Assembly (NCBI GenBank): GCA_921293015.1
Contig: OV121092.1
Location: forward strand, 37,207,764 to 37,271,763
Source: Phorcus lineatus
Lineage: Eukaryota; Mollusca; Gastropoda; Trochida; Trochidae
Reading direction: 5' to 3'
Length of the DNA: 64,000 nucleotides
The position numbers were made by a program, and so were the translations under genes. Shown here piece after piece: positions 1 through 64,000 of the stretch. The notes beneath the pieces are model-generated. The model ran no database searches. It saw only the letters and a program-made list of their open reading frames with translations, and was not told the DNA's origin. Position 1 is the first letter of the stretch. Each line of letters starts with the position of its first letter.

Positions 1-832
1 TTCTAAACCAAACTTTCATCAAATGTACACCACATTGTGTTCTATCGATTGAGCAATAGCAATTTCATGTCCGATTCTTGGTTTGGGCTCCAGATTCGAG
101 CTTAAACAGGTACAGATAGCTGATTTTGACCAAATTCGCGGGAAAAGACTGAGTCCAATATATGCATATTGTTGTAGCGAGCGCGATAACTTTCTTAAAA
201 ATGCATATTTCTAAACCAAACATTCATCAAATGTACACCACATTGTGTTCTATCGATTGAGCAATAGCAATTTCATGTCCGATTCTTGGTTTGGCCTCCA
301 GATTCGAGCTTAAACAGGTACAGATAGCTGATTTTGACCAAATTCGCGGAAAAAGACTGAGTCCAAGATATGCATATTGTTGTAGCGAGCGCGATAACTT
401 TCTTAAAAATGCATATTTCTAAACCAAACTTTCATCAAATGTACATCACATTGTGTTCTATCGATTGAGCAAGACCAATTTCCTGTCCGGTTCTTGGTTT
501 GGCCTCAAGTTTCGAGCTTAAACAGGTACAGATAGCTGATTTTGACCAAATTCGCGGAAAAAGACTGAGTCCAATATATGCATATTGTTGTAGCGAGCGC
601 GATAACTTTCTTAAAAATGCATATTTCTAAACCAAACTTTCATCAAATGTACATCACATTGTGTTCTATCGATTGAGCAATACCAATTTCCTGTCTGATT
701 CTTGGTTTGGCCTCCAGATTCGAGCTTAAACAGGTACAGATAGCTGATTTTGAACAAATTCGCGGAAAAAGACTGAGTCCAATATATGCATATTGTTGTA
801 GCGAGCGCGATAACTTTCTTAAAAATGCATAT
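1..832. repeat. Four leading monomers before the first complete HOR copy
   Basis: Four monomers whose type order does not match the end of the HOR copies that follow. The second (from 209) combines AACATTC, ATAGC, CATGTCC and the AAGATATG variant, a combination more like monomers at 30,785 and 32,657 in domain 2. The third (GAGCAAGACC with CCGGTTC) and fourth (CTGATTC) resemble the neighbours at 7,905 and 8,113. They are probably the tail of a further HOR copy that continues left of the window, or a junction between arrangements. Confidence 0.7.
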
Positions 833-2080
833 TTCTAAACCAAACTTTCATCAAATGTACACCACATTGTGTTCTATCGATTGAGCAATACCAATTTCAT
901 GTCCGATTCTTGGTTTGGGCTCCAGATTCGAGCTTAAACAGGTACAGATAGCTGATTTTGACCAAATTCGCGGGAAAAGACTGAGTCCAATATATGCATA
1001 TTGTTGTAGCGAGCGCGATAACTTTCTTAAAAATGCATACTTCTAAACCAAACTTTCATCAAATGTACATCACATTGTGTTCTATCGATTGAGCAATACC
1101 AATTTCCTGTCCGAGTCTTGGTTTGGGCTCAAGATTCGAGCTTAAACAGGTACAGATAGCTGATTTTGAACAAATTCGCGGAAAAAGACTGAGTCCAATA
1201 TATGCATATTGTTGTAGCGAGCACGATAACTTTCTTAAAAATGCATATTTCTAAACCAAACTTTCATCAAATGTACACCACATTGTGTTCTATCGATTGA
1301 GCAATAGCAATTTCATGTCGTATTATTGGTTTGGCCTCCAGATTCGAGCTTAAACAGGTACAGATAGCTGATTTTGACCAAATTCGCGGAAAAAGACTGA
1401 GTCCAATATATGCATATTGTTGTAGCGAGCACGATAACTTTCTTAAAAATGCATATTTCTAAACCAAACTTTCATCAAATGTACACCACATTGTGTTCTA
1501 TCAATTGAGCAATACCAATTTCCTGTCCGATTCTTGGTTTGGCCTCCAGATTCGAGCTTAAACAGGTACAGATAGCTGATTTTGACCAAATTCGCGGAAA
1601 AAGACTGAGTCCAATATATGCATATTGTTGTAGCGAGCGTGATAACTTTCTTAAAAATGCATATTTCTAAACCAAACTTTCATCAAATGTACATCACATT
1701 GTGTTCTAACAATTGAGCAATACCAATTTCCTGTCCGATTCTTGGTTTGGCCTCCAGATTCGAGCTTAAACAGGTACAGATAGCTGATTTTGACCAAATT
1801 CACGGGAAAAGTCTGAGTCCAATATATGCATATTGTTGTAGCGAGCACGATAACTTTCTTAAAAATGCATATTTCTAAACCAAACTTTCATCAAATGTAC
1901 ATCACATTGTGTTCTATCGATTGAGCAATACCAATTTCCTGTCCGGTTCTTGGTTTGGCCTCAAGTTTCGAGCTTAAACAGGTACAGATAGCTGATTTTG
2001 ACCAAATTCGCGGAAAAAGACTGAGTCCAATATATGCATATTGTTGTAGCGAGCGCGATAACTTTCTTAAAAATGCATAT

Positions 2081-4576
2081 TTCTAAACCAAACTTTCATC
2101 AAATGTACATCACATTGTGTTCTATCGATTGAGCAATAGCAATTTCCTGTCCGGTTCTTGGTTTGGCCTCAAGTTTCGAGCTTAAACAGGTACAGATAGC
2201 TGATTTTGACCAAATTCGCGGAAAAAGACTGAGTCCAATATATGCATATTGTTGTAGCGAGCGTGATAACTTTCTTAAAAATGCATATTTCTAAACCAAA
2301 CTTTCATCAAATGTACATCACATTGTGTTCTAACAATTGAGCAATACCAATTTCCTGTCCGATTCTTGGTTTGGCCTCCAGATTCGAGCTTAAACAGGTA
2401 CAGATAGCTGATTTTGACCAAATTCGCGGAAAAAGACTGAGTCCAATATATGCATATTGTTGTAGCGAGCGCGATAACTTTCTTAAAAATGCATATTTCT
2501 AAACCAAACTTTCATCAAATGTACATCACATTGTGTTCTATCGATTGAGCAAGACCAATTTCCTGTCCGGTTCTTGGTTTGGCCTCAAGTTTCGAGCTTA
2601 AACAGGTACAGATAGCTGATTTTGACCAAATTCGCGGAAAAAGACTGAGTCCAATATATGCATATTGTTGTAGCGAGCGCGATAACTTTCTTAAAAATGC
2701 ATATTTCTAAACCAAACTTTCATCAAATGTACATCACATTGTGTTCTATCGATTGAGCAATAGCAATTTCCTGTCCGATTCTTGGTTTGGGCTCCAGATT
2801 CGAGCTTAAACAGGTACAGATAGCTGATTTTGACCAAATTCGCGGAAAAAGACTGAGTCCAATATATGCATATTGTTGTAGCGAGCGCGATAACTTTCTT
2901 AAAAATGCATATTTCTAAACCAAACTTTCATCAAATGTACATCACATTGTGTTCTATCAATTTAGCAATACCAATTTCCTGTCCGATTCTTGGTTTGGCC
3001 TCCAGATTCGAGCTTAAACAGGTACAGATAGCTGATTTTGACCAAATTCGCGGAAAAAGACTGAGTCCAATATATGCATATTGTTGTAGCGAGCGTGATA
3101 ACTTTCTTAAAAATGCATATTTCTAAACCAAACTTTCATCAAATGTACATCACATTGTGTTCTAACAATTGAGCAATACCAATTTCCTGTCCGATTCTTG
3201 GTTTGGCCTCCAGATTCGAGCTTAAACAGGTACAGATAGCTGATTTTGAACAAATTCACGGGAAAAGTCTGAGTCCAATATATGCATATTGTTGTAGCGA
3301 GCACGATAACTTTCTTAAAAATGCATATTTCTAAACCAAACTTTCATCAAATGTACATCACATTGTGTTCTATCGATTGAGCAATAGCAATTTCCTGTCC
3401 GGTTCTTGGTTTGGCCTCAAGTTTCGAGCTTAAACAGGTACAGATAGCTGATTTTGACCAAATTCGCGGAAAAAGACTGAGTCCAATATATGCATATTGT
3501 TGTAGCGAGCGTGATAACTTTCTTAAAAATGCATATTTCTAAACCAAACTTTCATCAAATGTACATCACATTGTGTTCTAACAATTGAGCAATACCAATT
3601 TCCTGTCCGATTCTTGGTTTGGCCTCCAGATTCGAGCTTAAACAGGTACAGATAGCTGATTTTGACCAAATTCGCGGAAAAAGACTGAGTCCAATATATG
3701 CATATTGTTGTAGCGAGCGCGATAACTTTCTTAAAAATGCATATTTCTAAACCAAACTTTCATCAAATGTACATCACATTGTGTTCTATCGATTGAGCAA
3801 GAACAATTTCCTGTCCGGTTCTTGGTTTGGCCTCAAGTTTCGAGCTTAAACAGGTACAGATAGCTGATTTTGACCAAATTCGCGGAAAAAGACTGAGTCC
3901 AATATATGCATATTGTTGTAGCGAGCGCGATAACTTTCTTAAAAATGCATATTTCTAAACCAAACTTTCATCAAATGTACATCACATTGTGTTCTATCGA
4001 TTGAGCAATAGCAATTTCCTGTCCGATTCTTGGTTTGGGCTCCAGATTCGAGCTTAAACAGGTACAGATAGCTGATTTTGACCAAATTCGCGGAAAAAGA
4101 CTGAGTCCAATATATGCATATTGTTGTAGCGAGCGCGATAACTTTCTTAAAAATGCATATTTCTAAACCAAACTTTCATCAAATGTACATCACATTGTGT
4201 TCTATCAATTTAGCAATACCAATTTCCTGTCCGATTCTTGGTTTGGCCTCCAGATTCGAGCTTAAACAGGTACAGATAGCTGATTTTGACCAAATTCGCG
4301 GAAAAAGACTGAGTCCAATATATGCATATTGTTGTAGCGAGCGTGATAACTTTCTTAAAAATGCATATTTCTAAACCAAACTTTCATCAAATGTACATCA
4401 CATTGTGTTCTAACAATTGAGCAATACCAATTTCCTGTCCGATTCTTGGTTTGGCCTCCAGATTCGAGCTTAAACAGGTACAGATAGCTGATTTTGAACA
4501 AATTCACGGGAAAAGTCTGAGTCCAATATATGCATATTGTTGTAGCGAGCACGATAACTTTCTTAAAAATGCATAT
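2081..4576. repeat. 6-monomer module duplicated in tandem (2 x 1,248 bp)
   Basis: Monomers 2,081-3,328 and 3,329-4,576 repeat the same six-type order: CCGGTTC/AAGTTTC ending GCGTG; AACAATTG; GAGCAAGACC; ATAGC with GGGCTCC; CAATTTAGCA ending GCGTG; AACAATTG with CACGGGAAAAGTC. The same module recurs singly at 11,857 and in tandem at 19,761-22,256. A shortened 4-monomer form lies at 13,105-13,936. It appears to be the building block of domain 1 and accounts for most of its copy-number variation. Confidence 0.85.
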
Positions 4577-7500
4577 TTCTAAACCAAACTTTCATCAAAT
4601 GTACATCACATTGTGTTCTATCGATTGAGCAATAGCAATTTCCTGTCCGGTTCTTGGTTTGGCCTCAAGTTTCGAGCTTAAACAGGTACAGATAGCTGAT
4701 TTTGACCAAATTCGCGGAAAAAGACTGAGTCCAATATATGCATATTGTTGTAGCGAGCGCGATAACTTTCTTAAAAATGCATATTTCTAAACCAAACTTT
4801 CATCAAATGTACATCACATTGTGTTCTATCGATTGAGCAAGACCAATTTCCTGTCCGGTTCTTGGTTTGGCCTCAAGTTTCGAGCTTAAACAGGTACAGA
4901 TAGCTGATTTTGACCAAATTCGCGGAAAAAGACTGAGTCCAATATATGCATATTGTTGTAGCGAGCGCGATAACTTTCTTAAAAATGCATATTTCTAAAC
5001 CAAACTTTCATCAAATGTACATCACATTGTGTTCTATCGATTGAGCAATACCAATTTCCTGTCCGAGTCTTGGTTTGGGCTCAAGATTCGAGCTTAAACA
5101 GGTACAGATAGCTGATTTTGAACAAATTCGCGGAAAAAGACTGAGTCCAATATATGCATATTGTTGTAGCGAGCGCGATAACTTTCTTAAAAATGCATAT
5201 TTCTAAACCAAACTTTCATCAAATGTACATCACATTGTGTTCTATCGATTGAGCAATAGCAATTTCCTGTCCGATTCTTGGTTTGGGCTCAAGATTCGAG
5301 CTTAAACAGGTACAGATAGCTGATTTTGACCAAATTCGCGGAAAAAGACTGAGTCCAATATATGCATATTGTTGTAGCGAGCGCGATAACTTTCTTAAAA
5401 ATGCATATTTCTAAACCAAACTTTCATCAAATGTACATCACATTGTGTTCTATCAATTTAGCAATACCAATTTCCTGTCCGATTCTTGGTTTGGCCTCCA
5501 GATTCGAGCTTAAACAGGTACAGATAGCTGATTTTGACCAAATTCGCGGAAAAAGACTGAGTCCAATATATGCATATTGTTGTAGCGAGCGTGATAACTT
5601 TCTTAAAAATGCATATTTCTAAACCAAACTTTCATCAAATGTACATCACATTGTGTTCTAACAATTGAGCAATACCAATTTCCTGTCCGATTCTTGGTTT
5701 GGCCTCCAGATTCGAGCTTAAACAGGTACAGATAGCTGATTTTGAACAAATTCACGGGAAAAGTCTGAGTCCAATATATGCATATTGTTGTAGCGAGCAC
5801 GATAACTTTCTTAAAAATGCATATTTCTAAACCAAACTTTCATCAAATGTACATCACATTGTGTTCTATCGATTGAGCAATAGCAATTTCCTGTCCGGTT
5901 CTTGGTTTGGCCTCAAGTTTCGAGCTTAAACAGGTACAGATAGCTGATTTTGACCAAATTCGCGGAAAAAGACTGAGTCCAATATATGCATATTGTTGTA
6001 GCGAGCGCGATAACTTTCTTAAAAATGCATATTTCTAAACCAAACTTTCATCAAATGTACATCACATTGTGTTCTATCGATTGAGCAAGACCAATTTCCT
6101 GTCCGGTTCTTGGTTTGGCCTCAAGTTTCGAGCTTAAACAGGTACAGATAGCTGATTTTGACCAAATTCGCGGAAAAAGACTGAGTCCAATATATGCATA
6201 TTGTTGTAGCGAGCGCGATAACTTTCTTAAAAATGCATATTTCTAAACCAAACTTTCATCAAATGTACATCACATTGTGTTCTATCGATTGAGCAATAGC
6301 AATTTCCTGTCCGGTTCTTGGTTTGGCCTCAAGTTTCGAGCTTAAACAGGTACAGATAGCTGATTTTGACCAAATTCGCGGAAAAAGACTGAGTCCAATA
6401 TATGCATATTGTTGTAGCGAGCGTGATAACTTTCTTAAAAATGCATATTTCTAAACCAAACTTTCATCAAATGTACATCACATTGTGTTCTAACAATTGA
6501 GCAATACCAATTTCCTGTCCGATTCTTGGTTTGGCCTCCAGATTCGAGCTTAAACAGGTACAGATAGCTGATTTTGACCAAATTCGCGGAAAAAGACTGA
6601 GTCCAATATATGCATATTGTTGTAGCGAGCGCGATAACTTTCTTAAAAATGCATATTTCTAAACCAAACTTTCATCAAATGTACATCACATTGTGTTCTA
6701 TCGATTGAGCAAGACCAATTTCCTGTCCGGTTCTTGGTTTGGCCTCAAGTTTCGAGCTTAAACAGGTACAGATAGCTGATTTTGACCAAATTCGCGGAAA
6801 AAGACTGAGTCCAATATATGCATATTGTTGTAGCGAGCGCGATAACTTTCTTAAAAATGCATATTTCTAAACCAAACTTTCATCAAATGTACATCACATT
6901 GTGTTCTATCGATTGAGCAATAGCAAATTCCTGTCCGATTCTTGGTTTGGGCTCCAGATTCGAGCTTAAACAGGTACAGATAGCTGATTTTGACCAAATT
7001 CGCGGAAAAAGACTGAGTCCAATATATGCATATTGTTGTAGCGAGCGCGATAACTTTCTTAAAAATGCATATTTCTAAACCAAACTTTCATCAAATGTAC
7101 ATCACATTGTGTTCTATCGATTGAGCAATACCAATTTCCTGTCCGATTCTTGGTTTGGCCTCCAGATTCGAGCTTAAACAGGTACAGATAGCTGATTTTG
7201 AACAAATTCGCGGAAAAAGACTGAGTCCAATATATGCATATTGTTGTAGCGAGCGCGATAACTTTCTTAAAAATGCATATTTCTAAACCAAACATTCATC
7301 AAATGTACACCACATTGTGTTCTATCGATTGAGCAACAGCAATTTCCTGTCCGATTCTTGGTTTGGGCTCCAGATTCGAGCTTAAACAGGTACAGATAGC
7401 TGATTTTGACCAAATTCGCGGGAAAAGACTGAGTCCAATATATGCATATTGTTGTAGCGAGCGCGATAACTTTCTTAAAAATGCATATTTCTAAACCAAA

Positions 7501-8112
7501 CTTTCATCAAATGTACATCACATTGTGTTCTATCAATTGAGCAATACCAATTTCCTGTCCGATTCTTGGTTTGGCCTCCAGATTCGAGCTTAAACAGGTA
7601 CAGATAGCTGATTTTGACCAAATTCGCGGAAAAAGACTGAGTCCAATATATGCATATTGTTGTAGCGAGCGTGATAACTTTCTTAAAAATGCATATTTCT
7701 AAACCAAACTTTCATCAAATGTACATCCCATTGTGTTCTAACAATTGAGCAATACCAATTTCCTGTCCGATTCTTGGTTTGGCCTCCAGAGTCGAGCTTA
7801 AACAGGTACAGATAGCTGATTTTGAACAAATTCGCGGAAAAAGTCTGAGTCCAATATATGCATATTGTTGTAGCGAGCACGATAACTTTCTTAAAAATGC
7901 ATATTTCTAAACCAAACTTTCATCAAATGTACATCACATTGTGTTCTATCGATTGAGCAAGACCAATTTCCTGTCCGGTTCTTGGTTTGGCCTCAAGTTT
8001 CGAGCTTAAACAGGTACAGATAGCTGATTTTGACCAAATTCGCGGAAAAAGACTGAGTCCAATATATGCATATTGTTGTAGCGAGCGCGATAACTTTCTT
8101 AAAAATGCATAT

Positions 8113-8528
8113 TTCTAAACCAAACTTTCATCAAATGTACATCACATTGTGTTCTATCGATTGAGCAATACCAATTTCCTGTCTGATTCTTGGTTTGGCC
8201 TCCAGATTCGAGCTTAAACAGGTACAGATAGCTGATTTTGAACAAATTCGCGGAAAAAGACTGAGTCCAATATATGCATATTGTTGTAGCGAGCGCGATA
8301 ACTTTCTTAAAAATGCATATTTCTAAACCAAACTTTCATCAAATGTACATCACATTGTGTTCTATCGATTGAGCAATACCAATTTCCTGTCTGATTCTTG
8401 GTTTGGCCTCCAGATTCGAGCTTAAACAGGTACAGATAGCTGATTTTGAACAAATTCGCGGAAAAAGACTGAGTCCAATATATGCATATTGTTGTAGCGA
8501 GCACGATAACTTTCTTAAAAATGCATAT
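8113..8528. repeat. Adjacent twin monomers carrying CTGATTC
   Basis: Two neighbouring monomers share CTGATTC in place of CCGATTC and GAACAAATTC. They differ only near the end (GCGCGAT against GCACGAT). The pair is conserved in all three domain 1 copies (also 15,809-16,224 and 24,337-24,752), so the single-monomer duplication predates the spread of the HOR. Confidence 0.85.
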
Positions 8529-10400
8529 TTCTAAACCAAACTTTCATCAAATGTACACCACATTGTGTTCTATCGATTGAGCAATACCAATTTCATGTCC
8601 GATTCTTGGTTTGGGCTCCAGATTCGAGCTTAAACAGGTACATATAGCTGATTTTGACCAAATTTGCGAAAAAAGACTGAGTCCAATATATGCATATTGT
8701 TGTAGCGAGCACGATAACTTTCTTAAAAATGCATATTTCTAAACCAAACTTTCATCAAATGTACATCACATTGTGTTCTATCGATTGAGCAATACCAATT
8801 TCCTGTCCGAGTCTTGGTTTGGGCTCAAGATTCGAGCTTAAACAGGTACAGATAGCTGATTTTGAACAAATTCGCGGAAAAAGACTGAGTCCAATATATG
8901 CATATTGTTGTAGCGAGCACGATAACTTTCTTAAAAATGCATATTTCTAAACCAAACTTTCATCAAATGTACACCACATTGTGTTCTATCGATTGAGCAA
9001 TACCAATTTCATGTCCTATTATTGGTTTGGGCTCAAGATTCGAGCTTAAACAGGTACAGATAGCTGATTTTGACCAAATTCGCGGAAAAAGACTGAGTCC
9101 AATATATGCATATTGTTGTAGCGAGCACGATAACTTTCTTAAAAATGCATATTTCTAAACCAAACTTTCATCAAATGTACACCACATTGTGTTCTATCGA
9201 TTGAGCAATAGCAATTTCATGTCCGATTCTTGGTTTGGGCTCCAGATTCGAGCTTAAACAGGTACAGATAGCTGATTTTGACCAAATTCGCGGGAAAAGA
9301 CTGAGTCCAATATATGCATATTGTTGTAGCGAGCGCGATAACTTTCTTAAAAATGCATATTTCTAAACCAAACATTCATCAAATGTACACCACATTGTGT
9401 TCTATCGATTGAGCAACAGCAATTTCCTGTCCGATTCTTGGTTTGGCCTCCAGATTCGAGCTTAAACAGGTACAGATAGCTGATTTTGACCAAATTCGCG
9501 GAAAAAGACTGAGTCCAATATATGCATATTGTTGTAGCGAGCGCGATAACTTTCTTAAAAATGCATATTTCTAAACCAAACTTTCATCAAATGTACACCA
9601 CATTGTGTTCTATCGATTGAGCAATACCAATTTCATGTCCGATTCTTGGTTTGGGCTCCAGATTCGAGCTTAAACAGGTACAGATAGCTGATTTTGACCA
9701 AATTCGCGGGAAAAGACTGAGTCCAAGATATGCATATTGTTGTAGCGAGCGCGATAACTTTCTTAAAAATGCATATTTCTAAACCAAACTTTCATCAAAT
9801 GTACATCACATTGTGTTCTATCGATTGAGCAAGACCAATTTCCTGTCCGGTTCTTGGTTTGGCCTCAAGTTTCGAGCTTAAACAGGTACATATAGCTGAT
9901 TTTGAACAAATTTGCGAAAAAAGACTGAGTCCAATATATGCATATTGTTGTAGCGAGCGCGATAACTTTCTTAAAAATGCATATTTCTAAACCAAACATT
10001 CATCAAATGTACACCACATTGTGTTCTATCGATTGAGCAACAGCAATTTCCTGTCCGATTCTTGGTTTGGCCTCCAGATTCGAGCTTAAACAGGTACAGA
10101 TAGCTGATTTTGACCAAATTCGCGGAAAAAGACTGAGTCCAATATATGCATATTGTTGTAGCGAGCACGATAACTTTCTTAAAAATGCATATTTCTAAAC
10201 CAAACTTTCATCAAATGTACATCACATTGTGTTCTATCGATTGAGCAAGACCAATTTCCTGTCCGGTTCTTGGTTTGGCCTCAAGTTTCGAGCTTAAACA
10301 GGTACAGATAGCTGATTTTGACCAAATTCGCGGAAAAAGACTGAGTCCAATATATGCATATTGTTGTAGCGAGCGCGATAACTTTCTTAAAAATGCATAT

Positions 10401-10608
10401 TTCTAAACCAAACTTTCATCAAATGTACATCACATTGTGTTCTATCGATTGAGCAATACCAATTTCCTGTCCGATTCTTGGTTTGGCCTCCAGATTCGAG
10501 CTTAAACAGGTACAGATAGCTGATTTTGAACAAATTCGCGGAAAAAGACTGAGTCCAATATATGCATATTGTTGTAGCGAGCACGATAACTTTCTTAAAA
10601 ATGCATAT
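10401..10608 (+). repeat. Representative 208-bp monomer and its internal anatomy
   Basis: This copy is close to the consensus. In monomer coordinates it holds an ATCGAT palindrome at 45-50, a pyrimidine-rich TTTCCTGTCC at 63-72, TTCGAGCTTAA at 96-106, TTCGCGG at 136-142 and a five-A run after it. A perfect 10-bp palindrome ATATGCATAT lies at 160-169. The GCGAGCGCGATAAC segment spans about 177-190 and TTCTTAAAAATGCATAT ends the unit. The 9-base word ATGCATATT occurs twice, starting 39 bp apart. CpG is not depleted: about eight per monomer, near the number expected from base composition. I see no promoter, polymerase III box or known protein site that I can support. Confidence 0.9.
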
Positions 10609-13600
10609 TTCTAAACCAAACTTTCATCAAATGTACACCACATTGTGTTCTATCGATTGAGCAATACCAATTTCATGTCCGATTCTTGGTTTGGGCTCCA
10701 GATTCGAGCTTAAACAGGTACAGATAGCTGATTTTGACCAAATTCGCGGGAAAAGACTGAGTCCAATATATGCATATTGTTGTAGCGAGCGCGATAACTT
10801 TCTTAAAAATGCATACTTCTAAACCAAACTTTCATCAAATGTACATCACATTGTGTTCTATCGATTGAGCAATACCAATTTCCTGTCCGAGTCTTGGTTT
10901 GGGCTCAAGATTCGAGCTTAAACAGGTACAGATAGCTGATTTTGAACAAATTCGCGGAAAAAGACTGAGTCCAATATATGCATATTGTTGTAGCGAGCAC
11001 GATAACTTTCTTAAAAATGCATATTTCTAAACCAAACTTTCATCAAATGTACACCACATTGTGTTCTATCGATTGAGCAATAGCAATTTCATGTCCTATT
11101 ATTGGTTTGGCCTCCAGATTCGAGCTTAAACAGGTACAGATAGCTGATTTTGACCAAATTCGCGGAAAAAGACTGAGTCCAATATATGCATATTGTTGTA
11201 GCGAGCACGATAACTTTCTTAAAAATGCATATTTCTAAACCAAACTTTCATCAAATGTACACCACATTGTGTTCTATCAATTGAGCAATACCAATTTCCT
11301 GTCCGATTCTTGGTTTGGCCTCCAGATTCGAGCTTAAACAGGTACAGATAGCTGATTTTGACCAAATTCGCGGAAAAAGACTGAGTCCAATATATGCATA
11401 TTGTTGTAGCGAGCGTGATAACTTTCTTAAAAATGCATATTTCTAAACCAAACTTTCATCAAATGTACATCACATTGTGTTCTAACAATTGAGCAATACC
11501 AATTTCCTGTCCGATTCTTGGTTTGGCCTCCAGATTCGAGCTTAAACAGGTACAGATAGCTGATTTTGACCAAATTCACGGGAAAAGTCTGAGTCCAATA
11601 TATGCATATTGTTGTAGCGAGCACGATAACTTTCTTAAAAATGCATATTTCTAAACCAAACTTTCATCAAATGTACATCACATTGTGTTCTATCGATTGA
11701 GCAATACCAATTTCCTGTCCGGTTCTTGGTTTGGCCTCAAGTTTCGAGCTTAAACAGGTACAGATAGCTGATTTTGACCAAATTCGCGGAAAAAGACTGA
11801 GTCCAATATATGCATATTGTTGTAGCGAGCGCGATAACTTTCTTAAAAATGCATATTTCTAAACCAAACTTTCATCAAATGTACATCACATTGTGTTCTA
11901 TCGATTGAGCAATAGCAATTTCCTGTCCGGTTCTTGGTTTGGCCTCAAGTTTCGAGCTTAAACAGGTACAGATAGCTGATTTTGACCAAATTCGCGGAAA
12001 AAGACTGAGTCCAATATATGCATATTGTTGTAGCGAGCGTGATAACTTTCTTAAAAATGCATATTTCTAAACCAAACTTTCATCAAATGTACATCACATT
12101 GTGTTCTAACAATTGAGCAATACCAATTTCCTGTCCGATTCTTGGTTTGGCCTCCAGATTCGAGCTTAAACAGGTACAGATAGCTGATTTTGACCAAATT
12201 CGCGGAAAAAGACTGAGTCCAATATATGCATATTGTTGTAGCGAGCGCGATAACTTTCTTAAAAATGCATATTTCTAAACCAAACTTTCATCAAATGTAC
12301 ATCACATTGTGTTCTATCGATTGAGCAAGACCAATTTCCTGTCCGGTTCTTGGTTTGGCCTCAAGTTTCGAGCTTAAACAGGTACAGATAGCTGATTTTG
12401 ACCAAATTCGCGGAAAAAGACTGAGTCCAATATATGCATATTGTTGTAGCGAGCGCGATAACTTTCTTAAAAATGCATATTTCTAAACCAAACTTTCATC
12501 AAATGTACATCACATTGTGTTCTATCGATTGAGCAATAGCAATTTCCTGTCCGATTCTTGGTTTGGGCTCCAGATTCGAGCTTAAACAGGTACAGATAGC
12601 TGATTTTGACCAAATTCGCGGAAAAAGACTGAGTCCAATATATGCATATTGTTGTAGCGAGCGCGATAACTTTCTTAAAAATGCATATTTCTAAACCAAA
12701 CTTTCATCAAATGTACATCACATTGTGTTCTATCAATTTAGCAATACCAATTTCCTGTCCGATTCTTGGTTTGGCCTCCAGATTCGAGCTTAAACAGGTA
12801 CAGATAGCTGATTTTGACCAAATTCGCGGAAAAAGACTGAGTCCAATATATGCATATTGTTGTAGCGAGCGTGATAACTTTCTTAAAAATGCATATTTCT
12901 AAACCAAACTTTCATCAAATGTACATCACATTGTGTTCTAACAATTGAGCAATACCAATTTCCTGTCCGATTCTTGGTTTGGCCTCCAGATTCGAGCTTA
13001 AACAGGTACAGATAGCTGATTTTGAACAAATTCACGGGAAAAGTCTGAGTCCAATATATGCATATTGTTGTAGCGAGCACGATAACTTTCTTAAAAATGC
13101 ATATTTCTAAACCAAACTTTCATCAAATGTACATCACATTGTGTTCTATCGATTGAGCAATAGCAATTTCCTGTCCGGTTCTTGGTTTGGCCTCAAGTTT
13201 CGAGCTTAAACAGGTACAGATAGCTGATTTTGACCAAATTCGCGGAAAAAGACTGAGTCCAATATATGCATATTGTTGTAGCGAGCGTGATAACTTTCTT
13301 AAAAATGCATATTTCTAAACCAAACTTTCATCAAATGTACATCACATTGTGTTCTAACAATTGAGCAATACCAATTTCCTGTCCGATTCTTGGTTTGGCC
13401 TCCAGATTCGAGCTTAAACAGGTACAGATAGCTGATTTTGACCAAATTCGCGGAAAAAGACTGAGTCCAATATATGCATATTGTTGTAGCGAGCGCGATA
13501 ACTTTCTTAAAAATGCATATTTCTAAACCAAACTTTCATCAAATGTACATCACATTGTGTTCTATCAATTTAGCAATACCAATTTCCTGTCCGATTCTTG

Positions 13601-16600
13601 GTTTGGCCTCCAGATTCGAGCTTAAACAGGTACAGATAGCTGATTTTGACCAAATTCGCGGAAAAAGACTGAGTCCAATATATGCATATTGTTGTAGCGA
13701 GCGTGATAACTTTCTTAAAAATGCATATTTCTAAACCAAACTTTCATCAAATGTACATCACATTGTGTTCTAACAATTGAGCAATACCAATTTCCTGTCC
13801 GATTCTTGGTTTGGCCTCCAGATTCGAGCTTAAACAGGTACAGATAGCTGATTTTGAACAAATTCACGGGAAAAGTCTGAGTCCAATATATGCATATTGT
13901 TGTAGCGAGCACGATAACTTTCTTAAAAATGCATATTTCTAAACCAAACTTTCATCAAATGTACATCACATTGTGTTCTATCGATTGAGCAATAGCAATT
14001 TCCTGTCCGGTTCTTGGTTTGGCCTCAAGTTTCGAGCTTAAACAGGTACAGATAGCTGATTTTGACCAAATTCGCGGAAAAAGACTGAGTCCAATATATG
14101 CATATTGTTGTAGCGAGCGCGATAACTTTCTTAAAAATGCATATTTCTAAACCAAACTTTCATCAAATGTACATCACATTGTGTTCTATCGATTGAGCAA
14201 GACCAATTTCCTGTCCGGTTCTTGGTTTGGCCTCAAGTTTCGAGCTTAAACAGGTACAGATAGCTGATTTTGACCAAATTCGCGGAAAAAGACTGAGTCC
14301 AATATATGCATATTGTTGTAGCGAGCGCGATAACTTTCTTAAAAATGCATATTTCTAAACCAAACTTTCATCAAATGTACATCACATTGTGTTCTATCGA
14401 TTGAGCAATACCAATTTCCTGTCCGGTTCTTGGTTTGGCCTCAAGTTTCGAGCTTAAACAGGTACAGATAGCTGATTTTGACCAAATTCGCGGAAAAAGA
14501 CTGAGTCCAATATATGCATATTGTTGTAGCGAGCGTGATAACTTTCTTAAAAATGCATATTTCTAAACCAAACTTTCATCAAATGTACATCACATTGTGT
14601 TCTAACAATTGAGCAATACCAATTTCCTGTCCGATTCTTGGTTTGGCCTCCAGATTCGAGCTTAAACAGGTACAGATAGCTGATTTTGACCAAATTCGCG
14701 GAAAAAGACTGAGTCCAATATATGCATATTGTTGTAGCGAGCGCGATAACTTTCTTAAAAATGCATATTTCTAAACCAAACTTTCATCAAATGTACATCA
14801 CATTGTGTTCTATCGATTGAGCAAGACCAATTTCCTGTCCGGTTCTTGGTTTGGCCTCAAGTTTCGAGCTTAAACAGGTACAGATAGCTGATTTTGACCA
14901 AATTCGCGGAAAAAGACTGAGTCCAATATATGCATATTGTTGTAGCGAGCGCGATAACTTTCTTAAAAATGCATATTTCTAAACCAAACATTCATCAAAT
15001 GTACACCACATTGTGTTCTATCGATTGAGCAACAGCAATTTCCTGTCCGATTCTTGGTTTGGGCTCCAGATTCGAGCTTAAACAGGTACAGATAGCTGAT
15101 TTTGACCAAATTCGCGGGAAAAGACTGAGTCCAATATATGCATATTGTTGTAGCGAGCGCGATAACTTTCTTAAAAATGCATATTTCTAAACCAAACTTT
15201 CATCAAATGTACATCACATTGTGTTCTATCAATTGAGCAATACCAATTTCCTGTCCGATTCTTGGTTTGGCCTCCAGATTCGAGCTTAAACAGGTACAGA
15301 TAGCTGATTTTGACCAAATTCGCGGAAAAAGACTGAGTCCAATATATGCATATTGTTGTAGCGAGCGTGATAACTTTCTTAAAAATGCATATTTCTAAAC
15401 CAAACTTTCATCAAATGTACATCCCATTGTGTTCTAACAATTGAGCAATACCAATTTCCTGTCCGATTCTTGGTTTGGCCTCCAGAGTCGAGCTTAAACA
15501 GGTACAGATAGCTGATTTTGAACAAATTCGCGGAAAAAGTCTGAGTCCAATATATGCATATTGTTGTAGCGAGCACGATAACTTTCTTAAAAATGCATAT
15601 TTCTAAACCAAACTTTCATCAAATGTACATCACATTGTGTTCTATCGATTGAGCAAGACCAATTTCCTGTCCGGTTCTTGGTTTGGCCTCAAGTTTCGAG
15701 CTTAAACAGGTACAGATAGCTGATTTTGACCAAATTCGCGGAAAAAGACTGAGTCCAATATATGCATATTGTTGTAGCGAGCGCGATAACTTTCTTAAAA
15801 ATGCATATTTCTAAACCAAACTTTCATCAAATGTACATCACATTGTGTTCTATCGATTGAGCAATACCAATTTCCTGTCTGATTCTTGGTTTGGCCTCCA
15901 GATTCGAGCTTAAACAGGTACAGATAGCTGATTTTGAACAAATTCGCGGAAAAAGACTGAGTCCAATATATGCATATTGTTGTAGCGAGCGCGATAACTT
16001 TCTTAAAAATGCATATTTCTAAACCAAACTTTCATCAAATGTACATCACATTGTGTTCTATCGATTGAGCAATACCAATTTCCTGTCTGATTCTTGGTTT
16101 GGCCTCCAGATTCGAGCTTAAACAGGTACAGATAGCTGATTTTGAACAAATTCGCGGAAAAAGACTGAGTCCAATATATGCATATTGTTGTAGCGAGCAC
16201 GATAACTTTCTTAAAAATGCATATTTCTAAACCAAACTTTCATCAAATGTACACCACATTGTGTTCTATCGATTGAGCAATACCAATTTCATGTCCGATT
16301 CTTGGTTTGGGCTCCAGATTCGAGCTTAAACAGGTACATATAGCTGATTTTGACCAAATTTGCGAAAAAAGACTGAGTCCAATATATGCATATTGTTGTA
16401 GCGAGCACGATAACTTTCTTAAAAATGCATATTTCTAAACCAAACTTTCATCAAATGTACATCACATTGTGTTCTATCGATTGAGCAATACCAATTTCCT
16501 GTCCGAGTCTTGGTTTGGGCTCAAGATTCGAGCTTAAACAGGTACAGATAGCTGATTTTGAACAAATTCGCGGAAAAAGACTGAGTCCAATATATGCATA

Positions 16601-18302
16601 TTGTTGTAGCGAGCACGATAACTTTCTTAAAAATGCATATTTCTAAACCAAACTTTCATCAAATGTACACCACATTGTGTTCTATCGATTGAGCAATACC
16701 AATTTCATGTCCTATTATTGGTTTGGGCTCAAGATTCGAGCTTAAACAGGTACAGATAGCTGATTTTGACCAAATTCGCGGAAAAAGACTGAGTCCAATA
16801 TATGCATATTGTTGTAGCGAGCACGATAACTTTCTTAAAAATGCATATTTCTAAACCAAACTTTCATCAAATGTACACCACATTGTGTTCTATCGATTGA
16901 GCAATAGCAATTTCATGTCCGATTCTTGGTTTGGGCTCCAGATTCGAGCTTAAACAGGTACAGATAGCTGATTTTGACCAAATTCGCGGGAAAAGACTGA
17001 GTCCAATATATGCATATTGTTGTAGCGAGCGCGATAACTTTCTTAAAAATGCATATTTCTAAACCAAACATTCATCAAATGTACACCACATTGTGTTCTA
17101 TCGATTGAGCAACAGCAATTTCCTGTCCGATTCTTGGTTTGGCCTCCAGATTCGAGCTTAAACAGGTACAGATAGCTGATTTTGACCAAATTCGCGGAAA
17201 AAGACTGAGTCCAATATATGCATATTGTTGTAGCGAGCGCGATAACTTTCTTAAAAATGCATATTTCTAAACCAAACTTTCATCAAATGTACACCACATT
17301 GTGTTCTATCGATTGAGCAATACCAATTTCATGTCCGATTCTTGGTTTGGGCTCCAGATTCGAGCTTAAACAGGTACAGATAGCTGATTTTGACCAAATT
17401 CGCGGGAAAAGACTGAGTCCAAGATATGCATATTGTTGTAGCGAGCGCGATAACTTTCTTAAAAATGCATATTTCTAAACCAAACTTTCATCAAATGTAC
17501 ATCACATTGTGTTCTATCGATTGAGCAAGACCAATTTCCTGTCCGGTTCTTGGTTTGGCCTCAAGTTTCGAGCTTAAACAGGTACATATAGCTGATTTTG
17601 AACAAATTTGCGAAAAAAGACTGAGTCCAATATATGCATATTGTTGTAGCGAGCGCGATAACTTTCTTAAAAATGCATATTTCTAAACCAAACATTCATC
17701 AAATGTACACCACATTGTGTTCTATCGATTGAGCAACAGCAATTTCCTGTCCGATTCTTGGTTTGGCCTCCAGATTCGAGCTTAAACAGGTACAGATAGC
17801 TGATTTTGACCAAATTCGCGGAAAAAGACTGAGTCCAATATATGCATATTGTTGTAGCGAGCACGATAACTTTCTTAAAAATGCATATTTCTAAACCAAA
17901 CTTTCATCAAATGTACATCACATTGTGTTCTATCGATTGAGCAAGACCAATTTCCTGTCCGGTTCTTGTTTGGCCTCAAGTTTCGAGCTTAAACAGGTAC
18001 AGATAGCTGATTTTGACCAATTCGCGGAAAAAGACTGAGTCCAATATATGCATATTGTTGTAGCGAGCGCGATAACTTTCTTAAAAATGCATATTTCTAA
18101 ACCAAACTTTCATCAAATGTACATCACATTGTGTTCTATCGATTGAGCAATACCAATTTCCTGTCCGATTCTTGGTTTGGGCCTCCAGATTCGAGCTTAA
18201 ACAGGTACAGATAGCTGATTTTGAACAAATTCGCGGAAAAGACTGAGTCCAATATATGCATATTGTTGTAGCGAGCACGATAACTTTCTTAAAAATGCAT
18301 AT
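10609..18302. repeat. Domain 1 HOR copy 2: 37 monomers
   Basis: Same order of monomer types as copy 1, offset by 47 monomers at the left end and 37 at the right end. Whole monomers equivalent to 3,745-4,160, a 6-monomer block within 4,577-6,032, and 6,865-7,280 are absent. Over the shared left part (10,609-13,104 against 833-3,328) I see only one substitution, at about 1,320 in copy 1 (GTCGTATTA against GTCCTATTA). The two copies are therefore very young or strongly homogenised. The right end runs into the indel patch, so this copy is 2 bp shorter than 37 x 208. Confidence 0.85.
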
Positions 18303-18885
18303 TTCTAAACCAAACTTTCATCAAATGTACACCACATTGTGTTCTATCGATTGAGCAATACCAATTTCATGTCCGATTCTTGGTTTGGGCTCAGATTCGA
18401 GCTTAAACAGGTACAGATAGCTGATTTTGACCAAATTCGCGGGAAAAGACTGAGTCCAATATATGCATATTGTTGTAGCGAGCGCGATAACTTTCTTAAA
18501 AATGCATACTTCTAAACCAAACTTTCATCAAATGTACATCACATTGTGTTCTATCGATTGAGCAATACCAATTTCCTGTCCGAGTCTTGGTTTGGGCTCA
18601 AGATTCGAGCTTAAACAGGTACAGATAGCTGATTTTGAACAAATTCGCGGAAAAAGACTGAGTCCAATATATGCATATTGTTGTAGCGAGCACGATAACT
18701 TTCTTAAAAATGCATATTTCTAAACCAAACTTTCATCAAATGTACACCACATTGTGTTCTATCGATTGAGCAATAGCAATTTCATGTCCTATTATTGGTT
18801 TGGCCTCCAGATTCGAGCTTAAACAGGTACAGATAGCTGATTTTGACCAAATTCGCGGAAAAAGACTGAGTCCAATATTATATGC
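17960..18885. other. Only indel-bearing patch in the array; probable assembly or consensus error
   Basis: Six length changes fall within about 910 bp. They are loss of one G near 17,968, one A near 18,020, gain of one G near 18,180, loss of one A near 18,240, loss of one C near 18,392 and gain of three bases near 18,878. They sum to zero, so phase is restored exactly at 18,929. Five of the six lie in short homopolymer runs. The homologous stretch at 10,193-11,232 has none of them and otherwise reads the same. No other monomer in the window departs from 208 bp. This is the signature of noisy-read consensus or a weakly supported join rather than of biology. Confidence 0.8.
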
Positions 18886-21800
18886 ATATTGTTGTAGCGA
18901 GCACGATAACTTTCTTAAAAATGCATATTTCTAAACCAAACTTTCATCAAATGTACACCACATTGTGTTCTATCAATTGAGCAATACCAATTTCCTGTCC
19001 GATTCTTGGTTTGGCCTCCAGATTCGAGCTTAAACAGGTACAGATAGCTGATTTTGACCAAATTCGCGGAAAAAGACTGAGTCCAATATATGCATATTGT
19101 TGTAGCGAGCGTGATAACTTTCTTAAAAATGCATATTTCTAAACCAAACTTTCATCAAATGTACATCACATTGTGTTCTAACAATTGAGCAATACCAATT
19201 TCCTGTCCGATTCTTGGTTTGGCCTCCAGATTCGAGCTTAAACAGGTACAGATAGCTGATTTTGACCAAATTCACGGGAAAAGTCTGAGTCCAATATATG
19301 CATATTGTTGTAGCGAGCACGATAACTTTCTTAAAAATGCATATTTCTAAACCAAACTTTCATCAAATGTACATCACATTGTGTTCTATCGATTGAGCAA
19401 TACCAATTTCCTGTCCGGTTCTTGGTTTGGCCTCAAGTTTCGAGCTTAAACAGGTACAGATAGCTGATTTTGACCAAATTCGCGGAAAAAGACTGAGTCC
19501 AATATATGCATATTGTTGTAGCGAGCGCGATAACTTTCTTAAAAATGCATATTTCTAAACCAAACTTTCATCAAATGTACATCACATTGTGTTCTATCGA
19601 TTGAGCAATAGCAATTTCCTGTCCGGTTCTTGGTTTGGCCTCAAGTTTCGAGCTTAAACAGGTACAGATAGCTGATTTTGACCAAATTCGCGGAAAAAGA
19701 CTGAGTCCAATATATGCATATTGTTGTAGCGAGCGTGATAACTTTCTTAAAAATGCATATTTCTAAACCAAACTTTCATCAAATGTACATCACATTGTGT
19801 TCTAACAATTGAGCAATACCAATTTCCTGTCCGATTCTTGGTTTGGCCTCCAGATTCGAGCTTAAACAGGTACAGATAGCTGATTTTGACCAAATTCGCG
19901 GAAAAAGACTGAGTCCAATATATGCATATTGTTGTAGCGAGCGCGATAACTTTCTTAAAAATGCATATTTCTAAACCAAACTTTCATCAAATGTACATCA
20001 CATTGTGTTCTATCGATTGAGCAAGACCAATTTCCTGTCCGGTTCTTGGTTTGGCCTCAAGTTTCGAGCTTAAACAGGTACAGATAGCTGATTTTGACCA
20101 AATTCGCGGAAAAAGACTGAGTCCAATATATGCATATTGTTGTAGCGAGCGCGATAACTTTCTTAAAAATGCATATTTCTAAACCAAACTTTCATCAAAT
20201 GTACATCACATTGTGTTCTATCGATTGAGCAATAGCAATTTCCTGTCCGATTCTTGGTTTGGGCTCCAGATTCGAGCTTAAACAGGTACAGATAGCTGAT
20301 TTTGACCAAATTCGCGGAAAAAGACTGAGTCCAATATATGCATATTGTTGTAGCGAGCGCGATAACTTTCTTAAAAATGCATATTTCTAAACCAAACTTT
20401 CATCAAATGTACATCACATTGTGTTCTATCAATTTAGCAATACCAATTTCCTGTCCGATTCTTGGTTTGGCCTCCAGATTCGAGCTTAAACAGGTACAGA
20501 TAGCTGATTTTGACCAAATTCGCGGAAAAAGACTGAGTCCAATATATGCATATTGTTGTAGCGAGCGTGATAACTTTCTTAAAAATGCATATTTCTAAAC
20601 CAAACTTTCATCAAATGTACATCACATTGTGTTCTAACAATTGAGCAATACCAATTTCCTGTCCGATTCTTGGTTTGGCCTCCAGATTCGAGCTTAAACA
20701 GGTACAGATAGCTGATTTTGAACAAATTCACGGGAAAAGTCTGAGTCCAATATATGCATATTGTTGTAGCGAGCACGATAACTTTCTTAAAAATGCATAT
20801 TTCTAAACCAAACTTTCATCAAATGTACATCACATTGTGTTCTATCGATTGAGCAATAGCAATTTCCTGTCCGGTTCTTGGTTTGGCCTCAAGTTTCGAG
20901 CTTAAACAGGTACAGATAGCTGATTTTGACCAAATTCGCGGAAAAAGACTGAGTCCAATATATGCATATTGTTGTAGCGAGCGTGATAACTTTCTTAAAA
21001 ATGCATATTTCTAAACCAAACTTTCATCAAATGTACATCACATTGTGTTCTAACAATTGAGCAATACCAATTTCCTGTCCGATTCTTGGTTTGGCCTCCA
21101 GATTCGAGCTTAAACAGGTACAGATAGCTGATTTTGACCAAATTCGCGGAAAAAGACTGAGTCCAATATATGCATATTGTTGTAGCGAGCGCGATAACTT
21201 TCTTAAAAATGCATATTTCTAAACCAAACTTTCATCAAATGTACATCACATTGTGTTCTATCGATTGAGCAAGACCAATTTCCTGTCCGGTTCTTGGTTT
21301 GGCCTCAAGTTTCGAGCTTAAACAGGTACAGATAGCTGATTTTGACCAAATTCGCGGAAAAAGACTGAGTCCAATATATGCATATTGTTGTAGCGAGCGC
21401 GATAACTTTCTTAAAAATGCATATTTCTAAACCAAACTTTCATCAAATGTACATCACATTGTGTTCTATCGATTGAGCAATAGCAATTTCCTGTCCGATT
21501 CTTGGTTTGGGCTCCAGATTCGAGCTTAAACAGGTACAGATAGCTGATTTTGACCAAATTCGCGGAAAAAGACTGAGTCCAATATATGCATATTGTTGTA
21601 GCGAGCGCGATAACTTTCTTAAAAATGCATATTTCTAAACCAAACTTTCATCAAATGTACATCACATTGTGTTCTATCAATTTAGCAATACCAATTTCCT
21701 GTCCGATTCTTGGTTTGGCCTCCAGATTCGAGCTTAAACAGGTACAGATAGCTGATTTTGACCAAATTCGCGGAAAAAGACTGAGTCCAATATATGCATA

Positions 21801-24800
21801 TTGTTGTAGCGAGCGTGATAACTTTCTTAAAAATGCATATTTCTAAACCAAACTTTCATCAAATGTACATCACATTGTGTTCTAACAATTGAGCAATACC
21901 AATTTCCTGTCCGATTCTTGGTTTGGCCTCCAGATTCGAGCTTAAACAGGTACAGATAGCTGATTTTGAACAAATTCACGGGAAAAGTCTGAGTCCAATA
22001 TATGCATATTGTTGTAGCGAGCACGATAACTTTCTTAAAAATGCATATTTCTAAACCAAACTTTCATCAAATGTACATCACATTGTGTTCTATCGATTGA
22101 GCAATAGCAATTTCCTGTCCGGTTCTTGGTTTGGCCTCAAGTTTCGAGCTTAAACAGGTACAGATAGCTGATTTTGACCAAATTCGCGGAAAAAGACTGA
22201 GTCCAATATATGCATATTGTTGTAGCGAGCGCGATAACTTTCTTAAAAATGCATATTTCTAAACCAAACTTTCATCAAATGTACATCACATTGTGTTCTA
22301 TCGATTGAGCAAGACCAATTTCCTGTCCGGTTCTTGGTTTGGCCTCAAGTTTCGAGCTTAAACAGGTACAGATAGCTGATTTTGACCAAATTCGCGGAAA
22401 AAGACTGAGTCCAATATATGCATATTGTTGTAGCGAGCGCGATAACTTTCTTAAAAATGCATATTTCTAAACCAAACTTTCATCAAATGTACATCACATT
22501 GTGTTCTATCGATTGAGCAATAGCAATTTCCTGTCCGGTTCTTGGTTTGGCCTCAAGTTTCGAGCTTAAACAGGTACAGATAGCTGATTTTGACCAAATT
22601 CGCGGAAAAAGACTGAGTCCAATATATGCATATTGTTGTAGCGAGCGTGATAACTTTCTTAAAAATGCATATTTCTAAACCAAACTTTCATCAAATGTAC
22701 ATCACATTGTGTTCTAACAATTGAGCAATACCAATTTCCTGTCCGATTCTTGGTTTGGCCTCCAGATTCGAGCTTAAACAGGTACAGATAGCTGATTTTG
22801 ACCAAATTCGCGGAAAAAGACTGAGTCCAATATATGCATATTGTTGTAGCGAGCGCGATAACTTTCTTAAAAATGCATATTTCTAAACCAAACTTTCATC
22901 AAATGTACATCACATTGTGTTCTATCGATTGAGCAAGACCAATTTCCTGTCCGGTTCTTGGTTTGGCCTCAAGTTTCGAGCTTAAACAGGTACAGATAGC
23001 TGATTTTGACCAAATTCGCGGAAAAAGACTGAGTCCAATATATGCATATTGTTGTAGCGAGCGCGATAACTTTCTTAAAAATGCATATTTCTAAACCAAA
23101 CTTTCATCAAATGTACATCACATTGTGTTCTATCGATTGAGCAATAGCAAATTCCTGTCCGATTCTTGGTTTGGGCTCCAGATTCGAGCTTAAACAGGTA
23201 CAGATAGCTGATTTTGACCAAATTCGCGGAAAAAGACTGAGTCCAATATATGCATATTGTTGTAGCGAGCGCGATAACTTTCTTAAAAATGCATATTTCT
23301 AAACCAAACTTTCATCAAATGTACATCACATTGTGTTCTATCGATTGAGCAATACCAATTTCCTGTCCGATTCTTGGTTTGGCCTCCAGATTCGAGCTTA
23401 AACAGGTACAGATAGCTGATTTTGAACAAATTCGCGGAAAAAGACTGAGTCCAATATATGCATATTGTTGTAGCGAGCGCGATAACTTTCTTAAAAATGC
23501 ATATTTCTAAACCAAACATTCATCAAATGTACACCACATTGTGTTCTATCGATTGAGCAACAGCAATTTCCTGTCCGATTCTTGGTTTGGGCTCCAGATT
23601 CGAGCTTAAACAGGTACAGATAGCTGATTTTGACCAAATTCGCGGGAAAAGACTGAGTCCAATATATGCATATTGTTGTAGCGAGCGTGATAACTTTCTT
23701 AAAAATGCATATTTCTAAACCAAACTTTCATCAAATGTACATCACATTGTGTTCTATCAATTGAGCAATACCAATTTCCTGTCCGATTCTTGGTTTGGCC
23801 TCCAGATTCGAGCTTAAACAGGTACAGATAGCTGATTTTGACCAAATTCGCGGAAAAAGACTGAGTCCAATATATGCATATTGTTGTAGCGAGCGTGATA
23901 ACTTTCTTAAAAATGCATATTTCTAAACCAAACTTTCATCAAATGTACATCCCATTGTGTTCTAACAATTGAGCAATACCAATTTCCTGTCCGATTCTTG
24001 GTTTGGCCTCCAGAGTCGAGCTTAAACAGGTACAGATAGCTGATTTTGAACAAATTCGCGGAAAAAGTCTGAGTCCAATATATGCATATTGTTGTAGCGA
24101 GCACGATAACTTTCTTAAAAATGCATATTTCTAAACCAAACTTTCATCAAATGTACATCACATTGTGTTCTATCGATTGAGCAAGACCAATTTCCTGTCC
24201 GGTTCTTGGTTTGGCCTCAAGTTTCGAGCTTAAACAGGTACATATAGCTGATTTTGACCAAATTCGCGGAAAAAGACTGAGTCCAATATATGCATATTGT
24301 TGTAGCGAGCGCGATAACTTTCTTAAAAATGCATATTTCTAAACCAAACTTTCATCAAATGTACATCACATTGTGTTCTATCGATTGAGCAATACCAATT
24401 TCCTGTCTGATTCTTGGTTTGGCCTCCAGATTCGAGCTTAAACAGGTACAGATAGCTGATTTTGAACAAATTCGCGGAAAAAGACTGAGTCCAATATATG
24501 CATATTGTTGTAGCGAGCGCGATAACTTTCTTAAAAATGCATATTTCTAAACCAAACTTTCATCAAATGTACATCACATTGTGTTCTATCGATTGAGCAA
24601 TACCAATTTCCTGTCTGATTCTTGGTTTGGCCTCCAGATTCGAGCTTAAACAGGTACAGATAGCTGATTTTGAACAAATTCGCGGAAAAAGACTGAGTCC
24701 AATATATGCATATTGTTGTAGCGAGCACGATAACTTTCTTAAAAATGCATATTTCTAAACCAAACTTTCATCAAATGTACACCACATTGTGTTCTATCGA

Positions 24801-26416
24801 TTGAGCAATACCAATTTCATGTCCGATTCTTGGTTTGGGCTCCAGATTCGAGCTTAAACAGGTACATATAGCTGATTTTGACCAAATTTGCGAAAAAAGA
24901 CTGAGTCCAATATATGCATATTGTTGTAGCGAGCACGATAACTTTCTTAAAAATGCATATTTCTAAACCAAACTTTCATCAAATGTACATCACATTGTGT
25001 TCTATCGATTGAGCAATACCAATTTCCTGTCCGAGTCTTGGTTTGGGCTCAAGATTCGAGCTTAAACAGGTACAGATAGCTGATTTTGAACAAATTCGCG
25101 GAAAAAGACTGAGTCCAATATATGCATATTGTTGTAGCGAGCACGATAACTTTCTTAAAAATGCATATTTCTAAACCAAACTTTCATCAAATGTACACCA
25201 CATTGTGTTCTATCGATTGAGCAATACCAATTTCATGTCCTATTATTGGTTTGGGCTCAAGATTCGAGCTTAAACAGGTACAGATAGCTGATTTTGACCA
25301 AATTCGCGGAAAAAGACTGAGTCCAATATATGCATATTGTTGTAGCGAGCACGATAACTTTCTTAAAAATGCATATTTCTAAACCAAACTTTCATCAAAT
25401 GTACACCACATTGTGTTCTATCGATTGAGCAATAGCAATTTCATGTCCGATTCTTGGTTTGGGCTCCAGATTCGAGCTTAAACAGGTACAGATAGCTGAT
25501 TTTGACCAAATTCGCGGGAAAAGACTGAGTCCAATATATGCATATTGTTGTAGCGAGCACGATAACTTTCTTAAAAATGCATATTTCTAAACCAAACATT
25601 CATCAAATGTACACCACATTGTGTTCTATCGATTGAGCAACAGCAATTTCCTGTCCGATTCTTGGTTTGGCCTCCAGATTCGAGCTTAAACAGGTACAGA
25701 TAGCTGATTTTGACCAAATTCGCGGAAAAAGACTGAGTCCAATATATGCATATTGTTGTAGCGAGCGCGATAACTTTCTTAAAAATGCATATTTCTAAAC
25801 CAAACTTTCATCAAATGTACACCACATTGTGTTCTATCGATTGAGCAATACCAATTTCATGTCCGATTCTTGGTTTGGGCTCCAGATTCGAGCTTAAACA
25901 GGTACAGATAGCTGATTTTGACCAAATTCGCGGGAAAAGACTGAGTCCAAGATATGCATATTGTTGTAGCGAGCGCGATAACTTTCTTAAAAATGCATAT
26001 TTCTAAACCAAACTTTCATCAAATGTACATCACATTGTGTTCTATCGATTGAGCAAGACCAATTTCCTGTCCGGTTCTTGGTTTGGCCTCAAGTTTCGAG
26101 CTTAAACAGGTACATATAGCTGATTTTGAACAAATTTGCGAAAAAAGACTGAGTCCAATATATGCATATTGTTGTAGCGAGCGCGATAACTTTCTTAAAA
26201 ATGCATATTTCTAAACCAAACATTCATCAAATGTACACCACATTGTGTTCTATCGATTGAGCAACAGCAATTTCCTGTCCGATTCTTGGTTTGGCCTCCA
26301 GATTCGAGCTTAAACAGGTACAGATAGCTGATTTTGACCAAATTCGCGGAAAAAGACTGAGTCCAATATATGCATATTGTTGTAGCGAGCACGATAACTT
26401 TCTTAAAAATGCATAT
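18303..26416. repeat. Domain 1 HOR copy 3: 39 monomers, truncated on the right
   Basis: Follows the order of copy 1 but lacks one 6-monomer block and the last two monomers (equivalents of 10,193-10,608). It keeps the CAAATTCC monomer (23,089) and its successor (23,297), which copy 2 lost. A few private substitutions are visible: GCGTGAT in place of GCGCGAT in the monomer from 23,505, CATATAGC from 24,129, and GCACGAT from 25,377. After 26,416 the order switches to that of domain 2. Confidence 0.83.
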
Positions 26417-28704
26417 TTCTAAACCAAACTTTCATCAAATGTACATCACATTGTGTTCTATCAATTGAGCAATACCAATTTCCTGTCCGATTCTTGGTTT
26501 GGCCTCCAGATTCGAGCTTAAACAGGTACAGATAGCTGATTTTGACCACATTCGCGGAAAAAGACTGAGTCCAATATATGCATATTGTTGTAGCGAGCGT
26601 GATAACTTTCTTAAAAATGCATATTTCTAAACCAAACTTTCATCAAATGTACATCACATTGTGTTCTAACAATTTTGCAATACCAATTTCCTGTCCGATT
26701 CTTGGTTTGGCCTCCAGATTCGAGCTTAAACAGGTACAGATAGCTGATTTTGACCAAATTCGCGGAAAAAGACTGAGTCCAATATATGCATATTGTTGTA
26801 GCGAGCGCGATAACTTTCTTAAAAATGCATAATTCTAAACCAAACTTTCATCAAATGTACACCACATTGTGTTCTATCGATTGAGTAATACCAATTTCCT
26901 GTCCGATTCTTGGTTTGGCCTCCAGATTCGAGCTTAAACAGGTACAGATAGCTGATTTTGACCAAATTCGCGGAAAAAGACTGAGTCCAATATATGCATT
27001 TTGTTGTAGCGAGCGCGATAACTTTCTTAAAAATGCATATTTCTAAACCAAACTTTCATCAAATGTACACCACATTGTGTTCTATCGATTGAGCAATACC
27101 AATTTCATGTCCGATTCTTGGTTTGGGCTCCAGATTCGAGCTTAAACAGGTACAGATAGCTGATTTTGACCAAATTCGCGGGAAAAGACTGAGTCCAAGA
27201 TATGCATATTGTTGTAGCGAGCGCGATAACTTTCTTAAAAATGCATATTTCTAAACCAAACTTTCATCAAATGTACATCACATTGTGTTCTATCGATTGA
27301 GCAAGACCAATTTCCTGTCCGGTTCTTGGTTTGGCCTCAAGTTTCGAGCTTAAACAGGTACATATAGCTGATTTTGAACAAATTTGCGAAAAAAGACTGA
27401 GTCCAATATATGCATATTGTTGTAGCGAGCGCGATAACTTTCTTAAAAATGCATACTTCTAAACCAAACTTTCATCAAATGTACATCACATTGTGTTCTA
27501 TCGATTGAGCAATACCAATTTCCTGTCCGAGTCTTGGTTTGGGCTCAAGATTCGAGCTTAAACAGGTACAGATAGCTGATTTTGAACAAATTCGCGGAAA
27601 AAGACTGAGTCCAATATATGCATTTTGTTGTAGCGAGCACGATAACTTTCTTAAAAATGCATATTTCTAAACCAAACTTTCATCAAATGTACACCACATT
27701 GTGTTCTATCGATTGAGCAATAGCAATTTCATGTCCTATTATTGGTTTGGGCTCAAGATTCGAGCTTAAACAGGTACAGATAGCTGATTTTGACCAAATT
27801 CGCGGGAAAAGACTGAGTCCAATATATGCATATTGTTGTAGCGAGCGCGATAACTTTCTTAAAAATGCATATTTCTAAACCAAACATTCATCAAATGTAC
27901 ACCACATTGTGTTCTATCGATTGAGCAACAGCAATTTCCTGTCCGATTCTTGGTTTGGCCTCCAGATTCGAGCTTAAACAGGTACAGATAGCTGATTTTG
28001 ACCAAATTCGCGGAAAAAGACTGAGTCCAATATATGCATATTGTTGTAGCGAGCGCGATAACTTTCTTAAAAATGCATATTTCTAAACCAAACTTTCATC
28101 AAATGTACATCACATTGTGTTCTATCAATTGAGCAATACCAATTTCCTGTCCGATTCTTGGTTTGGCCTCCAGATTCGAGCTTAAACAGGTACAGATAGC
28201 TGATTTTGACCAAATTCGCGGAAAAAGACTGAGTCCAATATATGCATATTGTTGTAGCGAGCGCGATAACTTTCTTAAAAATGCATATTTCTAAACCAAA
28301 CTTTCATCAAATGTACATCACATTGTGTTCTAACAATTGAGCAATACCAATTTCCTGTCCGATTCTTGGTTTGGCCTCCAGATTCGAGCTTAAACAGGTA
28401 CAGATAGCTGATTTTGACCAAATTCGCGGAAAAAGACTGAGTCCAATATATGCATATTGTTGTAGCGAGCGAGATAACTTTCTTAAAAATGCATATTTCT
28501 AAACCAAACTTTCATCAAATGTACATCACATTGTGTTCTATCGATTGAGCAAGACCAATTTCCTGTCCGGTTCTTGGTTTGGCCTCAAGTTTCGAGCTTA
28601 AACAGGTACATATAGCTGATTTTGAACAAATTTGCGAAAAAAGACTGAGTCCAATATATGCATATTGTTGTAGCGAGCGCGATAACTTTCTTAAAAATGC
28701 ATAT
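26417..28704. repeat. Transitional block, 11 monomers, at the domain 1 to domain 2 switch
   Basis: The preceding monomer at 26,209 matches that at 28,705. The monomers from 26,417 to 27,664 match 28,913-30,160, an offset of 12 monomers (2,496 bp). Shared rare markers are GACCACATTC (26,417 and 28,913), ATGCATAATTC with GAGTAATACC (26,833 and 29,329) and TGCATTTTG. One monomer (26,625) carries AACAATTTTGCAA, a variant not seen elsewhere. The block looks like a 12-monomer duplication that fused domain 2 order onto the end of HOR copy 3. Confidence 0.75.
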
Positions 28705-29536
28705 TTCTAAACCAAACATTCATCAAATGTACACCACATTGTGTTCTATCGATTGAGCAACAGCAATTTCCTGTCCGATTCTTGGTTTGGCCTCCAGATT
28801 CGAGCTTAAACAGGTACAGATAGCTGATTTTGACCAAATTCGCGGAAAAAGACTGAGTCCAATATATGCATATTGTTGTAGCGAGCACGATAACTTTCTT
28901 AAAAATGCATATTTCTAAACCAAACTTTCATCAAATGTACATCACATTGTGTTCTATCAATTGAGCAATACCAATTTCCTGTCCGATTCTTGGTTTGGCC
29001 TCCAGATTCGAGCTTAAACAGGTACAGATAGCTGATTTTGACCACATTCGCGGAAAAAGACTGAGTCCAATATATGCATATTGTTGTAGCGAGCGTGATA
29101 ACTTTCTTAAAAATGCATATTTCTAAACCAAACTTTCATCAAATGTACATCACATTGTGTTCTAACAATTGAGCAATACCAATTTCCTGTCCGATTCTTG
29201 GTTTGGCCTCCAGATTCGAGCTTAAACAGGTACAGATAGCTGATTTTGACCAAATTCGCGGAAAAAGACTGAGTCCAATATATGCATATTGTTGTAGCGA
29301 GCGCGATAACTTTCTTAAAAATGCATAATTCTAAACCAAACTTTCATCAAATGTACACCACATTGTGTTCTATCGATTGAGTAATACCAATTTCCTGTCC
29401 GATTCTTGGTTTGGCCTCCAGATTCGAGCTTAAACAGGTACAGATAGCTGATTTTGACCAAATTCGCGGAAAAAGACTGAGTCCAATATATGCATATTGT
29501 TGTAGCGAGCACGATAACTTTCTTAAAAATGCATAT

Positions 29537-32500
29537 TTCTAAACCAAACTTTCATCAAATGTACACCACATTGTGTTCTATCGATTGAGCAATACCAATT
29601 TCATGTCCGATTCTTGGTTTGGGCTCCAGATTCGAGCTTAAACAGGTACAGATAGCTGATTTTGACCAAATTCGCGGGAAAAGACTGAGTCCAAGATATG
29701 CATATTGTTGTAGCGAGCGCGATAACTTTCTTAAAAATGCATATTTCTAAACCAAACTTTCATCAAATGTACATCACATTGTGTTCTATCGATTGAGCAA
29801 GACCAATTTCCTGTCCGGTTCTTGGTTTGGCCTCAAGTTTCGAGCTTAAACAGGTACATATAGCTGATTTTGAACAAATTTGCGAAAAAAGACTGAGTCC
29901 AATATATGCATATTGTTGTAGCGAGCGCGATAACTTTCTTAAAAATGCATACTTCTAAACCAAACTTTCATCAAATGTACATCACATTGTGTTCTATCGA
30001 TTGAGCAATACCAATTTCCTGTCCGAGTCTTGGTTTGGGCTCAAGATTCGAGCTTAAACAGGTACAGATAGCTGATTTTGAACAAATTCGCGGAAAAAGA
30101 CTGAGTCCAATATATGCATTTTGTTGTAGCGAGCACGATAACTTTCTTAAAAATGCATATTTCTAAACCAAACTTTCATCAAATGTACACCACATTGTGT
30201 TCTATCGATTGAGCAATAGCAATTTCATGTCCTATTATTGGTTTGGGCTCAAGATTCGAGCTTAAACAGGTACAGATAGCTGATTTTGACCAAATTCGCG
30301 GAAAAAGACTGAGTCCAATATATGCATATTGTTGTAGCGAGCACGATAACTTTCTTAAAAATGCATATTTCTAAACCAAACTTTCATCAAATGTACACCA
30401 CATTGTGTTCTATCGATTGAGCAATAGCAATTTCATGTCCGATTCTTGGTTTGGGCTCCAGATTCGAGCTTAAACAGGTACAGATAGCTGATTTTGACCA
30501 AATTCGCGGGAAAAGACTGAGTCCAATATATGCATATTGTTGTAGCGAGCGCGATAACTTTCTTAAAAATGCATATTTCTAAACCAAACATTCATCAAAT
30601 GTACACCACATTGTGTTCTATCGATTGAGCAACAGCAATTTCCTGTCCGATTCTTGGTTTGGGCTCCAGATTCGAGCTTAAACAGGTACAGATAGCTGAT
30701 TTTGACCAAATTCGCGGAAAAAGACTGAGTCCAATATATGCATATTGTTGTAGCGAGCGCGATAACTTTCTTAAAAATGCATATTTCTAAACCAAACTTT
30801 CATCAAATGTACACCACATTGTGTTCTATCGATTGAGCAATAGCAATTTCATGTCCGATTCTTGGTTTGGCCTCCAGATTCGAGCTTAAACAGGTACAGA
30901 TAGCTGATTTTGACCAAATTCGCGGAAAAAGACTGAGTCCAAGATATGCATATTGTTGTAGCGAGCGCGATAACTTTCTTAAAAATGCATATTTCTAAAC
31001 CAAACTTTCATCAAATGTACATCACATTGTGTTCTATCGATTGAGCAAGACCAATTTCCTGTCCGGTTCTTGGTTTGGCCTCAAGTTTCGAGCTTAAACA
31101 GGTACAGATAGCTGATTTTGACCAAATTCGCGGAAAAAGACTGAGTCCAATATATGCATATTGTTGTAGCGAGCGAGATAACTTTCTTAAAAATGCATAT
31201 TTCTAAACCAAACTTTCATCAAATGTACATCACATTGTGTTCTATCGATTGAGCAATACCAATTTCCTGTCCGATTCTTGGTTTGGCCTCCAGATTCGAG
31301 CTTAAACAGGTACAGATAGCTGATTTTGAACAAATTCGCGGAAAAAGACTGAGTCCAATATATGCATATTGTTGTAGCGAGCACGATAACTTTCTTAAAA
31401 ATGCATATTTCTAAACCAAACTTTCATCAAATGTACACCACATTGTGTTCTATCGATTGAGCAATACCAATTTCATGTCCGATTCTTGGTTTGGGCTCCA
31501 GATTCGAGCTTAAACAGGTACAGATAGCTGATTTTGACCAAATTCGCGGGAAAAGACTGAGTCCAAGATATGCATATTGTTGTAGCGAGCGCGATAACTT
31601 TCTTAAAAATGCATATTTCTAAACCAAACTTTCATCAAATGTACATCACATTGTGTTCTATCGATTGAGCAAGACCAATTTCCTGTCCGGTTCTTGGTTT
31701 GGCCTCAAGTTTCGAGCTTAAACAGGTACATATAGCTGATTTTGAACAAATTTGCGAAAAAAGACTGAGTCCAATATATGCATATTGTTGTAGCGAGCGC
31801 GATAACTTTCTTAAAAATGCATACTTCTAAACCAAACTTTCATCAAATGTACATCACATTGTGTTCTATCGATTGAGCAATACCAATTTCCTGTCCGAGT
31901 CTTGGTTTGGGCTCAAGATTCGAGCTTAAACAGGTACATATAGCTGATTTTTAACAAATTCGCGGAAAAAGACTGAGTCCAATATATGCATTTTGTTGTA
32001 GCGAGCACGATAACTTTCTTAAAAATGCATATTTCTAAACCAAACTTTCATCAAATGTACATCACATTGTGTTCTATCGATTGAGCAATAGCAATTTCAT
32101 GTCTTATTATTGGTTTGGGCTCAAGATTCGAGCTTAAACAGGTACAGATAGCTGATTTTGACCAAATTCGCGGAAAAAGACTGAGTCCAATATATGCATA
32201 TTGTTGTAGCGAGCACGATAACTTTCTTAAAAATGCATATTTCTAAACCAAACTTTCATCAAATGTACACCACATTGTGTTCTATCGATTGAGCAATAGC
32301 AATTTCATGTCCGATTCTTGGTTTGGGCTCCAGATTCGAGCTTAAACAGGTACAGATAGCTGATTTTGACCAAATTCGCGGGAAAAGACTGAGTCCAATA
32401 TATGCATATTGTTGTAGCGAGCGCGATAACTTTCTTAAAAATGCATATTTCTAAACCAAACATTCATCAAATGTACACCACATTGTGTTCTATCGATTGA

Positions 32501-33280
32501 GCAACAGCAATTTCCTGTCCGATTCTTGGTTTAGGCTCCAGATTCGAGCTTAAACAGGTACAGATAGCTGATTTTGACCAAATTCGCGGAAAAAGACTGA
32601 GTCCAATATATGCATATTGTTGTAGCGAGCGCGATAACTTTCTTAAAAATGCATATTTCTAAACCAAACTTTCATCAAATGTACACCACATTGTGTTCTA
32701 TCGATTGAGCAATAGCAATTTCATGTCCGATTCTTGGTTTGGCCTCCAGATTCGAGCTTAAACAGGTACAGATAGCTGATTTTGAACAAATTCGCGGAAA
32801 AAGACTGAGTCCAAGATATGCATATTGTTGTAGCGAGCGCGATAACTTTCTTAAAAATGCATATTTCTAAACCAAACTTTCATCAAATGTACATCACATT
32901 GTGTTCTATCGATTGAGCAAGACCAATTTCCTGTCCGGTTCTTGGTTTGGCCTCAAGTTTCGAGCTTAAACAGGTACAGATAGCTGATTTTGACCAAATT
33001 CGCGGAAAAAGACTGAGTCCAATATATGCATATTGTTGTAGCGAGCGCGATAACTTTCTTAAAAATGCATATTTCTAAACCAAACTTTCATCAAATGTAC
33101 ATCACATTGTGTTCTATCGATTGAGCAATACCAATTTCCTGTCCGATTCTTGGTTTGGCCTCCAGATTCGAGCTTAAACAGGTACAGATAGCTGATTTTG
33201 AACAAATTCGCGGACAAAGACTGAGTCCAATATATGCATATTGTTGTAGCGAGCACGATAACTTTCTTAAAAATGCATAT
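29537..33280. repeat. Nested 9-monomer tandem duplication (2 x 1,872 bp)
   Basis: Monomers 29,537-31,408 and 31,409-33,280 follow the same nine-type order, from CATGTCC/AAGATATG through GAGCAAGACC, CCGAGTC with TGCATTTTG, the TATTATTG type, and on to a GAACAAATTC/GCACG monomer. The second half has gathered private changes (TTTAGGCTCC, GATTTTTAACAA, CTTATTATTG), which makes it distinguishable. The same nested pair occurs in copy B at 36,817-40,560, so the 9-monomer duplication came before the 35-monomer one. Confidence 0.82.
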
Positions 33281-35984
33281 TTCTAAACCAAACTTTCATC
33301 AAATGTACACCACATTGTGTTCTATCGATTGAGCAATACCAATTTCATGTCCGATTCTTGGTTTGGGCTCCAGATTCGAGCTTAAACAGGTACAGATAGC
33401 TGATTTTGACCAAATTCGCGGGAAAAGACTGAGTCCAAGATATGCATATTGTTGTAGCGAGCGCGATAACTTTCTTAAAAATGCATATTTCTAAACCAAA
33501 CTTTCATCAAATGTACATCACATTGTGTTCTATCGATTGAGCAAGACCAATTTCCTGTCCGAGTCTTGGTTTGGGCTCAAGATTCGAGCTTAAACAGGTA
33601 CATATAGCTGATTTTGACCAAATTCGCGGAAAAAGACTGAGTCCAATATATGCATATTGTTGTAGCGAGCACGATAACTTTCTTAAAAATGCATATTTCT
33701 AAACCAAACTTTCATCAAATGTACACCACATTGTGTTCTATCGATTGAGCAATAGCAATTTCATGTCCTATTATTGGTTTGGGCTCAAGATTCGAGCTTA
33801 AACAGGTACAGATAGCTGATTTTGACCAAATTCGCGGAAAAAGACTGAGTCCAATATATGCATATTGTTGTAGCGAGCACGATAACTTTCTTAAAAATGC
33901 ATATTTCTAAACCAAACTTTCATCAAATGTACACCACATTGTGTTCTATCGATTGAGCAATAGTAATTTCATGTCCGATTCTTGGTTTGGGCTCCAGATT
34001 CGAGCTTAAACAGGTACAGATAGTTGATTTTGACCAAATTCGCGGGAAAAGACTGAGTCCAATATATGCATATTGTTGTAGCGAGCGCGATAACTTTCTT
34101 AAAAATGCATATTTCTAAACCAAACATTCATCAAATGTACACCACATTGTGTTCTATCGATTGAGCAACAGCAATTTCCTGTCCGATTCTTGGTTTGGGC
34201 TCCAGATTCGAGCTTAAACAGGTACAGATAGCTGATTTTGACCAAATTCGCGGAAAAAGACTGAGTCCAATATATGCATATTGTTGTAGCGAGCGCGATA
34301 ACTTTCTTAAAAATGCATATTTCTAAACCAAACTTTCATCAAATGTACATCACATTGTGTTCTATCAATTGAGCAATACCAATTTCCTGTCCGATTCTTG
34401 GTTTGGCCTCCAGATTCGAGCTTAAACAGGTACAGATAGCTGATTTTGACCAAATTCGCGGAAAAAGACTGAGTCCAATATATGCATATTGTTGTAGCGA
34501 GCGTGATAACTTTCTTAAAAATGCATATTTCTAAACCAAACTTTCATCAAATGTACATCACATTGTGTTCTAACAATTGAGCAATACCAATTTCCTGTCC
34601 GATTCTTGGTTTGGCCTCCAGATTCGAGCTTAAACAGGTACAGATAGCTGATTTTGAACAAATTCACGGGAAAAGTCTGAGTCCCATATATGCATATTGT
34701 TGTAGCGAGCGCGATAACTTTCTTAAAAATGCATATTTCTAAACCAAACTTTCATCAAATGTACATCACATTGTGTTCTATCGATTGAGCAATACCAATT
34801 TCCTGTCCGAGTCTTGGTTTGGGCTCAAGATTCGAGCTTAAACAGGTACAGATAGCTGATTTTGAACAAATTCGCGGAAAAAGACTGAGTCCAATATATG
34901 CATTTTGTTGTAGCGAGCACGATAACTTTCTTAAAAATGCATATTTCTAAACCAAACTTTCATCAAATGTACACCACATTGTGTTCTATCGATTGAGCAA
35001 TAGCAATTTCATGTCCTATTATTGGTTTGGGCTCAAGATTCGAGCTTAAACAGGTACAGATAGCTGATTTTGACCAAATTCGCGGGAAAAGACTGAGTCC
35101 AATATATGCATATTGTTGTAGCGAGCGCGATAACTTTCTTAAAAATGCATATTTCTAAACCAAACATTCATCAAATGTACACCACATTGTGTTCTATCGA
35201 TTGAGCAACAGCAATTTCCTGTCCGATTCTTGGTTTGGCCTCCAGATTCGAGCTTAAACAGGTACAGATAGCTGATTTTGACCAAATTCGCGGAAAAAGA
35301 CTGAGTCCAATATATGCATATTGTTGTAGCGAGCGCGATAACTTTCTTAAAAATGCATATTTCTAAACCAAACTTTCATCAAATGTACATCACATTGTGT
35401 TCTATCAATTGAGCAATACCAATTTCCTGTCCGATTCTTGGTTTGGCCTCCAGATTCGAGCTTAAACAGGTACAGATAGCTGATTTTGACCAAATTCGCG
35501 GAAAAAGACTGAGTCCAATATATGCATATTGTTGTAGCGAGCGCGATAACTTTCTTAAAAATGCATATTTCTAAACCAAACTTTCATCAAATGTACATCA
35601 CATTGTGTTCTAACAATTGAGCAATACCAATTTCCTGTCCGATTCTTGGTTTGGCCTCCAGATTCGAGCTTAAACAGGTACAGATAGCTGATTTTGACCA
35701 AATTCGCGGAAAAAGACTGAGTCCAATATATGCATATTGTTGTAGCGAGCGCGATAACTTTCTTAAAAATGCATATTTCTAAACCAAACTTTCATCAAAT
35801 GTACATCACATTGTGTTCTATCGATTGAGCAAGACCAATTTCCTGTCCGGTTCTTGGTTTGGCCTCAAGTTTCGAGCTTAAACAGGTACATATAGCTGAT
35901 TTTGAACAAATTTGCGAAAAAAGACTGAGTCCAATATATGCATATTGTTGTAGCGAGCGCGATAACTTTCTTAAAAATGCATAT
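33281..35984. repeat. Right part of HOR copy A, present once
   Basis: Thirteen monomers, of which the first two (33,281 and 33,489) have partners at 40,561 and 40,769. The one at 33,489 is a hybrid: GAGCAAGACC on the left, CCGAGTC / GGGCTCAAGATTC on the right. The rest (33,697-35,984) repeats types found around 27,457-28,704 and includes a CACGGGAAAAGTC monomer with the unique GTCCCATATA (34,529) and one with TAGTAATTTC and TAGTTGATT (33,905). Confidence 0.7.
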
Positions 35985-38900
35985 TTCTAAACCAAACATT
36001 CATCAAATGTACACCACATTGTGTTCTATCGATTGAGCAACAGCAATTTCCTGTCCGATTCTTGGTTTGGCCTCCAGATTCGAGCTTAAACAGGTACAGA
36101 TAGCTGATTTTGACCAAATTCGCGGAAAAAGACTGAGTCCAATATATGCATATTGTTGTAGCGAGCACGATAACTTTCTTAAAAATGCATATTTCTAAAC
36201 CAAACTTTCATCAAATGTACATCACATTGTGTTCTATCAATTGAGCAATACCAATTTCCTGTCCGATTCTTGGTTTGGCCTCCAGATTCGAGCTTAAACA
36301 GGTACAGATAGCTGATTTTGACCACATTCGCGGAAAAAGACTGAGTCCAATATATGCATATTGTTGTAGCGAGCGTGATAACTTTCTTAAAAATGCATAT
36401 TTCTAAACCAAACTTTCATCAAATGTACATCACATTGTGTTCTAACAATTGAGCAATACCAATTTCCTGTCCGATTCTTGGTTTGGCCTCCAGATTCGAG
36501 CTTAAACAGGTACAGATAGCTGATTTTGACCAAATTCGCGGAAAAAGACTGAGTCCAATATATGCATATTGTTGTAGCGAGCGCGATAACTTTCTTAAAA
36601 ATGCATAATTCTAAACCAAACTTTCATCAAATGTACACCACATTGTGTTCTATCGATTGAGTAATACCAATTTCCTGTCCGATTCTTGGTTTGGCCTCCA
36701 GATTCGAGCTTAAACAGGTACAGATAGCTGATTTTGACCAAATTCGCGGAAAAAGACTGAGTCCAATATATGCATTTTGTTGTAGCGAGCACGATAACTT
36801 TCTTAAAAATGCATATTTCTAAACCAAACTTTCATCAAATGTACACCACATTGTGTTCTATCGATTGAGCAATACCAATTTCATGTCCGATTCTTGGTTT
36901 GGGCTCCAGATTCGAGCTTAAACAGGTACAGATAGCTGATTTTGACCAAATTCGCGGGAAAAGACTGAGTCCAAGATATGCATATTGTTGTAGCGAGCGC
37001 GATAACTTTCTTAAAAATGCATATTTCTAAACCAAACTTTCATCAAATGTACATCACATTGTGTTCTATCGATTGAGCAAGACCAATTTCCTGTCCGGTT
37101 CTTGGTTTGGCCTCAAGTTTCGAGCTTAAACAGGTACATATAGCTGATTTTGAACAAATTTGCGAAAAAAGACTGAGTCCAATATATGCATATTGTTGTA
37201 GCGAGCGCGATAACTTTCTTAAAAATGCATACTTCTAAACCAAACTTTCATCAAATGTACATCACATTGTGTTCTATCGATTGAGCAATACCAATTTCCT
37301 GTCCGAGTCTTGGTTTGGGCTCAAGATTCGAGCTTAAACAGGTACAGATAGCTGATTTTGAACAAATTCGCGGAAAAAGACTGAGTCCAATATATGCATT
37401 TTGTTGTAGCGAGCACGATAACTTTCTTAAAAATGCATATTTCTAAACCAAACTTTCATCAAATGTACACCACATTGTGTTCTATCGATTGAGCAATAGC
37501 AATTTCATGTCCTATTATTGGTTTGGGCTCAAGATTCGAGCTTAAACAGGTACAGATAGCTGATTTTGACCAAATTCGCGGAAAAAGACTGAGTCCAATA
37601 TATGCATATTGTTGTAGCGAGCACGATAACTTTCTTAAAAATGCATATTTCTAAACCAAACTTTCATCAAATGTACACCACATTGTGTTCTATCGATTGA
37701 GCAATAGCAATTTCATGTCCGATTCTTGGTTTGGGCTCCAGATTCGAGCTTAAACAGGTACAGATAGCTGATTTTGACCAAATTCGCGGGAAAAGACTGA
37801 GTCCAATATATGCATATTGTTGTAGCGAGCGCGATAACTTTCTTAAAAATGCATATTTCTAAACCAAACATTCATCAAATGTACACCACATTGTGTTCTA
37901 TCGATTGAGCAACAGCAATTTCCTGTCCGATTCTTGGTTTGGGCTCCAGATTCGAGCTTAAACAGGTACAGATAGCTGATTTTGACCAAATTCGCGGAAA
38001 AAGACTGAGTCCAATATATGCATATTGTTGTAGCGAGCGCGATAACTTTCTTAAAAATGCATATTTCTAAACCAAACTTTCATCAAATGTACACCACATT
38101 GTGTTCTATCGATTGAGCAATAGCAATTTCATGTCCGATTCTTGGTTTGGCCTCCAGATTCGAGCTTAAACAGGTACAGATAGCTGATTTTGACCAAATT
38201 CGCGGAAAAAGACTGAGTCCAAGATATGCATATTGTTGTAGCGAGCGCGATAACTTTCTTAAAAATGCATATTTCTAAACCAAACTTTCATCAAATGTAC
38301 ATCACATTGTGTTCTATCGATTGAGCAAGACCAATTTCCTGTCCGGTTCTTGGTTTGGCCTCAAGTTTCGAGCTTAAACAGGTACAGATAGCTGATTTTG
38401 ACCAAATTCGCGGAAAAAGACTGAGTCCAATATATGCATATTGTTGTAGCGAGCGAGATAACTTTCTTAAAAATGCATATTTCTAAACCAAACTTTCATC
38501 AAATGTACATCACATTGTGTTCTATCGATTGAGCAATACCAATTTCCTGTCCGATTCTTGGTTTGGCCTCCAGATTCGAGCTTAAACAGGTACAGATAGC
38601 TGATTTTGAACAAATTCGCGGAAAAAGACTGAGTCCAATATATGCATATTGTTGTAGCGAGCACGATAACTTTCTTAAAAATGCATATTTCTAAACCAAA
38701 CTTTCATCAAATGTACACCACATTGTGTTCTATCGATTGAGCAATACCAATTTCATGTCCGATTCTTGGTTTGGGCTCCAGATTCGAGCTTAAACAGGTA
38801 CAGATAGCTGATTTTGACCAAATTCGCGGTAAAAGACTGAGTCCAAGATATGCATATTGTTGTAGCGAGCGCGATAACTTTCTTAAAAATGCATATTTCT

Positions 38901-40976
38901 AAACCAAACTTTCATCAAATGTACATCACATTGTGTTCTATCGATTGAGCAAGACCAATTTCCTGTCCGGTTCTTGGTTTGGCCTCAAGTTTCGAGCTTA
39001 AACAGGTACATATAGCTGATTTTGAACAAATTTGCGAAAAAAGACTGAGTCCAATATATGCATATTGTTGTAGCGAGCGCGATAACTTTCTTAAAAATGC
39101 ATACTTCTAAACCAAACTTTCATCAAATGTACATCACATTGTGTTCTATCGATTGAGCAATACCAATTTCCTGTCCGAGTCTTGGTTTGGGCTCAAGATT
39201 CGAGCTTAAACAGGTACATATAGCTGATTTTTAACAAATTCGCGGAAAAAGACTGAGTCCAATATATGCATTTTGTTGTAGCGAGCACGATAACTTTCTT
39301 AAAAATGCATATTTCTAAACCAAACTTTCATCAAATGTACACCACATTGTGTTCTATCGATTGAGCAATAGCAATTTCATGTCTTATTATTGGTTTGGGC
39401 TCAAGATTCGAGCTTAAACAGGTACAGATAGCTGATTTTGACCAAATTCGCGGAAAAAGACTGAGTCCAATATATGCATATTGTTGTAGCGAGCACGATA
39501 ACTTTCTTAAAAATGCATATTTCTAAACCAAACTTTCATCAAATGTACACCACATTGTGTTCTATCGATTGAGCAATAGCAATTTCATGTCCGATTCTTG
39601 GTTTGGGCTCCAGATTCGAGCTTAAACAGGTACAGATAGCTGATTTTGACCAAATTCGCGGGAAAAGACTGAGTCCAATATATGCATATTGTTGTAGCGA
39701 GCGCGATAACTTTCTTAAAAATGCATATTTCTAAACCAAACATTCATCAAATGTACACCACATTGTGTTCTATCGATTGAGCAACAGCAATTTCCTGTCC
39801 GATTCTTGGTTTAGGCTCCAGATTCGAGCTTAAACAGGTACAGATAGCTGATTTTGACCAAATTCGCGGAAAAAGACTGAGTCCAATATATGCATATTGT
39901 TGTAGCGAGCGCGATAACTTTCTTAAAAATGCATATTTCTAAACCAAACTTTCATCAAATGTACACCACATTGTGTTCTATCGATTGAGCAATAGCAATT
40001 TCATGTCCGATTCTTGGTTTGGCCTCCAGATTCGAGCTTAAACAGGTACAGATAGCTGATTTTGAACAAATTCGCGGAAAAAGACTGAGTCCAAGATATG
40101 CATATTGTTGTAGCGAGCGCGATAACTTTCTTAAAAATGCATATTTCTAAACCAAACTTTCATCAAATGTACATCACATTGTGTTCTATCGATTGAGCAA
40201 GACCAATTTCCTGTCCGGTTCTTGGTTTGGCCTCAAGTTTCGAGCTTAAACAGGTACAGATAGCTGATTTTGAACAAATTCGCGGAAAAAGACTGAGTCC
40301 AATATATGCATATTGTTGTAGCGAGCGCGATAACTTTCTTAAAAATGCATATTTCTAAACCAAACTTTCATCAAATGTACATCACATTGTGTTCTATCGA
40401 TTGAGCAATACCAATTTCCTGTCCGATTCTTGGTTTGGCCTCCAGATTCGAGCTTAAACAGGTACAGATAGCTGATTTTGAACAAATTCGCGGAAAAAGA
40501 CTGAGTCCAATATATGCATATTGTTGTAGCGAGCACGATAACTTTCTTAAAAATGCATATTTCTAAACCAAACTTTCATCAAATGTACACCACATTGTGT
40601 TCTATCGATTGAGCAATACCAATTTCATGTCCGATTCTTGGTTTGGGCTCCAGATTCGAGCTTAAACAGGTACAGATAGCTGATTTTGACCAAATTCGCG
40701 GGAAAAGACTGAGTCCAAGATATGCATATTGTTGTAGCGAGCGCGATAACTTTCTTAAAAATGCATATTTCTAAACCAAACTTTCATCAAATGTACATCA
40801 CATTGTGTTCTATCGATTGAGCAAGACCAATTTCCTGTCCGAGTCTTGGTTTGGGCTCAAGATTCGAGCTTAAACAGGTACATATAGCTGATTTTGACCA
40901 AATTCGCGGAAAAAGACTGAGTCCAATATATGCATATTGTTGTAGCGAGCACGATAACTTTCTTAAAAATGCATAT
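35985..40976. repeat. Domain 2 HOR copy B: first 24 monomers of the 35-monomer unit
   Basis: Matches 28,705-33,696 monomer for monomer at an offset of 35 x 208. I count only about six substitutions over roughly 5 kb, including TGCATTTTG in the monomer from 36,609, GCGGTAAAAG near 38,829, CACCACATTG in place of CATCACATTG near 39,340, and restoration of CGGAAAAAG near 40,495. That implies well above 99% identity and a recent duplication. After 40,976 the order jumps back seven monomers rather than continuing into the rest of the unit. Confidence 0.85.
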
Positions 40977-42016
40977 TTCTAAACCAAACTTTCATCAAAT
41001 GTACACCACATTGTGTTCTATCGATTGAGCAATAGCAATTTCATGTCCGATTCTTGGTTTGGGCTCCAGATTCGAGCTTAAACAGGTACAGATAGCTGAT
41101 TTTGACCAAATTCGCGGGAAAAGACTGAGTCCAATATATGCATATTGTTGTAGCGAGCGCGATAACTTTCTTAAAAATGCATATTTCTAAACCAAACATT
41201 CATCAAATGTACACCACATTGTGTTCTATCGATTGAGCAACAGCAATTTCCTGTCCGATTCTTGGTTTAGGCTCCAGATTCGAGCTTAAACAGGTACAGA
41301 TAGCTGATTTTGACCAAATTCGCGGAAAAAGACTGAGTCCAATATATGCATATTGTTGTAGCGAGCGCGATAACTTTCTTAAAAATGCATATTTCTAAAC
41401 CAAACTTTCATCAAATGTACACCACATTGTGTTCTATCGATTGAGCAATAGCAATTTCATGTCCGATTCTTGGTTTGGCCTCCAGATTCGAGCTTAAACA
41501 GGTACAGATAGCTGATTTTGAACAAATTCGCGGAAAAAGACTGAGTCCAAGATATGCATATTGTTGTAGCGAGCGCGATAACTTTCTTAAAAATGCATAT
41601 TTCTAAACCAAACTTTCATCAAATGTACATCACATTGTGTTCTATCGATTGAGCAAGACCAATTTCCTGTCCGGTTCTTGGTTTGGCCTCAAGTTTCGAG
41701 CTTAAACAGGTACAGATAGCTGATTTTGACCAAATTCGCGGAAAAAGACTGAGTCCAATATATGCATATTGTTGTAGCGAGCGCGATAACTTTCTTAAAA
41801 ATGCATATTTCTAAACCAAACTTTCATCAAATGTACATCACATTGTGTTCTATCGATTGAGCAATACCAATTTCCTGTCCGATTCTTGGTTTGGCCTCCA
41901 GATTCGAGCTTAAACAGGTACAGATAGCTGATTTTGAACAAATTCGCGGAAAAAGACTGAGTCCAATATATGCATATTGTTGTAGCGAGCACGATAACTT
42001 TCTTAAAAATGCATAT
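40977..42016. repeat. 5-monomer block duplicated from 39,521-40,560
   Basis: The five monomers repeat those lying seven positions earlier, including the rare TTTAGGCTCC monomer (41,185, partner at 39,729, earlier partner at 32,449) and the AAGATATG / GAACAAATTC monomer (41,393). This replaces the expected continuation of the 35-monomer unit and marks the right end of clear domain 2 order. Confidence 0.8.
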
Positions 42017-42848
42017 TTCTAAACCAAACTTTCATCAAATGTACACCACATTGTGTTCTATCGATTGAGCAATACCAATTTCATGTCCTATTATTGGTTT
42101 GGGCTCAAGATTCGAGCTTAAACAGGTACAGATAGCTGATTTTGACCAAATTCGCGGAAAAAGACTGAGTCCAATATATGCATATTGTTGTAGCGAGCGC
42201 GATAACTTTCTTAAAAATGCATATTTCTAAACCAAACATTCATCAAATGTACACCACATTGTGTTCTATCGATTGAGCAACAGCAATTTCATGTCCGATT
42301 CTTGGTTTGGGCTCCAGATTCGAGCTTAAACAGGTACAGATAGCTGATTTTGACCAAATTCGCGGGAAAAGACTGAGTCCAATATATGCATATTGTTGTA
42401 GCGAGCGCGATAACTTTCTTAAAAATGCATATTTCTAAACCAAACATTCATCAAATGTACACCACATTGTGTTCTATCGATTGAGCAACAGCAATTTCCT
42501 GTCCGATTCTTGGTTTGGGCTCCAGATTCGAGCTTAAACAGGTACAGATAGCTGATTTTGACCAAATTCGCGGAAAAAGACTGAGTCCAATATATGCATA
42601 TTGTTGTAGCGAGCGCGATAACTTTCTTAAAAATGCATATTTCTAAACCAAACTTTCATCAAATGTACATCACATTGTGTTCTATCAATTGAGCAATACC
42701 AATTTCCTGTCCGATTTTTGGTTTGGCCTCCAGATTCGAGCTTAAACAGGTACAGATAGCTGATTTTGACCAAATTCGCGGAAAAAGACTGAGTCCAATA
42801 TATGCATATTGTTGTAGCGAGCGTGATAACTTTCTTAAAAATGCATAT

Positions 42849-43264
42849 TTCTAAACCAAACTTTCATCAAATGTACATCACATTGTGTTCTAACAATTGA
42901 GCAATACCAATTTCCTGTCCGATTCTTGGTTTGGCCTCCAGATTCGAGCTTAAACAGGTACAGATAGCTGATTTTGAACAAATTCACGGGAAAAGTCTGA
43001 GTCCAATATATGCATATTGTTGTAGCGAGCGCGATAACTTTCTTAAAAATGCATATTTCTAAACCAAACTTTCATCAAATGTACATCACATTGTGTTCTA
43101 ACAATTGAGCAATACCAATTTCCTGTCCGATTCTTGGTTTGGCCTCCAGATTCGAGCTTAAACAGGTACAGATAGCTGATTTTGAACAAATTCACGGGAA
43201 AAGTCTGAGTCCAATATATGCATATTGTTGTAGCGAGCGCGATAACTTTCTTAAAAATGCATAT
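42849..43264. repeat. Identical adjacent monomer pair (AACAATTG / CACGGGAAAAGTC type)
   Basis: The two 208-bp copies read the same at every base by eye. This is the only place where this type follows itself, and both end in GCGCG rather than the usual GCACG. It looks like a very recent single-monomer duplication. Confidence 0.88.
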
Positions 43265-43472
43265 TTCTAAACCAAACTTTCATCAAATGTACATCACATT
43301 GTGTTCTATCGATTGAGCAATACCAATTTCCTGTCCGGTTCTTGGTTTGGCCTCAAGTTTCGAGCTTAAACAGGTACAGATAGCTGATTTTGACCAAATT
43401 CGCGGAAAAAGACTGAGTCCAATATATGCATATTGTTGTAGCGAGCGCGATAACTTTCTTAAAAATGCATAT

Positions 43473-44304
43473 TTCTAAACCAAACTTTCATCAAATGTAC
43501 ATCACATTGTGTTCTATCGATTGAGCAAGACCAATTTCCTGTCCGGTTCTTGGTTTGGCCTCAAGTTTCGAGCTTAAACAGGTACAGATAGCTGATTTTG
43601 ACCAAATTCGCGGAAAAAGACTGAGTCCAATATATGCATATTGTTGTAGCGAGCGCGATAACTTTCTTAAAAATGCATATTTCTAAACCAAACTTTCATC
43701 AAATGTACATCACATTGTGTTCTATCGATTGAGCAATAGCAATTTCCTGTCCGGTTCTTGGTTTGGCCTCAAGTTTCGAGCTTAAACAGGTACAGATAGC
43801 TGATTTTGACCAAATTCGCGGAAAAAGACTGAGTCCAATATATGCATATTGTTGTAGCGAGCGCGATAACTTTCTTAAAAATGCATATTTCTAAACCAAA
43901 CTTTCATCAAATGTACATCACATTGTGTTCTATCGATTGAGCAAGACCAATTTCCTGTCCGGTTCTTGGTTTGGCCTCAAGTTTCGAGCTTAAACAGGTA
44001 CAGATAGCTGATTTTGACCAAATTCGCGGAAAAAGACTGAGTCCAATATATGCATATTGTTGTAGCGAGCGCGATAACTTTCTTAAAAATGCATATTTCT
44101 AAACCAAACTTTCATCAAATGTACATCACATTGTGTTCTATCGATTGAGCAATAGCAATTTCCTGTCCGGTTCTTGGTTTGGCCTCAAGTTTCGAGCTTA
44201 AACAGGTACAGATAGCTGATTTTGACCAAATTCGCGGAAAAAGACTGAGTCCAATATATGCATATTGTTGTAGCGAGCGCGATAACTTTCTTAAAAATGC
44301 ATAT
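43473..44304. repeat. Dimer tandem: GAGCAAGACC and ATAGC versions of the CCGGTTC type
   Basis: Monomers alternate GAGCAAGACC, GAGCAATAGC, GAGCAAGACC, GAGCAATAGC while all share CCGGTTC and AAGTTTCGAG. 43,473-43,888 repeats as 43,889-44,304, a 416-bp dimer period. The preceding monomer (43,265) is a third version with ATACC. Confidence 0.85.
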
Positions 44305-46176
44305 TTCTAAACCAAACTTTCATCAAATGTACATCACATTGTGTTCTATCGATTGAGCAATAGCAATTTCCTGTCCGATTCTTGGTTTGGGCTCCAGATT
44401 CGAGCTTAAACAGGTACAGATAGCTGATTTTGACCAAATTCGCGGAAAAAGACTGAGTCCAATATATGCATATTGTTGTAGCGAGCGCGATAACTTTCTT
44501 AAAAATGCATATTTCTAAACCAAACTTTCATCAAATGTACATCACATTGTGTTCTATCGATTGAGCAATACCAATTTCCTGTCCGATTCTTGGTTTGGCC
44601 TCCAGATTCGAGCTTAAACAGGTACAGATAGCTGATTTTGAACAAATTCGCGGAAAAAGACTGAGTCCAATATATGCATATTGTTGTAGCGAGCACGATA
44701 ACTTTCTTAAAAATGCATATTTCTAAACCAAACTTTCATCAAATGTACACCACATTGTGTTCTATCGATTGAGCAATAGCAATTTCATGTCCGATTCTTG
44801 GTTTGGGCTCCAGATTCGAGCTTAAACAGGTACAGATAGCTGATTTTGACCAAATTCGCGGGAAAAGACTGAGTCCAATATATGCATATTGTTGTAGCGA
44901 GCGCGATAACTTTCTTAAAAATGCATATTTCTAAACCAAACATTCATCAAATGTACACCACATTGTGTTCTATCGATTGAGCAACAGCAATTTCCTGTCC
45001 GATTCTTGGTTTGGGCTCCAGATTCGAGCTTAAACAGGTACAGATAGCTGATTTTGACCAAATTCGCGGAAAAAGACTGAGTCCAATATATGCATATTGT
45101 TGTAGCGAGCGCGATAACTTTCTTAAAAATGCATATTTCTAAACCAAACTTTCATCAAATGTACATCACATTGTGTTCTATCGATTGAGCAATAGCAATT
45201 TCCTGTCCGGTTCTTGGTTTGGCCTCAAGTTTCGAGCTTAAACAGGTACAGATAGCTGATTTTGACCAAATTCGCGGAAAAAGACTGAGTCCAATATATG
45301 CATATTGTTGTAGCGAGCGTGATAACTTTCTTAAAAATGCATATTTCTAAACCAAACTTTCATCAAATGTACATCACATTGTGTTCTAACAATTGAGCAA
45401 TACCAATTTCCTGTCCGATTCTTGGTTTGGCCTCCAGATTCGAGCTTAAACAGGTACAGATAGCTGATTTTGACCAAATTCGCGGAAAAAGACTGAGTCC
45501 AATATATGCATATTGTTGTAGCGAGCGCGATAACTTTCTTAAAAATGCATATTTCTAAACCAAACTTTCATCAAATGTACATCACATTGTGTTCTATCGA
45601 TTGAGCAATACCAATTTCCTGTCTGATTCTTGGTTTGGGCTCCAGATTCGAGCTTAAACAGGTACAGATAGCTGATTTTGACCAAATTCGCGGAAAAAGA
45701 CTGAGTCCAATATATGCATATTGTTGTAGCGAGCACGATAACTTTCTTAAAAATGCATAATTCTAAACCAAACTTTCATCAAATGTACACCACATTGTGT
45801 TCTATCGATTGAGCAATACCAATTTCATGTCCGATTCTTGGTTTGGGCTCCAGATTCGAGCTTAAACAGGTACAGATAGCTGATTTTGACCAAATTCGCG
45901 GGAAAAGACTGAGTCCAAGATATGCATATTGTTGTAGCGAGCGCGATAACTTTCTTAAAAATGCATATTTCTAAACCAAACTTTCATCAAATGTACATCA
46001 CATTGTGTTCTATCGATTGAGCAAGACCAATTTCCTGTCCGGTTCTTGGTTTAGGCTCAAGATTCGAGCTTAAACAGGTACAGATAGCTGATTTTGACCA
46101 AATTCGCGGAAAAAGACTGAGTCCAATATATGCATATTGTTGTAGCGAGCACGATAACTTTCTTAAAAATGCATAT

Positions 46177-48256
46177 TTCTAAACCAAACTTTCATCAAAT
46201 GTACACCACATTGTGTTCTATCGATTGAGCAATAGCAATTTCATGTCCGATTCTTGGTTTGGGCTCCAGATTCGAGCTTAAACAGGTACAGATAGCTGAT
46301 TTTGACCAAATTCGCGGGAAAAGACTGAGTCCAATATATGCATATTGTTGTAGCGAGCGCGATAACTTTCTTAAAAATGCATATTTCTAAACCAAACTTT
46401 CATCAAATGTACATCACATTGTGTTCTATCAATTGAGCAATACCAATTTCCTGTCCGATTCTTGGTTTGGCCTCCAGATTCGAGCTTAAACAGGTACAGA
46501 TAGCTGATTTTGACCAAATTCGCGGAAAAAGACTGAGTCCAATATATGCATATTGTTGTAGCGAGCGTGATAACTTTCTTAAAAATGCATATTTCTAAAC
46601 CAAACTTTCATCAAATGTACATCACATTGTGTTCTAACAATTGAGCAATACCAATTTCCTGTCCGATTCTTGGTTTGGCCTCCAGATTCGAGCTTAAACA
46701 GGTACAGATAGCTGATTTTGAACAAATTCACGGGAAAAGTCTGAGTCCAATATATGCATATTGTTGTAGCGAGCACGATAACTTTCTTAAAAATGCATAT
46801 TTCTAAACCAAACTTTCATCAAATGTACATCACATTGTGTTCTTTCGATTGAGCAATACCAATTTCCTGTCCGGTTCTTGGTTTGGCCTCAAGTTTCGAG
46901 CTTAAACAGGTACAGATAGCTGATTTTGACCAAATTCGCGGAAAAAGACTGAGTCCAATATATGCATATTGTTGTAGCGAGCGCGATAACTTTCTTAAAA
47001 ATGCATATTTCTAAACCAAACTTTCATCAAATGTACATCACATTGTGTTCTATCGATTGAGCAATAGCAATTTCCTGTCCGGTTCTTGGTTTGGCCTCAA
47101 GTTTCGAGCTTAAACAGGTACAGATAGCTGATTTTGACCAAATTCGCGGAAAAAGACTGAGTCCAATATATGCATATTGTTGTAGCGAGCGCGATAACTT
47201 TCTTAAAAATGCATATTTCTAAACCAAACTTTCATCAAATGTACACCACATTGTGTTCTATCGATTGAGCAATAGCAATTTCATGTCCGATTCTTGGTTT
47301 GGGCTCCAGATTCGAGCTTAAACAGGTACAGATAGCTGATTTTGACCAAATTCGCGGGAAAAGACTGAGTCCAATATATGCATATTGTTGTAGCGAGCGC
47401 GATAACTTTCTTAAAAATGCATATTTCTAAACCAAACTTTCATCAAATGTACATCACATTGTGTTCTATCAATTGAGCAATACCAATTTCCTGTCCGATT
47501 CTTGGTTTGGCCTCCAGATTCGAGCTTAAACAGGTACAGATAGCTGATTTTGACCAAATTCGCGGAAAAAGACTGAGTCCAATATATGCATATTGTTGTA
47601 GCGAGCGTGATAACTTTCTTAAAAATGCATATTTCTAAACCAAACTTTCATCAAATGTACATCACATTGTGTTCTAACAATTGAGCAATACCAATTTCCT
47701 GTCCGATTCTTGGTTTGGCCTCCAGATTCGAGCTTAAACAGGTACAGATAGCTGATTTTGAACAAATTCACGGGAAAAGTCTGAGTCCAATATATGCATA
47801 TTGTTGTAGCGAGCACGATAACTTTCTTAAAAATGCATATTTCTAAACCAAACTTTCATCAAATGTACATCACATTGTGTTCTATCGATTGAGCAATACC
47901 AATTTCCTGTCCGGTTCTTGGTTTGGCCTCAAGTTTCGAGCTTAAACAGGTACAGATAGCTGATTTTGACCAAATTCGCGGAAAAAGACTGAGTCCAATA
48001 TATGCATATTGTTGTAGCGAGCGCGATAACTTTCTTAAAAATGCATATTTCTAAACCAAACTTTCATCAAATGTACATCACATTGTGTTCTATCGATTGA
48101 GCAAGACCAATTTCCTGTCCGGTTCTTGGTTTGGCCTCAAGTTTCGAGCTTAAACAGGTACAGATAGCTGATTTTGACCAAATTCGCGGAAAAAGACTGA
48201 GTCCAATATATGCATATTGTTGTAGCGAGCGCGATAACTTTCTTAAAAATGCATAT
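46177..48256. repeat. 5-monomer tandem duplication (2 x 1,040 bp)
   Basis: 46,177-47,216 and 47,217-48,256 share the order CATGTCC/GGGCTCC, TCAATTG ending GCGTG, AACAATTG with CACGGGAAAAGTC, then CCGGTTC with ATACC. The fifth members differ (ATAGC against AGACC). A private TCTTTCGATT lies in the first copy near 46,843. Confidence 0.82.
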
Positions 48257-49920
48257 TTCTAAACCAAACTTTCATCAAATGTACATCACATTGTGTTCTA
48301 TCGATTGAGCAATAGCAATTTCCTGTCCGGTTCTTGGTTTGGCCTCAAGTTTCGAGCTTAAACAGGTACAGATAGCTGATTTTGACCAAATTCGCGGAAA
48401 AAGACTGAGTCCAATATATGCATATTGTTGTAGCGAGCGTGATAACTTTCTTAAAAATGCATATTTCTAAACCAAACTTTCATCAAATGTACATCACATT
48501 GTGTTCTAACAATTGAGCAATACCAATTTCCTGTCCGATTCTTGGTTTGGCCTCAAGTTTCGAGCTTAAACAGGTACAGATAGCTGATTTTGACCAAATT
48601 CGCGGAAAAAGACTGAGTCCAATATATGCATATTGTTGTAGCGAGCGCGATAACTTTCTTAAAAATGCATATTTCTAAACCAATCTTTCATCAAATGTAC
48701 ATCACATTGTGTTCTATCGATTGAGCAATACCAATTTCATGTCCGATTCTTGGTTTGGGCTCCAGATTCGAGCTTAAACAGGTACAGATAGCTGATTTTG
48801 ACCAAATTCGCGGAAAAAGACTGAGTCCAATATATGCATATTGTTGTAGCGAGCGCGATAACTTTCTTAAAAATGCATATTTCTAAACCAAACTTTCATC
48901 AAATGTACATCACATTGTGTTCTATCGATTGAGCAATAGCAATTTCCTGTCCGATTCTTGGTTTGGGCTCCAGATTCGAGCTTAAACAGGTACAGATAGC
49001 TGATTTTGACCAAATTCGCGGAAAAAGACTGAGTCCAATATATGCATATTGTTGTAGCGAGCGCGATAACTTTCTTAAAAATGCATATTTCTAAACCAAA
49101 CTTTCATCAAATGTACATCACATTGTGTTCTATCGATTGAGCAATACCAATTTCCTGTCCGGTTCTTGGTTTGGCCTCAAGTTTCGAGCTTAAACAGGTA
49201 CAGATAGCTGATTTTGACCAAATTCGCGGAAAAAGACTGAGTCCAATATATGCATATTGTTGTAGCGAGCGTGATAACTTTCTTAAAAATGCATATTTCT
49301 AAACCAAACTTTCATCAAATGTACATCACATTGTGTTCTAACAATTGAGCAATACCAATTTCCTGTCCGATTCTTGGTTTGGCCTCCAGATTCGAGCTTA
49401 AACAGGTACAGATAGCTGATTTTGACCAAATTCGCGGAAAAAGACTGAGTCCAATATATGCATATTGTTGTAGCGAGCGCGATAACTTTCTTAAAAATGC
49501 ATATTTCTAAACCAATCTTTCATCAAATGTACATCACATTGTGTTCTATCGATTGAGCAATAGCAATTTCATGTCCGATTCTTGGTTTGGGCTCCAGATT
49601 CGAGCTTAAACAGGTACAGATAGCTGATTTTGACCAAATTCGCGGAAAAAGACTGAGTCCAATATATGCATATTGTTGTAGCGAGCGCGATAACTTTCTT
49701 AAAAATGCATATTTCTAAACCAAACTTTCATCAAATGTACATCACATTGTGTTCTATCGATTGAGCAATACCAATTTCCTGTCCGATTCTTGGTTTGGGC
49801 TCCAGATTCGAGCTTAAACAGGTACAGATAGCTGATTTTGACCAAATTCGCGGAAAAAGACTGAGTCCAATATATGCATATTGTTGTAGCGAGCGCGATA
49901 ACTTTCTTAAAAATGCATAT
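48257..49920. repeat. 4-monomer cassette in tandem, carrying the CCAATCTTTC marker
   Basis: 48,257-49,088 and 49,089-49,920 repeat the order CCGGTTC ending GCGTG, AACAATTG, CCAATCTTTC with CATGTCC, then GGGCTCC with CCTGTCC. The second monomer of the first copy (48,465) is a hybrid, with AACAATTG on the left and AAGTTTCGAG on the right. The cassette recurs at 51,793, 52,833 and 56,993, and in altered form at 58,033 and 59,489. Confidence 0.82.
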
Positions 49921-51584
49921 TTCTAAACCAAACTTTCATCAAATGTACATCACATTGTGTTCTATCGATTGAGCAATACCAATTTCCTGTCCGATTCTTG
50001 GTTTGGCCTCCAGATTCGAGCTTAAACAGGTACAGATAGCTGATTTTGAACAAATTCGCGGAAAAAGACTGAGTCCAATATATGCATATTGTTGTAGCGA
50101 GCACGATAACTTTCTTAAAAATGCATATTTCTAAACCAAACTTTCATCAAATGTACACCACATTGTGTTCTATCGATTGAGCAATAGCAATTTCATGTCC
50201 GATTCTTGGTTTGGGCTCCAGATTCGAGCTTAAACAGGTACAGATAGCTGATTTTGACCAAATTCGCGGGAAAAGACTGAGTCCAATATATGCATATTGT
50301 TGTAGCGAGCGCGATAACTTTCTTAAAAATGCATATTTCTAAACCAAACATTCATCAAATGTACACCACATTGTGCTCTATCGATTGAGCAACAGCAATT
50401 TCCTGTCCGATTCTTGGTTTGGGCTCCAGATTCGAGCTTAAACAGGTACAGATAGCTGATTTTGACCAAATTCGCGGAAAAAGACTGAGTCCAATATATG
50501 CATATTGTTGTAGCGAGCGCGATAACTTTCTTAAAAATGCATATTTCTAAACCAAACTTTCATCAAATGTACATCACATTGTGTTCTATCGATTGAGCAA
50601 TAGCAATTTCCTGTCCGGTTCTTGGTTTGGCCTCCAGATTCGAGCTTAAACAGGTACAGATAGCTGATTTTGAACAAATTCGCGGAAAAAGACTGAGTCC
50701 AATATATGCATATTGTTGTAGCGAGCACGATAACTTTCTTAAAAATGCATATTTCTAAACCAAACTTTCATCAAATGTACACCACATTGTGTTCTATCGA
50801 TTGAGCAATAGCAATTTCATGTCCGATTCTTGGTTTGGGCTCCAGATTCGAGCTTAAACAGGTACAGATAGCTGATTTTGACCAAATTCGCGGGAAAAGA
50901 CTGAGTCCAAGATATGCATATTGTTGTAGCGAGCGCGATAACTTTCTTAAAAATGCATATTTCTAAACCAAACTTTCATCAAATGTACATCACATTGTGT
51001 TCTATCGATTGAGCAAGACCAATTTCCTGTCCGGTTCTTGGTTTGGCCTCAAGTTTCGAGCTTAAACAGGTACATATAGCTGATTTTGACCAAATTTGCG
51101 AAAAAAGACTGAGTCCAATATATGCATATTGTTGTAGCGAGCGCGATAACTTTCTTAAAAATGCATACTTCTAAACCAAACTTTCATCAAATGTACATCA
51201 CATTGTGTTCTATCGATTGAGCAATACCAATTTCCTGTCCGATTCTTGGTTTGGGCTCAAGATTCGAGCTTAAACAGGTACAGATAGCTGATTTTGAACA
51301 AATTCGCGGAAAAAGACTGAGTCCAATATATGCATATTGTTGTAGCGAGCACGATAACTTTCTTAAAAATGCATATTTCTAAACCAAACTTTCATCAAAT
51401 GTACACCACATTGTGTTCTATCGATTGAGCAATAGCAATTTCATGTCCTATTATTGGTTTGGGCTCAAGATTCGAGCTTAAATAGGTACAGATAGCTGAT
51501 TTTGACCAAATTCGCGGAAAAAGACTGAGTCCAATATATGCATATTGTTGTAGCGAGCACGATAACTTTCTTAAAAATGCATAT
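49921..51584. repeat. 8-monomer block related to 53,873-55,744
   Basis: The last five monomers (50,545-51,584) match 54,705-55,744 at an offset of 20 monomers (4,160 bp), sharing the rare CTTAAATAGG (51,477 and 55,637). The monomer at 50,545 is a hybrid of CCGGTTC with CCAGATTC and GAACAAATTC. The one at 50,337 has a unique TTGTGCTCTA. Confidence 0.75.
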
Positions 51585-53664
51585 TTCTAAACCAAACATT
51601 CATCAAATGTACACCACATTGTGTTCTATCGATTGAGCAACAGCAATTTCCTGTCCGATTCTTGGTTTGGGCTCCAGATTCGAGCTTAAACAGGTACAGA
51701 TAGCTGATTTTGACCAAATTCGCGGAAAAAGACTGAGTCCAATATATGCATATTGTTGTAGCGAGCGCGATAACTTTCTTAAAAATGCATATTTCTAAAC
51801 CAAACTTTCATCAAATGTACATCACATTGTGTTCTATCGATTGAGCAATAGCAATTTCCTGTCCGGTTCTTGGTTTGGCCTCAAGTTTCGAGCTTAAACA
51901 GGTACAGATAGCTGATTTTGACCAAATTCGCGGAAAAAGACTGAGTCCAATATATGCATATTGTTGTAGCGAGCGTGATAACTTTCTTAAAAATGCATAT
52001 TTCTAAACCAAACTTTCATCAAATGTACATCACATTGTGTTCTAACAATTGAGCAATACCAATTTCCTGTCCGATTCTTGGTTTGGCCTCCAGATTCGAG
52101 CTTAAACAGGTACAGATAGCTGATTTTGACCAAATTCGCGGAAAAAGACTGAGTCCAATATATGCATATTGTTGTAGCGAGCGCGATAACTTTCTTAAAA
52201 ATGCATATTTCTAAACCAATCTTTCATCAAATGTACATCACATTGTGTTCTATCGATTGAGCAATAGCAATTTCATGTCCGATTCTTGGTTTGGGCTCCA
52301 GATTCGAGCTTAAACAGGTACAGATAGCTGATTTTGACCAAATTCGCGGAAAAAGACTGAGTCCAATATATGCATATTGTTGTAGCGAGCGCGATAACTT
52401 TCTTAAAAATGCATATTTCTAAACCAAACTTTCATCAAATGTACATCACATTGTGTTCTATCGATTGAGCAATAGCAATTTCCTGTCCGATTCTTGGTTT
52501 GGGCTCCAGATTCGAGCTTAAACAGGTACAGATAGCTGATTTTGACCAAATTCGCGGGAAAAGACTGAGTCCAATATATGCATATTGTTGTAGCGAGCGC
52601 GATAACTTTCTTAAAAATGCATATTTCTAAACCAAACATTCATCAAATGTACACCACATTGTGTTCTATCGATTGAGCAACAGCAATTTCCTGTCCGATT
52701 CTTGGTTTGGGCTCCAGATTCGAGCTTAAACAGGTACAGATAGCTGATTTTGACCAAATTCGCGGAAAAAGACTGAGTCCAATATATGCATATTGTTGTA
52801 GCGAGCGCGATAACTTTCTTAAAAATGCATATTTCTAAACCAAACTTTCATCAAATGTACATCACATTGTGTTCTATCGATTGAGCAATAGCAATTTCCT
52901 GTCCGGTTCTTGGTTTGGCCTCAAGTTTCGAGCTTAAACAGGTACAGATAGCTGATTTTGACCAAATTCGCGGAAAAAGACTGAGTCCAATATATGCATA
53001 TTGTTGTAGCGAGCGTGATAACTTTCTTAAAAATGCATATTTCTAAACCAAACTTTCATCAAATGTACATCACATTGTGTTCTAACAATTGAGCAATACC
53101 AATTTCCTGTCCGATTCTTGGTTTGGCCTCCAGATTCGAGCTTAAACAGGTACAGATAGCTGATTTTGACCAAATTCGCGGAAAAAGACTGAGTCCAATA
53201 TATGCATATTGTTGTAGCGAGCGCGATAACTTTCTTAAAAATGCATATTTCTAAACCAATCTTTCATCAAATGTACATCACATTGTGTTCTATCGATTGA
53301 GCAATAGCAATTTCATGTCCGATTCTTGGTTTGGGCTCCAGATTCGAGCTTAAACAGGTACAGATAGCTGATTTTGACCAAATTCGCGGAAAAAGACTGA
53401 GTCCAATATATGCATATTGTTGTAGCGAGCGCGATAACTTTCTTAAAAATGCATATTTCTAAACCAAACTTTCATCAAATGTACATCACATTGTGTTCTA
53501 TCGATTGAGCAATAGCAATTTCCTGTCCGATTCTTGGTTTGGGCTCCAGATTCGAGCTTAAACAGGTACAGATAGCTGATTTTGACCAAATTCGCGGAAA
53601 AAGACTGAGTCCAATATATGCATATTGTTGTAGCGAGCGCGATAACTTTCTTAAAAATGCATAT
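51585..53664. repeat. 5-monomer tandem duplication (2 x 1,040 bp)
   Basis: 51,585-52,624 and 52,625-53,664 have the same order: AACATTC/AACAGC; CCGGTTC ending GCGTG; AACAATTG; CCAATCTTTC; ATAGC with GGGCTCC. The only clear difference I see is CGCGGGAAAAG in the last member of the first copy (52,417) against CGCGGAAAAAG in the second. Confidence 0.85.
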
Positions 53665-56600
53665 TTCTAAACCAAACTTTCATCAAATGTACATCACATT
53701 GTGTTCTATCGATTGAGCAATACCAATTTCCTGTCCGATTCTTGGTTTGGCCTCCAGATTCGAGCTTAAACAGGTACAGATAGCTGATTTTGAACAAATT
53801 CGCGGAAAAAGACTGAGTCCAATATATGCATATTGTTTTAGCGAGCACGATAACTTTCTTAAAAATGCATATTTCTAAACCAAACTTTCATCAAATGTAC
53901 ACCACATTATGTTCTATCGATTGAGCAATACCAATTTCCTGTCCGATTCTTGGTTTGGCCTCCAGATTCGAGCTTAAACAGGTACAGATAGCTGATTTTG
54001 ACCAAATTCGCGGAAAAAGACTGAGTCCAATATATGCATATTGTTGTAGCGAGCGCGATAACTTTCTTAAAAATGCATATTTCTAAACCAAACTTTCATC
54101 AAATGTACATCACATTGTGTTCTATCGATTGAGCAATACCAATTTCCTGTCCGATTCTTGGTTTGGCCTCCAGATTCGAGCTTAAACAGGTACAGATAGC
54201 TGATTTTGAACAAATTCGCGGAAAAAGACTGAGTCCAATATATGCATATTGTTGTAGCGAGCACGATAACTTTCTTAAAAATGCATATTTCTAAACCAAA
54301 CTTTCATCAAATGTACACCACATTGTGTTCTATCGATTGAGCAATACCAATTTCATGTCCGATTCTTGGTTTGGGCTCCAGATTCGAGCTTAAACAGGTA
54401 CAGATAGCTGATTTTGACCAAATTCGCGGGAAAAGACTGAGTCCAAGATATGCATATTGTTGTAGCGAGCGCGATAACTTTCTTAAAAATGCATATTTCT
54501 AAACCAAACTTTCATCAAATGTACATCACATTGTGTTCTATCGATTGAGCAATACCAATTTCCTGTCCGGTTCTTGGTTTGGCCTCAAGTTTCGAGCTTA
54601 AACAGGTACAGATAGCTGATTTTGACCAAATTCGCGGAAAAAGACTGAGTCCAATATATGCATATTGTTGTAGCGAGCGCGATAACTTTCTTAAAAATGC
54701 ATATTTCTAAACCAAACTTTCATCAAATGTACATCACATTGTGTTCTATCGATTGAGCAATACCAATTTCCTGTCCGATTCTTGGTTTGGCCTCCAGATT
54801 CGAGCTTAAACAGGTACAGATAGCTGATTTTGAACAAATTCGCGGAAAAAGACTGAGTCCAATATATGCATATTGTTGTAGCGAGCACGATAAATTTCTT
54901 AAAAATGCATATTTCTAAACCAAACTTTCATCAAATGTACATCACATTGTGTTCTATCGATTGAGCAATACCAATTTCATGTCCGATTCTTGGTTTGGGC
55001 TCCAGATTCGAGCTTAAACAGGTACAGATAGCTGATTTTGACCAAATTCGCGGGAAAAGACTGAGTCCAAGATATGCATATTGTTGTAGCGAGCGCGATA
55101 ACTTTCTTAAAAATGCATATTTCTAAACCAAACTTTCATCAAATGTACATCACATTGTGTTCTATCGATTGAGCAAGACCAATTTCCTGTCCGGTTCTTG
55201 GTTTGGCCTCAAGTTTCGAGCTTAAACAGGTACATATAGCTGATTTTGACCAAATTTGCGAAAAAAGACTGAGTCCAATATATGCATATTGTTGTAGCGA
55301 GCGCGATAACTTTCTTAAAAATGCATACTTCTAAACCAAACTTTCATCAAATGTACATCACATTGTGTTCTATCGATTGAGCAATACCAATTTCCTGTCC
55401 GAGTCTTGGTTTGGGCTCAAGATTCGAGCTTAAACAGGTACAGATAGCTGATTTTGAACAAATTCGCGGAAAAAGACTGAGTCCAATATATGCATATTGT
55501 TGTAGCGAGCACGATAACTTTCTTAAAAATGCATATTTCTAAACCAAACTTTCATCAAATGTACACCACATTGTGTTCTATCGATTGAGCAATACCAATT
55601 TCATGTCCTATTATTGGTTTGGGCTCAAGATTCGAGCTTAAATAGGTACAGATAGCTGATTTTGACCAAATTCGCGGAAAAAGACTGAGTCCAATATATG
55701 CATATTGTTGTAGCGAGCACGATAACTTTCTTAAAAATGCATATTTCTAAACCAAACTTTCATCAAATGTACACCACATTGTGTTCTATCGATTGAGCAA
55801 TAGCAATTTCATGTCCGATTCTTGGTTTGGGCTCCAGATTCGAGCTTAAACAGGTACAGATAGCTGATTTTGACCAAATTCGCGGGAAAAGACTAAGTCC
55901 AATATATGCATATTGTTGTAGCGAGCGCGATAACTTTCTTAAAAATGCATATTTCTAAACCAAACATTCATCAAATGTACACCACATTGTGTTCTATCGA
56001 TTGAGCAACAGCAATTTCCTGTCCGATTCTTGGTTTGGGCTCCAGATTCGAGCTTAAACAGGTACAGATAGCTGATTTTGACCAAATTCGCGGAAAAAGA
56101 CTGAGTCCAATATATGCATATTGTTGTAGCGAGCGTGATAACTTTCTTAAAAATGCATATTTCTAAACCAAACTTTCATCAAATGTACATCACATTGTGT
56201 TCTAACAATTGAGCAATACCAATTTCCTGTCCGATTCTTGGTTTGGCCTCCAGATTCGAGCTTAAACAGGTACAGATAGCTGATTTTGAACAAATTCACG
56301 GGAAAAGTCTGAGTCCAATATATGCATATTGTTGTAGCGAGCACGATAACTTTCTTAAAAATGCATATTTCTAAACCAAACTTTCATCAAATGTACATCA
56401 CATTGTGTTCTATCGATTGAGCAATACCAATTTCCTGTCCGGTTCTTGGTTTGGCCTCAAGTTTCGAGCTTAAACAGGTACAGATAGCTGATTTTGACCA
56501 AATTCGCGGAAAAAGACTGAGTCCAATATATGCATATTGTTGTAGCGAGCGCGATAACTTTCTTAAAAATGCATATTTCTAAACCAAACTTTCATCAAAT

Positions 56601-59600
56601 GTACATCACATTGTGTTCTATCGATTGAGCAATAGCAATTTCCTGTCCGGTTCTTGGTTTGGCCTCAAGTTTCGAGCTTAAACAGGTACAGATAGCTGAT
56701 TTTGACCAAATTCGCGGAAAAAGACTGAGTCCAATATATGCATATTGTTGTAGCGAGCGTGATAACTTTCTTAAAAATGCATATTTCTAAACCAAACTTT
56801 CATCAAATGTACATCACATTGTGTTCTATCGATTGAGCAATAGCAATTTCATGTCCGATTCTTGGTTTGGGCTCCAGATTCGAGCTTAAACAGGTACAGA
56901 TAGCTGATTTTGACCAAATTCGCGGAAAAAGACTGAGTCCAATATATGCATATTGTTGTAGCGAGCGCGATAACTTTCTTAAAAATGCATATTTCTAAAC
57001 CAAACTTTCATCAAATGTACATCACATTGTGTTCTATCGATTGAGCAATAGCAATTTCCTGTCCAGTTCTTGGTTTGGCCTCAAGTTTCGAGCTTAAACA
57101 GGTACAGATAGCTGATTTTGACCAAATTCGCGGAAAAAGACTGAGTCCAATATATGCATATTGTTGTAGCGAGCGTGATAACTTTCTTAAAAATGCATAT
57201 TTCTAAACCAAACTTTCATCAAATGTACATCACATTGTGTTCTAACAATTGAGCAATACCAATTTCCTGTCCGATTCTTGGTTTGGCCTCCAGATTCGAG
57301 CTTAAACAGGTACAGATAGCTGATTTTGACCAAATTCGCGGAAAAAGACTGAGTCCAATATATGCATATTGTTGTAGCGAGCGCGATAACTTTCTTAAAA
57401 ATGCATATTTCTAAACCAATCTTTCATCAAATGTACATCACATTGTGTTCTATCGATTGAGCAATAGCAATTTCATGTCCGATTCTTGGTTTGGGCTCCA
57501 GATTCGAGCTTAAACAGGTACAGATAGCTGATTTTGACCAAATTCGCGGAAAAAGACTGAGTCCAATATATGCATATTGTTGTAGCGAGCGCGATAACTT
57601 TCTTAAAAATGCATATTTCTAAACCAAACTTTCATCAAATGTACATCACATTGTGTTCTATCGATTGAGCAATAGCAATTTCCTGTCCGATTCTTGGTTT
57701 GGGCTCCAGATTCGAGCTTAAACAGGTACAGATAGCTGATTTTGACCAAATTCGCGGAAAAAGACTGAGTCCAATATATGCATATTGTTGTAGCGAGCGC
57801 GATAACTTTCTTAAAAATGCATATTTCTAAACCAAACTTTCATCAAATGTACATCACATTGTGTTCTATCGATTGAGCAATACCAATTTCCTGTCCGATT
57901 CTTGGTTTGGCCTCCAGATTCGAGCTTAAACAGGTACAGATAGCTGATTTTGAACAAATTCGCGGAAAAAGACTGAGTCCAATATATGCATATTGTTGTA
58001 GCGAGCACGATAACTTTCTTAAAAATGCATATTTCTAAACCAAACTTTCATCAAATGTACACCACATTGTGTTCTATCGATTGAGCAATAGCAATTTCAT
58101 GTCCGATTCTTGGTTTGGGCTCCAGATTCGAGCTTAAACAGGTACAGATAGCTGATTTTGACCAAATTCGCGGAAAAAGACTGAGTCCAATATATGCATA
58201 TTGTTGTAGCGAGCGTGATAACTTTCTTAAAAATGCATATTTCTAAACCAAACTTTCATCAAATGTACATTACATTGTGTTCTAACAATTGAGCAATACC
58301 AATTTCCTGTCCGATTCTTGGTTTGGCCTCCAGATTCGAGCTTAAACAGGTACAGATAGCTGATTTTGACCAAATTCGCGGAAAAAGACTGAGTCCAATA
58401 TATGCATATTGTTGTAGCGAGCGCGATAACTTTCTTAAAAATGCATATTTCTAAACCAATCTTTCATCAAATGTACATCACATTGTGTTCTATCGATTGA
58501 GCAATAGCAATTTCCTGTCCGATTCTTGGTTTGGGCTCCAGATTCGAGCTTAAACAGGTACAGATAGCTGATTTTGACCAAATTCGCGGAAAAAGACTGA
58601 GTCCAATATATGCATATTGTTGTAGCGAGCGCGATAACTTTCTTAAAAATGCATATTTCTAAACCAAACTTTCATCAAATGTACACCACATTGTGTTCTA
58701 TCGATTGAGCAATACCAATTTCCTGTCCGATTCTTGGTTTGGCCTCCAGATTCGAGCTTAAACAGGTACAGATAGCTGATTTTGAACAAATTCGCGGAAA
58801 AAGACTGAGTCCAATATATGCATATTGTTGTAGCGAGCGCGATAACTTTCTTAAAAATGCATATTTCTAAACCAAACTTTCATCAAATGTACATCACATT
58901 GTGTTCTATCGATTGACCAATAGCAATTTCCTGTCCGATTCTTGGTTTGGCGTCCAGATTCGAGCTTAAACAGGTACAGATAGCTGATTTTGAACAAATT
59001 CGCGGAAAAAGACTGAGTCCAATATATGCATATTGTTGTAGCGAGCGCGATAACTTTCTTAAAAATGCATATTTCTAAACCAAACTTTCATCAAATGTAC
59101 ATCACATTGTGTTCTATCGATTGAGCAATACCAATTTCCTGTCCGATTCTTGGTTTGGGCTCCAGATTCGAGCTTAAACAGGTACAGATAGCTGATTTTG
59201 ACCAAATTCGCGGAAAAAGACTGAGTCCAATATATGCATATTGTTGTAGCGAGCGCGATAACTTTCTTAAAAATGCATATTTCTAAACCAAACTTTCATC
59301 AAATGTACATCACATTGTGTTCTATCGATTGAGCAATACCAATTTCCTGTCCGATTCTTGGTTTGGCCTCCAGATTCGAGCTTAAACAGGTACAGATAGC
59401 TGATTTTGAACAAATTCGCGGAAAAAGACTGAGTCCAATATATGCATATTGTTGTAGCGAGCACGATAACTTTCTTAAAAATGCATATTTCTAAACCAAA
59501 CTTTCATCAAATGTACACCACATTGTGTTCTATCGATTGAGCAATAGCAATTTCATGTCCGATTCTTGGTTTGGGCTCCAGATTCGAGCTTAAACAGGTA

Positions 59601-60320
59601 CAGATAGCTGATTTTGACCAAATTCGCGGAAAAAGACTGAGTCCAATATATGCATATTGTTGTAGCGAGCGTGATAACTTTCTTAAAAATGCATATTTCT
59701 AAACCAAACTTTCATCAAATGTACATCACATTGTGTTCTAACAATTGAGCAATACCAATTTCCTGTCCGATTCTTGGTTTGGCCTCCAGATTCGAGCTTA
59801 AACAGGTACAGATAGCTGATTTTGACCAAATTCGCGGAAAAAGACTGAGTCCAATATATGCATATTGTTGTAGCGAGCGCGATAACTTTCTTAAAAATGC
59901 ATATTTCTAAACCAATCTTTCATCAAATGTACATCACATTGTGTTCTATCGATTGAGCAATACCAATTTCATGTCCGATTCTTGGTTTGGGCTCCAGATT
60001 CGAGCTTAAACAGGTACAGATAGCTGATTTTGACCAAATTCGCGGAAAAAGACTGAGTCCAATATATGCATATTGTTGTAGCGAGCGCGATAACTTTCTT
60101 AAAAATGCATATTTCTAAACCAAACTTTCATCAAATGTACACCACATTGTGTTCTATCGATTGAGCAATACCAATTTCCTGTCCGATTCTTGGTTTGGCC
60201 TCCAGATTCGAGCTTAAACAGGTACAGATAGCTGATTTTGAACAAATTCGCGGAAAAAGACTGAGTCCAATATATGCATATTGTTGTAGCGAGCGCGATA
60301 ACTTTCTTAAAAATGCATAT
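53665..60320. repeat. Domain 3 HOR: 32-monomer unit (6,656 bp)
   Basis: Monomers at 53,665-54,912 reappear at 60,321-61,568 with an offset of 32 x 208, and shared rare variants include TTTTAGC (53,837 and 60,493) and GATAAATTTC (54,889 and 61,545). Inside the unit are the CTTAAATAGG monomer (55,537), GACTAAGTCC (55,745), a CACGGGAAAAGTC monomer (56,161) and two CCAATCTTTC monomers (57,409 and 58,449). The unit repeats only in part before the window ends. Confidence 0.78.
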
Positions 60321-60736
60321 TTCTAAACCAAACTTTCATCAAATGTACATCACATTGTGTTCTATCGATTGACCAATAGCAATTTCCTGTCCGATTCTTG
60401 GTTTGGCCTCCAGATTCGAGCTTAAACAGGTACAGATAGCTGATTTTGAACAAATTCGCGGAAAAAGACTGAGTCCAATATATGCATATTGTTTTAGCTA
60501 ACACGATAACTTTCTTAAAAATGCATATTTCTAAACCAAACTTTCATCAAATGTACACCACATTGTGTTCTATCGATTGAGCAATACCAATTTCCTGTCC
60601 GATTCTTGGTTTGGCCTCCAGATTCGAGCTTAAACAGGTACAGATAGCTGATTTTGACCAAATTCGCGGAAAAAGACTGAGTCCAATATATGCATATTGT
60701 TGTAGCGAGCGCGATAACTTTCTTAAAAATGCATAT
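57825..60736. repeat. 7-monomer tandem duplication (2 x 1,456 bp)
   Basis: 57,825-59,280 and 59,281-60,736 run in parallel: GAACAAATTC/GCACG; CATGTCC ending GCGTG; AACAATTG; CCAATCTTTC; CACCACATTG with GAACAAATTC; the rare ATTGACCAATAGC; then a seventh that differs between copies. Private changes are CATTACATTG near 58,270 and GGCGTCC near 58,950 in the first copy, and TTTTAGCTAACACG near 60,493 in the second. Confidence 0.82.
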
Positions 60737-63024
60737 TTCTAAACCAAACTTTCATCAAATGTACATCACATTGTGTTCTATCGATTGAGCAATACCAATT
60801 TCCTGTCCGATTCTTGGTTTGGCCTCCAGATTCGAGCTTAAACAGGTACAGATAGCTGATTTTGAACAAATTCGCGGAAAAAGACTGAGTCCAATATATG
60901 CATATTGTTGTAGCGAGCACGATAACTTTCTTAAAAATGCATATTTCTAAACCAAACTTTCATCAAATGTACACCACATTGTGTTCTATCGATTGAGCAA
61001 TACCAATTTCATGTCCGATTCTTGGTTTGGGCTCCAGATTCGAGCTTAAACAGGTACAGATAGCTGATTTTGACCAAATTCGCGGGAAAAGACTGAGTCC
61101 AAGATATGCATATTGTTGTAGCGAGCGCGATAACTTTCTTAAAAATGCATATTTCTAAACCAAACTTTCATCAAATGTACATCACATTGTGTTCTATCGA
61201 TTGAGCAAGACCAATTTCCTGTCCGGTTCTTGGTTTGGCCTCAAGTTTCGAGCTTAAACAGGTACAGATAGCTGATTTTGACCAAATTCGCGGAAAAAGA
61301 CTGAGTCCAATATATGCATATTGTTGTAGCGAGCGCGATAACTTTCTTAAAAATGCATATTTCTAAACCAAACTTTCATCAAATGTACATCACATTGTGT
61401 TCTATCGATTGAGCAATACCAATTTCCTGTCCGATTCTTGGTTTGGCCTCCAGATTCAAGCTTAAACAGGTACAGATAGCTGATTTTGAACAAATTCGCG
61501 GAAAAAGACTGAGTCCAATATATGCATATTGTTGTAGCGAGCACGATAAATTTCTTAAAAATGCATATTTCTAAACCAAACTTTCATCAAATGTACATCA
61601 CATTGTGTTCTATCGATTGAGCAATACCAATTTCATGTCCGATTCTTGGTTTGGGCTCCAGATTCGAGCTTAAACAGGTACAGATAGCTGATTTTGACCA
61701 AATTCGCGGGAAAAGACTGAGTCCAATATATGCATATTGTTGTAGCGAGCGCGATAACTTTCTTAAAAATGCATATTTCTAAACCAAACTTTCATCAAAT
61801 GTACATCACATTGTGTTCTATCGATTGACCAATAGCAATTTCCTGTCCGATTCTTGGTTTGGCCTCCAGATTCGAGCTTAAACAGGTACAGATAGCTGAT
61901 TTTGAACAAATTCGCGGAAAAAGACTGAGTCCAATATATGCATATTGTTTTAGCTAACACGATAACTTTCTTAAAAATGCATATTTCTAAACCAAACTTT
62001 CATCAAATGTACATCACATTGTGTTCTATCGATTGAGCAATACCAATTTCCTGTCCGATTCTTGGTTTGGCCTCCAGATTCGAGCTTAAACAGGTACAGA
62101 TAGCTGATTTTGAACAAATTCGCGGAAAAAGACTGAGTCCAATATATGCATATTGTTGTAGCGAGCACGATAACTTTCTTAAAAATGCATATTTCTAAAC
62201 CAAACTTTCATCAAATGTACACCACATTGTGTTCTATCGATTGAGCAATACCAATTTCATGTCCGATTCTTGGTTTGGGCTCCAGATTCGAGCTTAAACA
62301 GGTACAGATAGCTGATTTTGACCAAATTCGCGGGAAAAGACTGAGTCCAAGATATGCATATTGTTGTAGCGAGCGCGATAACTTTCTTAAAAATGCATAT
62401 TTCTAAACCAAACTTTCATCAAATGTACATCACATTGTGTTCTATCGATTGAGCAAGACCAATTTCCTGTCCGGTTCTTGGTTTGGCCTCAAGTTTCGAG
62501 CTTAAACAGGTACAGATAGCTGATTTTGACCAAATTCGCGGAAAAAGACTGAGTCCAATATATGCATATTGTTGTAGCGAGCGCGATAACTTTCTTAAAA
62601 ATGCATATTTCTAAACCAAACTTTCATCAAATGTACATCACATTGTGTTCTATCGATTGAGCAATACCAATTTCCTGTCCGATTCTTGGTTTGGCCTCCA
62701 GATTCAAGCTTAAACAGGTACAGATAGCTGATTTTGAACAAATTCGCGGAAAAAGACTGAGTCCAATATATGCATATTGTTGTAGCGAGCACGATAAATT
62801 TCTTAAAAATGCATATTTCTAAACCAAACTTTCATCAAATGTACATCACATTGTGTTCTATCGATTGAGCAATACCAATTTCATGTCCGATTCTTGGTTT
62901 GGGCTCCAGATTCGAGCTTAAACAGGTACAGATAGCTGATTTTGACCAAATTCGCGGGAAAAGACTGAGTCCAAGATATGCATATTGTTGTAGCGAGCGC
63001 GATAACTTTCTTAAAAATGCATAT
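60321..63024. repeat. Second copy of the domain 3 HOR start, with nested 6/7-monomer duplication
   Basis: The rare ATTGACCAATAGC / TTTTAGCTAACACG monomer appears identically at 60,321 and 61,777 (offset 7). The next five monomers, 60,737-61,776, reappear at 61,985-63,024 (offset 6). The monomer at 60,529 is therefore missing from the second round. Both rounds carry the private GATTCAAGC (61,454 and 62,702) and GATAAATTTC. The HOR changed by duplication and one-monomer loss. Confidence 0.82.
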
Positions 63025-64000
63025 TTCTAAACCAAACTTTCATCAAATGTACATCACATTGTGTTCTATCGATTGAGCAAGACCAATTTCCTGTCCGGTT
63101 CTTGGTTTGGCCTCAAGTTTCGAGCTTAAACAGGTACATATAGCTGATTTTGACCAAATTTGCGAAAAAAGACTGAGTCCAATATATGCATATTGTTGTA
63201 GCGAGCGCGATAACTTTCTTAAAAATGCATACTTCTAAACCAAACTTTCATCAAATGTACATCACATTGTGTTCTATCGATTGAGCAATACCAATTTCCT
63301 GTCCGAGTCTTGGTTTGGGCTCAAGATTCGAGCTTAAACAGGTACAGATAGCTGATTTTGAACAAATTCGCGGAAAAAGACTGAGTCCAATATATGCATA
63401 TTGTTGTAGCGAGCACGATAACTTTCTTAAAAATGCATATTTCTAAACCAAACTTTCATCAAATGTACACCACATTGTGTTCTATCGATTGAGCAATAGC
63501 AATTTCATGTCCTATTATTGGTTTGGGCTCAAGATTCGAGCTTAAATAGGTACAGATAGCTGATTTTGACCAAATTCGCGGAAAAAGACTGAGTCCAATA
63601 TATGCATATTGTTGTAGCGAGCACGATAACTTTCTTAAAAATGCATATTTCTAAACCAAACTTTCATCAAATGTACACCACATTGTGTTCTATCGATTGA
63701 GCAATAGCAATTTCATGTCCGATTCTTGGTTTGGGCTCCAGATTCGAGCTTAAACAGGTACAGATAGCTGATTTTGACCAAATTCGCGGGAAAAGACTAA
63801 GTCCAATATATGCATATTGTTGTAGCGAGCGCGATAACTTTCTTAAAAATGCATATTTCTAAACCAAACATTCATCAAATGTACACCACATTGTGTTCTA
63901 TCGATTGAGCAACAGCAATTTCCTGTCCGATTCTTGGTTTGGGCTCCAGATTCGAGCTTAAACAGGTACAGATAGCTGATTTTGACCAAATTCGCGGAAA
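63025..64000. repeat. Right edge: four monomers and a 144-bp partial copy
   Basis: Matches 55,121-56,096 at an offset of 38 monomers (32 plus the nested 6), with CATATAGC/TTTGCGAAAA, ATGCATACTTC, CCGAGTC, CTTAAATAGG and GACTAAGTCC in the same order. One visible difference is ATAGC in place of ATACC in the CTTAAATAGG monomer. The last monomer begins at 63,857 and is cut at its position 144 by the window edge, so the array continues. Confidence 0.88.

Follow-up and report, generated by a model that had tools for sequence, protein, structure and literature searches.

The closest described counterparts of the locus reported here are errors in HiFi-based assemblies. According to the sections of the T2T-CHM13 paper that deal with assembly errors (PMC9186530), HiFi errors are mostly small indels in homopolymer runs or simple repeats, the error of the reads is given as 0.1%, and potential errors are over-represented where HiFi coverage is low. 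For the HG002 assemblies, the part of PMC9668749 concerned with discordant indels assigns 80% of them to small indels located in either homopolymers or tandem repeats of 51-200 bp, and attributes infrequent errors to collapsed haplotypes and/or noise in HiFi reads. The patch of length changes described below resembles the T2T-CHM13 consensus errors, as characterized in those sections of PMC9186530, in consisting of small indels in homopolymers or simple repeats, here within satellite DNA; whereas the T2T-CHM13 errors are enriched at low HiFi coverage, our patch is known from the letters of the assembly alone, and the sequencing platform may differ. As for the satellite, it has a 208-bp unit with higher-order structure and falls under the unnamed animal satellite families. 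Terms derived from its sequence returned no matching paper within the literature collection searched, and a single fish paper, known by its listing and with sequences not compared with the Phorcus array, turns up for the combination of 208-bp, satellite and centromere.

The window (the whole stretch of DNA that was analysed, 64,000 bp of Phorcus lineatus) corresponds to positions 37,207,764-37,271,763 of contig C19 in a genome assembly of 958 Mb and 74 contigs. It is a single satellite array, reported by Tandem Repeats Finder as one row with period 208, 307.7 copies and 96% matches:

1 to 64,000, plus strand: 208-bp satellite array (Tandem Repeats Finder)

The units are arranged head-to-tail and differ from the consensus at a mean of ~4.7 positions (unit-to-consensus alignment), with nested recent duplications that are mostly multiples of 208 bp. 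An Rfam search of positions 17,000-20,000 gave 0 matches.

The array extends beyond the 304 kb that we examined, and length variation of several kinds is found in the satellite family. Across the whole genome there are 345 matches to shorter and 867 to longer off-length monomers. Relatives of the satellite were seen, among the matches listed, on contigs C11, C12 and C13 and in a separate part of C19 (7.65-7.97 Mb), and on C11 spacings of 207 and 209 bp are repeated many times among these matches. At C19:37,042,265-37,056,654 truncated units of 158 bp with an identical 50-bp deletion occur several times over, indicating that a shortened unit has been amplified inside the array, and at C19:37,075,399-37,088,494 ten units lack the same single base at position 122 of the unit, a length variant that duplication has apparently propagated. 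Near C19:37,298,400-37,303,560 the array is broken by ~5.2 kb of non-satellite DNA, which encodes an open frame of 822 amino acids on the minus strand (L032:7400-9868) with a match to the OTU cysteine protease family barely above the Pfam cut-off (23.6 versus 23.3 bits) and has short, repeated palindromes near its ends; to judge from these features, it looks like a transposon insertion. Elsewhere in the assembly, C74 is the mitochondrial contig. Its cox1 match reads through with genetic codes 4, 5 and 9 but is interrupted with code 2, so that the host is probably an invertebrate; no RuBisCO match was obtained, which by itself does not decide the matter. We assume that table 5 applies, and the frames beside cox1 are presumably those of nd2 and cox2, their order resembling that of molluscs.

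Near-identical copies inside the window allow the patch to be compared with its own relatives. Exact-match chaining delimits a block that holds the patch and a twin lying 37 units upstream, and a further copy covers the right part of the block:

7,203 to 13,566, plus strand: twin, homologous copy with regular 208-bp units (offset 7,696 bp, equal to 37 units)
14,899 to 21,262, plus strand: block holding the patch (exact-match chaining with the twin)
1,321 to 3,790, plus strand: additional copy matching the right-hand portion of the block, TAT absent (exact 2,470-bp match to 11,097-13,566)
17,967 to 18,878, plus strand: indel patch, six length changes and no substitution against the twin (alignment to twin and consensus)

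Over 6,364 bp the block differs from its twin by 0 substitutions and six indels, the patch being framed by perfectly matching sequence, 3,070 bp long on its left side (7,203 with 14,899) and 2,384 bp long on its right side (11,183 with 18,879), and this is the longest substitution-free pair in the 304 kb examined. The claim of the original prediction that the stretch 10,193-11,232 shows no substitutions against the patch region was reproduced by the alignment, in which the six indels are the sole differences. They are private to one copy, and near-identical paralogues lack them. The edges of the block are abrupt, with 5 differences at 7,129-7,202 and 6 at 13,567-13,614 in the coordinates of the twin. 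Since the flanks thus diverge at both ends, the two copies do not represent a false end-to-end duplication or the overlapping ends of one locus.

Indels were called with five anchor words, after which each anchor-to-anchor unit was aligned to the window consensus. The six changes are, in order, -1, -1, +1, -1, -1 and +3, with a net length of 0, exactly as had been predicted, and their placement inside a run is arbitrary:

17,967 to 17,968, plus strand: -1, GG to G, G lost after 17,967 (alignment to twin)
18,018 to 18,019, plus strand: -1, AAA to AA, A lost after 18,018 (alignment to twin)
18,179 to 18,179, plus strand: +1, GG to GGG, G gained at 18,179 (alignment to twin)
18,236 to 18,237, plus strand: -1, AAAAA to AAAA, A lost after 18,236 (alignment to twin and consensus)
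18,391 to 18,392, plus strand: -1, CC to C, C lost after 18,391 (alignment to twin)
18,876 to 18,878, plus strand: +3, TAT inserted adjoining TATATA (alignment to twin)

In the unit phase of the original prediction, three monomers (206, 207 and 211 bp) are off-length rather than the four first proposed, the number depending on where units are cut, because in the fourth, 18,095-18,302, the +1 and a -1 cancel to leave a unit of 208 bp. Outside the patch, neither anchor spacing nor unit alignment detected a further indel in the window.

Five of the six changes were found in the same or a close form elsewhere in the family, in less related units. The loss of G, searched genome-wide with up to one mismatch, gave 14 matches, namely the patch, five others and eight places (C9 twice, C10, C11, C12, C19:37,511,736, C32 and C60) that share the shortened TTGTTTGG followed by GCTC, as against CCTC in the patch; this deletion therefore recurs in the satellite family. 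The change of AAA to AA (as a 24-base word) has one further place in the genome, at C19:36,478,020, that of GG to GGG (28-base word) has one on C11, and that of CC to C (26-base word) has two, on C4 and at C19:37,528,546. At the five-A site the aligner also put a one-A loss at C19:37,040,230 and C19:37,069,803 in a 264-kb census, the former being on another reading a lost G in the GGG that precedes the A run. Only the TAT insertion stands by itself: its exact 28-base word occurs at 1 place genome-wide, and the close paralogues at positions 1,407 and 11,183 both lack the insertion. The recurrence of five changes indicates that these sites can slip naturally, which counts against an error.

The census of 264 kb comprised 36 gap rows, 6 in the patch and 30 outside it, so that the statement that all indels of the array sit in the patch stands for the window but not for the array. 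Of the 30 outside rows, 23 lie within C19:37,007,764-37,090,000, and most of these 23 are amplified length variants. The background rate was taken from 37,090,000-37,271,763 only, leaving out that region, and rests on 7 rows that represent 6 independent single-base events, one of which is present in two units. At this rate 0.03 events are expected per 911 bp, and the probability of six or more is ~1e-12; within the 6,364-bp block alone, a span of at most 911 bp has a probability of ~3e-4. The indel cluster is thus far beyond chance. The exact cancelling of lengths, which had been read as meaningful, was rejected as a clue: the net length is indeed zero, but with random signs this has a probability of ~0.16 and is uninformative. 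The indels share unit positions 79-158 of 208 (P 0.05).

A smaller cluster is present at C19:37,040,227-37,040,688 (L012:2464-2925), where a -1 and a +1, each in a homopolymer, are accompanied by two substitutions, private to the middle copy among three near-identical ones. With its mixed spectrum it is less error-like and may be real.

That real satellite decay would bring substitutions along with indels is borne out by the array's own recent changes. In the window plus 240 kb of neighbouring array (together 304 kb), exact matches were linked into chains that define block pairs; 120 chains reached 1,500 bp or more, and the 50 with ≤0.3% substitutions were kept. The 48 control pairs without contact to the patch comprise 126,267 aligned bases, with 146 substitutions and 5 gaps, counts that are partly dependent as block pairs overlap, four of the five gaps being one event pair seen twice. 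The two pairs touching the patch show 2 substitutions and 7 gaps in 10,492 bases, 6 of these gaps coming from the twin pair. By Fisher's test, 0:6 departs from 146:5 with P ~2.4e-8 and from 146:3 with P ~4.8e-9. With this spectrum the patch is not ordinary decay, and the lack of substitutions is the strong argument of the original prediction.

The prediction that five of the six indels lie in short homopolymers was likewise confirmed, as five are silent under homopolymer compression, after which the 6,364-bp blocks are identical save for the 3-bp site. The chance that all five single-base changes (4 deletions, 1 insertion) would be compression-silent under uniform placement is ~0.02, a modest enrichment. 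HiFi errors are expected to favour long runs. One single-base event falls in a 5-base run, of which there are eight in the homologous stretch, and the other four in runs of 2 or 3. Six changes per 911 bp amount to 0.66% per base, exceeding the 0.1% HiFi figure that the error sections of PMC9186530 give, so that, if the patch is an error, the reads were unusually poor there or came from another platform.

We consider it very probable that the patch is a consensus error, that is, a locally weak consensus rather than biology. A locally poor consensus, which the original prediction had named, fits best with the cluster, the absence of the changes from near-identical copies, the error-like spectrum and the comparison with the 304-kb control, all of them direct observations, from which we infer the read-level cause, the platform and a dip in coverage. 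About 0.9 kb of the assembly would have been drawn from a single long read, or a few, with poor accuracy in this interval, and length errors typical of such reads would have survived at homopolymers and at a short stretch of TA, the true sequence at the patch probably consisting of regular 208-bp units as in the twin. Because the loss of G recurs, our confidence in an error was lowered by the slightest step, and that in gene conversion raised by as little.

The second cause that had been proposed, a join between contigs, is unlikely. Here two contigs or graph paths would have been stitched at the patch, and the number or order of the 37-unit copies would also be wrong. The patch does lie inside the longest substitution-free pair of the 304 kb, where the choice of path is ambiguous, and one bridging read would produce such errors; a join and a consensus error overlap in that a join may itself bring poor consensus. 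No positive sign of a join was detected, however: aligned to the twin, the patch keeps the order and register of the monomers and has a net length of zero, and with their abruptly diverging flanks the two copies do not represent one locus whose ends overlap. Furthermore, HiFi reads of 20 kb, the length mentioned in the consulted sections of PMC9186530, would exceed the identical block of 6.4 kb, although the platform used here may differ. The uncertainty in the copy number of the higher-order repeats that had been deduced from the patch does not follow from it; a wrong jump or swap between the two identical 6.4-kb copies is possible, would leave no trace and would be invisible in sequence.

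Less probable again is a real germ-line shower of indels, in which an error-prone repair or replication tract of ~0.9 kb (about 1 kb) would have undergone frameshift-type slips with no substitutions. It would account for a tract that is confined, private and recent, for the +3, which is a direct duplication of TAT, and for the five of six sites at which an identical or closely similar change exists elsewhere in the family. It would require six slips and not one substitution, against recent changes in the array that run 146 to 5 the opposite way. The phrase 'clustered indels' was not found among the literature matches listed, which does not prove its absence from print.

We regard an artefact of short-read polishing, with reads stemming from other monomers, as very improbable. 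Polishing mis-maps in repeats, which speaks for it, but substitutions towards other monomers would then be expected, and zero are seen. Least probable of all is an origin by exchange with, or gene conversion from, satellite copies bearing these length variants. Some of the variants do exist elsewhere (C19:36,478,020, C11, C4, C19:37,528,546 and the eight places with the shortened G run), but such an origin would need several donors within 0.9 kb, none of them carrying over a substitution despite ~4.7 differences per unit from the consensus, and the assembly offers no second copy of the 28-base TAT word.

A probable consensus error at this site has consequences for how such arrays are read. Near-identical paralogous satellite blocks provide an internal yardstick for the quality control of assemblies, and where copies differ by indels alone within one short patch, the base sequence is to be flagged. 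Positions 17,960-18,885 should be masked in work on this array that dates duplications or calls length variants. If reads bore out the indels, the patch would represent a mutational tract of an unusual kind.
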